In this document: piece by piece, positions 1 to 64,000 of the stretch
Layout: every line of letters begins with the position of its first letter
Position numbering within the stretch: position 1 is the first letter of the stretch
Origin: Petrotoga sp. 9PWA.NaAc.5.4
GTDB taxonomy: Bacteria > Thermotogota > Thermotogae > Petrotogales > Petrotogaceae
Assembly (NCBI RefSeq): GCF_002895485.1
Contig: NZ_AZRK01000042.1
Coordinates: 62,001 to 126,000 of the forward strand
Length of the DNA stretch: 64,000 nucleotides
Reading direction: 5' to 3'
The notes under the pieces: model-generated
Told to the model about the DNA's origin: nothing
Databases searched by the model: none
The model's input: only the letters and a program-made list of their open reading frames with translations
Program-made: the position numbers and the translations under genes

Positions 1-1381
1 CAGATATGGCTTAAAAGTTGGAGATGAAGTCATTCAATTTCAAGATCTTGTAAAAAATCTTCATAAAAATAAAATTGAAGTAATTTTAGACGTTGTATAC
101 AATCACACAGCCGAAGGAAATGAATTAGGTCCAACATTGAATTTCAGAGGACTGGAAAACTCTGTTTATTATTTACTTAAAAACGATAACAAAAGATATT
201 ATGAAAATTTTTCAGGAACTGGAAATACAATAAACTCTGGACACTACGTTGTAAAACAAATGATTTTAGATAGTCTAAGATTTTGGGTTTCAGAAATGCA
301 TGTTGACGGTTTTAGGTTTGATTTAGCTTCAATATTAGGAAGAGATTTTAAAGGTAATTGGGTAGGTGATCTATCTTTATTAAAAGATATTGCAGATGAT
401 CCTCTTTTAGCTGGAACCCATCTTATTGCGGAAGGTTGGGATGCTGCTGGAGGATACTACGTTGGAGATTTTCCTACGGGATGGGCCGAATGGAATGGTA
501 AATTTAGAGATACTGTAAGAAAATTTGTAAGAGGAGATGAAGGAACTGTTGCAGACCTGGCTACAAGAATTGCGGGAAGTCCCGATCTTTTTGAAAAAAG
601 AGGAAGAAAACCATATCATAGTGTAAATTTTATAACTTCCCATGATGGATTTACGATGTGGGATTTAGTTTCATACAATAATAAGCACAACGAAGCTAAC
701 GGTGAAAACAACCAAGACGGAACAAACGCTAACTATAGTTATAATTACGGAATTGAAGGAGAAACTGATGATGAAAAAATAATAAGGCTGAGAAAAAAAC
801 AGATTAAGAATTTTATCACGATTTTGATGGTTTCTCAAGGGCTCCCTATGATCCTTATGGGTGATGAATTTTGTAGAACTCAGTTTGGTAACAATAACGC
901 ATATTGTCAGGACAATTACATTTCATGGGTTGATTGGTCAAGGAAAGAAAAATTTAAAGATGTTTTTGAATTTACTAAAAATATGATCGAATTTAGAAAA
1001 AAACATTGTGCTTTTAGACGAGATAGATTTTTTACTGGTAAAGACATTAATGGAAATGGAATACCAGACATTACTTGGCATGGAGTAAAACCTTTTAAAC
1101 CTGATTTTGGATATTATTCAAAAAGTCTTGCTTTTATGATTAGTGGAGAAGATATAATAACTGGTTGTGATGAAAAAGATAATGATATTTATGTCGCCTT
1201 AAATGCTTTTGTAGGAGAGTTAACTTTTGAAATTCCAAAATTGCCTAATAGAAAAAGATGGTATAGAGTTGTTGACACTTCAAAAGATTTCCCTGATGAC
1301 TTTTTAAGCGAGCCAATAATTTTAGAAAATAATCACTACCAAGTTTCTTCAAGGAGTTCTATAATTTTAATCAGCAAATAG
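1..1381 (+). CDS. glgX: Glycogen debranching enzyme GlgX (3' part; gene begins before the window)
   Basis: The frame is open from base 2, so the start lies upstream of the window. This is a GH13-family alpha-1,6-glucosidase of the GlgX/TreX type that removes branches from glycogen or limit dextrins in the cytoplasm. All four conserved GH13 regions are visible: DVVYNHT near base 92, GFRFDLAS with the nucleophile Asp near 310-330, LIAEGWD with the acid/base Glu near 420, and TSHDGFTMWDLVSYN followed by KHNEANGENNQDG near 640-720, the last being characteristic of GlgX. The C-terminal beta-domain is complete to the stop at 1379-1381. The phosphosugar mutase downstream fits a glycogen/glucose-1-phosphate role. 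The missing N-terminal part would hold the CBM48 domain. Confidence 0.93.
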   Translation, partial: RYGLKVGDEVIQFQDLVKNLHKNKIEVILDVVYNHTAEGNELGPTLNFRGLENSVYYLLKNDNKRYYENFSGTGNTINSGHYVVKQMILDSLRFWVSEMHVDGFRFDLASILGRDFKGNWVGDLSLLKDIADDPLLAGTHLIAEGWDAAGGYYVGDFPTGWAEWNGKFRDTVRKFVRGDEGTVADLATRIAGSPDLFEKRGRKPYHSVNFITSHDGFTMWDLVSYNNKHNEANGENNQDGTNANYSYNYGIEGETDDEKIIRLRKKQIKNFITILMVSQGLPMILMGDEFCRTQFGNNNAYCQDNYISWVDWSRKEKFKDVFEFTKNMIEFRKKHCAFRRDRFFTGKDINGNGIPDITWHGVKPFKPDFGYYSKSLAFMISGEDIITGCDEKDNDIYVALNAFVGELTFEIPKLPNRKRWYRVVDTSKDFPDDFLSEPIILENNHYQVSSRSSIILISK

Positions 1382-1458
1382 CTCGTAATTGGTCGTGAAA
1401 ACCAAGAGATGCCTATATAGGAGTCCTACATGTACGAGATTGAATCGACTTTGAATTA

Positions 1459-1664
1459 GGAACTTTAGAAATGAAGATTTTCTAAAAATAAGCATTTGAA
1501 TTTAAAACGGGTCCAGGGCGGAGCCCTCCCCTCTCTTTCACTACACGTAGCGAAAAAGTTAAAAAAATTCAGAATTAGTAAGGATTAGAACTGAGGAGGT
1601 ATTTTGTAAAAAAATTAATTCTAAAACATATATATAATAAGGATTTTGAAATTTCTAAAGTAAT
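1459..1664 (+). repeat. Interspersed TIR repeat, complete copy 1 (upstream of phosphosugar mutase)
   Basis: Complete, about 205 bp. The 5' end reads TAGGAACTTTAGAAAT and the 3' end ATTTCTAAAGTAATTA, so the inner 11 bases are perfect inverted repeats and TA borders both ends. Inside are the hairpin AGGGCGGAGCCCT, a second stem near ACGTAGCGAAAAAG, the segment AATTAGTAAGGA, then GAGGAGGTATTTTGTAAAA and a TATAATAAGGA motif. It points toward the gene starting at 1695. Looks like a non-autonomous MITE-type element (inference). Confidence 0.85.
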
Positions 1665-1694
1665 TAATAATTTATACAAAGGAGGATTCCTAAA

Positions 1695-3440
1695 ATGCGT
1701 GATTATCTAAAAATATATAAAAGTTGGCTTGAAAATCCTTATATAGATGAAGTAGCAAAAGCTGAACTTAAAATGATTTCAAACAATGAAGAAGAAATTA
1801 AAGATAGATTTTATAAAGATCTTGAATTTGGAACGGCAGGTCTAAGAGGAAAGTTAGGAATAGGCACTAATAGAATGAATATTTATACTGTAGGAAGAAC
1901 TACTCAAGCTTTAGCTGATTATATAAAAGGTTTTGGGAAAGAAAGGATGAAAATGGGAGTAACAATAGCCTACGACGTAAGACATTTTTCGAGAGATTTT
2001 GCAAAAGAAGCAGCTTTAATTCTTTCAGCCAACGATATTATTACATATTTATTCGAAGATATAAGACCAACACCTGTTTTATCTTTTGCTGTTAGATTTT
2101 TAAAATGTACATCCGGTATAGTTATAACTGCAAGTCATAATCCTAAAGATTATAATGGCTATAAGGTTTATTGGGATCAAGGTTCTCAAATATTAGATGA
2201 TGTAGCAAACGGAATCGTTGAAAAAATCGAAAAAATTGGATACGATTTCGGGAAAATTAAAAAAATTTCTGAAGAAGAAGCTTTAAGAAAAGGCCTTTTA
2301 AAGTATATTGGAAAAGAAGTAGACGAAGAATATATAAAAAGAGTAGAAAGCTTGGCTTTAAGAGATAAAGAAATTGATAAGAATATAAATATTGTTTATA
2401 CTCCTTTAAATGGTACTGGAAATTACTTTGTTAGGAAAGTACTAAAAGATAGGGAATTTAAAAATGTTTTTGTTGTTAAAGAACAAGAATATCCTGATCC
2501 AGATTTTAAAAGTGTAGCTAACCCCAATCCTGAATATGAGATAGCTTTTGAATTAGCTAAAAAATTAGGAAAAGAAAAAAATGCTCATCTTCTAATAGCT
2601 AATGATCCTGATTGCGACAGAACAGCCATTGAAGTTTTAGATAATAATTTTGATTATAAGATGTTAAATGGTAATCAAGTAGGTGCTCTTTTAGTCAACT
2701 ATATATTAGAAAGTAAGAAAGAAAAAGGTAAATTAGAAAAAAATTTAGCTATTATAAAATCGATAGTAACTGGAGATCTATCTACTCGCATAGCAAAAAA
2801 ATATGATGTCAAAGTATTTGAAACGTTAACAGGTTTTAAAAATATTTGTGGGAAAGAAAACGAACTCGAAAAGCAAGGGAAATACAAATTTCTTTTTGGT
2901 TTTGAAGAAAGTATAGGATATGTTATGGGAACTTTTGTTCGAGATAAAGACGGTGTGATATCTGCAATGCTTATCTCTGAAATGGTGGCATATTATAAAA
3001 CGTTTAATAAAAATCTTTTAGAGGTTCTTGAAGATATTTATAAGGAATTTGGATACGAATTAGAAAATAATTATTCTTTGATTTTAGAAGGAATAGCTGG
3101 ACAAGAAAGAATTAATAGGATTATGGATTATTTTAGAAATAACTTTTTGAAAGATAACTTGAATACCTTTAATTTAAAAATTTCTAAATATGCTGACTAT
3201 CTAAAAAGTGAAATTTATTATATAACGGAGGATAAAATTGAAAAAATTAATGACATTGCGTCTTCCAATGTATTGAGATATTGGCTTGAAGATGGTTCTT
3301 GGTTTGCAATCAGACCTTCCGGAACAGAACCTAAATTGAAAATATACATATATTCGTATGATAAAAATAAAAATAAATCTGAAGTAAAACTTGATTTGAT
3401 AAAAAGCACTATAGATAATATAATTGATTCTATAAAATAA
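1695..3440 (+). CDS. Phospho-sugar mutase (phosphoglucomutase/phosphomannomutase, PgcA type)
   Basis: 581 residues, the size of the bacterial PgcA/PGM2-like alpha-D-phosphohexomutases. It interconverts glucose-1-P and glucose-6-P (or the mannose forms). Signatures: the phosphoserine loop TASHNPKDYNG with Ser at about residue 147, the metal site NDPDCDRTA near residue 300, the sugar-recognition loop GFEESIGY near 400 and the phosphate-binding loop RPSGTEPKLKIY near 550. A strong AAAGGAGG lies 8 bases before the ATG. A complete copy of the interspersed repeat ends about 30 bp upstream. Following glgX, it would move glycogen-derived glucose-1-P into glycolysis. Glucose versus mannose specificity cannot be told from sequence. 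Confidence 0.9.
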   Translation: MRDYLKIYKSWLENPYIDEVAKAELKMISNNEEEIKDRFYKDLEFGTAGLRGKLGIGTNRMNIYTVGRTTQALADYIKGFGKERMKMGVTIAYDVRHFSRDFAKEAALILSANDIITYLFEDIRPTPVLSFAVRFLKCTSGIVITASHNPKDYNGYKVYWDQGSQILDDVANGIVEKIEKIGYDFGKIKKISEEEALRKGLLKYIGKEVDEEYIKRVESLALRDKEIDKNINIVYTPLNGTGNYFVRKVLKDREFKNVFVVKEQEYPDPDFKSVANPNPEYEIAFELAKKLGKEKNAHLLIANDPDCDRTAIEVLDNNFDYKMLNGNQVGALLVNYILESKKEKGKLEKNLAIIKSIVTGDLSTRIAKKYDVKVFETLTGFKNICGKENELEKQGKYKFLFGFEESIGYVMGTFVRDKDGVISAMLISEMVAYYKTFNKNLLEVLEDIYKEFGYELENNYSLILEGIAGQERINRIMDYFRNNFLKDNLNTFNLKISKYADYLKSEIYYITEDKIEKINDIASSNVLRYWLEDGSWFAIRPSGTEPKLKIYIYSYDKNKNKSEVKLDLIKSTIDNIIDSIK

Positions 3441-3468
3441 AATTTATTTCTTTTTTGGGGGATACACA

Positions 3469-4368
3469 ATGGCTAAAAGTGGAGCTAACTTAAGTAATTA
3501 CACTGATAATCGTGAAAAAATTGATGAATATATAGAGGAATTTTTATCCTATCTGAAATTTGTTAAAAGAAGATCTAATTCAACAATTAAAGAATACAAT
3601 AAAATTTTAAACAACTATAAAAATTTTGTCGTTACATATGGGCTTAATAAAAATTGTTTTTTTAAATATTTAGAGTATATTTCAAACCTTTCTCAAAGAA
3701 CTATTAAATTAAGAATAGTTGTACTTAGATCTTTTTTAAATTATCTTTACGAAAATGGTGAAATTTCTGGTAAAAAATATTGGAAAGATGCAAATGCTAA
3801 TATACCAACAGATATTCCCAAAGGATTAACTGATGATCAAATAGAAATTTTTTTCAAAGTTATAGATAATGATTTTGACAAAACTTTTTTTTCATTGTTA
3901 TTAAAAACAGGTTTAAGAATATCTGAAGCACTTTCTTTAAAAAAGGAAAATATAGTTTTCAACAAAACTTATGCTGAGATAATCGTAAAGGGAAAAGGAA
4001 GTAAAGAGAGAATTTTAAAAATATCAAAAGAATATGCGGAAGAATTGATTAATTTTTCAAACAATAAAAACTATTTATTTTCTAATGACCATGATATTCC
4101 TTATACTTCAAGAACCATGGAAAGAAGATTTAAAAAACATGTAATTAATGCTAATCAAGTAATTGAAACGTTAAAAAACAGTCAGGGGAAAAACGTAAAT
4201 TTCATTAACGCTACTCCACATGCATTAAGACATACATGTGCTAAAAGACTTTTAGCTTCGGGCAAAAATTTGGAAGAAGTACGTTACATATTAGGGCATA
4301 CAACAATTTCAACAACTGGAATATATGTAAGAGCTGATAAACATAGCTCACTTTTGGATAAAATATAA
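3469..4368 (+). CDS. Tyrosine recombinase/integrase, XerC/XerD-like
   Basis: 299 residues, the usual length of Xer recombinases. The N-terminal SAM-like core-binding domain (about residues 15-100) begins with EFLSYLKFVKRRSNSTIKEY. The catalytic domain carries the whole tyrosine-recombinase set: first Arg in LKTGLRISEAL, Lys in GKGSKER, HALRHTCAKRLL (HxxR), LGHTTIST (His) and the nucleophile Tyr in GIYVRADKH. It begins 28 bp after the mutase stop with a GGGGGAT ribosome site and may be co-transcribed. Likely a chromosome-dimer resolvase acting at a dif site; no phage or integron genes are near. A weak AT-rich hairpin (4369-4393) follows. Confidence 0.85.
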   Translation: MAKSGANLSNYTDNREKIDEYIEEFLSYLKFVKRRSNSTIKEYNKILNNYKNFVVTYGLNKNCFFKYLEYISNLSQRTIKLRIVVLRSFLNYLYENGEISGKKYWKDANANIPTDIPKGLTDDQIEIFFKVIDNDFDKTFFSLLLKTGLRISEALSLKKENIVFNKTYAEIIVKGKGSKERILKISKEYAEELINFSNNKNYLFSNDHDIPYTSRTMERRFKKHVINANQVIETLKNSQGKNVNFINATPHALRHTCAKRLLASGKNLEEVRYILGHTTISTTGIYVRADKHSSLLDKI

Positions 4369-4448
4369 ATTTTCATTTAATTTTAATGAAAATCTTTTAT
4401 AATAATATAAGAAACTTAATATATAATTAAGTGGTTGTTTATTATTTA

Positions 4449-4580
4449 GGAATTTTAGAAATGAATATTTTCTAAAAATAAGCATTTGAATTTATAACGG
4501 GTCCAGGGCGGAGCCCTCCCCTGCATAGCTCCAAGTACCGGAAATGGTAAAGAATTTAAGAATTAGTAAGGACATTTACC
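4449..4580 (+). repeat. Interspersed TIR repeat, 3'-truncated copy 2a
   Basis: The 5' end TAGGAATTTTAGAAAT, the GGGCGGAGCCC hairpin and the GAATTAGTAAGGA segment are present. The GGAGGT/TATAAT/3'-TIR part is missing, replaced directly by the next copy. It is a head-to-tail partner of the complete copy that follows. With that copy it fills the 464-bp gap before 4832. Confidence 0.8.
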
Positions 4581-4587
4581 TTTTAAT

Positions 4588-4797
4588 AGGGACTTTAGAA
4601 ATGATAATCTTCAGAAAATAAGATTTTGAATTTAAAGTGGGTCCAGGGCGGAGCCCTCTCCCCATTCCTTCGGTACAAGTACCGAAAAACTAAAGAATTT
4701 AAGAATTAGTAAGGGTTAGAAGTGGGGAGGTATTTTGTAAAAAAATCAACGCTAAAACATATACTTAATAAGAATTTTAAAATTTTTAAAGTGAGTA
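4588..4797 (+). repeat. Interspersed TIR repeat, complete copy 2b (upstream of secreted protein gene)
   Basis: Begins TAGGGACTTTAGAAAT and ends in TTTTTAAAGTGAGTA. It holds GGGCGGAGCCC, the stem TTCGGTACAAGTACCGAA and TGGGGAGGTATTTTGTAA. Its TCTCCCCATT tract (near 4648) is complementary to AGTGGGGAGG (near 4723), about 10 pairs including two G-T, suggesting a paired RNA base. Oriented with the gene at 4832. Confidence 0.85.
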
Positions 4798-4831
4798 TGT
4801 TTACCTTTTAAGAGAAGTAGGTGTATTAAAA

Positions 4832-5245
4832 ATGAAAAAGATTATAACTATTTTTTTGATAGTAAGTTTTTTAACATTAGTATATGGTGATTGGAAATTT
4901 TCTTCGACCTTTATTTTTTCATCAACAAAGAATGATATAAAATATGAAATATTTATCATCGATTCTAAAAAAGATGATAAAGGCCCACCACCGTGGGCAC
5001 CAGCTCATGGATATAGGGTAAAATATCAATACTATTATTATCCGAATTCACAAGTTTATTATGATAGCGATCGAGGACTCTATTTTTATTATTCTAACGA
5101 AAACTGGGAATTTTCAGTTTCTCTTCCATCTTTTATAAATTTAGATAAAGATATATCCGTTATTCTTGAAATGGATGCTGATAAACCTTACATTTATCAC
5201 TCAGAAATTGTTAAAAGATATCCTCCAAAAGCAAAGAATAAATAA
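4832..5245 (+). CDS. Small secreted protein of unknown function
   Basis: 137 residues, not recognised. The first 20 or so (MKKIITIFLIVSFLTLVYG) form a classical Sec signal peptide, so the protein is probably exported to the toga/periplasmic space or outside. The mature part is rich in Tyr, Ser and Lys. A GPPPWAPAHGYRVKYQYYYY stretch in the middle, with many aromatic residues, could be a surface or carbohydrate contact. No cysteines or lipobox were seen. A short GAAGTAGGTG precedes the start. Two tandem interspersed repeats lie immediately upstream and a Rho-independent terminator follows, so it looks like a single-gene unit. Confidence 0.6.
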   Translation: MKKIITIFLIVSFLTLVYGDWKFSSTFIFSSTKNDIKYEIFIIDSKKDDKGPPPWAPAHGYRVKYQYYYYPNSQVYYDSDRGLYFYYSNENWEFSVSLPSFINLDKDISVILEMDADKPYIYHSEIVKRYPPKAKNK

Positions 5246-5294
5246 ATTTTATAATCAAAGATAAAAATAGTTTTTATTTTTAATTTTTTGATGT

Positions 5295-5330
5295 AAAACG
5301 CGATATAGTAGTAACTATATTGCGTTTTTT
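5295..5330 (+). terminator. Rho-independent terminator after the secreted-protein gene
   Basis: Stem AAAACGCGATATAG pairs with CTATATTGCGTTTT (one G-T pair) around a TAGTAA loop, followed by a T run. It lies 50 bp after the stop at 5245. Confidence 0.8.
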
Positions 5331-5515
5331 ATGTTTATTACTTTTAATAATTTCCTCTTTTTATAAAAAATTAAAAAATTTCTATTTTATTTATGTGTTT
5401 GTGTAATTATAACAAAAATTAAAATAAAAGATATTAAACAGTAAATTGCAGTATATATGCTCTTGATAAAATTAAAAATATACTATTAAAATTTACTAAA
5501 TTCAGGAGGTAAGAG

Positions 5516-6121
5516 ATGTCAACTGTACTCTATATCAAGGCAAATCCCAAAGATGATAAGGATTCTCGTACTTTTAGAATTTCAAATCACTTTATAAATG
5601 TTTATCAGAAAACTCATCCTAACGATCAAGTTATTACCCATGATCTTTATAAGGAAAACATTCATTTTTTAACAAAAGAAGATATCCAAACAATATTTTC
5701 GCCAAAAACCGAAGAAAGTCGAAATCATCCTATTTTGAAATATACATACGAGTTTGCTGAAGCAGATAAGTATATCTTTGCTTTTCCAATGTGGAATTTA
5801 AATATGCCAGCTATTCTCAAAGCTTATTTTGATTATATTACAGTTTCAGGAATTACATTCAAGTATACTGAACATGGTGCTGTTGGCCTTTTAAATAATA
5901 AAAAAGCGCTTTGTATTACAACAACTGGTGGTGAATATCTTACTCCTCCAATGTCAGACTTTGAGATGGGAATGAGATATATAAGGACCATACTAAAATT
6001 TATGGGAGTTGATGATATCAAAGCAGTAGCTGCACAAAGATTAGACATTATTGGAGAAGATGTGGAAAAAATAATTTCAGATGCTTTAAAAGAAGCTGAA
6101 GAAGTAGCTAAGAAATTTTAA
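5516..6121 (+). CDS. azoR: FMN-dependent NADH:azoreductase / flavodoxin-fold quinone reductase
   Basis: 201 residues, typical for AzoR. The N-terminal beta-strand MSTVLYIKANPKDDKDSRTFRIS is the phosphate-binding start of the flavodoxin-like NAD(P)H:quinone reductase fold. FAFPMWNLNMPAILKAYFDYI (about residues 85-105) is the conserved FMN-contact segment PMWNFxxPxxLKxYxD, and the flavin-contacting TTTGGEY loop lies near residue 140. It probably carries out two-electron reduction of quinones or azo compounds. The start has AGGAGG 6 bases upstream. Monocistronic: terminators lie before (5295-5330) and after (6164-6190). The true substrate is unknown. Confidence 0.85.
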   Translation: MSTVLYIKANPKDDKDSRTFRISNHFINVYQKTHPNDQVITHDLYKENIHFLTKEDIQTIFSPKTEESRNHPILKYTYEFAEADKYIFAFPMWNLNMPAILKAYFDYITVSGITFKYTEHGAVGLLNNKKALCITTTGGEYLTPPMSDFEMGMRYIRTILKFMGVDDIKAVAAQRLDIIGEDVEKIISDALKEAEEVAKKF

Positions 6122-6163
6122 TAAAATTATTATTAAATTAATAGCAATTCAATTTAGTAAATA

Positions 6164-6190
6164 AAAAAGTCCACTTAAAGTGGACTTTTT
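6164..6190 (+). terminator. Rho-independent terminator after azoR
   Basis: AAAAAGTCCACT, loop TAA, then AGTGGACTTTTT: a compact perfect stem with a T run, 43 bp after the azoR stop. Confidence 0.88.
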
Positions 6191-6347
6191 TATTTTGAAT
6201 TCACTTGATATGTATAATAAAGAAGAAAGAAAAAAAAGATGGATCGTAAAAATTTGAAAGAACATAAAAATATTTTATAAAATTCTAATAATAATTTGAA
6301 TATTATCAAATTTATAAAAAAATACTTAAATTATTTTATTATTTTCC

Positions 6348-6376
6348 TTGACTTTTTAATAATAACATGATATAAT
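6348..6376 (+). promoter_or_regulatory. Near-consensus housekeeping promoter for the 37-residue gene
   Basis: TTGACT (6348-6353), a 17-base spacer, then a perfect TATAAT (6371-6376). Transcription would begin near 6383, giving a leader of about 45 nt before the ATG at 6428. One of the two best promoter matches in the window. Confidence 0.82.
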
Positions 6377-6427
6377 TTATTAAAAATATTAAGTTATAAA
6401 TCAATAATTTTAAAGGAGGGGATAAAA

Positions 6428-6541
6428 ATGTTCAAACCTACTTATAAAAAACTTAGAAAAAATGAATCTTATTATACTGCCTATGACAATCTCGATAAAG
6501 AACTATACTACTTTTATTTAGAAAATATTAAAAGATTATGA
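6428..6541 (+). CDS. Small protein of 37 residues, unknown function
   Basis: ATG at 6428, stop TGA at 6539-6541. The reading frame is short but its context is complete: a near-consensus promoter at 6348-6376, a long ribosome site AAAGGAGGGG ending 6 bases before the ATG, and a 16-bp terminator stem starting 15 bp after the stop. The product starts MFKPTYKKLRKNESYYTAYD and ends LYYFYLENIKRL. It is basic in the first 12 residues and Tyr-rich (7 of 37), with no signal peptide or membrane segment. I do not recognise it. Its design suggests an abundantly made cytoplasmic small protein, perhaps nucleic-acid- or partner-binding, which is inference only. Confidence 0.72.
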   Translation: MFKPTYKKLRKNESYYTAYDNLDKELYYFYLENIKRL

Positions 6542-6555
6542 GAAATCTTGAATTA

Positions 6556-6593
6556 AAACTTAAGTGGGAGAACCATCTCTCCCACTTAAGTTT
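6556..6593. terminator. Bidirectional Rho-independent terminator
   Basis: Perfect 16-bp stem AAACTTAAGTGGGAGA / TCTCCCACTTAAGTTT around the loop ACCATC. It lies between the convergent small gene (+) and folD (-), 12 bp from the folD stop, so it can serve both. Confidence 0.88.
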
Positions 6594-6605
6594 ATCTTAA
6601 TCATA

Positions 6606-7415
6606 TTAATTTAGAGCAGCTTTAAAAACATTTCGCATTAAAATTACTGATGTAACATTACCCACACCGCCAGGTACGGGTGTGACGTTGCATATTTCTG
6701 ACACTTCCTTAGAAACATCTCCCACTATCTTACCATTTATAACGTTTATTCCTACATCTATTATAATTGTACCCTCTTTTACGAAAGTTTGATCAACAAA
6801 GTTAGCTTTTCCTATAGCAGCAACTAAGATATCAGCTTTTTTGGTAATTTCTTTTAAATCTTTAGTTCTTGTATGGGTTACCGTAACAGTAGCGTCTCTT
6901 CCGTGTTTCTGCAAAAGAATCGCAACAGGTTTTCCAACTGTTGTACTCCTTCCCATTATTACAATATTTTTCCCTTCAGTATCTTCAATATCTTCTATTA
7001 TTTTTACAACTGCTTCAGCTGTACACGGGACAAATATTTCTGATTCGTAAAACATAGAACCAATATTGTACAAGCTCACTCCTTCTACATCTTTTAAAGG
7101 ATTTATATTTTTTGCAACATCCAATTCTGTATAACCTTTTCTTAAAGGTCTGCCTACAAAGATTCCATCTACTGAACTATCTTCATTATACTTTTTTAAA
7201 TCATCTATTAAATTCTTACTCTCAATAATTTCCAAATTTATGCCGTATTTTTTTGCACTTTTCTTTTGAGAATTTAAATAAGATATTGTAGATTCATCTG
7301 GTTCCACCACTAAACTAATTAACTTTGGTTCATAATTTATTTGTGATTTAATTTGTTCTATTTCAGATTTTATTTTGTCTATAGTATTTTTTACATCTAT
7401 TATCACAGGAATCAA
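6606..7415 (-). CDS. folD: FolD: methylenetetrahydrofolate dehydrogenase/methenyl-THF cyclohydrolase (divergent short form)
   Basis: 269 residues, shorter than the usual 280-300. NADP-linked oxidation of 5,10-methylene-THF and hydrolysis of the methenyl form. The Rossmann part is standard: IMGRSTTVGKPVAILL near residue 155 and a C-terminal PVPGGVGNVTSVI. The active site is unusual. The Lys normally four residues after the Tyr of SYxxxK is Gln50 (SYLNSQKK, Tyr46). The usual QLPLP motif reads GRPLR (residues 88-92). KDVDG is KDVEG. It lies downstream of fhs on the same strand, completing the formate-THF-methylene-THF route. A compact 89-bp repeat variant lies just upstream. Confidence 0.9.
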   Translation of the reverse strand: MIPVIIDVKNTIDKIKSEIEQIKSQINYEPKLISLVVEPDESTISYLNSQKKSAKKYGINLEIIESKNLIDDLKKYNEDSSVDGIFVGRPLRKGYTELDVAKNINPLKDVEGVSLYNIGSMFYESEIFVPCTAEAVVKIIEDIEDTEGKNIVIMGRSTTVGKPVAILLQKHGRDATVTVTHTRTKDLKEITKKADILVAAIGKANFVDQTFVKEGTIIIDVGINVINGKIVGDVSKEVSEICNVTPVPGGVGNVTSVILMRNVFKAALN

Positions 7416-7437
7416 CCCCTTTTCAATATAATATACT

Positions 7438-7526
7438 GTCTTTAGAAATTGTAAAATATATATATTATATATGTTTTAGCTTGGTCGTCTCTACACGTAA
7501 CCAGCAGAGGGCTTCGCCTCTAAAGT
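7438..7526 (-). repeat. Interspersed TIR repeat, compact 89-bp variant (upstream of folD)
   Basis: Read on the minus strand, both TIR cores survive (ACTTTAGA ... AATTTCTAAAGAC) but most of the interior is lost. The left TIR runs straight into the hairpin GAGGCGAAGCCCTC, then CTAAAACATATATAATATA leads to the right TIR. Same orientation as folD. Confidence 0.65.
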
Positions 7527-7552
7527 ATTTAATTATCAAATTTAAAAGTATA

Positions 7553-9217
7553 TCAAGATAAACCTGTAATAACTCCATCTTTGTCGATGTCCATATTAAC
7601 AGCGTTGGGAACTTTTGAAAGACCTGGCATTCTCAGTATATCTCCTGCTAAAGCTACTATGAAACCGGCTCCTGCTGATAATTCAAAATCCCGTATTGTA
7701 AATGTATAATCTTTTGGAAATCCTAATTTATTAGGATCGTCTGATATCGAATATTGTGTTTTAGCCATAATAATCGGTAATTTATCATAACCATATTTTT
7801 TTAAAAATTTAATTGATTGAAGCGCATCGCTTGTATATTCTACTTTAGACGCTCTATATATATTTTTAGCTAATTTTTCAATCTTTAATTCTAATGAGTC
7901 CTCAAAATTATATATTGTTCGTAAATCTGACCTTTTCTCACAAGCAGAAGCTACTTTTTCCGCTAAATCTAAGGCTCCTTCAGATCCTTTAGCAAATCCA
8001 TCATTAATACTTGCTTCTACATTAAAACTTTTTACAAATTCTTCAACTGTATTCAATTCTTCTTCTGTATCTGTATCGAATTTATTAATGGATACAACTA
8101 ACGGTACATTGAATTTTTTTAAATTTTCAATATGCACTTGTAAATTAGAAAGTCCTTTTCTTAAACTATCTAAATCAGGCTCAGATAATTCTTTTTTATT
8201 TTTACCTCCATGATATTTCAAAGCTCTAACTGTTGCAACTAAAACCGTAGCAGAAGGTTTTAATCCAAATGTAGGAGAGACAAAATCATAAAATTTTTCT
8301 GCTCCCAAATCAGAACCAAAACCACTTTCAGTAACTACATAATCAGCAAGTTTTAAAGAGAGTTTTGTAGCCACTATAGCGTTAGTTCCATGAGCTATAT
8401 TCGCAAAAGGACCTCCATGTACAAAAGCGGCTGTATTTTCTATTGTTTGTACAAGGTTTGGATTTATAGCATCTTTTAATAATATTGTTAATGCTCCGGC
8501 AATTCCAAGATCTTTTACTGTTATTGGACTTCCTTCTTTATTTCTTGCTACAACTATTTTAGAAAGTTTTTCTTTAAGATCTTCTAAACTTGTTGACAAA
8601 CACAAAATTGCCATAATTTCAGACGCAGCAGTTATCACAAATCCATCCTGACGAAGATACCCATTTTCTTTTCCCCCTAATCCTACAACTATTTCCCTTA
8701 ATGCTCTGTCGTTCATATCCATTGCTCTTGGCCAAGAAACTCTTGTGGAATCAATATTTAACTTATCATATTTTATATAAGCATCCAATACAGCAGAAAT
8801 AAGATTATGTGCTGAAGTAACAGCATGGATGTCTCCCGTAAAATGAAGATTTATATCTTCCATAGGTAAAACCTGTGAGTAACCGCCACCAGCTGCTCCA
8901 CCTTTTATCCCCATAACAGGACCTAAAGAAGGTTCTCTCAAAGTTACTATAGAGTTTTTTTTAATTTTGTTTAAAGCCATCGACAATGCTATACTTGTAG
9001 TTGTTTTACCTTCTCCAGCAGGTGTAGGAGTTATAGCAGTTACAAGTATCAACTTCCCATCCTTTTTGAAATCAAGCTTTCTTAAATAATTGTGTGAAAC
9101 TTTGGCAATGTATTTTCCGTACAAGTTGTAGTCTTCCTCTTTTATATCCAGTTCATTTGCAATATTCGTAATCTTTTTCAATTGAGCAGCACGAGCTATT
9201 TCAATATCAGTAAGCAT
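7553..9217 (-). CDS. fhs: Formate--tetrahydrofolate ligase
   Basis: 554 residues, full length for the family. ATP-dependent formylation of THF. The ATP loop TPTPAGEGKTTTSIAL is at about residues 63-78, followed by LREPSLGPVMGIKGGAAGGG and DINLHFTGDIHA, all diagnostic, with AAFVHGGPFANIAHG near residue 270. The ATG has AAAGGAGG 6-7 bases upstream. It precedes folD (138-bp gap), and both would feed formyl-THF to the purine pathway (PurN, PurH) encoded 20-25 kb away. A complete and a truncated interspersed repeat lie upstream. Confidence 0.97.
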   Translation of the reverse strand: MLTDIEIARAAQLKKITNIANELDIKEEDYNLYGKYIAKVSHNYLRKLDFKKDGKLILVTAITPTPAGEGKTTTSIALSMALNKIKKNSIVTLREPSLGPVMGIKGGAAGGGYSQVLPMEDINLHFTGDIHAVTSAHNLISAVLDAYIKYDKLNIDSTRVSWPRAMDMNDRALREIVVGLGGKENGYLRQDGFVITAASEIMAILCLSTSLEDLKEKLSKIVVARNKEGSPITVKDLGIAGALTILLKDAINPNLVQTIENTAAFVHGGPFANIAHGTNAIVATKLSLKLADYVVTESGFGSDLGAEKFYDFVSPTFGLKPSATVLVATVRALKYHGGKNKKELSEPDLDSLRKGLSNLQVHIENLKKFNVPLVVSINKFDTDTEEELNTVEEFVKSFNVEASINDGFAKGSEGALDLAEKVASACEKRSDLRTIYNFEDSLELKIEKLAKNIYRASKVEYTSDALQSIKFLKKYGYDKLPIIMAKTQYSISDDPNKLGFPKDYTFTIRDFELSAGAGFIVALAGDILRMPGLSKVPNAVNMDIDKDGVITGLS

Positions 9218-9243
9218 CTAAAATCCTCCTTTGTTAGTTTTTT

Positions 9244-9454
9244 TACTTACTTTAGAAATTCTAAAATCCTTATTATATATATGCTTTAGCATTGATTTTT
9301 TTACAAAATAACTTCCCGCTTATAGTCCTTACTAATTCTTAATTTCTTCACCTTTTTCAGCCCTTGCAGCCAAGAAAGGGGGAGAGGGCTGTACCCTGGA
9401 CCCATTTTAAATTCAAAAGATTATTTGAAAATCTTTATTTCTAAAGTACCTATA
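9244..9454 (-). repeat. Interspersed TIR repeat, complete copy (upstream of fhs)
   Basis: On the minus strand it runs from TAGGTACTTTAGAAAT to AATTTCTAAAGTAAGTA. Inside are a variant hairpin around GGGTACAGCCC, a pyrimidine tract, GAATTAGTAAGGAC, GGGAAGTTATTTTGTAAAA and CATATATATAATAAGG. It ends about 27 bp before the fhs start. Confidence 0.85.
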
Positions 9455-9461
9455 TAATGGA

Positions 9462-9564
9462 TTTTTCTTACTTTTTCACTAAGTGTAGCAAAGAAAGGAC
9501 TGTACCCTGGACTCATTTAAATTCAAAAGCTCCTTTTCTGAAAATTATCATTTCTAAAGTTCTT
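9462..9564 (-). repeat. Interspersed TIR repeat, truncated copy in tandem with the fhs copy
   Basis: Minus strand: TAAGAACTTTAGAAATG, the AAGCTTTTGAATTTAAA-like segment, GGGTACAG and CTACACTTAGTG-like stem parts; it lacks the GGAGG/TATAAT half. Together with the complete copy it fills the 405-bp gap between patB and fhs. Confidence 0.7.
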
Positions 9565-9621
9565 ATACTTTTTTGTGTAGTTACCTTAATTAAATCAGAG
9601 TTTTTAAATTAACTACTTAAA

Positions 9622-10788
9622 TTATTTAAAAGCTTTATAAATACTTTCACATGCTTTCTTTAGTAATTCTTTGGGACAAGCGATATTCATTCTAAAAAAA
9701 CCGTTTCCTTCTTCTCCAAAAATACTTCCCTCTTCCAAACCAACTTTAGCTTTGTTTATAAGGATATCTTTTACTGTACTTTCATCTCCATATTTTCTAA
9801 AATCCATCCACATTAGATAAGTTCCTTCTGGTTCAATAATTTTTAAATCCGGCATATTTTCTGAAAAAAACTTAAGAACAAACTTTATATTATTCATTAG
9901 ATATTCAAGTAACTCATTCAACCACTCTTCCCCATTTTCGTAAGCTGCTTTAGCACTTGTCATACCAAAAATATTTAAACTATCTGTCGAAACACTTTTT
10001 ATCATATTTTTATATTCATTTCTTAATTTATCATCGGGTATTACTACAAAAGAAGCATGTAGCCCCGGTAAGTTAAATGTTTTGCTTGGTGCATAGAAAG
10101 AAAGCACTTTTTTTTGTATATCTTGTGAAAGAGAAGAAATCGGGAGGTGTTTATTGGGAGAGTATACTAAATCAGAATGAATCTCGTCAGAAAGTATTAT
10201 TATATCTCTTTTTAAACATACTTCTGATAATCTTTCAAGTTCTTCTTTTTTCCAAACTCTTCCCACTGGATTATGGGGATTACAAAGTATTAATAATTTT
10301 GTTCTATTCATGTTTAATTTAGCGTCAAGATCTTCAAAGTCCATTTCATATCCATTTTTGTTCAATTTTAAGGGATTTTTTAGAATCATCCTTCCATTAG
10401 CTTTTATTATATTATAAAACGGATAATAGACAGGGCTTTGGATAACAACGTTGTCTCCTGGTTTTGAATAGGCCAGTATAGCAATTTTTAAAGCATCTAC
10501 AACCCCATCAGCCGGAACTATCCAACTTTTGTCAATTTCCCAACTGTGTCTTTTCTTAATCCAAATAATAAAAGGATCAAAATAATTTTCATCTACCATA
10601 GGATAACCAAATATCCCGTGATCAGCTCTTTCCTTTAATGCTTTAATTATTTGAGGTGGAGACTTAAAATCCATATCAGCAACCCACATAGGAATAACAT
10701 CATCTCTTCCATAGAGTTCTTTTAAGCCGTTCCACTTTACTGAGTCTGTATTTTTTCTATCTATTAGTTCGTCAAAGTTATAAATCAT
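9622..10788 (-). CDS. patB: PatB/MalY-type PLP enzyme (cystathionine beta-lyase / aminotransferase)
   Basis: 388 residues, full length. Fold-type I PLP protein of the MalY/PatB subgroup: VIPMWVADMDFKSPP near residue 31 is its hallmark opening. CNPHNPVGRVW (about 169) and SDEIHSDLVY (about 200) bind PLP. The Schiff-base Lys is Lys236 in SFYAPSKTFNLPGL. C-S beta-lyase activity on cystathionine or related thiols is likely; aminotransferase activity is the alternative. Monocistronic; a shortened interspersed repeat sits upstream. The start has GGAGG about 10 bases before the ATG. Confidence 0.9.
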   Translation of the reverse strand: MIYNFDELIDRKNTDSVKWNGLKELYGRDDVIPMWVADMDFKSPPQIIKALKERADHGIFGYPMVDENYFDPFIIWIKKRHSWEIDKSWIVPADGVVDALKIAILAYSKPGDNVVIQSPVYYPFYNIIKANGRMILKNPLKLNKNGYEMDFEDLDAKLNMNRTKLLILCNPHNPVGRVWKKEELERLSEVCLKRDIIILSDEIHSDLVYSPNKHLPISSLSQDIQKKVLSFYAPSKTFNLPGLHASFVVIPDDKLRNEYKNMIKSVSTDSLNIFGMTSAKAAYENGEEWLNELLEYLMNNIKFVLKFFSENMPDLKIIEPEGTYLMWMDFRKYGDESTVKDILINKAKVGLEEGSIFGEEGNGFFRMNIACPKELLKKACESIYKAFK

Positions 10789-10821
10789 AGAGTTATGTCT
10801 CCTCCTATAATATTTTTGATT

Positions 10822-10946
10822 TACTCACTTTAGAAATTATGAAACTCATATTTTATAAATGTTTTGACGTTTAGTTTTTTAAAAAATATCTCCATTATTC
10901 TAATTTTAACCAATTGGCTATTTTCTTTAATTTTCATTTCTAAGCT
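10822..10946 (-). repeat. Interspersed TIR repeat, internally shortened copy (upstream of patB)
   Basis: Minus strand: 3' end ATTTCTAAAGTGAGTAA next to the gene, GGAGATATTTTTTAAAA inside, left end AGCTTAGAAATG; the GGGCGGAGCCC hairpin is missing. The remaining 10947-11159 holds nothing I can assign. Confidence 0.65.
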
Positions 10947-11159
10947 GAAAGATACACAAGACCATGTTTTTGAGTTAAAATTTACCTAATGTTATAACTT
11001 TTATTAAAATTATATCATAAAAATTTAAATTATTCTTGGATATTTACAAAATAAGAAAATAAAAAGTATGCATATCCTATGGCAAATTTAAAAATAACTT
11101 CACTATCTCCATTTGCTTAAACCAAAAAAACGATACTTACTCTTTTTATATAAAAAGAA

Positions 11160-11350
11160 TCAAACTGTTCTATTTTGAAACATATTTTTAGTTTTATTAG
11201 CAATTTTGACAAGGGTTAGGATTACTGAAACTTCTACTAATACATCCGCTACAGTAACAATTGTTGCTACCGATTGCAATCTAAAAAGTGGAATAGCAAC
11301 GGCAACTCAAAAAAGTTATTTGCTTCGAGCATGGCTACAGGTGATGCGAT
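11160..11350 (-). pseudogene. Remnant of an ACR3-type arsenite efflux pump (C-terminal scrap)
   Basis: On the minus strand one frame reads PVAMLEANNFFELPLL and, after a one-base shift, the next reads VAVAIPLFRLQS, VATIVTVADVLVEVSVILTL, VKIANKT and runs to a TGA at 11162-11160. This matches the last transmembrane region of ACR3 arsenite exporters (GASNFFELAVAVAI ... VGVLVEVPVMLTLVKIAN) as I recall it. At least one frameshift is present and everything upstream (about 290 residues) is gone. It directly follows the broken arsR, so this is a decayed ars operon. The short open frame on the other strand (11206-11400) is only its antisense shadow. Confidence 0.68.
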
Positions 11351-11413
11351 GTTTTATGCTATCTTCCACACTACTTGATAAATCTATCTTGAACACATAG
11401 AATAAATCATTAA

Positions 11414-11810
11414 CTATATTAATATCGCCACCTGAGTTAGGATTTTTAAAACATGCTTTTTATCGTCTTTAATCCGGTAACAATTCATATTATGTTCTTT
11501 ATATTTTTTGTATCTCTCAATATCGTCTATAAATAAACTATTTTCTCGAAATTTTTCCTTTAAATACCTATAAAGTAATTCGTCCTCTTTTTTAAATTTA
11601 GCGTTTATCTCATAATATACCCATTGAGCATCTTTCAAAGAAGAAATAATTCCAATGGTTTTAAGCTTACTTAAATGCCTTAGAAACATTGGATTGAGTC
11701 ATTTCAAGCAATACTTCCAATTCACAAACACAAAGTTCTTGTTGCTGCATCAATAAATTTAAAATTCTTAGTCTATTTTCATCTCCAAGAGACTTAAAAA
11801 GTTCTTCCAT
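11414..11810 (-). pseudogene. arsR: ArsR-family arsenic-responsive repressor, frameshifted
   Basis: The N-terminal half starts MEELFKSLGDENRLRILNLL (ATG at 11808-11810; GGGGGG 12 bases upstream) and carries the As(III)-binding ELCVCELEVLL motif and the recognition helix start MTQSNVS. It then needs a one-base shift at 11680-11682, where an extra A turns AGG into AAG, to continue as RHLSKLKTIGIISSLKDAQW to the stop near 11414. Fused, the protein would be about 130 residues, with a somewhat long C-terminal tail. With the neighbouring efflux gene destroyed, inactivation is more likely than programmed frameshifting. A sequencing error is the remaining alternative. Confidence 0.75.
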
Positions 11811-11856
11811 TAATTGAACATTCCCCCCGTTTATATTATTATATTCATCTATGCTC

Positions 11857-11888
11857 ATATAATATAATAATATAATAATATAATAATT
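11857..11888. repeat. Octamer tandem repeat in the arsR/HMCES intergenic region
   Basis: Three TATAATAA units in a row preceded by partial units, all A/T. On the plus strand this stacks several TATAAT hexamers. It lies between the divergent arsR and HMCES-type genes, where arsR promoter and operator would be expected. Confidence 0.7.
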
Positions 11889-11960
11889 TCTCTTATTCTC
11901 CAAATTTCGTATGATATAATTTGAATAACTCTAAAAAATAGCATAAGGATTGTGAATTTT

Positions 11961-12629
11961 GTGTGTGGAAGGTTTGTTACTTATTCACCATTCAAAGAAA
12001 TAATTCAAACTTTTGGCATAGATCTTGTTTTGATTAATGATTATATACCAAATTATAACGTTGCACCTTCTAACGAAGTATTAGTTGTGTTTGAAAAAGA
12101 AGGAAAAACTGCTTTAAATAAGTTTAGTTGGGGCCTTGTTCCTTCTTGGGCAAAAGATGTGAGTATTGGTTATAAGATGATAAATTCCAGAGTTGAAACA
12201 TTAACTGAAAAAAGGACCTTTAAAAATTTAATTAATTCAAACAGATGTGGAATAGTAGCAAATGGCTTTTATGAATGGAAAAGAGAAGGAAATAGTAAAA
12301 CTCCATACTTTGTAAAATTAAAAGGAGATAGATTATTTTGTTTTGCTGGATTATACGATATTTGGAAAATTGACGAGGAAAGTAATTTGTTTACATGCAC
12401 TATAATTACTGTGGCCTCTAATGAAAAAGTATCTCGCATTCATGATAGAATGCCTGTTATGCTCGAAAAAGATGAAGTGAAAAAATGGATTGATAGTAAA
12501 AATACTTTTAACAATGTAAAAGAAATGTTGAAAGCCAAAGATGATGATAAGATCGAGTTATACCAAGTTAGTAGCAGAGTTAACTCACCAAGAAACAATT
12601 CAAAGAACAACTTAATTCCAGTAAATTAG
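11961..12629 (+). CDS. yedK: HMCES/YedK (SRAP) abasic-site DNA-protein crosslink protein
   Basis: About 222 residues. SRAP proteins react through Cys2 with abasic sites in single-stranded DNA. I place the start at GTG 11961 because it yields M-C-G-R-F with the catalytic Cys at position 2; a GTG nine bases earlier would bury it. Other family residues: NVAPSNEVLVV, WGLVPSWAKD, MINSRVETL with Asn and Arg, GFYEWKR with Glu, and SRIHDRMPVML with the catalytic His. A TATAAT at 11915-11920 is a likely -10. It stops 12 bp before the aminotransferase, so the two are probably co-transcribed, although no functional link is obvious. Confidence 0.9.
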   Translation: MCGRFVTYSPFKEIIQTFGIDLVLINDYIPNYNVAPSNEVLVVFEKEGKTALNKFSWGLVPSWAKDVSIGYKMINSRVETLTEKRTFKNLINSNRCGIVANGFYEWKREGNSKTPYFVKLKGDRLFCFAGLYDIWKIDEESNLFTCTIITVASNEKVSRIHDRMPVMLEKDEVKKWIDSKNTFNNVKEMLKAKDDDKIELYQVSSRVNSPRNNSKNNLIPVN

Positions 12630-12641
12630 GGAGGGATAGTA

Positions 12642-13781
12642 TTGAAGGTTCCAATGATAATGACTCCAGGTCCAACTTATGTAAGTGAAGAGGTGAGAGA
12701 CGCCCTATCTCAAAAGATAACAAATCCAGATTTGGACCTTAACTTCTATGAATATTACAAAGAAACATGCGAAAAAGTACAACAACTATTAAAAACGAAA
12801 AACAATGTTTTAATACTTTCTGGAGAAGGGATATTAGGATTAGAAGCATCCTGTGCTTCTTTAGTAGAACCTGGAGATAAAGTACTTTGTATAGAAAACG
12901 GTATTTTTGGAAAAGGGTTTGGTGATTTTTTAAAGATATATGGTGGAGTAGTAGATTACTTTACTTCCGACTACAGAAAAGCTATAGATTTAAAAACTTT
13001 GGAGAATTTCTTAGAAGAAAATCACGATTATAAATTAGCAACTTTCGTACATTGTGAAACTCCTTCAGGAATTACTAATCCAATCGAACAAATAAACTCC
13101 TTATTAAAAAAATACGGTATTCTTTCGATAGTAGATGCTGTCTCCTCTATAGGTGGAGAAGAAATCGAAACAGATAAATGGGGTATAGATATTCTATTGG
13201 GAGGTTCACAAAAATGTGTATCAGCTCCTCCTGGTATTACTTTTTTAAGTATTAGTGAAAAGGCTTGGAATATAATTTTAAATAGAAAAACTCCAATTAC
13301 GGGATTTTATGTGAACCTTGCTAATTGGAAGAGTTGGTACGAAGATAAATGGTTCCCATATACGCCTTCCATAAGCGATATATATGGTTTTGGTGTTGCG
13401 GTTGAAAGATTACTTGAAGATAATGGTCGTGTAGAACGACATAAAAAGATAGCTAATGCAGTAAGAAAGAGTTTAATATCTGGTGGACTTGAATTGTATC
13501 CCCAAGATAATTTCTCTAATACCGTAACTACTGTAGTTGTTCCTATGGGAACTTCATTTAACGATATTTATAACAAGATGCTCAGCGAACATAACATAAT
13601 GATCGGTGGAGCGTTTGATTTTTTAAAAAATCAAGTGTTTAGAATAGGTCACATGGGGGAAAATTGTTATGAAGATAAGCTTTACCTAACTTTAAAAGCA
13701 TTAGACAAAGTTCTTAGAGATCTTGGCTTTGAATTAAAGGTAAAGTTGCATAAGTATTTTATTGAAAATTTGGATTCTTAA
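12642..13781 (+). CDS. Class V aminotransferase (alanine/serine--glyoxylate or PucG-like)
   Basis: 379 residues. Begins with TTG after GGGAGGG (spacing 8). The opening MIMTPGPTYVSEEVRDALS is the family signature (TPGPT.V). The PLP-binding Asp lies in LSIVDAVSSIGGEEI near residue 165 and the Schiff-base Lys in LLGGSQKCVSAPPG near residue 195. The substrate could be alanine/serine with glyoxylate, as in purine-catabolic PucG, or 2-aminoethylphosphonate-like amines; sequence alone does not decide. No terminator was seen directly after it. Confidence 0.85.
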   Translation: MKVPMIMTPGPTYVSEEVRDALSQKITNPDLDLNFYEYYKETCEKVQQLLKTKNNVLILSGEGILGLEASCASLVEPGDKVLCIENGIFGKGFGDFLKIYGGVVDYFTSDYRKAIDLKTLENFLEENHDYKLATFVHCETPSGITNPIEQINSLLKKYGILSIVDAVSSIGGEEIETDKWGIDILLGGSQKCVSAPPGITFLSISEKAWNIILNRKTPITGFYVNLANWKSWYEDKWFPYTPSISDIYGFGVAVERLLEDNGRVERHKKIANAVRKSLISGGLELYPQDNFSNTVTTVVVPMGTSFNDIYNKMLSEHNIMIGGAFDFLKNQVFRIGHMGENCYEDKLYLTLKALDKVLRDLGFELKVKLHKYFIENLDS

Positions 13782-14518
13782 TTTTAATTATGGTATTTGA
13801 AAATAAATATTGATTATGTATTGTATATATAATTATATATTGTGTAATATGATTTTTATAAGTATAAAATATTTACACATATAAAAAATATTATACCTAA
13901 TATTTAATTTATACAATTATATAGTTAATATATAATTTAAATAAACAAGTTACACTATATAATATTGAACTTCTTAATTGGTTCTTTGAAAAATTTAGGA
14001 ATTTTAAGATTGAAAAATTATTAAAAAAGATAAAAAAAATTTCTAAAAAATTATTATGAAAAAATCATAAGATTTTTATAAATACGTATCGAAAAAGATA
14101 AAAAATAAAGGAAATATTGTCGGAAAACCTAAGTTTTCCGACATACATAATTTGATACACTCCAAAACCTCTTTTTTAGTAAGTTTAAGTTGAGCTCTTT
14201 TTTATAGCCTCATATACGTAGTTTAAATGGTGTGCTTATAGAAAAATACTTCTCCTTTCTATTAAATAGAAAATAAAAGCTCCTATGAAGAGGTTATATT
14301 TACCTAAATATACATTATAAAATTTATATATAATTCTATATATTTTTATGCATTTTTCATTCTAATTATTTTATAAATAATATTGATGCATTTTTATAAA
14401 TTTTTTCTACGTTAAATATTATATATATAATGTACAATAATCTTTTGTTGTATAAAAAAATTAGAAATAATTATTTTTCAATATTGTTTATTTTAACGTT
14501 GGGGAGGTAGACAATCAT
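13782..14518. other. Gene-free, extremely AT-rich stretch with one strong hairpin
   Basis: 737 bp with no credible reading frame. The first 300 bases are almost pure A/T (many TATATAATT-type words). At 14118-14143 the perfect inverted repeat TGTCGGAAAAC ... GTTTTCCGACA stands out as the only GC-containing structure; it has no T run after it. No TIR repeat copy is visible. I looked for DnaA boxes and transposase remnants and found nothing secure. Confidence 0.5.
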
Positions 14519-15109
14519 ATGAAAAAATCGCATAGCACGCGAAAAAATACTTTACATAAATACACTAAACTTATAGATATTTCTAAAGGAGAATTACTTA
14601 ATAAAGGTATTTCCCAGTTCAACTACGAAAGAGTCATTTTATTTTCAGGTTTAAGTAAAACTACTGTATATAAAAAATTTGGGAAAAAAGAAGATTTTAT
14701 TATTTTTTTGATAAAGTCTATTTTAGATGACTTTTATGTTTCATTTAAAGAGTATGTTCATAAATTTACATCTTTCAAAGAAGTTATTGACTTTGTTTCA
14801 CATTTGAATTTTGACATAGAAACAATTTTAAAAGATTATCCTATAGATGATTTTTTTCAACATTCCGAAATAACTTCATATGTAAATAATTATTATTATC
14901 TTACTTTTGGAAATGTTATAATAGACAAAATAAAAGAATTTCAAAAAAAAGGAGAAGTTAGGAATGACATAGAGGCAAAGTATATATTAGAATTTCTTAC
15001 TTCAGTTACAAAAGGAATGGGAATGATGCTTAAAGATCATGATTCTAAAGATGTATTAAAAAATTATACAAAATTAATTGAGTCAGCATTATCAGTAAAA
15101 TATGAGTGA
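14519..15109 (+). CDS. TetR/AcrR-family transcriptional regulator
   Basis: 196 residues, typical for TetR. The N-terminal helix-turn-helix covers about residues 16-60: LIDISKGELLNKGISQFNYE then LSKTTVYKKFGKKEDFIIFL, the recognition helix and the characteristic KxxLI continuation. The C-terminal ligand/dimer domain is all-helical and unassigned. GGGGAGGT lies 10 bases before the ATG. It precedes the dacB-like gene by about 30 bp on the same strand and may be co-transcribed with it. Ligand and targets unknown. Confidence 0.85.
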   Translation: MKKSHSTRKNTLHKYTKLIDISKGELLNKGISQFNYERVILFSGLSKTTVYKKFGKKEDFIIFLIKSILDDFYVSFKEYVHKFTSFKEVIDFVSHLNFDIETILKDYPIDDFFQHSEITSYVNNYYYLTFGNVIIDKIKEFQKKGEVRNDIEAKYILEFLTSVTKGMGMMLKDHDSKDVLKNYTKLIESALSVKYE

Positions 15110-15140
15110 AATTAAAAAACTAAAAAGGGAGTGAATCTAT

Positions 15141-16484
15141 ATTATCAAAAGTATAAAAAAATTTTTTCCTATTATTGTTATTTTACTTTTTATTTGTATA
15201 ACTTCTTATACTGCCCCTGTGTCAAGTCGAGTTCCTATTATAAGAGAAGAAGATCTCAGTGAGAAAATCGAAGTTTTACAACCTTCTAAAACTTCTCAAC
15301 CTACAGAAATTCAAGAACCACCAATTACTACACCCCCTTCTATTTTCTCCCCGGTTATTCAAATCTCTGAAAAAAACAAAAATGATGTTATTACCATGCT
15401 TGACTCTTTCAATGGATTTGTTGGATTTGAATTAAGAGATTTGAATTCAAATCAAATACTAATTGAATACAACTCTCAAAAATTATTCGTGCCAGCTTCT
15501 TTATCAAAACTATTTACTGCCTTAGTTGCTTTAGAAAGTTTAGGAAATAATTATAGGTTTGAAACACATGTGTATATAACTGGAGATATAACTCCCAATT
15601 TTATGGGCAATATTTATATAAAAGGATTTGGGGACCCTGTTTTAACCTCTGTTCAATACAAAGAAATTTTAAAAAAAATAACTATTGAAAAGGGGATAAA
15701 TAAAATATATGGAGATATTATTTTTGATTATTCATTTTTAAAAGAGGAAGGTTTCGGAAGAGGCTGGATGTGGGATGATCCTCAGCCTCAAATAGCATCC
15801 TTAAATATTTGGCAAACAAATTATGAATCTTTCAAATATAAAACAGATCTTGAAATAAAAGACTATATTACATATTTGACTACTATATATCTACAAGAAT
15901 TAGGAATAACGTTCTATGGAGAAATCAAATATGAAAAAGTACCGGTCAATTCTAATCTGATATATACTCATTATTCACCACCCCTTATTGATATTACCAA
16001 ACAAATGTTAGAAACAAGCGATAACCAAATAGCCGAACAGCTCTTTAGAAATTTAGGATCTATTTATGGAGAAGGCACAATTGATTCTTCGGAGAATCAT
16101 TATAAGAATGTTATAGAAAAAACTTTAGGATATCAGTCAGATAAATATATCATAAAAGATGGTTGTGGATTGTCTATGTACAATCTAACTTCTCCTAAAA
16201 TGGTAAATGATACAATTTTTTATCTGTATAAAAAATATGATGATAAGTTTTTAGATCTTTTAGCTTCTCCATACGAAGAAAGCACTATAAAAAATCGATT
16301 TAGTTTTGAAATATGGGCAAAAACGGGAACTCTATACTACGATTCAGCAATTTCTGGCATTCTAAAAACAAAGAAAGGCAATTCTTATTTATTTACTTTA
16401 ATGGAAAATAATTTTGCTTTTAATAATAGAAGGGCAAAAGAATTTGAAAATTCTATAATCCAATACATATATGAAAATCTATGA
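15141..16484 (+). CDS. dacB: D-alanyl-D-alanine carboxypeptidase/endopeptidase, PBP4 (DacB, peptidase S13) type; possible ATT start
   Basis: Cell-wall enzyme with all three penicillin-binding motifs: SLSK (Ser120 in PASLSKLFTALVAL), SDN in ETSDNQIAEQLF, and KTG near residue 394 (WAKTGTLYYD). The first ordinary start is GTG 15219, but that removes the export signal. The same frame is open upstream and reads IIKSIKKFFPIIVILLFICI followed by TSYTA, a good signal sequence, and AAGGGAGTG sits 8 bases before an ATT at 15141. I therefore propose an ATT (or ATC, 15144) start, giving 447 residues; with GTG it would be 421. A Pro/Thr/Gln-rich linker (about residues 30-65) follows the signal. Confidence 0.85.
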   Translation: MIKSIKKFFPIIVILLFICITSYTAPVSSRVPIIREEDLSEKIEVLQPSKTSQPTEIQEPPITTPPSIFSPVIQISEKNKNDVITMLDSFNGFVGFELRDLNSNQILIEYNSQKLFVPASLSKLFTALVALESLGNNYRFETHVYITGDITPNFMGNIYIKGFGDPVLTSVQYKEILKKITIEKGINKIYGDIIFDYSFLKEEGFGRGWMWDDPQPQIASLNIWQTNYESFKYKTDLEIKDYITYLTTIYLQELGITFYGEIKYEKVPVNSNLIYTHYSPPLIDITKQMLETSDNQIAEQLFRNLGSIYGEGTIDSSENHYKNVIEKTLGYQSDKYIIKDGCGLSMYNLTSPKMVNDTIFYLYKKYDDKFLDLLASPYEESTIKNRFSFEIWAKTGTLYYDSAISGILKTKKGNSYLFTLMENNFAFNNRRAKEFENSIIQYIYENL

Positions 16485-16513
16485 TCTGTTAAAAAATCAA
16501 TGAATTAAAGATA

Positions 16514-16602
16514 AAGACTTCAGAAATGAGATTTTTTGAGAATAAGTTAAAATAGAATCCTGCCATTTATAGAATTTGAGGTTCATAATTTTGAAAGTAG
16601 TA
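16514..16602 (+). repeat. Interspersed TIR repeat, degenerate partial copy
   Basis: GACTTCAGAAATGAGATTTTTTGAGAATAAG matches the 5' end and ATAATTTTGAAAGTAG-like bases the 3' end; the centre is replaced. It lies in tandem before the complete copy upstream of the tricorn gene. Confidence 0.45.
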
Positions 16603-16611
16603 TCTCAATAA

Positions 16612-16825
16612 ATAGATACTTTAGAAACGATAATTTTCAGAAAATAAGCTTTTGAATTTAAAATGGGTCCAGGGCACAGCCCTTTCTCCCTTCTTTGGCT
16701 ATAAGTACCGAAAAAGGTAAAGAAATTAAGAATTAGTAAGGACTAGAAGCAAGGAGGTATTTTGTGAAAAAATCAATGTTAAAACATCTATAATAATAAG
16801 GACTTTGAAATTTCTAAAGTGGATA
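16612..16825 (+). repeat. Interspersed TIR repeat, complete copy (upstream of tricorn protease)
   Basis: TAGATACTTTAGAAAC ... AATTTCTAAAGTGGATA. Internal parts: CAGGGCACAGCCC, GGCTATAAGTACCG stem, GAATTAGTAAGGAC, AAGGAGGTATTTTGTGAAAA and CTATAATAATAAGG. In this copy only, GTG 16764 could open a 9-codon frame (VKKSMLKHL) after GGAGGT; other copies have TAA there, so this is not conserved. Confidence 0.85.
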
Positions 16826-16852
16826 TCAATAAACTGAAGGAGGTTAAAGTAA

Positions 16853-19800
16853 ATGCATGCTCAATTTAATGGTTATTATCGTTATCCAACAATTTTTAAT
16901 GATCAAATCGCATTTGTTTCAGAAGATGATATTTGGTTAATAACTACAAAAGGTAGTATTGCCAGGAGACTAACTACAAATTTAGGGGAAGTTTCCGATT
17001 TGGCTTTTTCAGAAGACGGAAAATGGATAGCATTCACCGGAAGAGATGAAGGAGTACCAGATATTTACATAATCCCTTCCGACGGTGGAACTTCAAAAAG
17101 ATTAACTTTTTTGGGATGTAATAGTAAAGTTGTTGGATGGCATAACGAAACAGTTATATTTTCAACTAACTATGCTCAACCATTCAAAAGAATAACTGAA
17201 CTATGGGAAGTGGCTATAAATGATAAAACAAAACTAAAAAAATTAGAGTATGGACTTGCTACAGAAATATCGTTTGGCAAAGATAAAGGAGTTGTACTCG
17301 GTAGAAAAACTGGTGAACCCGCCAGATGGAAAAATTATAGAGGAGGTACTGCAGGTGAAATATTAATTGACGTAGAAGGAAACTTCAACTTTAAAAAATT
17401 AATTAACTTAAAATCTAACTTCGCTAATCCTATGTGGATAGGCGATAGAATTTATTTTGTCTCAGATCATGAAGATGTAGCAAACATTTTTTCTTGCTTA
17501 GTTGATGGAAGTGATCTAAAAAAACATACCCATCATAATAATTATTATGTAAGAAATGCAAAAACTGATGGAGAAAACATCGTATATCATGCCGGAGCAG
17601 ATATTTATGTTTTTAATGTAAAAAATAACGAAACAAAAAAAATAGATATAAAATATTTAAGTGGTTTAACTCAGAGAAATAGAAAGTTCGTTGATCCATC
17701 AGAATATTTTGAAAGCTTCAATGTTTCTAAAAAAGGTGAAAAACTATTAACAACTCATCGAGGGAAAGCTTATTACTATGAAAATTGGTTTGGACCTGTA
17801 AAACAAATAGGAAAAGCACATGGGGTAAGATATCGCCTCTCCACCTATTTAAATTTGAAAGATGAAGAAAAAATTGTAACAATTAGTGATGAGAACAATG
17901 AAGAACATATAGAAATACATAATTTGAAAGAATCAAAAACAGAAATTTTAAAAATCAAAGATCTTGACTTAGGAAGAGTCACAAAAATAATTCCTAATCC
18001 TAATAAAGAAGAAATCCTTTTGACGAATCAAAGAAATGAATTAATACTTATTGATTTAGATAAAAAATCCAAAAAAGAAATAGACAAAAGTGATATAGGG
18101 CCAATTAATGGATTTGCATATTCTCCAGATGGAAGATGGATTACTTACTCTAAGTATATTAATAGGAAGCAAGCCGCAATCATGATATATGATAAAAATG
18201 AAGAAAAAACTCATCAGGTTACAGAACCTGTGTTATTAGATGTACTTCCCACTTTTGATCCAAATGGGAAATATTTATACTTTTTATCTTATAGGACTTT
18301 TAACCCAGTTAGTGATAATTTACAATTCAATTTTGCTTTCGTTAAAGGCGTTAAACCTTATTTACTTACTCTAAAAAAAGATATTCCTTCTCCTTTCCAA
18401 GATGAAGGAGAAAAGGATACCTCACAGGAAAGTTTTGACAAAAGAGATGAAAATAAAGAAAATATGAAGTTAAAAGAAATTGAAATTGATTTTGAGAACA
18501 TAACTGATCGAATTCTTCAATTTCCAGTAAGTGAAGAAAGATATTTAGATATTGAAGCAGCCCAAAATAAGATTTTTTATACTATAGCTTCTGTTAAAGG
18601 AGAATTAGATAACGAAGAAGATATTTTTAAGAGCTTACCTTCAGAACTCACTTTGAAATATTATGATCTTTTAGATAAAGAAGAAAAAACCTTTCTTGAA
18701 GGAGTTTCAGAATTTAAAATCTCAAATGATACTCAGAAAATAGCAATTAGGATAGGAAATGATCTAAGAATTTTATCAACATCAGAACCGCCTGCTTCGG
18801 AAGAAGAAAAAGATGAGACAAAAAAGTTTAACAAAAAAACTGGGTGGATAGATCTTTCACGAATAAAGGTAGAAGTAGATCCCCTAAGTGAATGGAAACA
18901 AATGCTTTGCGAAGCATGGAGATTACAAAAGTTTTATTTTTGGAATAGTGAAAATCCAAAAGTTAATTGGGATGAAATTTTGAACAAGTATATTGTTTTA
19001 GTAGATAGAATAGGATCGAGAACCGAATTTTCAGACTTAATTTGGGAAATGCAAGGTGAATTAAAAACTTCACATGCTTACGAAGTTGGAGGGGATTACA
19101 AGCCAAAACCAACTTATAAAATTGGTTATTTAGGAGTTGACTTAGAATACGATGAAACTGAAAATATCTATCGAATAACTCACATATTGAAAGGAGATCC
19201 TTGGGATAACAAATATAAGCCTCCATTAATTGGCCCAGCATTAGATGTAAAAGAAAGCGATTACATTGTTTCTATAAATGGTAAAGATCTGAAAGAAAAA
19301 TCATTTAATGAATTATTGGTAAATTACAATAATCAGTTCGTAGAAATATCTACAGTACATGAAAGAAAAGATACTATAATAAAAAAGTTTGTAGTAAAAA
19401 CTTTGTCCGATGAAACTCCTTTACGATATAGAGAATGGGTCGAAAAAAATAAGAAATATGTTCATGAAAAAACAAATTCAAAAGTTGGATATGTGCATAT
19501 TCCAGATATGGAAGCTTTAGGCTATTCTGAATTTCATAGATATTACTTAAATGAAATTCATCGGGATGCCTTAATAGTAGATGTTAGGTTTAATTCAGGC
19601 GGAAGTGTCTCTTCGCTAATCTTAGAAAAATTAAATAGGAAATTCATTGGTTATGATTTTCCGAAATGGATGGCCCCAGAACAATATCAATACGACTCAG
19701 TAAAAGGCCCTATAGTAGCTGTAACTAACGAATTTGCTGGTTCCGATGGAGATATATTCAGCCATTCATTCAAAATGATGAAGTTGGGAAAGTTGATAGG

Positions 19801-20071
19801 GAAAAGAACTTGGGGCGGAGTAGTAGGTATTTGGCCAAGAAATCCTTTGGTAGATTTTTCAATAACAACTCAACCAGAAATGGCTTTTTGGTTTAAAGAT
19901 GTGGGTTGGGGAATAGAAAATTATGGTACCGATCCTGATATAGAAGTAGATATAATGCCTAAGGATTATAAAGAAATGAAAGATCCACAACTAGATAAAG
20001 CAATAGAAATTATTTTAGATGAATTAGAAAAAAATTCACCTATGGATCCATACGACATAAAAAAATTTTAA
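16853..20071 (+). CDS. tri: Tricorn protease (peptidase S41 family)
   Basis: 1072 residues, the size of archaeal tricorn. A cytoplasmic giant peptidase that trims oligopeptides. Order: six- and seven-bladed beta-propellers (about residues 1-310 and 310-680, WD-like repeats such as SPDGRWITYSKY), C1 domain, PDZ domain (about 755-850, ISINGKDL), C2 catalytic domain. The residues equivalent to the Thermoplasma Ser745/His746/Ser965/Glu1023 set appear: SHAY with Ser740-His741, GSDGDIF with Ser964-Asp965, and GIENYGTDPD with the Glu. There is no signal peptide. ATG follows AGGAGG at 9-10 bases; a complete interspersed repeat lies upstream and a bidirectional terminator follows. Confidence 0.92.
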   Translation: MHAQFNGYYRYPTIFNDQIAFVSEDDIWLITTKGSIARRLTTNLGEVSDLAFSEDGKWIAFTGRDEGVPDIYIIPSDGGTSKRLTFLGCNSKVVGWHNETVIFSTNYAQPFKRITELWEVAINDKTKLKKLEYGLATEISFGKDKGVVLGRKTGEPARWKNYRGGTAGEILIDVEGNFNFKKLINLKSNFANPMWIGDRIYFVSDHEDVANIFSCLVDGSDLKKHTHHNNYYVRNAKTDGENIVYHAGADIYVFNVKNNETKKIDIKYLSGLTQRNRKFVDPSEYFESFNVSKKGEKLLTTHRGKAYYYENWFGPVKQIGKAHGVRYRLSTYLNLKDEEKIVTISDENNEEHIEIHNLKESKTEILKIKDLDLGRVTKIIPNPNKEEILLTNQRNELILIDLDKKSKKEIDKSDIGPINGFAYSPDGRWITYSKYINRKQAAIMIYDKNEEKTHQVTEPVLLDVLPTFDPNGKYLYFLSYRTFNPVSDNLQFNFAFVKGVKPYLLTLKKDIPSPFQDEGEKDTSQESFDKRDENKENMKLKEIEIDFENITDRILQFPVSEERYLDIEAAQNKIFYTIASVKGELDNEEDIFKSLPSELTLKYYDLLDKEEKTFLEGVSEFKISNDTQKIAIRIGNDLRILSTSEPPASEEEKDETKKFNKKTGWIDLSRIKVEVDPLSEWKQMLCEAWRLQKFYFWNSENPKVNWDEILNKYIVLVDRIGSRTEFSDLIWEMQGELKTSHAYEVGGDYKPKPTYKIGYLGVDLEYDETENIYRITHILKGDPWDNKYKPPLIGPALDVKESDYIVSINGKDLKEKSFNELLVNYNNQFVEISTVHERKDTIIKKFVVKTLSDETPLRYREWVEKNKKYVHEKTNSKVGYVHIPDMEALGYSEFHRYYLNEIHRDALIVDVRFNSGGSVSSLILEKLNRKFIGYDFPKWMAPEQYQYDSVKGPIVAVTNEFAGSDGDIFSHSFKMMKLGKLIGKRTWGGVVGIWPRNPLVDFSITTQPEMAFWFKDVGWGIENYGTDPDIEVDIMPKDYKEMKDPQLDKAIEIILDELEKNSPMDPYDIKKF

Positions 20072-20109
20072 ATAGAATAGTAATATAGAACTTATAATAA
20101 TATAATAAT

Positions 20110-20150
20110 AACTAAAACGCCGAGAAATAAAGCATCTCGGCGTTTTAGTT
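20110..20150. terminator. Bidirectional Rho-independent terminator between tricorn and pfp
   Basis: Perfect 16-bp stem AACTAAAACGCCGAGA / TCTCGGCGTTTTAGTT with a nine-base loop, placed between two convergent genes. T-rich on both exits. Confidence 0.88.
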
Positions 20151-20175
20151 ATTTTGGTTATTCGTTATTCCTTAC

Positions 20176-21393
20176 TTATTTTATGGGAAAAGAAACATAT
20201 TTAGGTATACCGTTTTGATAAACAGGATAGCTTTCTCCATATATTAAAGGCTTAGCATATTCTATGAATTTTTCATTCATGTTATATCCATCATCACTTA
20301 TATATTCTTCAGGTAAATATTTAGTATTGTTCGCAACTTCAAATAATGGAACCTTTCCATATTCCACTTCATATGGATCATTAGACAATCTATTTATTGT
20401 TACCATATAACCCGTTATACCATTTAAAGCATATTCTAAAGCTTTTTCCCCTATTTTTATAGCTTCTTCCTGATCTGTTTTACTTACTATATGACCTCCG
20501 CTTCTTTGCAGATAATCTGGAATAGCAACATGAACCTTTAATCCAAGCCTCGTAAGAATAATATTTGCAATTACTCTACCAACGTCACCTAATTGTCTAT
20601 TTCCGAAACTGTCTGTATAACCCATATCAGAAACAAAAGCCCCACTTTTATATTTTATGCCTTCTGAAACGGCTATAGAACAGTACCCATTTCCTTCAAT
20701 CTCTTTTTGTACTTTACTTAAAAAATTTTCTTCTTCAAAAATTCTTTCAGGAAGTAATATAATTTGAGGACCAAAATCTCCATTTAATTTAGCAAGGGAA
20801 GTAGCTGCTGCTAACCATCCCGCATGTCTTCCCATTGTCTCCATAATAAAGATTTTTGTCGAATCCTTTGACATGCTTCTTGTATCAATACTTGCTTCAA
20901 GCATAGAAATAGCAAGATATTTAGATGCAGAACCGTAACCGGGAGAGTGATCTGTTCCATATAAATCATTATCGATTGTTTTTGGCATTCCTATAACCAT
21001 TAAATCGTATCCAATCTTTTTTGCGTACTCGTCTATCTTATTTGCAGTGTCCATAGAATCATTCCCACCGTTATAAAAAAAACAATTGATATTATAATCT
21101 TTAAAGGTTTTAAAAAGTTTCCTGAAACCTTCTTCATCGCCTTCTTTTAACCTATGCCTGCATGAACCAAAAGCACTTGCAGGCGTATATTTTAGTGCAT
21201 TTATTTTCTCTGCTGATTCCTCAGTCAAATCAAATAATTTCCCTTCAAGGATACCAGAAATACCGTTAATTCCAACATAAATTTTGTCTATAGACTTATT
21301 TCTTCTTGCACTATTAATAAGTCCATAAGCAGAAGCGTTTATTACACTAGTAACTCCACCTGATTGCGCATAAAGAATGTTCTTTTTAACCAC
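20176..21393 (-). CDS. pfp: Pyrophosphate-dependent 6-phosphofructokinase
   Basis: 405 residues. Phosphofructokinase fold opening YAQSGGVTSVINASAYGL. The phosphoryl-donor loop GGNDSMDTA and MPKTIDNDL (Lys where ATP-dependent enzymes have Gly in PGTIDND) indicate use of PPi, making the step reversible. METMGRHAGWLAAAT and PERIFEEE complete the active site. Starts with GTG after AAGGGGTG. The Thermotoga lineage has both ATP- and PPi-types; only the PPi form is in this window. Monocistronic; followed by the shared terminator. Confidence 0.9.
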   Translation of the reverse strand: MVKKNILYAQSGGVTSVINASAYGLINSARRNKSIDKIYVGINGISGILEGKLFDLTEESAEKINALKYTPASAFGSCRHRLKEGDEEGFRKLFKTFKDYNINCFFYNGGNDSMDTANKIDEYAKKIGYDLMVIGMPKTIDNDLYGTDHSPGYGSASKYLAISMLEASIDTRSMSKDSTKIFIMETMGRHAGWLAAATSLAKLNGDFGPQIILLPERIFEEENFLSKVQKEIEGNGYCSIAVSEGIKYKSGAFVSDMGYTDSFGNRQLGDVGRVIANIILTRLGLKVHVAIPDYLQRSGGHIVSKTDQEEAIKIGEKALEYALNGITGYMVTINRLSNDPYEVEYGKVPLFEVANNTKYLPEEYISDDGYNMNEKFIEYAKPLIYGESYPVYQNGIPKYVSFPIK

Positions 21394-21436
21394 TTAAAAC
21401 ACCCCTTAAAGTCTATATTAAACTTACTTGTTTAAT

Positions 21437-22237
21437 CTAAACCATTTGAACTGTTTTATAATTTTGAAAGTAATTTAAATTTTCTTCCTCTACTATATTT
21501 TTTTTCACAGACATAACCATTCCAAAACCTTGGGCATTTTTAGCTCCTAACCCTGAATTCAAAGCTAATTCTATTAATTTTTTGTCACCTTTTAAAATAA
21601 AATATCCCGTCCAACCTTTTATTATGATATCTTTATAAAATAAAAGTTTTTCATTTTTTTCTGTTATTCCATAAGGTTCTATAGAAAAATGTGAATCTCT
21701 AATTGGCAATTTTAAAGCCGAAGACTTTCTCTTAAGATTTTCTTCTATAAGCTTTTTAAAATCAGACGAATAAGGAGAAAAATAATGAGTATACCTTTTA
21801 CCATTAGGTAATAATATAGTCGAATAAACAGTTATAGGAGACAACGTTTTTACTAATATTTTTTCTTTAACAAAAGCTTTTACTTTCTCACACTTTACTA
21901 AAGTAAAACTATTTTTTTCTATCCTAAAAATTTTTTGTTCGTTAAGACTATTTAAAACCGAATCAACCAATTCTTCAATAGGTGAAGCAAAAAAGATCGT
22001 AAAAAGTCCTTTAAATCTCATCCTTTTTTCTTGAACCTTAAAAGGGCCAGAGGGATAAATACGTGAAAAAGTGAAAAGTTTTAATTTTTTATCTTCGGCT
22101 TTGGTACCTATATCATGATAGCCTGGCATCTCTTCTGACATTAAGCTATAAAATAATCCTTGCAATGGCCTATTGTAATGAACTGGCAAATCTATTTCTT
22201 CTTCGTTAATAGGCCCAAAAACGAGTTTAATTATCAA
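21437..22237 (-). CDS. cas6: CRISPR-associated endoribonuclease Cas6 (isolated)
   Basis: 266 residues from TTG 22237, which has GGGGGG 7 bases upstream; an in-frame TTG five codons earlier falls on or before that ribosome site. Cas6 cuts CRISPR precursor RNA in repeat stems. Family features: strand start IIKLVFGPIN, PVHYNRPLQGLFYSLM with the usual active-site Tyr region, YHDIGTKAEDKKLKLFTFS with the candidate catalytic His, and the C-terminal glycine-rich loop SGLGAKNAQGFGMV. No CRISPR array and no other cas gene is present within this 64-kb window. It would process RNAs from arrays elsewhere, or is a relict kept intact. Confidence 0.9.
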   Translation of the reverse strand: MIIKLVFGPINEEEIDLPVHYNRPLQGLFYSLMSEEMPGYHDIGTKAEDKKLKLFTFSRIYPSGPFKVQEKRMRFKGLFTIFFASPIEELVDSVLNSLNEQKIFRIEKNSFTLVKCEKVKAFVKEKILVKTLSPITVYSTILLPNGKRYTHYFSPYSSDFKKLIEENLKRKSSALKLPIRDSHFSIEPYGITEKNEKLLFYKDIIIKGWTGYFILKGDKKLIELALNSGLGAKNAQGFGMVMSVKKNIVEEENLNYFQNYKTVQMV

Positions 22238-22270
22238 TAATATTCCCCCCAATAAACATTATTATTGAAT

Positions 22271-22305
22271 TAATTCCCATTATGGCAACACCATAATGGG
22301 AATTA
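22271..22305 (-). terminator. Inverted repeat between the ATPase gene and cas6 (probable terminator)
   Basis: TAATTCCCATTATGG, loop CAACA, CCATAATGGGAATTA: 15 perfect pairs, 14 bp after the stop of the ABC ATPase gene. The T run after the stem is poor, so termination efficiency is uncertain. Confidence 0.6.
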
Positions 22306-22318
22306 ACATAATTTATTA

Positions 22319-23419
22319 TTAAAATATAGCTTGTTCGGTTTCCTTATCAAAAACATGAATCATTTCTAAATCAACAACTACTTCAAATTTTTGACCTGCT
22401 TCCGCACGTGTTTGTGGACTAACTTTAGCTGTTATCGCTTGATTACCAATAGCCAAATGCAGCAATGTTTCGCTCCCTAACGGTTCAACAACATCTACAA
22501 CAGAGTTAAGCACATTACCTTCATTTGCACTGCTCGAAATTGATTTATCATATAAATCTTCTGGTCTAACGCCAAGAACAACTTCTTTATCTACATAACT
22601 TTCTAAAAGAGATGCTCTATTATCTGGAACTTTTATAGCAATACCCTCTTCTTTTAACCAAATGCCATTTTCTCTAACAACTTTTACGTTCAAAAAGTTC
22701 ATAGGAGGTGTTCCAATAAACCCAGCAACAAAAATAGTTTTGGGATTATTATAAACTTCAAACGGACCACCAATTTGTTGAATTATTCCTTCATTCATTA
22801 TAACTATCTTATCCGCCATTGTCATAGCTTCAACCTGATCGTGTGTAACATAGGCAACTGTTGCTTCTAATCTTTTTTGCAACTTTTTAAGTTCTGCTCT
22901 CATTTGAACTCTTAGCTTTGCATCTAAGTTAGAAAGAGGCTCGTCAAATAAGAAAACCTTAGGATCCCTAACAATAGCCCTACCAACAGCAACTCTCTGT
23001 CTTTGACCACCTGAAAGTTGTTTGGGTTTTCTATCAAGCAAATGTTCTATCCCTAAAATCTTTGCAGCTTCTCTTACTCTTTTTTCTATTTCGTCCTTAG
23101 GGGTTTTTCTTAATTTTAAACCAAAAGCCATATTATCATAAACAGTCATGTGAGGATATAACGCATAGTTTTGGAAAACCATAGCAATATCTCTATCTTT
23201 TGGTTCAACATCATTTACAACTTTTCCATCTATCTTTATAGTTCCTGATGTTATATCTTCCAATCCTGCAATCATTCTTAGTGTTGTTGTTTTACCACAT
23301 CCTGATGGACCTAACAATACTAAAAATTCTTTATCCTCAATAATAAATTCAGCATCTTTAACTGCATGAAAACCATTCGGATATACTTTATTTATTTTTT
23401 CTAATAAAACTTCTGCCAT
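22319..23419 (-). CDS. msmK: ABC sugar-transporter ATPase, MalK/MsmK/UgpC type
   Basis: 366 residues. Cytoplasmic ATP-hydrolysing subunit of carbohydrate importers. Walker A GPSGCGKTTTLRMIAG (about residues 37-52), Q-loop MVFQNYALYPHMTVYDN, signature LSGGQRQRVAVGRAI, Walker B VFLFDEPLSNLDAK, His switch YVTHDQVEAMTMAD; from about 235 onward the OB/TOBE regulatory part, including VVLGVRPEDLYD. There are no permease or binding-protein genes beside it, so it is probably the common ATPase shared by several sugar transporters encoded elsewhere, as described for MsmX. ATG after GGAGGTG; a degenerate interspersed repeat lies upstream. Confidence 0.92.
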   Translation of the reverse strand: MAEVLLEKINKVYPNGFHAVKDAEFIIEDKEFLVLLGPSGCGKTTTLRMIAGLEDITSGTIKIDGKVVNDVEPKDRDIAMVFQNYALYPHMTVYDNMAFGLKLRKTPKDEIEKRVREAAKILGIEHLLDRKPKQLSGGQRQRVAVGRAIVRDPKVFLFDEPLSNLDAKLRVQMRAELKKLQKRLEATVAYVTHDQVEAMTMADKIVIMNEGIIQQIGGPFEVYNNPKTIFVAGFIGTPPMNFLNVKVVRENGIWLKEEGIAIKVPDNRASLLESYVDKEVVLGVRPEDLYDKSISSSANEGNVLNSVVDVVEPLGSETLLHLAIGNQAITAKVSPQTRAEAGQKFEVVVDLEMIHVFDKETEQAIF

Positions 23420-23444
23420 TTATTAGCACCTCCATATTAGTTTT

Positions 23445-23535
23445 AATTAATTTTTTAAAAATTATAAAACATAAATTCTATAAATATTTCAAATTCTGAA
23501 TTTTTTAAAAAATATCTCCTCCTTTAATCTTAGCT
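23445..23535 (-). repeat. Interspersed TIR repeat, degenerate 3' half (upstream of msmK)
   Basis: Minus strand: AAAGGAGGAGATATTTTTTA, then TTTGAAATATTTATAGAATTTATGTTTTATAATTTT resembling the 3' half of other copies; no intact TIR and no GC hairpin. Assigned by position and similarity only. Confidence 0.4.
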
Positions 23536-23582
23536 AAATATAAATTTTTAATGAATTCATTTATTATGCGATTCACAAAACA

Positions 23583-23837
23583 TTAAGCATCAAAATTTTT
23601 GAAAAAGGCTTTAATATCTTTAAATTTCTCCACATCTTCTAAATCAAAAAGCGATATATCTCTTATTTCATCAATAAATTCCATTAAATGAATAAACTTA
23701 TTATAATTTATCATTACACTTATAGGAACACCATTTTTTGTTATAATTACATCTTTATCCTTTGTTTGGTCGACAACTTGAGAAAATTTCGCTTTTGCAT
23801 CCGCTAAATTATAAAATACAGAATCTTTCAATTCCAT
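23583..23837 (-). CDS. Phd/YefM-family antitoxin (no partner toxin visible)
   Basis: 84 residues. The N-terminal DNA-binding part of Phd/YefM antitoxins is clear: VFYNLADAKAKFSQVVDQTK, then DVIITKNGVPISVMINYNKF. The acidic C-terminal tail (from about residue 55) would wrap a toxin. No RelE-, Doc- or VapC-like gene adjoins: downstream is a 48-bp gap and a repeat; upstream is an unrelated radical SAM gene. It has its own consensus promoter overlapped by a 16-bp palindrome, the expected autorepression design. Solitary regulator or orphaned antitoxin. Confidence 0.82.
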   Translation of the reverse strand: MELKDSVFYNLADAKAKFSQVVDQTKDKDVIITKNGVPISVMINYNKFIHLMEFIDEIRDISLFDLEDVEKFKDIKAFFKNFDA

Positions 23838-23850
23838 TATAACACCCCTT

Positions 23851-23886
23851 GACTATAATTATAGTCATTTTATAAATATTTGTCAA
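23851..23886 (-). promoter_or_regulatory. Consensus promoter with overlapping palindromic operator for the antitoxin
   Basis: Minus strand: TTGACA (23886-23881), 17-base spacer, TATAAT (23863-23858), both perfect. The perfect 16-bp palindrome GACTATAATTATAGTC (23851-23866) covers the -10 box and is the likely operator for autorepression by the Phd/YefM protein whose ATG is at 23837. Confidence 0.85.
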
Positions 23887-23962
23887 CAATACCAAACTGA
23901 AGATTTTGCATTCTAATTGGTTATAATACCATACAATCAATTATAATCTTCTATAAATAGAT

Positions 23963-25309
23963 TTATTGAAAATATTTACTACGCGCATAATTTTTTACTT
24001 CATTTATTTCATCTACATTCAATGTAAAATTTGCCCAATATGGTATATAGGTATTGTTCAACAATAATGGATCAATATTTTCAAAAATATATTTTTCTTC
24101 AACCAATTTATTGAACTCAGTTGTACCAGGTATAGGTGTAAATTCATTTAAATTTATTCTAATTCCTAAGGAATAGCAAAAATCTATTGCTTCTATAACT
24201 TTTTCTTTGCTTTGACCAGGCAAATTAATTAAAATATAAGCAGATATGTCATCTTTACTAAAACCTACTTTTTTTAGGTTTAAAATAGCTCTTTCAAGAT
24301 CTCGATTACTTACTTTAAACCCTGTTTCTTTTTGAGTTTTATAATCATAACTTTCATATCCCAGCTTAATCGTTTTAAAATTAGCTTTTTTTAGTAAGTA
24401 AGCAATCTCTTCATCAACTCTTCTTGCATGTATTCCATTTGGCAAGTGAAATCTAATCTCAAAAGCAGAAAGCGCCTTTAGCAAATCTTTAATATCATCC
24501 CTTAACAAAAAAGCATCATCGAAAAAGACTATATCTTTTATATAAGGTCTTTTTTTTAATATAAAGTCAATATTATCTACAATCTTATCTATGCTTCGAT
24601 ATTCGAAATGCCACATTTTTGGAGTAACACAGTAAGAACACTTGAAGGAACATCCAACCGAAGTAATTAATACAACATAAGGAAGGTCAGAATCGTATAA
24701 TTCATAGGTCAAATCTGTTTTTTCAAACCAATCTAATCTATCTAAACTTTCTGAATTCAAATTTAATTCATTTAAAACACCTTTTAAAGGTAAAATTCCC
24801 ATACCAGGAAAAACAGAAACATTATAACAAGAAAATGTCTCTTTTGCATGTTCTGTATATAAAGTAGAATAAATACCACCAAAAAATATCGGAGTTTCAG
24901 GGAAAAATTCTCTTAAAACTTCAATACATTTAAGTCCCCCATAATACCAATATGTAAGAGTAACTCCAACCAAAATAGCATCTACTTTTTCATTTTTTTT
25001 AATTTTCTCTAATTTTTGTCTGAATAGTTCGATTGGTAAACCGTATCTTTTAAAATCTCTTGGTATATTTTTTAATATGGATGGTTTTTCAACAACTTCA
25101 TTATAAAACTTACCAGTACCATAGTATTTATCTTTTACTTTTTTTTGTTTCACCAATTCTTTGTCATACCTGTTTAATAGATCTATAAAAATTACCTCAT
25201 GGCCTAAATTTTTTAAAATTTCAGAAATATACAAAAGGCCTAATGGTTTTAACCAAAAATCATAAGCAGCTGAGTCATAAATCCAAGGATTCACAATTAG
25301 AAACTTCAC
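23963..25309 (-). CDS. B12-binding-domain radical SAM protein
   Basis: 448 residues. The N-terminal third is a cobalamin-binding-type Rossmann domain (MKFLIVNPWIYDSAAYDFWL, LKPLGLLYISEILKNLGHEV); the classical DxHxxG motif is not seen. The radical SAM core has the 4Fe-4S motif C-SFK-C-SY-C in SVGCSFKCSYCVTP near residue 220, then PYIKDIVFFDDAFLL and KLGYESYDYKTQKETGF. Such proteins perform methylation, rearrangement or ring chemistry on unknown substrates. Starts with GTG after GGAGGAACG. No substrate-giving neighbours. Confidence 0.85.
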   Translation of the reverse strand: MKFLIVNPWIYDSAAYDFWLKPLGLLYISEILKNLGHEVIFIDLLNRYDKELVKQKKVKDKYYGTGKFYNEVVEKPSILKNIPRDFKRYGLPIELFRQKLEKIKKNEKVDAILVGVTLTYWYYGGLKCIEVLREFFPETPIFFGGIYSTLYTEHAKETFSCYNVSVFPGMGILPLKGVLNELNLNSESLDRLDWFEKTDLTYELYDSDLPYVVLITSVGCSFKCSYCVTPKMWHFEYRSIDKIVDNIDFILKKRPYIKDIVFFDDAFLLRDDIKDLLKALSAFEIRFHLPNGIHARRVDEEIAYLLKKANFKTIKLGYESYDYKTQKETGFKVSNRDLERAILNLKKVGFSKDDISAYILINLPGQSKEKVIEAIDFCYSLGIRINLNEFTPIPGTTEFNKLVEEKYIFENIDPLLLNNTYIPYWANFTLNVDEINEVKNYARSKYFQ

Positions 25310-25387
25310 GTCCGTTCCTCCGCATTTATCAACATTCTTAGACCAAAAAGTTTAAGTGCTATTCTAAATCCAATTTCATTGTTTATT

Positions 25388-26149
25388 TTAAAGAGTTTTT
25401 ACTTCTTTCATATAATACTTTATACCTTTTAAAGTAAGGTTTGAATCATATTTATCAAAAAAAGAAAACTTTAAAAATTTAGCATCGCCGCCAGTCACAA
25501 CCACAAAAAAATCTTGTTTTCTCTCGTTTTTTATTTCTTGAATTAATTTTTCTATGCCAAATAAAGTAGTTTTAACAACTCCTATTTGTATATTATCAAT
25601 AGTATTTTTGCCTAAATTATAATTCACAGGAATTAAATCAACTTCTGGAAGTTTGGCAGTTTTAGAAAATAAAGCATTTATAGCTGTTCTAAATCCCGGA
25701 ATTATAGCGCCGCCAACAAAATTTCCTCCTTCAAGAACATCAACTGTAATTGCGGTTCCAAAATCTACAGCAATTACATTATCTCCATAATCAACTTTAC
25801 TCGCTATTACATTACTTAATCTATCTGCACCTATTTCTTTTGGATAGTCAACTAAGTATCCAATATTATAAACTTTGTGTTCTGAAGAAACAAATATAGG
25901 CTCTATGTTAAAATATTTATTAGAAAATTGTTCCAAAATAAAGTTTACTTTTGGAACGACTGAAGATATTCCTATTTCTTTAATATTATTAATATCAAGT
26001 TTAGAATATTCTACTAATTTTGATAGATTTGCGAATAATATATCTTCCGATTCGAGGATACTTGGTCCCAATCTCCATGTAAAAAACTTATCAACGTTGT
26101 GTATTCCAACAATCGTATAAGAATTCCCAACATCAAATAGAAGTTCCAT
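25388..26149 (-). CDS. coaX: Type III pantothenate kinase
   Basis: 253 residues. First step of coenzyme A synthesis, ATP-dependent phosphorylation of pantothenate, ASKHA fold. Motifs: LLFDVGNSYTIVG (phosphate-1, Asp6), GADRLSNVIA near residue 110 for pantothenate binding, AVDFGTAITVDVL with the catalytic Asp, GGAIIPGF and VVTGGDAKFL. ATG with AAAGGGGG upstream. It lies 45 bp downstream of tsaC and may be co-transcribed with it. Confidence 0.93.
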   Translation of the reverse strand: MELLFDVGNSYTIVGIHNVDKFFTWRLGPSILESEDILFANLSKLVEYSKLDINNIKEIGISSVVPKVNFILEQFSNKYFNIEPIFVSSEHKVYNIGYLVDYPKEIGADRLSNVIASKVDYGDNVIAVDFGTAITVDVLEGGNFVGGAIIPGFRTAINALFSKTAKLPEVDLIPVNYNLGKNTIDNIQIGVVKTTLFGIEKLIQEIKNERKQDFFVVVTGGDAKFLKFSFFDKYDSNLTLKGIKYYMKEVKTL

Positions 26150-26193
26150 GCATATCCCCCTTTATATTATTTTCCAAAATTTTGATAAATTAA

Positions 26194-27228
26194 TTAAACA
26201 GTTTTTTCTGATGCTTTTCTTAAACGATTCATCACAGCAATACCTATACCTTTGTCTTCTATACCTTCAACAATCATAACTTCTACTTTTTCATCGTACT
26301 TTCTTAACATCTCAAAAAGTTTTGCTGCAAATTCATAATAGTTATCCTCACTACCTATAATATCATAATTTATGTTTTTTTCTTTGTAAAAAAGAGAATG
26401 CTCTCTTAAACACAATACAATTGCATTTGAATATTTTTGATATTCATCGACGACCTTATTTACCATATTTTCTTTTTCATCATGTTCTATTAATATTACA
26501 GGAGTATTAGGAGAGTAGTGCTTATATCTCATTCCCGGAGCTTTTATATAATCGGCTTCTACAATACCATATACAAATTTCGGAATTTCAATATCGCCAA
26601 AAATCTCTTTTAACTTTTCAGGAGGTATTGGCCCTGGTCTCAATAGTACAGGAACTTTACCTTGAGTTAAATCAATTACGGTAGATTCCACACCAAATTC
26701 TACTTTGCCACCTATAATTATATAATCAACTTTTCCTTTTAAATCATGTATAACGTGTTCAGATAAAGTTGAACTCGGCTTACCTGATATATTAGCGCTT
26801 GGGGCAGCTATTGGAACGCCCGCATACTCAATAAGCTTTAAAGCAATAGGATGTGCAGGCATTCTTATTGCAACAGTATTTTTGCCTGCAGTAACAATAT
26901 TAGGGATTATCTCTTTTTTTCTAAGGACAAAAGTCACAGGACCAGGTAACAGTCTCTCTATCTTTTCTAACAACGAATATGAAATGTACGAGAACTCTAA
27001 AAAAGATTTGATATTTGCAACATGTAAAATCAACGGATTATCAAAAGGTCTACCTTTTGCTTCAAAAATCTTTCTTACAGCGTTTTCTGAAAATCCATTT
27101 GCTCCCAACCCATAAACCGTTTCTGTAGGAAAAACTACAGTTTTATTTTCTTTAATTGCTTGAGCAGCTTTTTTAATTTTTTCTTCTTCAATATTTAAAG
27201 GATCTATTTCTAAAATTATCGTTTCCAT
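26194..27228 (-). CDS. tsaC: Threonylcarbamoyl-AMP synthase (Sua5/TsaC)
   Basis: 344 residues: the long Sua5 form with a YrdC domain (about 1-205) and a C-terminal Sua5 domain (about 225-344). Makes threonylcarbamoyl-adenylate for the t6A37 modification of ANN-decoding tRNAs. Conserved: KTVVFPTETVYGLGANG, AKGRPFDNPLILHV, LLPGPVTFVL, PIAAPSANISGKPSST (ATP site) and the linker PGMRYKHYSPNTPVILI typical of Sua5. ATG start with GGGGAG upstream. Confidence 0.93.
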   Translation of the reverse strand: METIILEIDPLNIEEEKIKKAAQAIKENKTVVFPTETVYGLGANGFSENAVRKIFEAKGRPFDNPLILHVANIKSFLEFSYISYSLLEKIERLLPGPVTFVLRKKEIIPNIVTAGKNTVAIRMPAHPIALKLIEYAGVPIAAPSANISGKPSSTLSEHVIHDLKGKVDYIIIGGKVEFGVESTVIDLTQGKVPVLLRPGPIPPEKLKEIFGDIEIPKFVYGIVEADYIKAPGMRYKHYSPNTPVILIEHDEKENMVNKVVDEYQKYSNAIVLCLREHSLFYKEKNINYDIIGSEDNYYEFAAKLFEMLRKYDEKVEVMIVEGIEDKGIGIAVMNRLRKASEKTV

Positions 27229-27458
27229 TATATACTCCCCTTTGTCTTTTTTCCAAAAAGGAAAAACCTCTAATAATATATTATATAAAAAAAACGAGAA
27301 AAAGTAAAATAATTAAAAATAAAAGCTTTTAATTGCTCTTAATCATGCGTATATAGAAATATTCATAAATTACGAAATAACTCTCCTATTATGTTATAAT
27401 AAAAAAAGAATAGCAAAAATAAAATGGTTAAAAGATGAGGAAAAATAGATGATAAATT

Positions 27459-27812
27459 ATGAATGATAAATTTTCGAACAGTTTTAATGATTTGAAAGAG
27501 AAATTAGAAAAGATTGAATCAAAATTAGACGAATATTTAAATTCTAACGATTTCGAAAACTTTTCCAAATCGTTAGAATTTAGATTTAGTTTATTGAAAG
27601 AAATAGAAGTTTATAAAGAGAATCCTGAGACTCAAAACATTGTGCAAGATATTTTAAAAAAAGATTTAGAAAGAGAAAAGAGAATAAAAGAACAGTTTGA
27701 AAAAATTAAAATCCAGCAACTAAATCTACAAAAAAGTAAAAATGCCATGAAAACCGGTTATTTGAAAGTTGAGGAAAATATGAGCAGACACAAAATAAAC
27801 AAAAGTGGTTAA
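27459..27812 (+). CDS. Small coiled-coil protein, possibly FliT/FlgN-like
   Basis: 117 residues, not firmly recognised. Almost wholly helical and highly charged, with heptad-like Leu/Ile spacing (NDLKEKLEKIESKLDEYL; KIKIQQLNLQKSKNAMKTGY) and no signal peptide. Size, helix pattern and the late Lys/Asn/Gly tail loosely recall flagellar chaperones such as FliT; a flagellar gene (fliJ) does occur at 42 kb. It stands alone on the plus strand between divergent and convergent minus-strand genes. A TATAAT lies at 27396-27401. The function is a guess; only the coding call is reasonable. Confidence 0.6.
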   Translation: MNDKFSNSFNDLKEKLEKIESKLDEYLNSNDFENFSKSLEFRFSLLKEIEVYKENPETQNIVQDILKKDLEREKRIKEQFEKIKIQQLNLQKSKNAMKTGYLKVEENMSRHKINKSG

Positions 27813-27834
27813 GTTTTTTTAAATTATTATATTG

Positions 27835-29082
27835 TTAGATATCTTTTCTATAATATCGTGATTTAAAAAATATCTTATCAACATCCCTATAAACTTTTTC
27901 TCTCACTTCTTTCAATGTTTTACCGCTATTTACAATATTCAAAACTCTTCCCCCGTTGGTTACTAAATCTTTATCTTCTAACTTAACACCTGCATAAAAA
28001 ATCTTAGACGTTATTGTGGGATCTATAATTATTTTTTCACCAACGTTGTAAGAAAAAGGATAATCTTTAGTACAAATCGTTAAGCATAAAGAAAATTCGT
28101 TGTTCCATTGAATTTCACAATTATTAATATTCTCATTTTGAAGTGAATTTACAATGTCTAATAAATCATTTTTCATCAAATATAAAATAGATTGAGCTTC
28201 CGGATCACCGAATCTTACATTATACTCTAATACGTACGGCTCATCATTTTCTATCAATAATCCAATATATAACACACCTTTATAAAACAAACCTTCTTTT
28301 TTTAAACCATTTAGTGTTGGAAAAATAATTTTTTGATCAATAACTTCTCTCAATTCTTCTTTTATATCAGGATGAGGAGTTATAGCCCCCATTCCACCAG
28401 TATTAGGCCCTTTATCTTCTTCCAAAAGTTTTTTATGATCCTTAGAAAAGCATAAAATATTGTAGTTCTCCCCATCTAACAATATAAATAATGAAGTTTC
28501 AAAACCACTTAAATATCTTTCTAAAACAATTTTTCGAGCAGCTTCTTTAAAAAATGATTTCTCCATCAACTCATTAAGTGCTTTTTCTGATTCTTCTAAA
28601 TTATTACATATAAAAACTCCTTTTCCCCCAGCAAGACCGTCAGCTTTTATAACAAGCGGATATTTTGAGTTTTTTAGATTTTCTATATAAGATCTCGTTT
28701 CATATAAATTATCAAATGTTATGTAATCTGCTGTTTGAACTCCATATTTTTGCATAAAATTCTTGGCAAAAACTTTACTACTTTCTAACCTCGCTGCTTT
28801 CCTTTCAGGACCAATTATATTTAACTTATTTTCCTTAAATTTATCAACTATTCCTTTAGCAAGATACTCTTCAGAACCTACAAAAGTTATATCTATACTT
28901 TCTTTTTTAGCAAAATCTAAAATCTCATCTATATCGTCAATATTTACACACTTACATTTATTTTCAAAAGAGATACCATCGTTGCCAGGCATAACAAAAA
29001 TATTTTCAACATTTTTATTTTGTGCAAATTTCCAAGCTAACGCATGCTCTCTACCACCCTTACCAATCACCAAAATTCTCAT
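27835..29082 (-). CDS. purD: Phosphoribosylamine--glycine ligase
   Basis: 415 residues, full length. Second step of IMP synthesis. N-domain MRILVIGKGGREHALAWK, ATP-grasp core with VIKADGLAGGKGVFI near residue 145, VLERYLSGFETSLF, GPNTGGMGAITPHP and the metal ligands in EYNVRFGDPEAQ near residue 290. Last purine gene of the cluster; separated from purH by a GGDEF gene and preceded by a complete interspersed repeat, so it may be transcribed on its own. GGGAGGT before the ATG. Confidence 0.96.
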   Translation of the reverse strand: MRILVIGKGGREHALAWKFAQNKNVENIFVMPGNDGISFENKCKCVNIDDIDEILDFAKKESIDITFVGSEEYLAKGIVDKFKENKLNIIGPERKAARLESSKVFAKNFMQKYGVQTADYITFDNLYETRSYIENLKNSKYPLVIKADGLAGGKGVFICNNLEESEKALNELMEKSFFKEAARKIVLERYLSGFETSLFILLDGENYNILCFSKDHKKLLEEDKGPNTGGMGAITPHPDIKEELREVIDQKIIFPTLNGLKKEGLFYKGVLYIGLLIENDEPYVLEYNVRFGDPEAQSILYLMKNDLLDIVNSLQNENINNCEIQWNNEFSLCLTICTKDYPFSYNVGEKIIIDPTITSKIFYAGVKLEDKDLVTNGGRVLNIVNSGKTLKEVREKVYRDVDKIFFKSRYYRKDI

Positions 29083-29109
29083 TACTTAAAAACCTCCCGT
29101 AAAATTTTT

Positions 29110-29326
29110 TTATACTCACTTTAGAAATTTCAAAATCCTTATTATTATAGATGTTTTAACATTGATTTTTCTAAAAAATACCTCCTGCTTCTAGTCCTTA
29201 CTAATTCCTAATTTATTTACCTTTTTCGGTACTTGTAGCCAAGAAAGGAGGAGGAGGCTCCGCCCTGGACCAATTTTAAATTCAAAATGTTGTTTTTAGA
29301 AAAGTCTTATTTCTAAAGTACCTAAA
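29110..29326 (-). repeat. Interspersed TIR repeat, complete copy (upstream of purD)
   Basis: Minus strand TAGGTACTTTAGAAAT ... AATTTCTAAAGTGAGTA, one of the best preserved copies. Contains CAGGGCGGAGCCTCC, GGCTACAAGTACCG, GAATTAGTAAGGAC, GCAGGAGGTATTTTTTAG and CTATAATAATAAGG. It accounts for most of the 342-bp gap between purD and the GGDEF gene. Confidence 0.88.
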
Positions 29327-29423
29327 TTTTTTATTAAATACTTTAAAAATTTTAAAGTCTTAGATAATATTAAAGCCATTTTAAACTTCCATCAGCTTTT
29401 AATATTTCTTAAAATCAAATAGT

Positions 29424-31088
29424 TCATTCATAAAAAATGATGCCCGTTTTCCCTTCTTTTTTTGCTTTATACATTCTTTCATCAGCTTTATTCAAAATTT
29501 GAGTATAACTGTCAACTTTTTCTTCACTACAGCAACAACCGGCACTTACAGATATTTTTGGTTCCATTTCATTAATACACGAAAAAATCCTATTGACTAT
29601 ATTTAACAAATCTTTTTTAAAAATGTTTTTAAGTATCAACACAAACTCATCCCCACCATATCTATATACCCTATCATCATTTCTTGTATTATTTTGTAAT
29701 ATATTTGCAATTTGAATTAAAACCCAATCACCAAATTCATGCCCATAAGTATCGTTGAAAGCCTTAAAATTATCGATATCAAAAAAAACGAGACATATTT
29801 TTACTTTTTCCTTTTCAAATTCTTCTAAATCCAAAAAGAGTTTAGAATGATTATAAACTCCTGTTAAACCATCTTTTTCAGAGCTGTTTTTAATTTCAAG
29901 AAACTTCTGCGAATGAGTTAAAACCAATGAGACCATCTCAGCAAATACAGATAAAATGTTCATTTCTTCTTTTGTTGGTTTTAAGTTGTTTTCAGGACCG
30001 TCCAATGAAATATACCCTATTAATCTATCTTTTTCATCTCTCAAAGAAAGCAACAATAAATCATCAGGATCCCATTTATTCGACGTTTCTTGAAAATAAT
30101 TTTCATCAATATTTTCCCGAGGTTGATGGGTATAGATATCATTTATTAAATTTGCTTGAGGAATAAAATAAATTTCTTTGTATTTATATTTTTTTCTAAA
30201 AAATCTATTGACTTCGCTAATCGGTACTTCTTGATTTTGAATCTTTTCAAAAATCTCTTTTGATAAACCTTTTTGAGTTACTCTCCTGATAAGTTTCTTA
30301 TCAAAATCAAAAAGACTTATTAAAACATAAGAATATCCTAATTCATCATGTAAAATATCCCCGATTTTATCTAAAATTTGTTCTGGCGGAATTTTTAAAG
30401 AAAAATCTTTTAAAACTGACCCCAAATTTATTATTACTTCATTCAACTTCCTCAATCTTTCACTTTTTATATTTTCATTCAATTTTTGATTTAATAAATT
30501 GACGAAAGCATAAAAAATCAACAAGATAAACAAGTTAACTAACAATATAGAGTATCTAAAAATGCTTTCTGAAAAGTATAGATATAAAAAAGAATAAGGA
30601 ATAAAACTTAAGAAAAGTAAATATTCAAATAAAAAAAAGCTTAGATCAACTTTTTTAGGAAGATCGACTATTAAATAATTTAAAAATTTGGAAATACTGA
30701 CAAATAAAAACAAAGAAAACAAAGAAAACGATGTCGAAAAACTGTATGATATTAATGCCGCAACAGAATAGGCAGTAGAAAATACAAGAACCCTATATAT
30801 TCTTTTTGATAATTCCTTATGTTTCGTTCGACTAAAGATTATTATCAAACAAGAAATTAAAATATACTCTGGACCTAAAATAAAAGCATATAAAAAAGCC
30901 GGCATATTTGATATCAATCTATTGTTTTTCCAATAAATTTTTATATTATCTGTAATAATAGTTATAAAAACAAGAAAAAGAAAATCCATCCAATTTACAT
31001 TAATAAAATCTAATTTTAGTAAGTAAAAAGATACAATAGTAGCGATAAAAAGAAGTAAATTCTTAATTTTTAAGTTCAACTTTATCAT
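29424..31088 (-). CDS. Membrane-anchored GAF-GGDEF diguanylate cyclase
   Basis: 554 residues. N-terminal half (about 1-200) is a multi-pass membrane region of roughly six hydrophobic helices; a GAF-like sensor follows (about 230-390, with DRLIGYISLDGPENN), then a GGDEF domain (about 395-554). The active-site motif is intact, RYGGDEFVLIL, and an I-site RNDD lies exactly five residues before GGDEF, so product-feedback-inhibited c-di-GMP synthesis is expected. SKLFLDLEEFEKEK and FFDIDNFKAFNDTYGHEFGD bind metal and GTP. ATG 31088 touches the AAAGGG site; TTG 31079, nine bases after it, is a good alternative. Sits between purH and purD. Confidence 0.9.
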   Translation of the reverse strand: MIKLNLKIKNLLLFIATIVSFYLLKLDFINVNWMDFLFLVFITIITDNIKIYWKNNRLISNMPAFLYAFILGPEYILISCLIIIFSRTKHKELSKRIYRVLVFSTAYSVAALISYSFSTSFSLFSLFLFVSISKFLNYLIVDLPKKVDLSFFLFEYLLFLSFIPYSFLYLYFSESIFRYSILLVNLFILLIFYAFVNLLNQKLNENIKSERLRKLNEVIINLGSVLKDFSLKIPPEQILDKIGDILHDELGYSYVLISLFDFDKKLIRRVTQKGLSKEIFEKIQNQEVPISEVNRFFRKKYKYKEIYFIPQANLINDIYTHQPRENIDENYFQETSNKWDPDDLLLLSLRDEKDRLIGYISLDGPENNLKPTKEEMNILSVFAEMVSLVLTHSQKFLEIKNSSEKDGLTGVYNHSKLFLDLEEFEKEKVKICLVFFDIDNFKAFNDTYGHEFGDWVLIQIANILQNNTRNDDRVYRYGGDEFVLILKNIFKKDLLNIVNRIFSCINEMEPKISVSAGCCCSEEKVDSYTQILNKADERMYKAKKEGKTGIIFYE

Positions 31089-31185
31089 CCCTTTGCTTTT
31101 CTAATTGTTAATATTATATCACAAAGGGCAAATTTTTAAAATTTATTATTAAAACAATCTATTTTATATTTTCTTTATGTTACTT

Positions 31186-32727
31186 TTATAAATGTTTAAA
31201 ATGTCTCATTCCTGTGAATACCATAGAAATACCATATTTATTACACGCTTGTATAGAATCATTGTCTCTAATAGATCCACCTGGCTGAATTATAGCTTTT
31301 ATACCATATTCTGCTGCTTTCTCAACTACATCACTAAAAGGGAAAAATGCGTCTGAAGCCAAAACTTCTGCTCCTTTATCTTTGCTTCTTTCAAGTGCCT
31401 CAATCGCCGCCCAAATTCTATTTGGCTGACCAGTACCAATCCCTGTAGTAGCTTTATTTTTTGAAACAACGATGGCATTAGATTTCACAAATTTAACGAC
31501 TTTCCATGCAAATATTAGTTCTTCTTTAATTTCGTCTGTGATTTTTTCTTCTGTAACTACATGGAAATCATTAATTAAATCTTTATCAACTTCTTGAGTT
31601 AACAATCCTCCATCTATTGAAACATGTTCATATTTATCTAAAGGAGTATATTTCATTTTAAGTATCCTAAGATTTTTCTTCTTTTGTAAAATTCTTAAAG
31701 CTTCTTCATCATAATCAGGTGCCATAACTATTTCAAGAAATATTTCATTCAATTTTTTTGCGGTTTCTACATTAACAGATCTATTAAAAGCAACGATTCC
31801 ACCAAATATTGATACAGGATCACATTCATAAGCCTTCTTAAATGCTTCCAATGTATTTTTACCACTGGCTACCCCACAAGGCGTACTATGCTTTAAACCA
31901 CAGCATGTAGGTTCATCAAATTCAGCTACTACTTTCCAGGCAGAATCTGCGTCTCGTAAGTTATTAAAAGATAACTCTTTGCCATTAAGTTGATCAAAAG
32001 TAGTCATACTTCCTATATTTAATGAATTTTTGTAAAAATAAGCTTTTTGATGAGGATTTTCTCCATATCTTAAATCAAAAGTCTTTTCAAAAGGGATAGT
32101 TAAATATTTTGTTTGATAATCTTTCCCTGTCTTTTTAGAAATAACATTTTGCAAAAAACTACTAATGCAAGTATCATAAAAGGCTGTTAAATTGAAAGCT
32201 TTTGAGGCTAAATACAATCGATAATCTTCATTTATCTCTTCACCGTTTATCAATTTTTCTTCTACTTTTTTTGCATCTTCTTCATCAACAATAACTAATA
32301 CATCTTTATAATTTTTAGCAGCAGCTCTTATTAAAGTTGGACCACCTATATCTATGAACTCAAATAATTCACTTAAATTAATATCATTATTTTGGGCCAT
32401 ATCTAAAAAAGGATAAAGATTTACATATACAAGATCTATAGGCTTTATATTATATCTAACTAAAATTTCCATATCTTCTCTTTTATTCCTTCTCGCTAAA
32501 ATACCACCATGTATTTTTGGATGTAATGTTTTAACTCTACCATCTAAAATTTCTGGAAAATCGGTAATTTCCTCAATAAGAGTAACTTTAATTCCATTTT
32601 CTTCTAATTTTTTAGCGGTTCCCCCTGTAGAAACTATTTCTATCCCTATATTTTTTAAAAAATTTGCAAAATCAACCACATTTTCTTTTTTATAAGTACT
32701 TATCAAAGCCCTTTCAATCTTAACCAT
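31186..32727 (-). CDS. purH: Bifunctional AICAR formyltransferase/IMP cyclohydrolase
   Basis: 513 residues. Last two steps to IMP. The N-terminal IMP cyclohydrolase (MGS fold) has [28 protein letters not shown]; the C-terminal transformylase has [14 protein letters not shown] near residue 215 and [11 protein letters not shown], with the catalytic Lys-His pair in [20 protein letters not shown] and SDAFFPFSD near the end are standard. It needs formyl-THF, made by Fhs at 8 kb. ATG after GGGGAGG. A decayed repeat copy lies upstream. Confidence 0.97.
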
Positions 32728-32754
32728 TATTGTCCTCCCCTTTTATTAAAATTT

Positions 32755-32845
32755 ACTCTTTAGTTCTAATATCCCTTAATTATATATTTTTTTAATTTCT
32801 TTGTTACTTGTAGTCAAAGAAAGAAAAAAGTCTTTTTTCTTTATA
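32755..32845 (-). repeat. Interspersed TIR repeat, decayed internal fragment (upstream of purH)
   Basis: Minus strand: TTTCTTTGACTACAAGTAAC then AAAGAAATTAA, matching the second stem region of other copies, and a weak ATTAGAACTAAAGAG at the end. No intact TIR. Confidence 0.4.
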
Positions 32846-32860
32846 ACTCTTATTATATTA

Positions 32861-33439
32861 TTATATTCCACTTATGCTTTTTAATATTTTTTCAATTATC
32901 TGTGGATAATATTGATGCTCTAATTTATGAATATTTTCTTCATATTTTTCTAATGTCCAATTTTTTAGTATTTTTAAGTTTTTTTGAAAAATAATTTCTC
33001 CCGTATCAACTCCTTCGTCCACATAATGAATAGTTATGCCACCGTAAGATTCTCTATTGTTAAATGATCTTTCTATAGCGTTTAAACCTTTATAATTAGG
33101 TAAAAGAGAAGGATGAATATTTACAATCCTTTTTTCATAATATTTTACTATATAATCGGGAAGTATCCTCATATAACCAGCTAAAACTATTAAATCAAAA
33201 TCTAAACTCTTCAAAAGTGCGAAAAGTTTTTTGTTGTATTCTTCTCTACTTTTACATGAGTGATAATCAATAACCCAACAATCAATTCCAACCTTTTGTG
33301 ATCTTTTAATTACAAAGGCTTTTTTATTGTCAGTAATCAACAATTTCACTTTAACGTTTTTTTTAGGATCCGAAAAATAATTACATATTGCTTCAAAATT
33401 AGTTCCATTACCAGAAGCTAAAATTATTATTTCTTTCAA
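32861..33439 (-). CDS. purN: Phosphoribosylglycinamide formyltransferase (10-formyl-THF dependent)
   Basis: 192 residues. Third step of IMP synthesis. MKEIIILASGNGTNFEAI binds the GAR phosphate; NIHPSLLPNYKGLNAI holds the catalytic His (with Asn before it), and GGITIHYVDEGVDTGEII the catalytic Asp. TTG start, with GGAGATGAG upstream. Between purM (92-bp gap) and purH. Confidence 0.95.
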   Translation of the reverse strand: MKEIIILASGNGTNFEAICNYFSDPKKNVKVKLLITDNKKAFVIKRSQKVGIDCWVIDYHSCKSREEYNKKLFALLKSLDFDLIVLAGYMRILPDYIVKYYEKRIVNIHPSLLPNYKGLNAIERSFNNRESYGGITIHYVDEGVDTGEIIFQKNLKILKNWTLEKYEENIHKLEHQYYPQIIEKILKSISGI

Positions 33440-33531
33440 TCTTAATTCTCATCTCCTAATTTTTAAATGTCTCCCTATAACCACTTCAAATTCAAAACGT
33501 TGCGAATATTAGAAACTTGCATCACACCTTT

Positions 33532-34509
33532 TTAAAATTCAAGATAGACTTTTTCTTCAACACTTTTACAATTCGATATTTCCCCTATTAACAAAACTGT
33601 TTCTGAAAATTCAATTTCTAAGATTTCCTTTACTTTAGTTAGATTATCTTCGTTCATTATATAAATCATTCCAACTCCCATATTAAAAACTTTAAACATC
33701 TCATTAAGAGATACTCCAGCATCCATTATATCGTGAAAAACTTTTGGATATTCCCAATCAACTTTAATATTTGCACAATAACCGTTAGGAATAATTCTAC
33801 CTAAGTTATCTATAATGCCTCCACCTGTAATATGAGCAGCGCCTTTTATATAATCTCTTATTCTTAAAGTTTGATCAACATATACTCTTGTAGGATTCAA
33901 AATATAATTCTTATAGGCCAATTTCTGATCTTTCAATAATTTTCTAACTAATGAATAACCATTAGAATGTATTCCTGAAGAAGTTAATCCTATCAATTTA
34001 TCTCCTGTTTTTATCTTTGAATAATCAAACATTTTTTCTTTTTCAGCAATTCCTACAGCAAACCCTGCAACATCTTCTTGATTCTCATAAAAAATACCGG
34101 GTAATTCAGCAGTTTCTCCACCCAAAAGTTTGCAATCATATTTTTTCAAAGTCCCTGTCAAATTTTTTATAAAACATATAAAATCGTTTTTATGAAGTGA
34201 AGAAGTAGCAAAATAATCCAAAAAGAATAAAGGTTTAGCTCCCATACAAACTAAATCATTTAAGTTCATGGCAACAAGATCTATGGCTGCAATGTCCCAC
34301 ATTTTATGTTCTTTCAAAAGTTCCAATTTTGTTCCTATTCCATCTGTTGTTGCTACCAATACAGGATCTGTATAACCGTTGAAAGCTAAAAAATCATACA
34401 ATGGAAAAATCCCCGCATATGCTCCAATATTATCTCCAACTAACTCCTTTATTTCTTTTATAGCTTCATTTGCCTTATTAACATCTACCCCTGATTCTTT
34501 ATAATACAT
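33532..34509 (-). CDS. purM: Phosphoribosylformylglycinamidine cyclo-ligase (AIR synthetase)
   Basis: 325 residues. Fifth step. MYYKESGVDVNKANEAIKEI is the family's start, followed by VATTDGIGTKLELLKEH, DLVAMNLNDLVCMGAKPLFFLDYF and GGETAELPGIFYENQEDVAGFAVG with the ATP and substrate residues, and ITGGGIIDNLGRIIP late. AGGAGG before the ATG. Heads the second block of purine genes, 886 bp from purF; three tandem interspersed repeats lie in between. Confidence 0.96.
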   Translation of the reverse strand: MYYKESGVDVNKANEAIKEIKELVGDNIGAYAGIFPLYDFLAFNGYTDPVLVATTDGIGTKLELLKEHKMWDIAAIDLVAMNLNDLVCMGAKPLFFLDYFATSSLHKNDFICFIKNLTGTLKKYDCKLLGGETAELPGIFYENQEDVAGFAVGIAEKEKMFDYSKIKTGDKLIGLTSSGIHSNGYSLVRKLLKDQKLAYKNYILNPTRVYVDQTLRIRDYIKGAAHITGGGIIDNLGRIIPNGYCANIKVDWEYPKVFHDIMDAGVSLNEMFKVFNMGVGMIYIMNEDNLTKVKEILEIEFSETVLLIGEISNCKSVEEKVYLEF

Positions 34510-34532
34510 AACTTCCTCCTATTTATATTAAT

Positions 34533-34743
34533 TTTACTTATTTTAGAAATTCCAAAATTCTTATTATATATATGTTTTAGCGTTGATTTTTTTACAAAAT
34601 ACCTACCTACTTCTAATCCTTACTAATTCCTAATTTCTTTACCTTTTTCGTTACTTGTAGCCAAAGAGAAGAGGGCTGTGTCCTGGACCTGTTTTAAATT
34701 CAAAAGCTTATTTTTTGAAAATTATTATTCTAAAGTACCTAAT
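34533..34743 (-). repeat. Interspersed TIR repeat, complete copy, first of three (upstream of purM)
   Basis: Minus strand TAGGTACTTTAGAATAA ... AATTTCTAAAATAAGTA. Includes CAGGACACAGCCC, GGCTACAAGTAACG, GAATTAGTAAGGA, GTAGGTAGGTATTTTGTAAAA and CATATATATAATAAG. The copy closest to purM and the best preserved of the three. Confidence 0.85.
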
Positions 34744-34751
34744 ATTAATTT

Positions 34752-34950
34752 ACTAACTTTAGCTTTAGAAATTCTAAAAACCATTTTTATGTATGTTTTA
34801 TCGTCAAATTTTTTATAAAATGCCTCTATAACCTTAATTTTTACTAATTATGACTTCTTTTAACTTTTTGGTACCTCTACCGAAGAGTAGGAAGAGGACT
34901 CCGCCCTGAACTCGTTTAAAATTCAAAATTTCATTTCTAAGGTCTCTAAT
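34752..34950 (-). repeat. Interspersed TIR repeat, second tandem copy (purF-purM gap)
   Basis: Minus strand TAGAGACCTTAGAAATG ... AATTTCTAAAGCTAAAGT. Retains CAGGGCGGAGTCC and TCGGTAGAGGTACC stem parts and GAGGCATTTTATAAAA; more diverged than the first copy. Confidence 0.75.
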
Positions 34951-34959
34951 ATTAATTTA

Positions 34960-35160
34960 TTTAGTTTAGAAATTCTAACCTTCCGAGTGTATAAATGTTC
35001 TGAATTTTAGTTTTTTTAAAATATCTTTATAGTTTTAATACTCACTGATTATATATTCCTTTAAATTTTTCTCACTTGTAGGCGGAGAAGGGAGAGGACT
35101 TAACTCTGAACCTGTTATAAATTAAAATGCTTATTTTTAAAAGCCCTTATTTCTGATTCT
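34960..35160 (-). repeat. Interspersed TIR repeat, third tandem copy, diverged (purF-purM gap)
   Basis: Minus strand: ATCAGAAATAAGGGC ... AGAATTTCTAAACTAAATA, with ACAGGTTCAGAGTTAAGTCC, GCCTACAAGTGAG and AAAGATATTTTAAAAAAACT. Recognisable end to end but the hairpins are eroded. Confidence 0.65.
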
Positions 35161-35164
35161 CTTC

Positions 35165-35394
35165 CAAAAATAGCATGTAAAAAATAAGATACAAACAAAA
35201 GACGTGGAGACAACAGTTTATACTGTAATGAAGTAGCTTTCTTTAAAATTTCCTTAAGCAAATAATCCCACATCTTATAAGGCTTTTAGCCTACCACCAC
35301 TTTAGCCGGAGAAATTTCACTTAATTTAACTCCAGCTTAATTATCCATAATATTTGCAAGAGAACCAAAACTATCCGTTATTTCTGTGTAAACT
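35165..35394 (-). pseudogene. Possible decayed gene fragment after purF (unidentified)
   Basis: One minus-strand frame reads VYTEITDSFGSLANIMDN, stop, AGVKLSEISPAKVVVG, stop, KPYKMWDYLLKEILKKAT, a protein-like composition broken by only two TAA codons. No start or ribosome site and no family I recognise. Could be the tail of a gene that once sat between purF and purM; chance cannot be excluded at this length. Confidence 0.3.
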
Positions 35395-36786
35395 CTAAAA
35401 GGAAGTTTCTCCCCAATCATTTTGAAAACAATGTAAGCAATATTTTCTACCATCTGATCCCAAAGAATTCAATAAATTAGTCAACGATATAAATTTAATA
35501 GAATCGGCATTGACAAGGACTTCAATTTCTTTTAAAGATTTAGTAGAGCAAATTAAATCATTTTTATCAGGAATGTCCACTCCCCAATGACAAGTATTAA
35601 CAACCATAGGAGAGGCAATTCTAATATGAACTTCTTGAGCACCATTTTCTCTCAACATTTTAACTATATATTTTACGGTGGTACCTCTAACTATCGAATC
35701 ATCTACCAATACCAATCTCTTGTTTTCTATAACTTCTTTTACAGGAGAAAGTTTCCTTCTTACTCCTAATTTTCTCTCTTGAATATCAGGATCTATGAAC
35801 GTCCTTCCAACATATTTGTTCCTCATAAGACCCATTTCTAAAGGAATACCAGATGCTTTTGAGTAACCTAATGCTGCAGAAAATCCACTGTCCATGACAG
35901 GAATTACTATATCAGCATCAATAGGATTCTCCTTTGCGCAAAGTTCCCCCAATTTTTCTCTCATTAAATGGACATTTTCTCCAAATACATTAGAATCTGG
36001 CCTCGCAAAATATACCTGTTCAAAAAAACAAAATTTATAATTTTTATTAGGATTGATCTCATAACTTTTTATGATACCATCTTTTATTTCAACCGCTTCT
36101 CCTGGTTTGATTTCCCTGATATTTGCATCCCTTAGAGGAAAAATTTTGAATGCACTGTCCTCGGAAGCAACATAAATCCCATTTTTTGTTTCACACAAAA
36201 ATAACGGCCTATATCCAAAAGCATCTCTTAATACAATAATTTTATTTTCGAACAACAACAATAAAGAGTAAGAAGGTCCTATACTTTTATCAATTACTTT
36301 TCCTACTTCTTTTGATTCCCACTTTGAAGGAGCTTTTTTGAAATTGTTAACTAACAAATGAGGTATCAGTTCAGTATCAGAAGTAGTCATAAAAATTGAA
36401 CCCTTTTCTTCAAATATTTTTTTTAACTCTGCGCTATTCTCTATTTGCCCATTATGTGCTATAGAGAAAAACTCATTTTTATATCTTACAGTCAAAGGTT
36501 GAGCATTTACAAAGTTAGAAAAACCATTAGTTGAATATCTCACATGGCCTATGCCAAAATAACCTTTTATCTTTTGTGAAATACTTTTATTAAAAACCGA
36601 ATTTACCACTCCTTTTCCTTTGTAAGTTTGAATTTTAATTCCATCTGACACTGCAATCCCTGCTGCTTCTTGACCCCTATGCTGCAAAGCTAATAATCCT
36701 TCAATTATTCTTCCAGTTACATTGTATCGTGAATCTTTTGAATAAGCAGCAAATAATCCACAATTCTCCATCAACATAATATTCAC
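35395..36786 (-). CDS. purF: Amidophosphoribosyltransferase (Bacillus type)
   Basis: 463 residues. First committed step of purine synthesis. A short propeptide precedes the catalytic Cys in MENC-GLFAAY, which must be exposed by cleavage. Glutaminase motifs GIGHVRYSTNG and IAHNGQIEN; PRPP loop VLVDDSIVRGTT near residue 355. The cysteines of CFFEQVYF and the C-terminal YCLHCF match the iron-sulphur (B. subtilis) class, so oxygen sensitivity is expected. GTG start overlaps the purL stop by four bases (GTGA); an ATG three codons later is an alternative. Confidence 0.95.
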   Translation of the reverse strand: MNIMLMENCGLFAAYSKDSRYNVTGRIIEGLLALQHRGQEAAGIAVSDGIKIQTYKGKGVVNSVFNKSISQKIKGYFGIGHVRYSTNGFSNFVNAQPLTVRYKNEFFSIAHNGQIENSAELKKIFEEKGSIFMTTSDTELIPHLLVNNFKKAPSKWESKEVGKVIDKSIGPSYSLLLLFENKIIVLRDAFGYRPLFLCETKNGIYVASEDSAFKIFPLRDANIREIKPGEAVEIKDGIIKSYEINPNKNYKFCFFEQVYFARPDSNVFGENVHLMREKLGELCAKENPIDADIVIPVMDSGFSAALGYSKASGIPLEMGLMRNKYVGRTFIDPDIQERKLGVRRKLSPVKEVIENKRLVLVDDSIVRGTTVKYIVKMLRENGAQEVHIRIASPMVVNTCHWGVDIPDKNDLICSTKSLKEIEVLVNADSIKFISLTNLLNSLGSDGRKYCLHCFQNDWGETSF

Positions 36787-38966
36787 TTTTCCTCCACTAA
36801 ATTAGAAATACAATTATAATATAAATTGCTTAATTCTTCTATTTCAAACTTACCGAATCCAAATTCTATACCTTCTGACTTTTCTTTTATCTCACCTAAC
36901 TTTTTGAATCCAATATTAGCTGCTTTCGCCAACTCTTCAAAATGGTTGACATTTTCACGAGATATAGAAACAATAAATCTACTTTGATTTTCCCCAAACA
37001 ATTCCTCTATGGAATTCCCTAAATTGCCTAAAAAACCCTTTTGGCTTAAAATACATGATTCAGCAATAGCAAAAGCCAGACCTCCTTTTGAAACATCGTG
37101 TACGCTTTCAAAAATTTGTTTGCTTATAAGATCGATAATAAAACGATCTAAATTAGTTTCATAAAAAGTATCTACAAGATCTATTTCTCCACCAATAAAG
37201 TCTTTACAGATCTGAAGATACAAACTTCCCCCCAAACGGTCAAAATCTATGTCTACTTTACCTAATAAGTACACAACATCTGTAACATTTTTGAACTTTC
37301 TGTCTACTATTTTATTAATATCTGTTATTTCACCTATCATGCCAATTACAGGTGTAGGATATACCGAAGAATTTTTATAGGAATTGTAAAAACTAACATT
37401 GCCACTAACAACTGGCGTTGAAAGTTCACGAGAAACATTTATTAAAGCTTCTATACTTTTTTCAAATTGCCACAAAACTTCTTCATCATCTGGATGACCA
37501 AAGTTTAAATTATCGGTAATGGCCAAAGGTTTTGCTCCGACAGAAATTAAATTTCTTGCAGCCTCATAAATTACATTTCTTGTACCTTCATATGGATCTA
37601 AATAAGAGTATATACTGTTACTATCTATTGTCACGGCAAAACCTTTTGTTGTTCCCTTTATCCATAACACCGAAGCATCTGCTTCACCAGGAATTATAAT
37701 TGTATTTGTACCAACCTTATAGTCATATTGTTGGAATATCCATTGTTTACTTGTAAGATTGGGATCTTTCAACATTTTTTTTAAAATTGTTTCAACAGTA
37801 TCGTCTATTTTGGGTATTTTTCTAGCTTTGTTCAATATGAAAATATGTGGAGTAATAGTTTTTTTATAATATTCCGGTGCATTAACTAAAATGTCTATCG
37901 GGATATCAGATAATAAATTACCTGTTTCACTATCTTTAATTCTATACCTTTTTAGGGATATTGTTTTTCCTATTACAGCGAATTCTATCAAATATTTTTC
38001 ACATATAGATTTAACTTGATCTTCATATCCAGGTTCTACTAAAAATAGCATTCTTTCTTGAGATTCGGACAACATGATTTCCCATGGTTTTATATCTTTT
38101 TGCCTTTTTGGAACTTTGTCTAAATATATTTCACAACCAAGATTTCCCTTATAAGCCATTTCAGAGGTAGAACTTAAAATACCAGCAGCTCCCATATCTT
38201 GACAAGCTTTTGCTCCTTTGATTTTTAGTATTTCAAGTGTCGCTTCAATTAAATTTTTTTCTGTAAAGGGATCTCCCACTTGTACAGAAGGTCTATCATC
38301 TTTACCTGTTAATTCTTTGGATGCGAATGAAGCACCATGTATACCATCTCTTCCTGTTTTAGAACCAATATAAACAAAAAGCTTATCCGGACCATCGGCA
38401 TGAGAAGAAACTAACTCATTCTTGTTAGCAATCCCTACACACATAACGTTAACTAAAGGATTTGTAGAATAAATTTCATGAAAATAAGTTTCGCCAGCCA
38501 CAGTGGGTACTCCTATAGAATTACCGTAATCACTTATACCTGATACTACACCTTCAAAGATATTCTTGACTTTTGGGTCCTTTATGTTACCAAATTTTAA
38601 AGAATCCAATAGAGCTATAGGCCTTGCTCCCATAGCCAATATATCTCTTACAATTCCTCCGATACCGGTTGCAGCTCCTTGATATGGCTCAACTGCCGAT
38701 GGATGATTATGGCTTTCTACCTTAAATACTATTGCCTTTTTACCAATTTCCACATAACCTGCATTTTCACTTTCGTACGATGCATTCAATTTTTTTAAAT
38801 AGTGTTTTGAATGTTTATAGCCACAATGTTCCGACCATTGAGCAGAAAAAAGAAAAGTTTCAAATTCGTTTGGTTCCCTTCCTAATCTATCGACTATCAA
38901 ATTAAATTCTTCTTCTGACAGCCCTAAATTTAAAGCTAATTGTTTAATTTCTGACGAATTGTTCAC
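36783..38966 (-). CDS. purL: FGAM synthase subunit PurL (small type)
   Basis: 727 residues: the small PurL that works with PurS and PurQ rather than the 1300-residue fused enzyme. Fourth step, ATP-dependent amination of FGAR. SAQWSEHCGYKHSK near residue 42 holds the catalytic His; KVESHNHPSAVEPYQGAATGIGGI is the nucleotide-binding signature, and QDMGAAGILSSTSEMA and NLNFGHPDDEEVLWQ follow. Its start overlaps purQ by 23 bases and its end overlaps purF by 4, indicating tight translational coupling. Confidence 0.96.
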   Translation of the reverse strand: MNNSSEIKQLALNLGLSEEEFNLIVDRLGREPNEFETFLFSAQWSEHCGYKHSKHYLKKLNASYESENAGYVEIGKKAIVFKVESHNHPSAVEPYQGAATGIGGIVRDILAMGARPIALLDSLKFGNIKDPKVKNIFEGVVSGISDYGNSIGVPTVAGETYFHEIYSTNPLVNVMCVGIANKNELVSSHADGPDKLFVYIGSKTGRDGIHGASFASKELTGKDDRPSVQVGDPFTEKNLIEATLEILKIKGAKACQDMGAAGILSSTSEMAYKGNLGCEIYLDKVPKRQKDIKPWEIMLSESQERMLFLVEPGYEDQVKSICEKYLIEFAVIGKTISLKRYRIKDSETGNLLSDIPIDILVNAPEYYKKTITPHIFILNKARKIPKIDDTVETILKKMLKDPNLTSKQWIFQQYDYKVGTNTIIIPGEADASVLWIKGTTKGFAVTIDSNSIYSYLDPYEGTRNVIYEAARNLISVGAKPLAITDNLNFGHPDDEEVLWQFEKSIEALINVSRELSTPVVSGNVSFYNSYKNSSVYPTPVIGMIGEITDINKIVDRKFKNVTDVVYLLGKVDIDFDRLGGSLYLQICKDFIGGEIDLVDTFYETNLDRFIIDLISKQIFESVHDVSKGGLAFAIAESCILSQKGFLGNLGNSIEELFGENQSRFIVSISRENVNHFEELAKAANIGFKKLGEIKEKSEGIEFGFGKFEIEELSNLYYNCISNLVEEK

Positions 38967-39621
38967 TTGTTAAATACCTCCTGATGGATCGAAAAATATA
39001 ATTCCCATCTTCATTTTTTAAAATTTGCGTACAAGCTCTTTCAGGATGTGGCATCAGTCCAAACACGTTCATATCTTTATTTACTATACCAGCAATATCT
39101 TCAAATGAACCGTTAGGGTTTTCCACATATTTTAATACAATTTGATCTTCAGCAATATCTTTTTTTAATGAAAAAAACCTTCCGTATTTATGAGCTATCG
39201 GTAATCTTATTATCTTTTTATTGATTGAATTTGTAAAAGGAGTTTTATTGTTAACTATCTTTAAATCAATATCTTTACATATAAACCTATGAGATGTGTT
39301 AACTGTCAATGCTCCGGGTAATAAGCCAGCTTCAGTAAGAATTTGAAAACCATTACACACCCCAATTATTAAACCTCTTTTCTTCAGCACATATTTTTCA
39401 ACAGAATTCATTACCGGAGAAAATCGCGCAAGTACTCCAACTCTCAAATAATCACCATAAGAAAATCCTCCTGGAATGAATATTAAATCATAATCCAGCA
39501 TTTTGCTAAAATCATGCCATACATACTGAACTTTAAAACCATTTGTTTTTAAAGCAAAGTAGGCATCTTTGTCACAATTAGACCCAGGAAATACTATAAC
39601 AGCGGCTTTTAGACTATTCAC
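38944..39621 (-). CDS. purQ: FGAM synthase glutaminase subunit PurQ
   Basis: 225 residues. Class I glutamine amidotransferase supplying ammonia to PurL. IPGGFSYGDYLRVG forms the oxyanion strand; nucleophile Cys89 in GLIIGVCNGFQIL; His-Glu of the triad in LMPHPERAC near residue 203. GTG start overlaps the purS stop by eight bases. Confidence 0.95.
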   Translation of the reverse strand: MNSLKAAVIVFPGSNCDKDAYFALKTNGFKVQYVWHDFSKMLDYDLIFIPGGFSYGDYLRVGVLARFSPVMNSVEKYVLKKRGLIIGVCNGFQILTEAGLLPGALTVNTSHRFICKDIDLKIVNNKTPFTNSINKKIIRLPIAHKYGRFFSLKKDIAEDQIVLKYVENPNGSFEDIAGIVNKDMNVFGLMPHPERACTQILKNEDGNYIFRSIRRYLTSEQFVRN

Positions 39622-39904
39622 CTATCTCACACTCCATATAGCCGTTAGTTATCTCTCTCACTTCAAAATCTTCAAGAACCGGGTTAGAAAGAACTTTATA
39701 AGCTATCTCTTCTGCGACCTTTTTAGCTTCTTGCGAATTGTTTTCTTTTATTAATAATTTTATACTTTTATTGAATCTGACATCTTCTACTGGATAATTA
39801 AGTCTCTTAAGAACCTTGTACGTTGCAGTTCCTTGGGGATCTAAAATACCCTCTCTTAATTTGACTTTAATTTCAAACTCAAAAATCTTTCCTTCTTTGT
39901 TCAT
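39614..39904 (-). CDS. purS: FGAM synthase subunit PurS
   Basis: 96 residues. Small dimeric subunit that bridges PurL and PurQ. Typical FEIKVKLREGILDPQG and GTATYKVLKRLNYPVEDVRF near residues 10-45 and a final FEVREI. Its ATG overlaps the purC stop (ATGA). Confidence 0.93.
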   Translation of the reverse strand: MNKEGKIFEFEIKVKLREGILDPQGTATYKVLKRLNYPVEDVRFNKSIKLLIKENNSQEAKKVAEEIAYKVLSNPVLEDFEVREITNGYMECEIGE

Positions 39905-40614
39905 ATATTTAGCCTCCTGAATAACTCCTCATAAGCATTAATTAAATTACCTTTTTCTTCACGATATACATCTTTATCAAAAGATTCCATAGTATTATCA
40001 TCCCAAAATCTACATGTATCAGGAGATATCTCATCTATTAACGTCAATCTTCCATCTTTTTTCGCTAAGCCAAATTCTAATTTGTAATCAACTAAGATTA
40101 TATGCTTAGATTTTAAATAATTTGACAATATCTTATTGACCCTTTTAGAAATAGTTTCAATCTGTTCTAAGACATCTTCAGAAGTGATTTTCAACAGTAA
40201 TATTGCATCTTTAGTTATCATTGGATCTCCTAAATTGTCATCTTTCAATGAAAATTCAACTAAAGTATCATCGAATTTATATCCTTTTTCTACACCATAT
40301 CTTTTACAAAAGCTACCTGCTGCAAAGTTTCGAACAATAACTTCTAAAGGAATTAAATTTGTCCATTTAGCAATAAAAGAGCTATCATCATATTCTTTTA
40401 TGTAGTGTGTATTTATAGATTCTTTATTTAGCATTTTGAAAAAGAATTCAGAAATCTTTTTATTAATCTTACCCTTATTTACCACATTACTTTTTTTCAA
40501 TCCATTGAATGCGGTAACATCGTCTTTAAATTCAATTAATAGTTCGTTCTCGTTATACTTATACACCTTTTTTGCTTTTCCTTCATAAAGTAAATCAAAT
40601 TTTTCTTTATCCAT
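39901..40614 (-). CDS. purC: SAICAR synthase
   Basis: 237 residues. Condenses CAIR with aspartate. LLYEGKAKKVYKYNENELLIEFKDD is the N-terminal ATP site; PLEVIVRNFAAGSFCKRYG, LVDYKLEFGLAKKDG and DEISPDTCRFWD are all present. Overlaps purE by eight bases and purS by four. Confidence 0.96.
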   Translation of the reverse strand: MDKEKFDLLYEGKAKKVYKYNENELLIEFKDDVTAFNGLKKSNVVNKGKINKKISEFFFKMLNKESINTHYIKEYDDSSFIAKWTNLIPLEVIVRNFAAGSFCKRYGVEKGYKFDDTLVEFSLKDDNLGDPMITKDAILLLKITSEDVLEQIETISKRVNKILSNYLKSKHIILVDYKLEFGLAKKDGRLTLIDEISPDTCRFWDDNTMESFDKDVYREEKGNLINAYEELFRRLNI

Positions 40615-41026
40615 TTAATTCACCTTCTGTTTCTAAAAGTCTTTTAACAAAATATGCTGCGTTTTTCATTCCATTAGCACCGATACCCATAGTGGCAACT
40701 GGTACACCACTTGGCATTTGAACCATAGAAAACAATGCATCTAATCCATTCAAAGGTCCAACATCTCTTGGAACACCTATAACTGGAAGATTTGTTAAAG
40801 AGGCAACTACACCGGGTAATGCTGCTGAAAGACCTGCAACAGCTATAATGGCACAATAATCTTTTTCGGAAATATTTTCTATGAACTTTGTTAGCTCTTT
40901 TAGTTCTCTATGAGCACTATAAACTCTGTAATCACATTCTATTCGCCATTCACTAAAAAGCTCTATAGCTGATTTCACAAAAATTTCGTCGGACTTACTT
41001 CCTGACAATAAAAGTACCTTTCTCAA
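40607..41026 (-). CDS. purE: N5-CAIR mutase/AIR carboxylase PurE (short variant)
   Basis: 139 residues, about 20-30 shorter than common class I PurE, lacking the C-terminal helix. LSGSKSDE (phosphate loop) and YSAHRELKEL (catalytic His) are normal, but the usual AGGAAHLPGM motif reads AGLSAALPGVV: the His of AAHLPG is Ala. PVIGVPRDVGPLNGLDALFSMVQMPSGVPVAT is otherwise PurE-like. No purK is in the window. Whether it works on N5-CAIR or directly on AIR plus CO2 is open. TTG start with AAGGAGTG eight bases upstream. First gene after the riboswitch. Confidence 0.88.
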   Translation of the reverse strand: MRKVLLLSGSKSDEIFVKSAIELFSEWRIECDYRVYSAHRELKELTKFIENISEKDYCAIIAVAGLSAALPGVVASLTNLPVIGVPRDVGPLNGLDALFSMVQMPSGVPVATMGIGANGMKNAAYFVKRLLETEGELNG

Positions 41027-41051
41027 TTAATTCACTCCTTTATATAAATAA

Positions 41052-41107
41052 AAATAAAAAATCCTGCCTTTCTTTAATTTTCATTACAGCAGAGAGGCAG
41101 GATTTTA
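41052..41107 (-). terminator. Riboswitch-controlled terminator in the pur leader
   Basis: Minus strand: AAAATCCTGCCT pairs with AGGCAGGATTTT around a long loop, followed by a T run (TTTTTTATTTTT) 25-30 bases before the purE start. Its 5' side and loop contain CCTCTCTGCTGTA (41097-41085), which can instead pair with the riboswitch P1 3' strand. Confidence 0.9.
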
Positions 41108-41137
41108 TCTGTATTTTTGAATAAAATCTCTAATCCC

Positions 41138-41214
41138 CTCTCACTGTAGTCAAACAGTTTACGGCTGTTTGGTAGAAACTGCTGAACCTTATTATCAGCA
41201 TTATACAGAAAGAG
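41138..41214 (-). ncRNA. Purine (guanine-class) riboswitch controlling the pur operon
   Basis: Minus strand. P1 is CTCTTTCTGTA (41214-41204) with TACAGTGAGAG (41148-41138). The conserved core reads TATAATGCTGATAATAAGGT, then TTCAGCAGTTTCTACC, AAACAGCCGTAAACTGTTT and GACTAC. P2 is TGCTGA/TTCAGCA and P3 AAACAG/CTGTTT; the loops show the kissing-loop consensus. The specificity base (first pyrimidine in GACTAC) is C, which pairs with guanine or hypoxanthine; adenine switches have T. It lies 112 bases before purE, with a terminator between. An off switch: excess guanine should stop transcription of the purine genes. Confidence 0.95.
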
Positions 41215-41252
41215 GCTATGTAAACTTCACATATATTAACTTGATTAAACCT

Positions 41253-41281
41253 TTTATATAAACATTCTAACAAAAAAACAA
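41253..41281 (-). promoter_or_regulatory. Likely promoter of the pur operon
   Basis: Minus strand: TTGTTT (41281-41276), 17-base spacer, TATAAA (41258-41253), placing the RNA start near 41246, about 30 bases before the riboswitch. Confidence 0.55.
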
Positions 41282-41320
41282 ATGAATTGTGTTAAATTAT
41301 TGAAAACAAATTATAAAATC

Positions 41321-41773
41321 CTATATTTCAAAATTTGCTTTTATGTTTGAGTATTTATCAGTATTTTGGACAAAATCTACTATCTTTTTTTCTATTTCGT
41401 CTCTGACTCTTCTAAAAACTTCCAAATTTTCTTCTTCACTTCCTTCAAAAGCCGCTGGATCGTCAAAAGGCCAATGCAATCTGATACTTACCCCAGGAAA
41501 AAACGGACATTCTTTTTCAGCTTTTGAACATACAGTTATCAAAAAACCAAATCTATCGTTCAAGTATGTATCTAAACTTTTTGAATAATGATCGCTCATA
41601 TCTATGCCTTTTTCTTCCATAACTTTTACAGTATACGGATTTATTTGCGAAGATTCTAAACCTGCACTATAAGCTTCGAACTTATCATCTCCATACTTTT
41701 TTAAAAAAGCCTCCGCCATTTGACTTCTTGCAGAATTTTTTGAGCATAAAAATAATACTTTAATTTTATTCAT
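41321..41773 (-). CDS. arsC: Arsenate reductase, thioredoxin-coupled (low-molecular-weight phosphatase fold)
   Basis: About 150 residues from ATG 41773, which has GGTGGAG eight bases upstream; a GTG five codons earlier is the alternative. The CX5R loop is VLFLCSKNSARSQMAEAFL (nucleophile Cys10), and the two further redox cysteines appear as VCSKAEKECPFF, the arrangement of Staphylococcus-type ArsC. WPFDDPAA supplies the acid Asp. It reduces As(V) to As(III). It overlaps the end of fliJ by eight bases, an odd partnership. The only efflux gene seen in the window is a pseudogene at 11.2 kb. Confidence 0.9.
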   Translation of the reverse strand: MNKIKVLFLCSKNSARSQMAEAFLKKYGDDKFEAYSAGLESSQINPYTVKVMEEKGIDMSDHYSKSLDTYLNDRFGFLITVCSKAEKECPFFPGVSIRLHWPFDDPAAFEGSEEENLEVFRRVRDEIEKKIVDFVQNTDKYSNIKANFEI

Positions 41774-42224
41774 CTCTGTTTTCTCCACCCTTCGTAAAAT
41801 AATTCATTTGGGCAATCTCGTCTAATTCTTTAATATCCTTTCTTTTTTCATCCGTTTTATAACTTTCAAAACGTCTCTCTTGGAGTTTTTGAAGTACATC
41901 TTTTTCTTTTTTTGCATTCAAATAATTATTTCTTGCTATTTCTTCTTCTTGTATTTTTTGATTTAATTTTATTACAAGATTAGAAAGCAAAGAATTCAAT
42001 TGTTTTTTATAATCTATCATATTGGTTAATTTTGATACAGAAACAGATTTCTTTATTTCATTTTTAAACTCTAAAGAAAAAGCTTCTATCTTTTTATTTA
42101 AAGAAGCAATTTCTTTTTCTATTGCGAGTCTTTCTTCTATCTTTTTACCCAATTCTATGCGAGACATTTCTTCATAGCGCTCACGTAAATCTTTAAGCCG
42201 TTCCAACTTAAATTTGAAGGCCAT
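41766..42224 (-). CDS. fliJ: FliJ-like flagellar export chaperone
   Basis: 152 residues from ATG 42224 (AGGGGGATCGTT before it); an upstream in-frame start adds 11 residues without a ribosome site. The start MAFKFKLERLKDLRERYEE is typical of FliJ, and the rest is one long antiparallel coiled coil with ASLNKKIEAFSLEF and KKQLNSLLSNLVIKLNQK. FliJ binds the FliI/FliH ATPase complex in flagellar protein export. No other sure flagellar gene is in the window, so this call rests on the N-terminal signature and helix pattern. It follows the NtrC-like regulator by about 36 bp. Confidence 0.7.
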   Translation of the reverse strand: MAFKFKLERLKDLRERYEEMSRIELGKKIEERLAIEKEIASLNKKIEAFSLEFKNEIKKSVSVSKLTNMIDYKKQLNSLLSNLVIKLNQKIQEEEIARNNYLNAKKEKDVLQKLQERRFESYKTDEKRKDIKELDEIAQMNYFTKGGENRDE

Positions 42225-42260
42225 AACGATCCCCCTCACCCTAAAGATACCTATCAAAAC

Positions 42261-43898
42261 CTATTTAATGCCATATCTATCTAATTTATAATATAAATTT
42301 CTAACTGTTAAACCCAACTTTCTTGCAACTTCTGTTTTGTTACCATGACATGCCTCTAATAGTTCTATAATTATTTTCTTTTCTAATTCTTCTGTCATCT
42401 CTTTCAATGTACCTTTAACTTCTTGCTTTTTTTCTTCTAAATCTGGTACATGTGAAGAAGTTATCAAAACATCACTATTTTCTAATGCAAGCATAGCCCT
42501 ATCTATAACATTTTCTAATTCTCTTATATTACCAGGCCAAGAATAATTTATTAATTTGTTTACAGCATCATCTGTAAATCCATAAACAATTCTCCCATAT
42601 TTTTGATTCAAAGTATGTAACAATTGTTTAGCTAAATCCGGAATATCTTCTTTTCTTTCTCGTAAAGGAGGAACTTCTATGGTGACAACTGAAATTTTAT
42701 ATAACAACTCTTTAGAAAACTTACCTAAGCTTGTTAATATTTTTAAATCTTCTGTTGTTGCGAAGATAAATCTAACATCGGGTACAAAATCGTAATATTC
42801 ACATTCAAAAATATTTTCATTCAATAATTTCAAAAACTTTTGTTGAATTTCTGTATTCATCAAATGGATATTTTCTAAGAATAAAGTCCCCTTATGAGCA
42901 TTAGCTATATAACTATTCTTTCCAAAAAGAAACTCTTCTTGATTTTCAAAGGAAATAAGAGAAAAATTAAGTTTTAAGTATGGACCTTCTCTTCTATTAC
43001 TTGCATTATGAATTGCCTGGGCCAATACTTCTTTCCCTACTCCAAATTCTCCTACTAATAAAAGATTTACATCTACATCAGCAATTTTTGTGGCTTCGGT
43101 GATTACTTCTTTCATAGTGGGAGATTTTGAAACTATATCATCAAAAGTATGCGCAGCACTTTCCTTTTTAAGCAATCTTTTAGTCGCTTCTAATTCGTTT
43201 ATTAATCTTTGTATCTCTGAAATATCGTGTATTACTGCTACACTACCTTTAAATTCGTTATTTACAAAAAGTGGTGTAACACTTGCGATAATTTCTTTTT
43301 TATTTGTTGCTAATATTTTTCTAACGTTATAAATAGGTTTTTTCTCTCTTGCACACCTTATATGTAAGCTTTCTCCTTCTGCAAGATCAATAGTAGCAGG
43401 TTTTCCTATTACTTCTCTGGGAGCTAACCCTGTAATTCTTGTATAAGCTCTATTAACCATAACAACACGACCTTCTTGATCAGCAACTGATATTGCATCT
43501 GAAGTCGAATCTATTATAGATGTTAGTAAAGCTTCTATTTCTCTTAAATTAGTTATCTCTTCAGCCAATCTTTGCAATGTAGTAACATCACGAAATACCG
43601 CAGCTACCGCTATGGTTTCATTATTACTATTTTTTATTGGAATTCTTGAAGTAAGTATAACTTTATTCCCTAAATTTTGAAGTTTATCGTATTCAGCTTC
43701 TCCAGTTCTTAAAACTATGTGAAGTCGCGTATTAGGAATACTTTCTATGGCAGTTTTTCCTAATATATCATCCTTTTCAACTTCGAATATTCTACAAGCG
43801 GTTTCGTTTATATAAAATATTATCTCTCTTTCATCTATAATTATTATTCCTTCTTGTAATTGGTCTAACAAAGACCTCATCATTTCTATTTCTGTCAT
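42261..43898 (-). CDS. PAS-PAS-AAA+-Fis regulator of NtrC type, degenerate in its sigma-54 and ATPase motifs
   Basis: 545 residues. Two PAS domains (about 5-115 and 125-235; GKTAIESIPNTRL, ITGLAPREVIGKPATID), an AAA+ domain (about 255-480) and a Fis-type helix-turn-helix (about 505-545; NKTEVARKLGLTVRNLYYKL). Walker A is GEFGVGKEVLAQAIH. Where enhancer-binding proteins have ELFGHEKGAFTGA and GTLFLDEI, this one reads FLFGKNSYIANAHKGTLFLENI: the GAFTGA sigma-54 contact loop is absent and the Walker B Asp-Glu is Glu-Asn. VPPLRERKEDIP and WPGNIRELENVI are kept. It probably regulates sigma-A promoters, like TyrR. Ligand unknown. Confidence 0.88.
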   Translation of the reverse strand: MTEIEMMRSLLDQLQEGIIIIDEREIIFYINETACRIFEVEKDDILGKTAIESIPNTRLHIVLRTGEAEYDKLQNLGNKVILTSRIPIKNSNNETIAVAAVFRDVTTLQRLAEEITNLREIEALLTSIIDSTSDAISVADQEGRVVMVNRAYTRITGLAPREVIGKPATIDLAEGESLHIRCAREKKPIYNVRKILATNKKEIIASVTPLFVNNEFKGSVAVIHDISEIQRLINELEATKRLLKKESAAHTFDDIVSKSPTMKEVITEATKIADVDVNLLLVGEFGVGKEVLAQAIHNASNRREGPYLKLNFSLISFENQEEFLFGKNSYIANAHKGTLFLENIHLMNTEIQQKFLKLLNENIFECEYYDFVPDVRFIFATTEDLKILTSLGKFSKELLYKISVVTIEVPPLRERKEDIPDLAKQLLHTLNQKYGRIVYGFTDDAVNKLINYSWPGNIRELENVIDRAMLALENSDVLITSSHVPDLEEKKQEVKGTLKEMTEELEKKIIIELLEACHGNKTEVARKLGLTVRNLYYKLDRYGIK

Positions 43899-43940
43899 AT
43901 AAAATCACCCCATCAATTAAAAGCATCAAAGTATCAAATA

Positions 43941-44954
43941 CTAAACTGTAAATTTTAATTTCGAAGAATTATCATATAAATCAGGCAAATTATGAGTCTG
44001 TATCCAACCATTTTTAAACCCCAATTCTTGCATATAGCTAATTACTTCTTCATATTCAGACTTGTATAAATACCTTGAAAGCTTTTTATAATTTTTTGCT
44101 TTAAATACGGGTACATATTGGTCCATTAAACTAATATAAATTTCTTCTGAAATTTCATACTTTAAAAATTTTAAGGCTTCTTTTGTTTGATTTAAAAAGT
44201 TTGGAAGAACTAATAACCTTATAATTATTCCCTTTTTTAGTTCATTAGTTTTTTCGTCTAAAACAAAACTTTTCCCTAACTGCCTATACATTTCTTTTAT
44301 AGCTAACTGTGTTTTAGTCCAATAATCTTTAACTCCAGAATACCGCTTACCTACTATATCACTTGTATATCTTATATCCGCCAAATAAATATCAACTACT
44401 CCTTCCAACAATTTTAAAGTTTCTATAGTTTCATAAGAAGAAGTATTCCATACTATAGGTAAACTAAATCCTTTCTCTATCGCATAAATTAGTGCTTCAA
44501 ATATATAAGGTAAATAAGGTGTCGCTGTAACTAAATCAAGATTTGTAGCTTTCTTTTCAAACTGTAACTTCAGAAATATTTCCCCTAATTCCAAAGTAGA
44601 TATTTCTTTTCCTCTACCCAACTGACTGAATTGAAAATTTTGACAGTATACACATCTCATCGTACAGTTACTAAAGAAAACTCCTCCAGCTCCATACTTC
44701 CCGTTTAAAACAGGTTCTTCTCCGGGATATAATACAAACTCAGAGACTTTTACTTTATTGCCAACCCTACAACTTCCAAAATGTAAATTTCTATTGATTT
44801 TACAATCTCGTGGACAAATATCACAGTTGTTTAATTTTTTCATGAGTAAATCTCTTCTTCTCTGAAGTTCACCAGATTCGTATAGAGTTAAATAAGATGG
44901 CAAAAAATCAAAACTAATAAAGGGTCTCCTCCTTTTCAATTTCAATATACTCAC
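43941..44954 (-). CDS. Radical SAM protein of the PflX/COG1313 type (PFL-activase-like)
   Basis: 337 residues from GTG 44954. Features: CDICPRDCKINRNLHFGSCR (extra N-terminal Cys cluster), YPGEEPVLNGKYGAGGVFFS and the radical SAM motif C-TMR-C-VY-C in NCTMRCVYCQNFQFSQLGRG. Annotated in relatives as a putative pyruvate formate-lyase activating enzyme; real substrate unknown. The start is doubtful. GTG 44954 lies inside the repeat, and a perfect AGGAGG sits inside the reading frame (44933-44928). Nine bases after it comes ATT (44918) just before SFDFLPSYLTLYESGEL, where related proteins usually begin. TTG 44903 is another option. Confidence 0.85.
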   Translation of the reverse strand: MSILKLKRRRPFISFDFLPSYLTLYESGELQRRRDLLMKKLNNCDICPRDCKINRNLHFGSCRVGNKVKVSEFVLYPGEEPVLNGKYGAGGVFFSNCTMRCVYCQNFQFSQLGRGKEISTLELGEIFLKLQFEKKATNLDLVTATPYLPYIFEALIYAIEKGFSLPIVWNTSSYETIETLKLLEGVVDIYLADIRYTSDIVGKRYSGVKDYWTKTQLAIKEMYRQLGKSFVLDEKTNELKKGIIIRLLVLPNFLNQTKEALKFLKYEISEEIYISLMDQYVPVFKAKNYKKLSRYLYKSEYEEVISYMQELGFKNGWIQTHNLPDLYDNSSKLKFTV

Positions 44955-45161
44955 TTTATAAATTATAAAACTTATATTTTATAAATGTTTCAACGTTTAA
45001 TTTTTCCAAAAGTGCCTTATTAACTCTAATTCTCATAGAATATGAATTTCTTTAACTTTTTCGCTACGTGTAGCTAAGGAGAGAGGGGAGGGCTCCGCCC
45101 TGAACCCATTATAAATTCAAAAGCTTATTTTTAAAAAATTCTCATTTCTAAAGTCTCTATT
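44944..45161 (-). repeat. Interspersed TIR repeat, complete copy (upstream of the PflX-like gene)
   Basis: Minus strand TAGAGACTTTAGAAATG ... AATTTATAAAGTGAGTA. GGGCGGAGCCC hairpin, AGCTACACGTAGCG stem and a decayed GGCACTTTTGGAAAA where others have GGAGGTATTTTGTAAAA. Fills most of the 332-bp gap; the remaining 45162-45285 contains only a short AT palindrome. Confidence 0.82.
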
Positions 45162-45285
45162 CTCTAAATTTGAATATACTTACGAACTGGCCCCAAATAA
45201 ATTAAAGCATCAGTTTATTCGAAGATTTTCTAATTTCACAGACTGTTATACAATCTTTTCGTGGTTTCATAATTGAATATAATAT

Positions 45286-46164
45286 TCAATTTTCAAATGC
45301 ACAGCATTCATAGGAATAATTAATTTTAAAGTTACTATTTTTAGCTTGTTGAACAACCTTATTAACAGGTTGAACGATCTTATCAACAATCCCTAACAAA
45401 TTACTTTGAAGTTCTAATCTGTATTTCCCTTTTGGTACCATGCATCCAAGTGTTATATTTTTATTTCCTATTATATTTTTAGTTTCTAAGATAACGTTAA
45501 TAACTTCTTGAATATTTACTGGATCAGCCCTATAAAAATCTGTTCCTACTGTTGGGATAAAAACAAGAAAAATAATTTCATCTATATAGTTTTCAAGTTT
45601 TAAATCTTTTATCCGTTGAATGGTTTTAATTTCATGAGAAATTTTACCTTTATTTAACCCAATAGTTATATGTGGCTTAACTTTAAATCCATTTTCTAAA
45701 AGTATCTTAAAAGATAGCCACATCTTTTCAAAATTATCTATACCATAAACTTCTTTCATTGTTTCTTTATCTCCAACTAAATCATAAGAAATTACGTCCC
45801 CTATTAATCTTAGATAAGAAATATCGCTTTCCTCAATATTATATCCAGTATGTAGATTAAACTTCAAATTATATTTTTGTTTCAATAAATACAGTTCATC
45901 TAAAAAAAACTTATAAGGAATCTTACCGTTAGGCATCAAACCTCCACTTAAAAGAAAAGATGTTTTGCCTTCCTTTGCTAACTTTTCAATGTCTATAAAT
46001 TTAGCCATGCCTTTTAAATAATGTTTATTACAATGCTTGCAAGATAACGCGCAATAAGAGTTGGTTAATGATATAGATGAAGTATTTTTCAACACAACAA
46101 ATTCTATTTGTTTAATTGGTTCAAAACCACCAAATTTTTTATTTTCTTTCTTATTTATTTCCAT
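45286..46164 (-). CDS. Radical SAM protein, BioB-homologue-like (COG1856 type)
   Basis: About 292 residues from ATG 46164; a longer frame to 46215 exists but runs deep into rnc. 4Fe-4S motif C-ALS-C-KH-C in SISLTNSYCALSCKHCNKHYLKGM near residue 45, then SFLLSGGLMPNGKIP, and GCMVPKGKYRLELQ near the C-terminus; a final ECCAFEN supplies further cysteines. I recall the SYCALxCKHCxxHYLxGM signature from uncharacterised biotin-synthase homologues. Function unknown. Starts 14 bases inside the end of rnc, so it is translationally coupled to it. Confidence 0.78.
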   Translation of the reverse strand: MEINKKENKKFGGFEPIKQIEFVVLKNTSSISLTNSYCALSCKHCNKHYLKGMAKFIDIEKLAKEGKTSFLLSGGLMPNGKIPYKFFLDELYLLKQKYNLKFNLHTGYNIEESDISYLRLIGDVISYDLVGDKETMKEVYGIDNFEKMWLSFKILLENGFKVKPHITIGLNKGKISHEIKTIQRIKDLKLENYIDEIIFLVFIPTVGTDFYRADPVNIQEVINVILETKNIIGNKNITLGCMVPKGKYRLELQSNLLGIVDKIVQPVNKVVQQAKNSNFKINYSYECCAFEN

Positions 46165-46912
46165 TTTCAGCCAGATCTTCCTGTAATAGTTTTTCGCATG
46201 CCATCTTTGCAGCAAATTGTTCGGCCAACTTCTTTGAAAATCCTTCCCCTATTCCAAGAATTTGGTCATCCAACTTAACTGCAACTTTGTATTTTCTAAG
46301 GTGAGAAGGACCACTAACATTTAATAAGACATATTCCGGTAATTTCTTAGTTTTTTCCTGAGTAATCTCCTGCAATTTAGTCTTATAATCTAAAAACAAA
46401 TTTCCTTCTACTGCTTCTTCTATATATTCTTTCAAATGTTTCAAGGTAAATGTTTTAACCTTTTCATAATTGCAACTTAGATATATACACGCAAGCAACG
46501 CTTCAAATGCATCTGACAATATAGAATTTTTTTCTCTTCCACCTTGTTTATCTTCGCCTTTTCCTAAAAAAAGAAAATTGTTCAGTCCTATATTTAAAGC
46601 AAGTTTTGATAAGATAGTTTCACTTCCAACAATCGATCGAACCTTAGACATGTCTCCTTCAGAAAGGCCGTAGTTATTATAAAGAAACTCGGAGATAATT
46701 AATTCTAAAACTGAATCTCCGAGAAATTCAAGTCTTTCGTTTGATTCCAATTCTCTTATTTCATTACTAACTTCAAATACATAAGATTTATGACATAAAG
46801 CAACAAACAAAAGATTGTTTTTTACGCATTCAGGTAAATTTAAAACCCTTTTTGCTCTAAGAACATTTTCTTCTTCTTCACTAGTCATTTTAGAATATTT
46901 TACTTTACTCAT
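46151..46912 (-). CDS. rnc: Ribonuclease III
   Basis: 253 residues. Double-strand-specific endonuclease for rRNA and mRNA processing. The signature NERLEFLGDSVLELIISEFLY (about 59-79) holds the catalytic Glu and Asp; DAFEALLACIYLS supplies the second metal-binding pair. The dsRNA-binding domain (about 175-247) opens DYKTKLQEITQEK and ends GFSKKLAEQFAAKMACEKLL. ATG overlaps the transketolase stop (ATGA). Confidence 0.96.
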   Translation of the reverse strand: MSKVKYSKMTSEEEENVLRAKRVLNLPECVKNNLLFVALCHKSYVFEVSNEIRELESNERLEFLGDSVLELIISEFLYNNYGLSEGDMSKVRSIVGSETILSKLALNIGLNNFLFLGKGEDKQGGREKNSILSDAFEALLACIYLSCNYEKVKTFTLKHLKEYIEEAVEGNLFLDYKTKLQEITQEKTKKLPEYVLLNVSGPSHLRKYKVAVKLDDQILGIGEGFSKKLAEQFAAKMACEKLLQEDLAENGNK

Positions 46913-48804
46913 TTTTCTTCTATTAATCCTTTAATCTTTTTTACTAAAGATTCACTGTCAAAGCCATAGAGTTTGAGTAAATCTTTAATAGTCCCTGAAG
47001 GAGCATAATCTTTTAATCCCATTGGTTCGAAATATTTTGGATATATATGATTTTTAATCATTTCTTTTGAAAGCTCATTGGCTAATCCACTTTCTACGTT
47101 ATGATCTTCAAGTGTCAAAACAATTTTATTTTCAACATAATCCTTAACCCTGGTTATATCAAAGGATAAAGGTGTTGCCATTCCTATAACACTAATTTTT
47201 ATTCCTTCTTCTTTTAGTCTATCTGCTGCTTCTACTGCCAAATGAGCAAAGCTCCCATATGTGAAGATTGTTAATTTATCGCCTTTTCTAAATATATCAA
47301 ATTCTCCATAATCGAATTCATAATTTTCATCATAAAATATTTCCCCTTCTTCGTTGAGAATTATGGGTAAATTAGATCTTCCAACTGCTATTATGATATT
47401 TCCAGGAGTTTTTGCGGCATACCTTACTGCTTTGTCAGTTTGATTTGCATCACAGGGAACTATAAGCTTTGTGTGATAAAAATTTCTAACTATTCCTATG
47501 TAATTAACTTCATGATGTGTTTTTCCATCTTCACCAACATCTATTCCACAATGAGTTACGACGGTTTTTAAGTTTGTGTGGTTGACATCGTTCAATCTTT
47601 GTTGATTAAACACTTCATCTAATCCGAACACTCCAAAATCCGAGAAAAATGTTAATACACCACTTACCGACATAGCTCCACCTATTGTTGCAGCATTATG
47701 TTCTTCTATTCCTATTTGTATATAACCTTCTGAGTTGACCTTTTCAAACTTTTCTAATTTTACGGAGGGCTTTAAATCACAATCTATAGCAGCTACTGGA
47801 AATCTGTTCTTATTTAAAGTTGCTATATCTGCTATTGCGTTGCCGAAGGCATTCCTATTAGCAACCTTTTCTCCCTTTTTGTATACACGAGAAGCCCCTA
47901 TTTCTACATCTAATTCTATATTTGGATATATAATTTTCTCTCTTTGCAAAGACATTTGTTTTCTCTTTTCTATATATTTTTCCACATCATTCTCTAAACC
48001 TAATTCTTTCAAAGCTTTGTCCAATTCTTCCAAACTTAAAGCTTTTCCATGATATGTGGGTGTATTTTCCATAAAAGATACACCTTTACCTATTATTGTT
48101 TTTGATATTATAGCTGTAGGCCCTATCTTTTGATTTTCGGCAACTTCCAAAGCAGTATTTATTTGTTCCAAATCATGACCATCTATCTCTATTACATTCC
48201 ATCCCGCAGCTTGGTACTCTCCAATTATGTTTACATACAATATATCTCTTGCTCTCCCTGATATCTGAATATCGTTATAATCAATTAATACAATTAAATT
48301 GTTAAGATTCTCTTTTCTTGCAGTTCTTCTTGCCTCTGCTATTTGCCCTTTAGCACTTTCTCCGTCACTTGAAAACACATAAACTTTGTAATCTTTTTTA
48401 GTTAACTTTGCAGCAATTGCCATACCTACTCCGGCCGAAAGTCCTTGACCAAGATTTCCTGTCGACCATTCAACACCTGGAATCCCTCTTGTAACATGAC
48501 CTTCAAATATACTTCCCACATGTCTAAAACCTACTATAACATCCTCAATATTCAAAAAGCCAGTTCTAGCTAAAGCTACATAAAAACCGGGTGAAGTATG
48601 CCCATGACTCACTACTATCCTATCTCTATCAGGATTAAAAGGATCTTGTGGAAAAACATTTGCCCTATTTAATACAGACAAATACATATCTATAGACGAC
48701 ATTGAACCACCAGGATGCCCAGAATCAGCAACGGTTGTCATCTTTAATATGTCCCCTCTAGCTAACGTTGTTATTTCTTTTAATTCGTTTATGCTCCTTT
48801 TCAA
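46909..48804 (-). CDS. tkt: Transketolase
   Basis: 631 residues as one chain. Thiamine-diphosphate enzyme of the pentose phosphate pathway. ADSGHPGGSMSSIDMYL near residue 25, VSHGHTSPGFYVALAR, the ThDP motif SSDGESAKGQIAEARRTA...NLIVLIDYNDIQ near 150-180, GIEEHNAATIGGAMS with the catalytic Glu near 370, and HEVNYIGIVRNF. DXP synthase is excluded by the absence of its motifs. GGAGGT before the start. Makes ribose-5-P and erythrose-4-P, the former feeding purine synthesis. Confidence 0.93.
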   Translation of the reverse strand: MKRSINELKEITTLARGDILKMTTVADSGHPGGSMSSIDMYLSVLNRANVFPQDPFNPDRDRIVVSHGHTSPGFYVALARTGFLNIEDVIVGFRHVGSIFEGHVTRGIPGVEWSTGNLGQGLSAGVGMAIAAKLTKKDYKVYVFSSDGESAKGQIAEARRTARKENLNNLIVLIDYNDIQISGRARDILYVNIIGEYQAAGWNVIEIDGHDLEQINTALEVAENQKIGPTAIISKTIIGKGVSFMENTPTYHGKALSLEELDKALKELGLENDVEKYIEKRKQMSLQREKIIYPNIELDVEIGASRVYKKGEKVANRNAFGNAIADIATLNKNRFPVAAIDCDLKPSVKLEKFEKVNSEGYIQIGIEEHNAATIGGAMSVSGVLTFFSDFGVFGLDEVFNQQRLNDVNHTNLKTVVTHCGIDVGEDGKTHHEVNYIGIVRNFYHTKLIVPCDANQTDKAVRYAAKTPGNIIIAVGRSNLPIILNEEGEIFYDENYEFDYGEFDIFRKGDKLTIFTYGSFAHLAVEAADRLKEEGIKISVIGMATPLSFDITRVKDYVENKIVLTLEDHNVESGLANELSKEMIKNHIYPKYFEPMGLKDYAPSGTIKDLLKLYGFDSESLVKKIKGLIEEK

Positions 48805-48837
48805 AAAAAATTCACCTCCAAATATTTGTAACTACTT

Positions 48838-49047
48838 TTAAAACAATCTTTTTATTAGAATTGAAATTAATGAAATCAAACCGCTTATTAATAACATTGT
48901 AGTTATTGGAAAATATATTATGAAATTATCTCTTTTTATTATTATATCGCCAGGCAATCTTCCTAATTTCACCCCAAAATATAACATAATCCCTATGGAA
49001 ACAAACAAAATACCAACTATTAAAAAAAACTTGCTTAATTCTTGCAT
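48838..49047 (-). CDS. DUF2905 small membrane protein
   Basis: 69 residues. Two membrane helices (about 7-27 and 45-66) flanking the conserved loop GVKLGRLPGDIIIKRDN, hallmark of DUF2905. Function unknown; occurs widely as a single small gene. Sits between ricT and tkt, two bases from ricT. Confidence 0.85.
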   Translation of the reverse strand: MQELSKFFLIVGILFVSIGIMLYFGVKLGRLPGDIIIKRDNFIIYFPITTMLLISGLISLISILIKRLF

Positions 49048-49049
49048 CC

Positions 49050-49895
49050 TTACTCCTGACCATCTTTTCGCTTTGAATCGCTATTAAAATACGAAAAAGG
49101 AATTTTTACCAATATAGGCTGATTTTCTTCTATTACTTGTAATGTTACTTCTTTTAAAAATATGTTCACAGTAACAACTTTTGCTGGTTTCCCTTCATAT
49201 TCTATTGTGGTATTCTCGCTTGGAACATTTTTTAAAACTTCTTTATAAAAATCGTTTTCATATTTTAAACAACATAAAAGTTTTCCGCATCTTCCAGAAA
49301 TTTTTGCCGTATTTATCATCATTTGTTGAGTTTTTGCCAATTCCATTTTTATAGATGAAAAATCTCTCAAAAATCTACAACAACAAGCTTGCTGACCACA
49401 CAACCCTAAGGAACCGATAATTTTTACTTCGTCTCTAATACCAACTTGTTTTAATTCTATTCTAACTTTATATTTTTTTGCCAAAATTTTTACAAATTCT
49501 CTAAAGTCAACTCTTACATCAGAACCAAAATAAATTATTAATTTCGTTTTATCAAAAGTATATCTAACCTTTAAAATCCTCATTTTTAAACCAAGTTCTT
49601 TCACTAATATTTTAGCATATTCCGCAACTTTTTCAGCTTCTTGTTTAATTTCTCTAACAATTTCATTATCTTCTTCGCTTAATTTTCTAATAATTCCTTT
49701 TGGTTCGTAACCTATTTCTTCAAATTTCATCATTTTAGGTCCCATTACAACTCTTCCTACATCAAAACCATTTTCTGATTGAACTATAACATAATCGTTT
49801 AATTTAATTTTCTCACCATCTATGTAAGAATAATAATAAATTTCTCCCAATCTATCTAATTCTACACCATACACTTCGGCTTCAAGATCTATCAT
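49050..49895 (-). CDS. ricT: RicT/YaaT-family PSP1-domain protein
   Basis: 281 residues from ATG 49895, which follows GGGAGTG at five bases; an upstream frame to 49931 lacks a ribosome site. PSP1 C-terminal domain: RVDFREFVKILAKKYKVRIELKQVG, then GLCGQQACCCRFL and SGRCGKLLCCLKYE, the cysteine pattern that in B. subtilis RicA-RicF-RicT carries iron-sulphur clusters and assists RNase Y-dependent RNA maturation. The gene order yaaR-holB-ricT is shared with Bacillus. Confidence 0.9.
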   Translation of the reverse strand: MIDLEAEVYGVELDRLGEIYYYSYIDGEKIKLNDYVIVQSENGFDVGRVVMGPKMMKFEEIGYEPKGIIRKLSEEDNEIVREIKQEAEKVAEYAKILVKELGLKMRILKVRYTFDKTKLIIYFGSDVRVDFREFVKILAKKYKVRIELKQVGIRDEVKIIGSLGLCGQQACCCRFLRDFSSIKMELAKTQQMMINTAKISGRCGKLLCCLKYENDFYKEVLKNVPSENTTIEYEGKPAKVVTVNIFLKEVTLQVIEENQPILVKIPFSYFNSDSKRKDGQE

Positions 49896-49915
49896 TAAAT
49901 CACTCCCAATATTTA

Positions 49916-50947
49916 TCAGTTTATAAAACATCTCTTCAATCGTAAAAAATGCGAAAATATTTCTATTTCAAAGTTGAAATTAGAAACCTTACTATTGAGT
50001 ATACTATTTAAATATTCAAGATATTCTTTGACTATTTTTGTATCAACTTTGTATTCATTAAATCCAAAAAAATATACTAAAGACGAATTCCAAAAATATT
50101 TCCACTTTGTAGTAGATATAGAAACAAGAGAGTCTCTTATTAAAAACTGTGCTAAAGAACTTATCTTTTTTAAAAAAGTATAACTATCAATGTCATTTTT
50201 AATTTTTAATATGTTTTTATAGCAATTAAACAATTCTTCTGGAGATAGCTTCAACAATATTTCAAATAATTTAAAATAAGAAAGGTCAAATTTTAGTTTG
50301 TTAAGTGGGGTATTTAAAGGTAATTTAAAAATTTCTAATAATTGTTCAAAATTATCGTATGACAAATTTAAAATATCATTTATAGCCTTTTTTATTTCAG
50401 AAATATCTGTTGCTTGGTCTTTTAGATAGTATAACACATCAGTATCTATATGCTGAAAAATTTTTAAATAGATCGACAATTCACCATACTTATTTTCGAT
50501 TTCTTGCCAATAAGCTTTTGGTAAAGGTATCTCGAATTTTATAAATCTACTTTTGATCGTAGGTAACAAATAATCCCATCGAGAAGTAGCAGCAAAAATC
50601 AAAGAATATTGTGGAGGTTCTTCTAATACTTTCAGAGAAGCATTAGCCGCTTCCAGAGTCATAGCATCAATCTCTTCAATTAGTATAATTCTCTGATCAG
50701 AAAAATTAGGTTTATATAACATAAAATCTACAATTTCTCTTATTTTATCTATTTTAATATTTCCATTTTCTGGCATCACAAATAAAACATCATTAATATT
50801 TAAATTAGGTATTCTCAATAAAATTTCTCTAACAAACTCTTTATAAAGATAGTTATTTTCAGAAACAAAACATAAAGAAGAACCTTGCAACTTTCCAATA
50901 TTTTTTACAATTTTATCAATTATCTCATCAAATTCTTCTATTTTCAA
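49916..50947 (-). CDS. holB: DNA polymerase III delta'-like clamp-loader subunit
   Basis: 343 residues. AAA+ clamp-loader fold: NGNIKIDKIREIVDFMLYKPNFSDQRIILIEEIDAMTLEAANASLKVLEEPP with the sensor/SRC-like motif (TIKSRFIKFEIP). The N-terminal P-loop is replaced by LCFVSENNYLYKE, so it does not bind ATP at Walker A, as usual for delta'. The C-terminal half is divergent. Lies between yaaR and ricT. Confidence 0.85.
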   Translation of the reverse strand: MKIEEFDEIIDKIVKNIGKLQGSSLCFVSENNYLYKEFVREILLRIPNLNINDVLFVMPENGNIKIDKIREIVDFMLYKPNFSDQRIILIEEIDAMTLEAANASLKVLEEPPQYSLIFAATSRWDYLLPTIKSRFIKFEIPLPKAYWQEIENKYGELSIYLKIFQHIDTDVLYYLKDQATDISEIKKAINDILNLSYDNFEQLLEIFKLPLNTPLNKLKFDLSYFKLFEILLKLSPEELFNCYKNILKIKNDIDSYTFLKKISSLAQFLIRDSLVSISTTKWKYFWNSSLVYFFGFNEYKVDTKIVKEYLEYLNSILNSKVSNFNFEIEIFSHFLRLKRCFIN

Positions 50948-50994
50948 ATTTCCACCTTCTAAACTTCTAAAATTTTGAATATAAGATTATCTGA

Positions 50995-51468
50995 TTATTG
51001 ATAAAGATCTAAGAGCAAACCATTTATCTCTTCTATAGTTGAAGCATATATAATAGTTCTTTTTTCCTTTTTAAGTAAAACATCAGTTAGTTCTTTAACT
51101 TTTTCATCAACAATTTGAGCAACTACGTGTAATTTAGGAGAAGCATTCTTGTAATCAACTTCACTTTTAATCACATACCAATGTTTTTCAAGTCTTTTTA
51201 AAAATTCTTTTATAGCCTGTTTATAACTTCTTAAATTAGAAGAAGTTGGAGATTTTACAAACTTATTACCAGCGTTGATAACGTTATCGACTAAAATTTT
51301 AAGTTCTTTTTCAGATATTTCTATTTGTGTATCCAATAATACGTCAAAAAAACCTGAAGATTGATTGATTGAATTGTCAGAAACATCTCCAGACTTTAAA
51401 TTTTTAATCTTTCGTTTTTTAATTTCTTTTTCTGTCTTCTTTTTGTTGTTTATAGGATCGATTTCCAT
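50995..51468 (-). CDS. yaaR: YaaR family protein (DUF327)
   Basis: 157 residues. A charged N-terminus then a helical DUF327 domain: FFDVLLDTQIEISEKELKILVDNVINAGNKFVKSPTSSNLRSYKQAIKEFLKRLEKH near 40-105 and EINGLLLDLYQ at the end. Function unknown. In B. subtilis yaaR lies beside holB and yaaT (ricT) exactly as here. AGGAG before the ATG; a shortened interspersed repeat upstream marks the start of this block. Confidence 0.85.
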   Translation of the reverse strand: MEIDPINNKKKTEKEIKKRKIKNLKSGDVSDNSINQSSGFFDVLLDTQIEISEKELKILVDNVINAGNKFVKSPTSSNLRSYKQAIKEFLKRLEKHWYVIKSEVDYKNASPKLHVVAQIVDEKVKELTDVLLKKEKRTIIYASTIEEINGLLLDLYQ

Positions 51469-51493
51469 AATATTAACTCCTGCATAAATATCA

Positions 51494-51617
51494 TGATATT
51501 CACTTTAGAAATTCTAAAATTCATCTTTTATCAATGTTTTAGCGTTTAACTTTCTATAAAATACCTCCACAATTCTAATTTTGACCAATTCTTTATTTCT
51601 TTAACTTTTTCGCTGTT
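51494..51617 (-). repeat. Interspersed TIR repeat, 3' half (upstream of yaaR)
   Basis: Minus strand: AGCGAAAAAGTTAAAGAAAT, TGGTCAAAATTAGAATTGTGGAGGTATTTTATAG and AATTTCTAAAGTGAATA. It stops at the second stem and the GGGCGGAGCCC part is missing. Same orientation as yaaR. Confidence 0.72.
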
Positions 51618-51627
51618 TAAAGCCATT

Positions 51628-52674
51628 TTACAAACAAAGATTATCTATTAATTCAAGAAGTTTGTCTTTTATCTTGTCTTTCTTATAACTTCCATAAAAT
51701 TTCCCAGATAAAAAGATAGCACCTGAGGAATTTCTTGTACCTACAATTGCAATATCCGAATGCTTAGCCTCACCTGGACCATTGACCACACACCCCATGA
51801 CTGAAATTGTTATATTTCTATTTACTTTTTTATCTTTCACCCATTCTTTGACCTCGTAAGCTAATCTTTCAACATCTATTTCTGTCCTTGCACAAGTAGG
51901 GCAAGCAATCACTCTTATTCCGTTTTTAAATCCTAAAAGAATCAAAAGCTGTTTCGCTAAATAAACTTCCTTAAGTGGATCTCCGCTAATTGAGACTCTA
52001 ATTGTATCCCCGATTTTGTTTATTAGTAAAGTACCTATTCCGGCAGAAGACAAAATTGATGCATCTTCATAGACTCCGGCTTCAGTTATTCCTATATGCA
52101 AAGGATAAGGCACCTTTTCCGATATATACTTGTTTGCAAGAAAGTTCTCTCTCGCATCAACTGATTTAGCTGAAATAACTATATCATAAAACTCATTTTT
52201 TTCTAACAATTGAACTTCTCTTAATGCGCTTTCAGCCAATGCTTGCGATCTAGGTAAATTTGAAAACTCCTTTGCTATAGAACCAGAATTAGTACCTACT
52301 CTAATAGGAACTTTGTACTCTTTAGCTACTTTAACAATTTGTTTTATCTTTTCATTTGAACCAATATTTCCAGGATTAATCCTAACCTTGGATGCTCCAA
52401 CTTTTATAGCTTCTATAGCAATCTTATAATCAAAATGAATATCTGCAACTATTGGAAGTGAAGAATTTTTAACAATTTCCGAAAAAGGTAAAATATCATC
52501 CATATCCCTAACAGAAACTCGTACTATCTCTGCTCCTGCTTTTGCCAAATTATTTATTTGAGACAAATTAGCCGTTACATTTTTTGTATCTATATTTGTC
52601 ATACTTTGAATAACAATAGGGTTACTACCTCCTATTTTTACTCCTTTGACATTAACTTCATTTTTTGAAAACAT
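51628..52674 (-). CDS. ispG: 4-hydroxy-3-methylbut-2-en-1-yl diphosphate synthase (IspG)
   Basis: 348 residues from ATG 52674 (AGGGGTG five bases upstream; GTG 52683 lies too close to it). Sixth step of the DXP isoprenoid pathway. PIVIQSMTNIDTKNV, ADIHFDYKIAIEA and RINPGNIG form the TIM barrel; iron-sulphur cysteines lie in IACPTCARTEID and SVMGCVVNGPGEAKHSD. Immediately follows rseP (9-bp gap). Confidence 0.96.
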   Translation of the reverse strand: MFSKNEVNVKGVKIGGSNPIVIQSMTNIDTKNVTANLSQINNLAKAGAEIVRVSVRDMDDILPFSEIVKNSSLPIVADIHFDYKIAIEAIKVGASKVRINPGNIGSNEKIKQIVKVAKEYKVPIRVGTNSGSIAKEFSNLPRSQALAESALREVQLLEKNEFYDIVISAKSVDARENFLANKYISEKVPYPLHIGITEAGVYEDASILSSAGIGTLLINKIGDTIRVSISGDPLKEVYLAKQLLILLGFKNGIRVIACPTCARTEIDVERLAYEVKEWVKDKKVNRNITISVMGCVVNGPGEAKHSDIAIVGTRNSSGAIFLSGKFYGSYKKDKIKDKLLELIDNLCL

Positions 52675-52692
52675 AAAACACACCCCTAAAAA

Positions 52693-54222
52693 CTATCGAA
52701 AAAATCGCATAATATCATTATAAGTTACAAAAATCATTAAAAATATCAAGAATAAAAATCCTATAGTATTTACTATAGCTTCAACTTTTGGACTAACCCT
52801 TTTTCTCGTAATCATCTCATATATAGAAAAAACTATCCTACCTCCATCTAAACCAGGAATAGGTATAAGATTAAATACACCCAAACTAATCGTTATCAAA
52901 GCCATAAGATTCAAAATTGCTTCTAAACCTACTTCTGCTGCTTGACCTATTATAGCTGCTGCTCCAACTGGGCCTGCTAATTGATCTGCAGATAATCTAC
53001 CTGTAAATAGTTGAACAAAAGATTGAAAAGTTAAAGCAATCATATTGTTTGCCCATTGAACAGGAACGGTTAAAGCTTCTATACCCTTAGGTCTCCAATT
53101 TTCATAAGCTGATTTTAATACGCCAGGTTTCAAAATAAAATCCAAAAAATCTGTTTTAGATATAGTAATTTCAAATCTTTCATTATTTCTCTCTATTAAT
53201 ACGTTAAGATAATTATCATCGAATGGTTTGTATTCATTTATTATTTCTTTTTCTGATATTGAAAACATCAATTGATCTGGATTAAGTTGAATCCTATAAA
53301 CTACATTTTGTAAGTCCGAACCATTTTCTATAGTAACACCGTTAATCTCTAAAATTTTGTCTCCTTCTTGAAATACACCAGATCCTTTAGATATTACATT
53401 TGAGAAAGTAGAATAAATTATTCCCGTTTCATATGTTGGAGCAACATAAGTATATCGTAGTAAACTTCCCTTAACTATCGTTCCATCCTCAAATTGTATT
53501 TCTATGGGATCACCTATTTCCATACGTCCCATAACTTCATATATTTCTTCCTCTCCATTTAAAGTAAGTATCCTGGAACTTTTTATACTCGTATCATTAA
53601 CACCTTGTACATTACTCAACAATATTATGGCTCTTTGTTCAGTTAATTTAGGAATCAAGGTAACATTTAATTCTTCACCATTTCTGATTACAGTTAAATC
53701 CAAATTTTTGCCAGACATTATTTCCATTTCTAAAACAGCGGGGTTAAAAACATAATTCCCATTTACCTTTTTTATTACATCACCAGGCATCAATCCAGCT
53801 TCACTTGCCACACTTTCTCTACCAACACGTTCCACTATTACTTCTGGAAACCCGTACACTCCAGCAATTCCTATGAAAATAAAATAGCCTAAAAGAAAAG
53901 AAAAGAGAGGCCCAGCAAAAGTAATTAAAAATTTTTGCCATGGTTTCTTATTATAAAATAAAGTAGGATCATTATTTGAATATCCTCCTTCAATAATTTC
54001 TTCTTCACCAGCAAGTCTCACATACCCTCCTAAAGGAATAGCATTGAACCTGAAAATTGTTTCCTTACCAGGAATTTTAAATATTGAAGGTCCGAAACCC
54101 ACAGCAAATTCTTCCACTTTTGTCTTAAAAATTTTAGCAAAAATAAAATGTCCAAATTCATGAACAAGTGCTATAACAGAAATAATGATTAAAAACCAAA
54201 TTATAGAGAGAACAACAGTCAT
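52693..54222 (-). CDS. rseP: Site-2 membrane metalloprotease RseP, two PDZ domains
   Basis: 509 residues. Intramembrane protease acting on anti-sigma factors or signal-peptide remnants. Zinc motif H21EFGH25 in the first helix and LIPIPGLDGGRIVF in the third supply the ligands; four membrane segments in all. Two PDZ domains lie in between (about 115-200 and 265-330; GLMPGDVIKKVNGN and GVFQEGDKILEINGV), with a longer insert than average. ATG overlaps the dxr stop (ATGA). The dxr-rseP-ispG order is common in bacteria. Confidence 0.93.
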   Translation of the reverse strand: MTVVLSIIWFLIIISVIALVHEFGHFIFAKIFKTKVEEFAVGFGPSIFKIPGKETIFRFNAIPLGGYVRLAGEEEIIEGGYSNNDPTLFYNKKPWQKFLITFAGPLFSFLLGYFIFIGIAGVYGFPEVIVERVGRESVASEAGLMPGDVIKKVNGNYVFNPAVLEMEIMSGKNLDLTVIRNGEELNVTLIPKLTEQRAIILLSNVQGVNDTSIKSSRILTLNGEEEIYEVMGRMEIGDPIEIQFEDGTIVKGSLLRYTYVAPTYETGIIYSTFSNVISKGSGVFQEGDKILEINGVTIENGSDLQNVVYRIQLNPDQLMFSISEKEIINEYKPFDDNYLNVLIERNNERFEITISKTDFLDFILKPGVLKSAYENWRPKGIEALTVPVQWANNMIALTFQSFVQLFTGRLSADQLAGPVGAAAIIGQAAEVGLEAILNLMALITISLGVFNLIPIPGLDGGRIVFSIYEMITRKRVSPKVEAIVNTIGFLFLIFLMIFVTYNDIMRFFR

Positions 54223-55379
54223 TTTTTTACCTCCAAAACATATTTTTTCGCGATTTCCCTACTTAATTTGTCCACTTTAAGTATATCATCTAAAGATGTA
54301 AATTTCAAACTTTCATTTTCATAAGAAAATGTTTGCTGAATTTCGTTAACTGTACTATATATTATTCGGTAAATATCACCAAATATAATTTCTCCTTTCA
54401 AATAACTATTCACAGCTACTTCATCAGCAGCATTATAAGCATTTTGAAGAAATTCTATCCCTAAAATATCTAAAGCTAATTTTAGTGCAGGGTACCTCTT
54501 AAAATCTACTTTGTGAAAATCTATTTTTTCTGAAAAGAAATCAGGTTTATCAAAATAATATTTTCTTTGAGGATATGAAAGCGAAAAGGCAATAGGTATT
54601 CTCATATCAGCTAAACCATAATGCATTTTTATAACTCCATCTGTAAATTGCACCATAGAATGTATTCTACTTTCTCTATTTATAGCAACAGTTATGTTCT
54701 TAGTTCTAAAAAGATGAAAGGCTTCAATCACCTCCAAGCCTTTATTAACCATTGTTGCAGAATCAATTGTTATTCTTTTCCCCATGGACCAAACAGGATG
54801 CTTAAGTACCTTATCTATAGGAGCATGTTCTAATTGATCTATGGGCTCGTCTCTTAGAGCTCCACCACTCGCGGTGATAATTATTTTTTCAGGTTTGGAA
54901 CTTTCTCCCAGTAAGAGCTGAAATATTGCACTATGTTCGCTATCTATAGGAATCAGTTCTTTTTCTTTTTTATAAGCGTTATTTAAAATAAAATTTCCTC
55001 CTGATACAATAGACTCCTTGTTAGCTAAACAAATTCTTTTAGAAACTTCTAAACTTTTAAGAGTATGTCTAAGTCCGCTAAATCCAGAAGTTGCTATTAT
55101 TGATATATCAGCATTACAATATTCAATAGCTTTTTCTACAGAGGTTTCTCCTTTAAAAATCATGCAACCATGATATGTAGAAGGTACCTCAAAAGATTCT
55201 TTAACTAATGCAACCGCCTTTAAATAATATTTGTCTATTACATCTTTTAACATCTCCCAATTCGAATATACAGAGCCACCAACAATTTTGAAATTATCTA
55301 TAAACCAATCTTTATTCAAAACTTCTAAAGCTTGTTTACCAATAGAACCAGAAATACCCGCAATAAAAACTGTTTTCAA
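54219..55379 (-). CDS. dxr: 1-deoxy-D-xylulose 5-phosphate reductoisomerase
   Basis: 386 residues. Second DXP-pathway step, NADPH dependent. FIAGISGSIGKQALEVL is the NADPH site (the usual TGSTGSIG reads AGISGSIG), then LANKESIVSGG, the metal-binding PIDSEHSAIFQLL, ITASGGALRD and SMGKRITIDSATMVNKGLEVIEA. A TATAAT at 55414-55419 on the minus strand is a likely -10 for the operon. Confidence 0.95.
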   Translation of the reverse strand: MKTVFIAGISGSIGKQALEVLNKDWFIDNFKIVGGSVYSNWEMLKDVIDKYYLKAVALVKESFEVPSTYHGCMIFKGETSVEKAIEYCNADISIIATSGFSGLRHTLKSLEVSKRICLANKESIVSGGNFILNNAYKKEKELIPIDSEHSAIFQLLLGESSKPEKIIITASGGALRDEPIDQLEHAPIDKVLKHPVWSMGKRITIDSATMVNKGLEVIEAFHLFRTKNITVAINRESRIHSMVQFTDGVIKMHYGLADMRIPIAFSLSYPQRKYYFDKPDFFSEKIDFHKVDFKRYPALKLALDILGIEFLQNAYNAADEVAVNSYLKGEIIFGDIYRIIYSTVNEIQQTFSYENESLKFTSLDDILKVDKLSREIAKKYVLEVKK

Positions 55380-55486
55380 AATAGTTCACCTTTCAATTGT
55401 TTATTTAGTAAAATTATACCATTTCTTAGTTCCAATAAAAATAAAAATTATGATAAAATATAAAAAAATAAAAAGAGGTGCTTGCT

Positions 55487-56575
55487 TTGAATATTGGTCA
55501 ATTTATCTTGGATAGCACTGATTTATTTACAGTATTTCGCTGGAACAACAATCCTTCTTTAATAAGATTCACAGAAGCTGATAATATATATAACACATTA
55601 TTATTAAGCTTGTTCATATTTTCCGACGATTCAAAAGTAAAAGTAGTTAAAATTTTACAAAATAAAATATACGAAACAATTCCTAAGATAGTACTTTCAG
55701 ATATCTCTCTTACTACAAAAAATAAAATTGAAGAAAAAGGGAAAGATATATGGAATAAGACAGTCGAAAAAGCTTTTCAAGAAGTAGAATCTAAATTGGA
55801 TAAAAAAATTACTGAACGCATGTTCAATAAACATACTTTCGATGAAAGTACCGAAAATAAAATAAAGTTGATTAATCTTTTAGTAACAAGAAAAGAAGCA
55901 GAAATTAATGAACGGGTTTTCCCAGAATATTATAAGGAACCCAAAATGAAAAATGAAATGAAAGCAAAAAGAATTATTTTGAGCAACAAACATCAAATCG
56001 AATTACTTTGCGAAGAACTATTAAACATTTCCACAAGGCTTGTAACCATGACAAGATGGAACAAAAACCATAGAAATATTAAAACTTCTGTTTCTTCACA
56101 TTCTTTTTTTGTCTTCTTAATATCTTATCTGTTAGCCCTGATTTCAAATTTAGAAACAGAAATTATATACGACGTTATGGCAGCATCAATACTTCATGAC
56201 TTACCAGAAGCTTTTACAGGTGATGTAATAAGTCCAACAAAAAGGAAAGTTAAAGGATTAGAAGAGATAATAAATGAAATAGAAAAAGAATTTGTTCATG
56301 AATGGTCAGATAGCAAAAGTATATTGAAAGAAAAAGTCGATAAATTTGAAAAATATATTTTTAATCCTTTCAAAAATACTTATGGAAAATACGTTAAAAC
56401 AGCGGATTTGTTAGCAGCTTTAATTGAATGCTCTCTCGAAATTAGTACTGGGAATCAAAATTCTTATTTTTTAAAAACCTTTGACTCAATAAAAAGAGAA
56501 ACCTTACAGGTTTCTCCACTCGACATAAATGATATTATATATGAAATTGAAAAAGAAACCTTTATTCGCCCCTAA
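55487..56575 (+). CDS. HD-domain phosphohydrolase (YfbR/COG1896-like)
   Basis: About 362 residues. The start is put at TTG 55487 because a GTG three codons earlier overlaps the ribosome site AGAGGTG. The N-terminal part (about 1-180) resembles another helical HD-like half without metal ligands. The C-terminal part holds the metal set of YfbR-type 5'-nucleotidases: TSVSSHSFFVFLISYLLAL (His), ASILHDLPEAFTGDVISPTKR (His-Asp, Glu, Asp), and YVKTADLLAALIE (Asp). Likely acts on nucleoside monophosphates or related phosphates. Convergent with, and overlapping by 14 bases, the small gene that follows. Confidence 0.82.
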   Translation: MNIGQFILDSTDLFTVFRWNNNPSLIRFTEADNIYNTLLLSLFIFSDDSKVKVVKILQNKIYETIPKIVLSDISLTTKNKIEEKGKDIWNKTVEKAFQEVESKLDKKITERMFNKHTFDESTENKIKLINLLVTRKEAEINERVFPEYYKEPKMKNEMKAKRIILSNKHQIELLCEELLNISTRLVTMTRWNKNHRNIKTSVSSHSFFVFLISYLLALISNLETEIIYDVMAASILHDLPEAFTGDVISPTKRKVKGLEEIINEIEKEFVHEWSDSKSILKEKVDKFEKYIFNPFKNTYGKYVKTADLLAALIECSLEISTGNQNSYFLKTFDSIKRETLQVSPLDINDIIYEIEKETFIRP

Positions 56576-56759
56576 CGAATTTTTTTTCACCGTTTGGAAG
56601 CTTAAATTTAACAACAACACCCTTAGGAGGATTTTCATAACCTTTAAAAATTTTATGCACATTTTTTTCATTAATTCCAACTTCAACACCCTCTGCAGAA
56701 ATATGTGCTTCAAATGGATCTTCTTTGTATACAAAGACTGTTACTTCGATTTCTTTCAT
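56562..56759 (-). CDS. Small conserved protein, unknown function
   Basis: 65 residues from ATG 56759, which has GGAGGG six bases upstream; an ATG six codons earlier is before that ribosome site. Sequence starts MKEIEVTVFVYKEDPFEAHI and ends with NPPKGVVVKFKLPNGEKKF, predicting a small beta-rich cytoplasmic protein without cysteines or membrane helix. Not recognised. Its 3' end overlaps the convergent HD gene, so the stop region is shared and the two messages can pair. Confidence 0.65.
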   Translation of the reverse strand: MKEIEVTVFVYKEDPFEAHISAEGVEVGINEKNVHKIFKGYENPPKGVVVKFKLPNGEKKFVRGE

Positions 56760-56847
56760 AAAATCCCTCCTCATCATTTCTTTATTTACTATCTTTTGTT
56801 TATATTTTAAAACTTAATTTTTTCAAAAACGCTCCTTTAAAAGTAAA

Positions 56848-57300
56848 TCAAAAGCTTTTCTTTGAATCCAAAAGAAAAGTAACTGGCCCATCATTTATAA
56901 TTTTGACTTTCATGTGAGATTGAAACTTACCGGTTTGAACGTTAAGAGAATAATTTTCTTTCAAGAAGTCAACAAATTTATTATACAAAACCTCTGCTTT
57001 CTCTGGATTTGCAGACTCCGTAAAAGAAGGCCTTCTACCTTTACGACAATCTCCATACAATGTAAATTGTGAAACAACCAATAACTCCCCCTCAGTTTCA
57101 AGTACTGATTTATTCATTTTCCCTTGTTGGTCTTCAAAAATTCTAAGATTCACTATTTTGTCTGCTAACCAAAAAATATCTTTTTCTTCATCTGAAAATG
57201 ATATTCCTACAAAAACGAGCAATCCATTCCTAATACTTGCGATTGTTTCGTTGTTTACTTCGACACTTGACTCAATAACTCTTTGAACAACAGCCCTCAA
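56848..57300 (-). CDS. dtd: D-aminoacyl-tRNA deacylase
   Basis: 150 residues. Removes D-amino acids (and glycine from tRNA-Ala). [15 protein letters not shown] opens the family; [23 protein letters not shown] contains the SQFTL motif and [12 protein letters not shown] the GPVT cross-subunit motif. TTG start with AGGAGG about nine bases upstream inside the end of rsh; gap to rsh is three bases, as in many bacteria. Confidence 0.95.
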
Positions 57301-57303
57301 AAA

Positions 57304-59445
57304 TTATACCCTCCTTACAGCATAAACTCCTTTGGCATTTTCTAACTTGTTACATACTAATTTCAAATGATTTAGATTGTGAACAGATAAATACATTTTC
57401 AAACTTAAAAAATTACCGTCATTATGCATTTCAAATTTTTCAATGTGTCCTCCTTCATTATTTATAGTATTTCTTACATTATTTATTTGTTCTTTACTCT
57501 CAATATCTACCTTTATCATAGCAGAAAAATTGTTTTGATTTCCTTCGGCCCATTGAACATTAACTTTCTTATCTAATGGAAGTTCTTTAATATTCTTACA
57601 ATCTATCCTGTGTATTCCTATTCCTTTTCTACTTACTACTCCAACTATTTGATCTCCCGGAACAGGCATACAGCATTTAGCAAAGTAGCTGTCTACCCCT
57701 TCTTCTCCATCTACCAATACAGAATTGCTTAAAACTTTAAAACTTTTCTTTTCTATTTTCTTTGTTTTTTCATCAACTTTTATAGCAGGAACAAATATAT
57801 TTCGAATAGTATTAATACTTATATCTTCTAAATCCAACTTGATAAAAAATTCTTCATCATTTTTAATGTTATATTTTATATAAAAACCAATTTCTTTCAA
57901 CTTTTCTAACATTTCTTCCATAGAAATGTTCAATTTTTTAGATAGTTCTCTAAACTTATCTTTTCCTCTTTCAATCAATTCTTGTTCATTCTTTTGACGA
58001 TAATATTTTTTGATTTTTGCTTTAGTTCTCGGAGAATTAGCGTATTTTAACCAGTCTATACTCGGGCCCTGAAAATTCCTGTTGATTAATATTTCTACTA
58101 TGTCACCTGTTTTAAGTTTGTAAGAAAGAGGCACAAGTTTCCCATTAACTCTCGCACCGGCAAAATGATTCCCAATTTCAGTATGTACACCATAGGCAAA
58201 ATCTATTGGAGTTGAGTCCTTAGGCAAATGAATAATCTCCCCTTTAGGAGTGAATACAAAAATTTCCTGAGAAATCAAATTAGTTTCAATGTCTTTCATT
58301 TCAAAAGCATTTTGAGCTATGTCTTTATGCAACTCCATTAAATTCCTCAAAAATTTTAATTTTTCTGGACTTATTCCTTCTTTATAAACCCAATGAGCTG
58401 CTAAACCATATTCTGCTTCCTCATGCATTTTCCAATCCCTTATTTGAATTTCTAAAGGATCTCCTTTATGAGTTATCACAGTCGTGTGCAAAGATTTATA
58501 TCCGTTAAATTTTGGTGTCGCAATATAATCCTTTATTCGTCCAGGTATAGGTGACCACAAAGAATGAATTATACCTAAAGCAGCGTAACATCTACTTGAG
58601 TCTTCAGTTATTATCCTTAAAGCTATATAATCATAGATTTCATCAAGAGTTTTACCTTTCCTGATCATTTTATCCCAAATACTATATAAATGTTTGGCTC
58701 TACCTTCCACGGTGGCTTTTATTTTTTGTCTAGATAATTCTTTTCGTATAATATCAGCATATTCACTAAGTTTTTCATTGCCATTTTTTAATTTTTCTTC
58801 CACTTTTTCCTTTAAACTAAAATATTTATCTGGATACAGATATCTAAAAGATAGATCTTCAAGCTCCTCTTTAATTTTGTAGATACCTAATCTATGTGCT
58901 ATAGGTGCATAAATTTTTAAAGTCTCTTCTGCTTTACTTATCTGCTTTTTCCTATCAACATAATCCAAAGTCCTCATATTATGCAATCTATCAGCCAATT
59001 TAACGATTATTACTCTTATATCTTCTGACATAGCAAAAAGCATCTTTCGAATAGTCTCAATTTTCTCAAGCGATTTCATATCTTTTTCATTTAAACGCTC
59101 ATTAAGTTTTAAACTACTTATTTTTGTCACGCCAGAAACTATTCTCGCAATATCAACTCCAAATTTTTCTTTTATCTTCTCTAAAGAAACATTACAGTCT
59201 TCTACTACATCATGTAGTAAACCAGAAACTATAGTATCTACATCCATTTTTAAGTTAGCAAGAATTAAGGCAACATTCTTTGGATGTTCAAAAAAATCCT
59301 CTCCAGAATCTCTTAATTGCCCCTCATGAGCTACTTCAGCAAATTCATAAGCTTCTATTATTCTATCTCTATCTTTTTTTGAAAGCTTTCTCTCAAGAAG
59401 ATGTTCAATTTCTTTTTCAAAAGTTTTAGACGATTCAACCAACAT
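57304..59445 (-). CDS. relA: Bifunctional (p)ppGpp synthetase/hydrolase (RelA/SpoT, Rsh)
   Basis: 713 residues from ATG 59445 (AAGAGGTG seven bases upstream). Domains: hydrolase HD (about 25-190) with DSGEDFFEHPKNVA and GLLHDVVEDC intact, synthetase (about 230-350; GRAKHLYSIWDKMIRKG, PKFNGYKSLHTTV), TGS (about 395-455; FTPKGEIIHLPKDSTPIDFAY), zinc-finger-like region (CCMPVPGDQIVG) and ACT. Both activities appear functional. The only Rsh in the window; co-transcribed with dtd. Confidence 0.95.
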   Translation of the reverse strand: MLVESSKTFEKEIEHLLERKLSKKDRDRIIEAYEFAEVAHEGQLRDSGEDFFEHPKNVALILANLKMDVDTIVSGLLHDVVEDCNVSLEKIKEKFGVDIARIVSGVTKISSLKLNERLNEKDMKSLEKIETIRKMLFAMSEDIRVIIVKLADRLHNMRTLDYVDRKKQISKAEETLKIYAPIAHRLGIYKIKEELEDLSFRYLYPDKYFSLKEKVEEKLKNGNEKLSEYADIIRKELSRQKIKATVEGRAKHLYSIWDKMIRKGKTLDEIYDYIALRIITEDSSRCYAALGIIHSLWSPIPGRIKDYIATPKFNGYKSLHTTVITHKGDPLEIQIRDWKMHEEAEYGLAAHWVYKEGISPEKLKFLRNLMELHKDIAQNAFEMKDIETNLISQEIFVFTPKGEIIHLPKDSTPIDFAYGVHTEIGNHFAGARVNGKLVPLSYKLKTGDIVEILINRNFQGPSIDWLKYANSPRTKAKIKKYYRQKNEQELIERGKDKFRELSKKLNISMEEMLEKLKEIGFYIKYNIKNDEEFFIKLDLEDISINTIRNIFVPAIKVDEKTKKIEKKSFKVLSNSVLVDGEEGVDSYFAKCCMPVPGDQIVGVVSRKGIGIHRIDCKNIKELPLDKKVNVQWAEGNQNNFSAMIKVDIESKEQINNVRNTINNEGGHIEKFEMHNDGNFLSLKMYLSVHNLNHLKLVCNKLENAKGVYAVRRV

Positions 59446-59814
59446 AATAAACACCTCTTAAAATTCAAGTGAAAATTAAAAATAAAATATTATTTAATTT
59501 AATACGTTATTTCATTAAAATTATATCATAAATATTTAATAATTTATAATATATGACACTTATAACTGGTCGTATCTATGCTTAATAACTAGACTTTCAC
59601 TGATAAAATTTAAAAAGCTATTATATTAAAAATTAATCTAACAAAATTTATAAAATAGTAATCATTTTTTTATTTAAGGTTCCAAATAATATGATTAAAT
59701 ACGAAAGGATTCAGTCTCTCCTTTGAATATTAATATTTCTTAATAAACTTTGAAATTCTCTAAAAAATTTATTGATATAATCAACTTAGAAAAAATCAAA
59801 AGGAGGGAAATATA
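59446..59814. other. Intergenic region between rsh and pstS
   Basis: 369 bp, strongly AT-rich, divergent promoters expected. On the plus side a TATAAT (59776-59781) stands 39 bases before the pstS ATG, but the nearest -35-like TTGAAA (59750-59755) is 20 bases away. A weak -35 would fit activation by a PhoB-type regulator; no Pho box could be identified by eye. No interspersed repeat copy here. Confidence 0.4.
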
Positions 59815-60639
59815 ATGAAAAAAACTATTTTAACGTTAGCTTTATTAGGTTTGTTGGTATTTTCTTTTGCTGAAACACTTGTTATAAAAGGATCAAACAC
59901 TATTTTTCCAGTTACACAACTATGGATTGAAGAGATGAAAACTATGTATCCGGATTTAACAATTACATTAGAAGGAGCTGGTTCTTCTACAGGTATATCG
60001 GCACTATTTAATGGTACAACGGACATAGCTAATTCTAGTAGATGGCTAAAAGCAGAAGAAATAAAGCAGATGGGACAAGAGGGAAAATACTTTATTCCGA
60101 TAGTCTTGGGATACGATGGAATAGCGATTATAGTTAATCCAGAACTTCCAATTGATAATATTTCATTGGAAAATCTTGCAGCCATATATACAGGAAAAAT
60201 TACAAGATGGAATCAATTAGATCCTAATTTACCAAACGAAAGGATTGTAGTGTATTCACGAAATAGTGCATCGGGAACATATGAAACCTTTGTTGAAAAA
60301 GTATTAAAGGGTGAAAGAATGGCACCAACTGTGCAATTGTTAGAATCTACTCAAGCAGAAATTACTTCGGTCGCAAGAAATAAGTATGCTATAGCTTATA
60401 CAGGAATAGGATATGTAACCAACGATGTTAAAGTTCTTACGGTTAATGGTATTCAACCAACAAAAATAAATATATTAAATTCAGTATATCCTATTTCCAG
60501 ACCACTTTTTATGTTTGTTGATGCAACAAATGGTTATCCAGAAACAGGTAAGGTTAAACAATTTATCACTTTCGGACTTTCCAAAAGAGGACAGGAATTA
60601 GTTGAACAAGCTGGTTATATTGCAGCATATGGTTTTTAA
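59815..60639 (+). CDS. pstS: Phosphate ABC transporter substrate-binding protein
   Basis: 274 residues. A signal peptide (MKKTILTLALLGLLVFSFA), then the PstS fold: LVIKGSNTIFPVTQLWIEEM, ITLEGAGSSTGISALFNGTTDIANSSRWL and YSRNSASGTYETF, which bind the anion through Ser, Thr and Asp backbones. No lipobox Cys was seen. GGAGGG before the ATG. First gene of pstSCAB-phoU. Confidence 0.95.
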   Translation: MKKTILTLALLGLLVFSFAETLVIKGSNTIFPVTQLWIEEMKTMYPDLTITLEGAGSSTGISALFNGTTDIANSSRWLKAEEIKQMGQEGKYFIPIVLGYDGIAIIVNPELPIDNISLENLAAIYTGKITRWNQLDPNLPNERIVVYSRNSASGTYETFVEKVLKGERMAPTVQLLESTQAEITSVARNKYAIAYTGIGYVTNDVKVLTVNGIQPTKINILNSVYPISRPLFMFVDATNGYPETGKVKQFITFGLSKRGQELVEQAGYIAAYGF

Positions 60640-60675
60640 TTGACTAAAACATTGTTTTTAAGGAGTGCTTAATTT

Positions 60676-61542
60676 GTGAATAGACGGAATGTTAAAGATA
60701 AAATAAATCAAGGTTTAATTACAATTGTGGCTTTTATAGGAATATTCGCATTAATAGGTCTATTCATCTTTATAATTAATGAATCAATTCCAGCCCTAAC
60801 TCAAGTTGGGGCTGAAATCTTTACAAGTATATATTGGTACCCAACCTATAATCCACCTGAATACGGTATGTTAGCTATGATAATTGGTTCGTTAATATTA
60901 ACAGGTTTTTCTTCACTTCTTGTTTTACCTCTCGGATATATAATTGCTTTCTTTTTATATGATTATGCAAATCCTACTGAACAAACAGTTATAAAATCTA
61001 CAATAGATCTATTATCAGGAATACCTACAGTTATAATAGGTTCATTCTTGTTTATTTATGTTTCTCCTATAATGATGAAACTGGGGGCTTGGTCTTCAGG
61101 AAATTTGTTATTGGCAGCAATTGGTTTATCAATATTGTCTTTGCCTTACGCCGCTTCATTGATGCAAGAATCACTTTCTTCAGTAGATGTAAGCTTAAAA
61201 GAAGCCGCTCTGGCAATGGGAGCAAGTAGATTTACGGCAGGTTTTAAAATAGTATCAAAAAAAGCTTTGCCTGGCCTTTTGAATGCAACAATATTGACTG
61301 TAAATAGAATAATCGGAGAAACTATAGTAGTTTTAATGGTCGCCGGAGGAGCTGCAATAATACCTCGCTCATTATGGGACCCAGTTAGACCATTAACAGC
61401 AGTTATAGCAAGTGAAATGGGCGAAGTAGCGGTCGGCAGTTTGCACTATTCTGCACTTTTTACTGCCGGATTGATTTTATTAACCATTTCTTTTGTTTTA
61501 ACACTTTTATCCAGAAGAATTACCAGGAGTGGATCAAGTTGA
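60676..61542 (+). CDS. pstC: Phosphate ABC transporter permease PstC
   Basis: 288 residues, six membrane helices. EAALAMGASRFTAGFKIVSKKALPGLLNA (about 175-203) is the EAA loop contacting PstB; IVALxxGIPTVIIGSF-type segment LLSGIPTVIIGSFLF near 115. Starts at GTG after AAGGAG. Its stop overlaps the pstA start by four bases. Confidence 0.95.
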   Translation: MNRRNVKDKINQGLITIVAFIGIFALIGLFIFIINESIPALTQVGAEIFTSIYWYPTYNPPEYGMLAMIIGSLILTGFSSLLVLPLGYIIAFFLYDYANPTEQTVIKSTIDLLSGIPTVIIGSFLFIYVSPIMMKLGAWSSGNLLLAAIGLSILSLPYAASLMQESLSSVDVSLKEAALAMGASRFTAGFKIVSKKALPGLLNATILTVNRIIGETIVVLMVAGGAAIIPRSLWDPVRPLTAVIASEMGEVAVGSLHYSALFTAGLILLTISFVLTLLSRRITRSGSS

Positions 61543-62375
61543 AAATTCAAACAGGAAAAGATTTAATAATTTCAAATATCTTCAGAATAATAAGTTACAT
61601 CGCATTTATTATAATAGCAACTATAATAATTACTGTGGTTGTTGATGGTGCAAGATATTTTACTCCTTCATTTTTTATAGAATATCCAAAGCAAGGTATG
61701 ACTAGCGGAGGAATAGGTCCTGCAATTTTGGGAAGTTTAATAATGATATTCTTTATTTTACTTTTTTCAATACCCATAGGAGTTTTAACTGGTACTTTTT
61801 TGTCTGAATATGGTGCAAAATCGAGGTTAGGAAGAATTATTGACGCATCTATCACTTCTTTATCAGGTGTTCCTTCGGTTGTATACGGTTTGTTCGGTCT
61901 GTCACTATTTTCAATTACGTTAGGATTTGGAACATCTATTTTAAGTGGTAGTTTAACTTTAGCAATTATGACATTACCTGTAATTGCCTCTTCCGTTAGA
62001 GAGGCTCTTGCTTCTTTGCCACGGGAACTCAGAGAATCAGCCTATGCTTTGGGCGCAAAAAAAAGTGAAACGATTTTTAAAATATTATATCCAGCTGCAA
62101 AAAATAGAATTATAACAGCTATATTAATCGGAGCAGGAAGAGTCATTGGAGAAACTGCTCCAGTACTATTAACGGGAGCTGTTTTTTATTCTACCAAACT
62201 TCCTAATTCTCTGTTAGATCCTGTTATGACATTACCGACACATATATATTTTATAACAATGGCATATGGTCAAGACGCACAATGGATGGCTAAAGCAACC
62301 TCTGCTTTTTTATTAATTTTAGTCTTGATTCTTTATTTAACAGCTTTTAAAATACGAGGAGGACAGAAAAAATAA
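61539..62375 (+). CDS. pstA: Phosphate ABC transporter permease PstA
   Basis: 278 residues with six membrane segments. Start TTG overlapping pstC (TTGA). [15 protein letters not shown] and [15 protein letters not shown] near 60-120; EAA loop [28 protein letters not shown] near 163-190, followed by [15 protein letters not shown]. Last base of its stop is the first base of pstB. Confidence 0.95.
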
Positions 62376-63136
62376 TGAACGAAGAAACAATTATCACAAT
62401 TCAAAATTTTAATGCTTGGTACGATAAAAAACAAGCTCTAAAGGATATAAATATATCTATCAAAAAAAATACCATAAGTGCAATTATTGGGCCATCTGGA
62501 TGTGGAAAATCTACATTGTTAAGAAGTATAAACAGAATAAACGATGAAATTCCATCCTATAGAACAGAGGGAGAAATCTTGTTCGATGGAATTAATGTTT
62601 ATGATAAAAATATTGATCTTTCTCTGTTAAGAAAAAGGATAGGTATGGTTTTTCAAAAACCTGTTCCTTTTCCTATGTCTATATACGAAAACATTGCATT
62701 CGGGTTAAGAATTCATGGAATAAAGAAGAAAGATAAAATTGATGAAATTGTGGAAATGGCTTTAAAAAGAGCTGCGCTATGGAAAGAAGTTAAAGATGAA
62801 TTAGAAAAACCCGCAAGTGAATTATCTGGCGGTCAACAGCAAAGATTGTGTATAGCAAGAGCCATTGCCGTAGACCCTCAAATAATATTGTTGGATGAGC
62901 CTACATCTGCTTTGGATCCAATTGCTACCAGAAAAATTGAAGACCTGATAGAACATTTATCAGAAAATTATACTATTATTATCGTAACACATAATCTTGC
63001 GCAAGCTATTCGAATATCTGATTATATGTATTTCATGTTTCAAGGAGAACTTATTGAATCCGGAAAAACAAGCGATATTATCAAAAACCCAAAAGAAAAG
63101 TTGACTGAAGATTATTTAAATGGTAGAATTAGTTAA
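62375..63136 (+). CDS. pstB: Phosphate ABC transporter ATPase PstB
   Basis: 253 residues. Walker [22 protein letters not shown], characteristic of PstB; Q-loop [25 protein letters not shown], signature [16 protein letters not shown], Walker [16 protein letters not shown], His switch [14 protein letters not shown]. Translationally coupled to pstA. Confidence 0.97.
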
Positions 63137-63177
63137 TAAACAGTCTAATTTAAATTCGTTACAAAGAAGGTGTTAAA

Positions 63178-63852
63178 ATGGATTATACACATTTTGAAAA
63201 TGAATTGGCACAGTTGGCAAGTGAAATTTCAAAACTTTTGTCTTTAGTTTTAAGATCATTTGAAAATTCTATTAAATCTTTAGAAGATAAAAATCTTGAT
63301 TTGGCACAAAAAGTTTTAGATGCTGATGATCAAATCGATAAACTTAACCTTGAGATTGAAAATTCAGTATACCAAATTGTTGCTAGATATCGTCCTTTAG
63401 GAAAAGATTTAAGATATGCTGTATCTATGATTAAATTTTCGAACAATTTAGAGAGAATTGGAGACTTATCTTGCAATATTGCAGAAAAAACAGAAAAGTA
63501 TGCGGATGTTGATTTAAAAGATATAGTAAACACTAAAGAATTAAAAAAAATGTTTGGGATTTCACTTGAAATGATAAAAAATGCTTATAAAGCTTATGGA
63601 GAAAGAAATATAGAAGAAGCAATAAGAATTTGGAAAAGGGACGACGAAGTTGATAATTTGGAAGAAGAAGTAAGACAAATTGCAATAAAAAAGTTATATG
63701 ATCCTACTTTTAACAAGGAATTAGTAATTCCGTATATCTTACTTGCAAGAGATATTGAAAGAATAGCTGATCATGCAACTAATCTATGTGAAGAAATAAT
63801 TTATATAGAAGTTGGAAAAGATATTAAAGATATCATTAAAGAAGGCAGATAA
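63178..63852 (+). CDS. phoU: Phosphate uptake regulator PhoU
   Basis: 224 residues, two homologous three-helix bundles. Conserved metal/partner motifs DADDQIDKLNLEIE (about 47-60) and WKRDDEVDNLEEEVRQ (about 151-166), with NNLERIGDLSCNIAE and ARDIERIADHATNLCEE. Links Pst transport to the two-component system; the start of the response regulator follows three bases on. Confidence 0.95.
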   Translation: MDYTHFENELAQLASEISKLLSLVLRSFENSIKSLEDKNLDLAQKVLDADDQIDKLNLEIENSVYQIVARYRPLGKDLRYAVSMIKFSNNLERIGDLSCNIAEKTEKYADVDLKDIVNTKELKKMFGISLEMIKNAYKAYGERNIEEAIRIWKRDDEVDNLEEEVRQIAIKKLYDPTFNKELVIPYILLARDIERIADHATNLCEEIIYIEVGKDIKDIIKEGR

Positions 63853-63855
63853 AAC

Positions 63856-64000
63856 GTGGCAAAAGTTTTGATAGTTGAAGATGATAAAGATATAAGAGAA
63901 ATACTAAAAATTTATTTAAATATAGAAAACTACGAAATTATGGAAGCAGACTCATTAACTAATATGAGAAATCTATTAAATAAAGAAAAAGACATTGACA
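63856..64000 (+). CDS. Response regulator, PhoB/OmpR-like (5' part, continues beyond window)
   Basis: 48 residues visible from GTG 63856: MAKVLIVEDDKDIREILKIY is the receiver-domain start with the acidic pair Glu-Asp-Asp. Directly follows phoU, so it is most likely the phosphate regulator (PhoB/PhoP). The effector domain lies outside the window. Confidence 0.85.
   Translation, partial: MAKVLIVEDDKDIREILKIYLNIENYEIMEADSLTNMRNLLNKEKDID

Follow-up and report, generated by a model that had tools for sequence, protein, structure and literature searches.

A compact gene unit and its surroundings

Between positions 6348 and 6593 of the window, the 64,000-nucleotide stretch of Petrotoga DNA analysed here, lies a small gene of 37 codons. 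The promoter, ribosome site, reading frame and 16-bp hairpin described for it in an earlier note were all located:

6348..6376, + strand: promoter TTGACT-17-TATAAT with a TG extended -10 (sequence and promoter scan); -35 box TTGACT at 6348-6353 and -10 box TATAAT at 6371-6376, separated by a 17-nt spacer with TG at its end
6383..6427, + strand: 5′ leader of about 45 nt, A/T-rich, from a predicted start site
6412..6421, + strand: ribosome binding site AAAGGAGGGG (sequence and Shine–Dalgarno (SD) score)
6428..6541, + strand: 37-codon gene MFKPTYKKLRKNESYYTAYDNLDKELYYFYLENIKRL, stop included (homologues, purifying selection)
6556..6593, no strand assigned: 16-bp hairpin with arms 6556-6571 and 6578-6593 (fold z = -5.4)
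6606-7415, - strand: folD, the convergent neighbour, outside the unit

Immediately preceded by the SD sequence, the ATG at 6428 opens a frame of 37 codons that closes with TGA at 6541. The promoter agrees with the consensus at 11 of 12 positions, carries the extended -10 element and outscores every other in the 3.5 kb scanned (5000-8500). A promoter of this score is by itself not rare, as matches of at least 11/12 occur four times in the window and 2-12 times in its shuffles; the rare feature is the combination of promoter and SD, the small gene being the only window ORF of 25-70 codons with an SD score of at least 6 and a promoter score of at least 11. The signals also surpass those of most long genes, as had been proposed: the promoter score is reached by none of the 48 long window ORFs, and the SD score lies above that of 43 and is reached by five. 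Judged by these signals, the small gene is apparently strongly expressed.

Below the stop codon is the hairpin, which was matched in stability by none of 200 shuffles. Of its proposed role as a terminator, the 16-bp stem stands and a dedicated + strand function is less likely: the U-tail on that strand is poor (TTTATCTTAA), and a simple terminator scanner did not list the structure. Because it sits between the convergent small gene and folD, it is probably a two-way terminator common to both.

Other elements were noted in the window. Located 3′ of the azoreductase gene is a near-perfect palindromic hairpin (6159-6195; AAAAAAGTCCACTTAAAGTGGACTTTTTT), a textbook two-way terminator, and a purine riboswitch lies on the minus strand at 41127-41228 (E = 2.5e-13). 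About ten places carry copies, in either orientation, of a dispersed repeat of ~210 bp whose members are ~73-88% identical:

1449-1688, 4439-4801, 9222-9567, 10797-10934 and 16594-16833: dispersed repeat sites
29105-29356, 34514-35154, 44924-45161 and 51481-51625: further sites

Coding evidence, distribution and predicted fold

Searching 61 genomes by tblastn recovered a closest copy with 89% identity (genome G008), a group at ~53-59% identity (the second copy of G008, and G016, G002, G014, G012, G018, G009 and G003) and a lowest copy at 42% (G004). A profile built from 11 and then 20 members extends these results, placing the frame in 20 of the 21 genomes of the window's bacterial family; the single miss is a fragmented genome with 6% contamination (G011). 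In one further genome (G020) the frame is disrupted within the basic tail, possibly by an assembly error. A scan of named genomes returned one locus, L078 (JAKOZG010000027.1, Thermotogota bacterium isolate USSF_maxbin.001).

Among the 82 other Thermotogota genomes (of 103 in the phylum), the profile found no credible copy; the best E-value, 0.015, belongs to a frame that contains a stop. Weak matches elsewhere in the phylum (E 0.015-0.036) are partial and mostly fall in long frames or across stops, and were discarded. Two other weak matches, to a 452-residue frame and a ~780-residue frame, have poor E-values, cover the helix only in part and are ascribed to chance; judged by eye, the former is probably glycine dehydrogenase subunit 1 and the latter probably a chemotaxis receptor. 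The phages, plasmids and viral contigs searched contained no family match. Within the reach of these searches, the protein family is confined to Petrotoga, Marinitoga and their kin, the bacterial family of the window.

Purifying selection acts on the frame: dN/dS lies at 0.08-0.34 in each of the 11 pairs that yielded an estimate of dS, and in six pooled pairs the odds favour synonymous over nonsynonymous change five-fold (p = 8e-10). The claim of selection rests on the family, because the pair formed by the window and G008 is by itself borderline (p = 0.07). A search of relatives combined with dN/dS was one check named in the earlier note, which took loss of the frame with retention of the RNA as the mark of a small RNA, and the reverse was seen: compared with other genera, the window's leader is 48-58% identical and its coding sequence 64-68%, the leader keeping its length between genera and not its sequence. 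No stable fold was found in the 5′ leader, and Rfam 15 gave no match above the gathering score. In 10 of the 11 copies examined for it, the -10 box ends 51 nt upstream of the ATG, and in the eleventh 50 nt upstream, a regularity that coexists with the non-conserved leader sequence. A small regulatory RNA with a chance open frame, to which the short transcript unit with its strong promoter and hairpin and the steady 50-51 nt spacing would be suited, is thus very improbable and was discarded, given the excess per site of synonymous change, the divergent and unstably folded leader and the Rfam result. On this comparative evidence the unit is a protein gene, and its earlier description as a real gene for an unknown small protein is borne out.

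The family comprises about 30 proteins of 28-41 residues. The N-terminal tail is variable and K/R-rich throughout (net charge +1 to +9), extending to the family the basic N terminus predicted for the window's product. Following the tail is the conserved core, SYYxx[YF]D...ENxRR, which begins with S-Y-Y-x-[AG]-[YF]-[DE] and continues with a hydrophobic residue at each third or fourth position; E32 and R35 are conserved, the C terminus is hydrophobic, and the residues past R35 and the position of the stop vary. The core is mostly net negative, with a mean hydrophobicity near 0.1. As the earlier note had supposed, the protein matches no known family, with no above-threshold profile match in Pfam, NCBIfam, PHROGs or PADLOC and no sequence match in the PDB. 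In an AlphaFold model computed from two sequences (the window protein and that of L078), residues 1-10 are flexible and residues 11-36 form a helix, with a block-mean pLDDT of 80-84 over residues 21-37; because pTM is 0.31, the model is usable for secondary structure only. These sequence comparisons give good support to a new family of small proteins, restricted in range and apparently uncatalogued.

Genomic settings of the family

Members of the family occur in three settings:

(a) stand-alone unit with its own promoter and 3′ hairpin, in seven genera: the window, G003, G009, G004 (two sites), G005 (three sites), G013, G001 and G007
(b) first gene before a major facilitator superfamily (MFS) exporter: G019, G015, G010, G006, G017, G020 and G008
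(c) first gene before an MsbA/SmdAB-type ABC exporter: G015, G013 and G010

In several stand-alone units, two or three strongly diverged genes lie in tandem; one such unit, in G004 (L047), is a row of three family genes. In G007 (L109), a third small ORF is flanked by two family members. In the window, G003 and G009, the small gene is followed by a hairpin and then a convergent neighbour, with no same-strand gene directly 3′; other stand-alone copies adjoin unrelated genes. The MFS exporters of setting (b) are related to TIGR00900/MefA. Past a spacer of ~190-270 bp, an MFS exporter also lies 3′ of the small gene in G016, G002 and G018, and an ABC exporter lies past a spacer in G012 and G014. 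We refer to genomes here as Petrotoga-like or Marinitoga-like on the assumption that G012 is Petrotoga mobilis, G003 Defluviitoga tunisiensis and G013 Marinitoga piezophila. In the Marinitoga-like genomes, the small gene ends in a stop that overlaps, or lies right against, the ribosome site of the exporter gene (TAAGGAAGTG).

Genomes of the family carry 6-18 ABC_membrane and 1-5 MFS_3 genes each, ~0.7% of genes. An exporter is the next gene at roughly 4-5 independent sites among a total of about 16, against an expectation of ~0.7%; by a hand estimate, the chance of such adjacency is of the order of 1e-5. The independent cases are few (about 4-5) because neighbourhoods within a genus share descent.

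The site in the window lacks this neighbour: the 89% identical copy of G008 lies directly 5′ of an MFS exporter that is absent here. The two sites share their preceding genes (by eye, presumably a phosphohexomutase-like gene and a XerC-like recombinase), and the window has ~2 kb of other sequence between, comprising a 137-residue ORF and the azoreductase gene. Elsewhere in the window's genome is a 40% identical MFS paralogue, beside which no family member was found. As the window copy has no adjoining exporter, the link to export rests on its relatives.

Two further observations concern exporter loci. In Petrotoga-like genomes (L040-L043 and L045), the exporter at one and the same site is of the MFS type in some and of the ABC type in others, and short dispersed repeats rich in G (GGGTGGGCAGCGGGGCGAAGGGG) make up the spacer between small gene and exporter. 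Exporter exchange driven by recombination is suggested by this arrangement. In Marinitoga-like ABC-exporter loci (L100:5020-5250; also L074 and L075), an unrelated leader ORF of ~30 codons stands upstream of the small gene; the stretch with its ribosome site and start codon (GAGGTTATCACATG) base-pairs with GTGATAACC within the ORF, and two tandem terminator-like hairpins follow (GGGCTATGG..CCATAGCCC; fold z = -7.4). This element looks like a ribosome-mediated attenuator of the exporter operon.

A possible role in drug export

The evidence for the protein family is good; its mechanism we infer. Our best guess, offered tentatively, is a trans-acting, basic-tailed helical microprotein tied to drug or xenobiotic export. 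The product would be a genuine small cytosolic protein, in which the variable basic tail (residues 1-12) would be flexible and contact RNA, DNA or acidic surfaces, and residues 14-37 would form an amphipathic helix docking on a partner; a basic tail joined to an amphipathic helix would fit docking on a larger partner. Acting in trans, the protein would probably be linked to stress and serve multidrug or xenobiotic export as a partner or regulator. Transcription and translation of both genes would be coupled where an exporter gene follows; in the window, where the exporter is absent, the small gene would retain its function alone. That single, paired or tripled helical microproteins throughout the lineage regulate, or form subunits of, multidrug exporters of two unrelated superfamilies in trans is a more specific and rather doubtful proposal.

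It is possible, if somewhat doubtful, that the protein is instead a housekeeping microprotein, for example an accessory of the ribosome, RNA polymerase or membrane, and that the exporters are passengers inserting 3′ of a strong promoter. Near-universal occurrence in the family, strong and constant expression signals and many stand-alone copies all agree with such a role, as does the alternation of MFS and ABC exporters at the same site in Petrotoga-like genomes. Such a role is harder to reconcile with the tightly coupled exporters that repeatedly come next after the small gene, in two genera and at 4-5 sites that appear independent, and the diverged tandem copies suggest adaptable rather than fixed partners.

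Small ORFs 5′ of exporters are known to act in cis. MdtU (YdgV) of Escherichia coli is encoded by a 34-codon ORF upstream of mdtJI, which ends 106 nt before mdtJ and for which cis action with Rho and spermidine has been proposed (PMC7815308). The BmrB leader peptide precedes, and is cotranscribed with, the Bacillus subtilis bmrBCD multidrug ABC operon, where alternative stem-loops serve attenuation (PMC4191407). By description, the present genes resemble mdtU as short translated ORFs of similar length 5′ of an exporter operon, and bmrB as small ORFs immediately 5′ of a multidrug exporter; unlike MdtU, the family has stand-alone and tandem copies, and unlike bmrB, the exporter-linked copies tested here show no attenuation stem-loops. 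A cis leader peptide, the obvious initial model, whose translation or stalling would control the downstream exporter and whose stand-alone copies would be leftovers, draws on these precedents and on the first-gene position and tight exporter coupling in several genera. A same-strand gene directly 3′ is present in the exporter-linked copies, but absent in the window, G003 and G009. This reading is unlikely, because stand-alone copies lacking a 3′ target are conserved under purifying selection (dN/dS 0.08 for the G009/G003 pair), no conserved or stable RNA structure was found over the small ORF and exporter start (Marinitoga-like consensus -0.64 kcal/mol with no compensated pair; single-sequence folds near those of shuffles), and the variation past R35 and in the position of the stop does not resemble a C-terminal stall.

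Less likely again is a secreted or antimicrobial peptide (a leaderless bacteriocin or the precursor of a modified peptide) with an adjoining exporter or immunity pump. Tandem paralogues, basic character and neighbouring exporters would accord with it, and the Marinitoga-like MFS protein scores 62 bits against the peptide-exporter model NF041056, far under the cut-off of 575. The reading is weakened because the conservation pattern is reversed, the conserved part being C-terminal and the variable tail N-terminal with no leader/core pattern, and because no maturation enzyme was recognised in the loci inspected; the mostly negative core of low hydrophobicity also argues against it. Near-universal occurrence across a bacterial family is, moreover, unusual for bacteriocins.

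Lineage-specific small helical proteins of under 50 residues, belonging to no domain family and preceded by strong expression signals, form a more general class. The present proteins share these properties, and differ in having tandem diverged paralogues and in being encoded first in exporter operons, which represent two superfamilies.

Signal quality by itself can point a reader to true small genes. The gene found here belongs to a family of small proteins that is apparently absent from the catalogues, occurs in nearly all genomes of a single bacterial family and has a link to drug export that can be tested. If it acts on exporters in trans, the protein would be a soluble partner of exporters rather than a membrane one, which would set it apart from the cis leader ORFs of pumps, and as an exporter accessory it would be of a kind not described so far.
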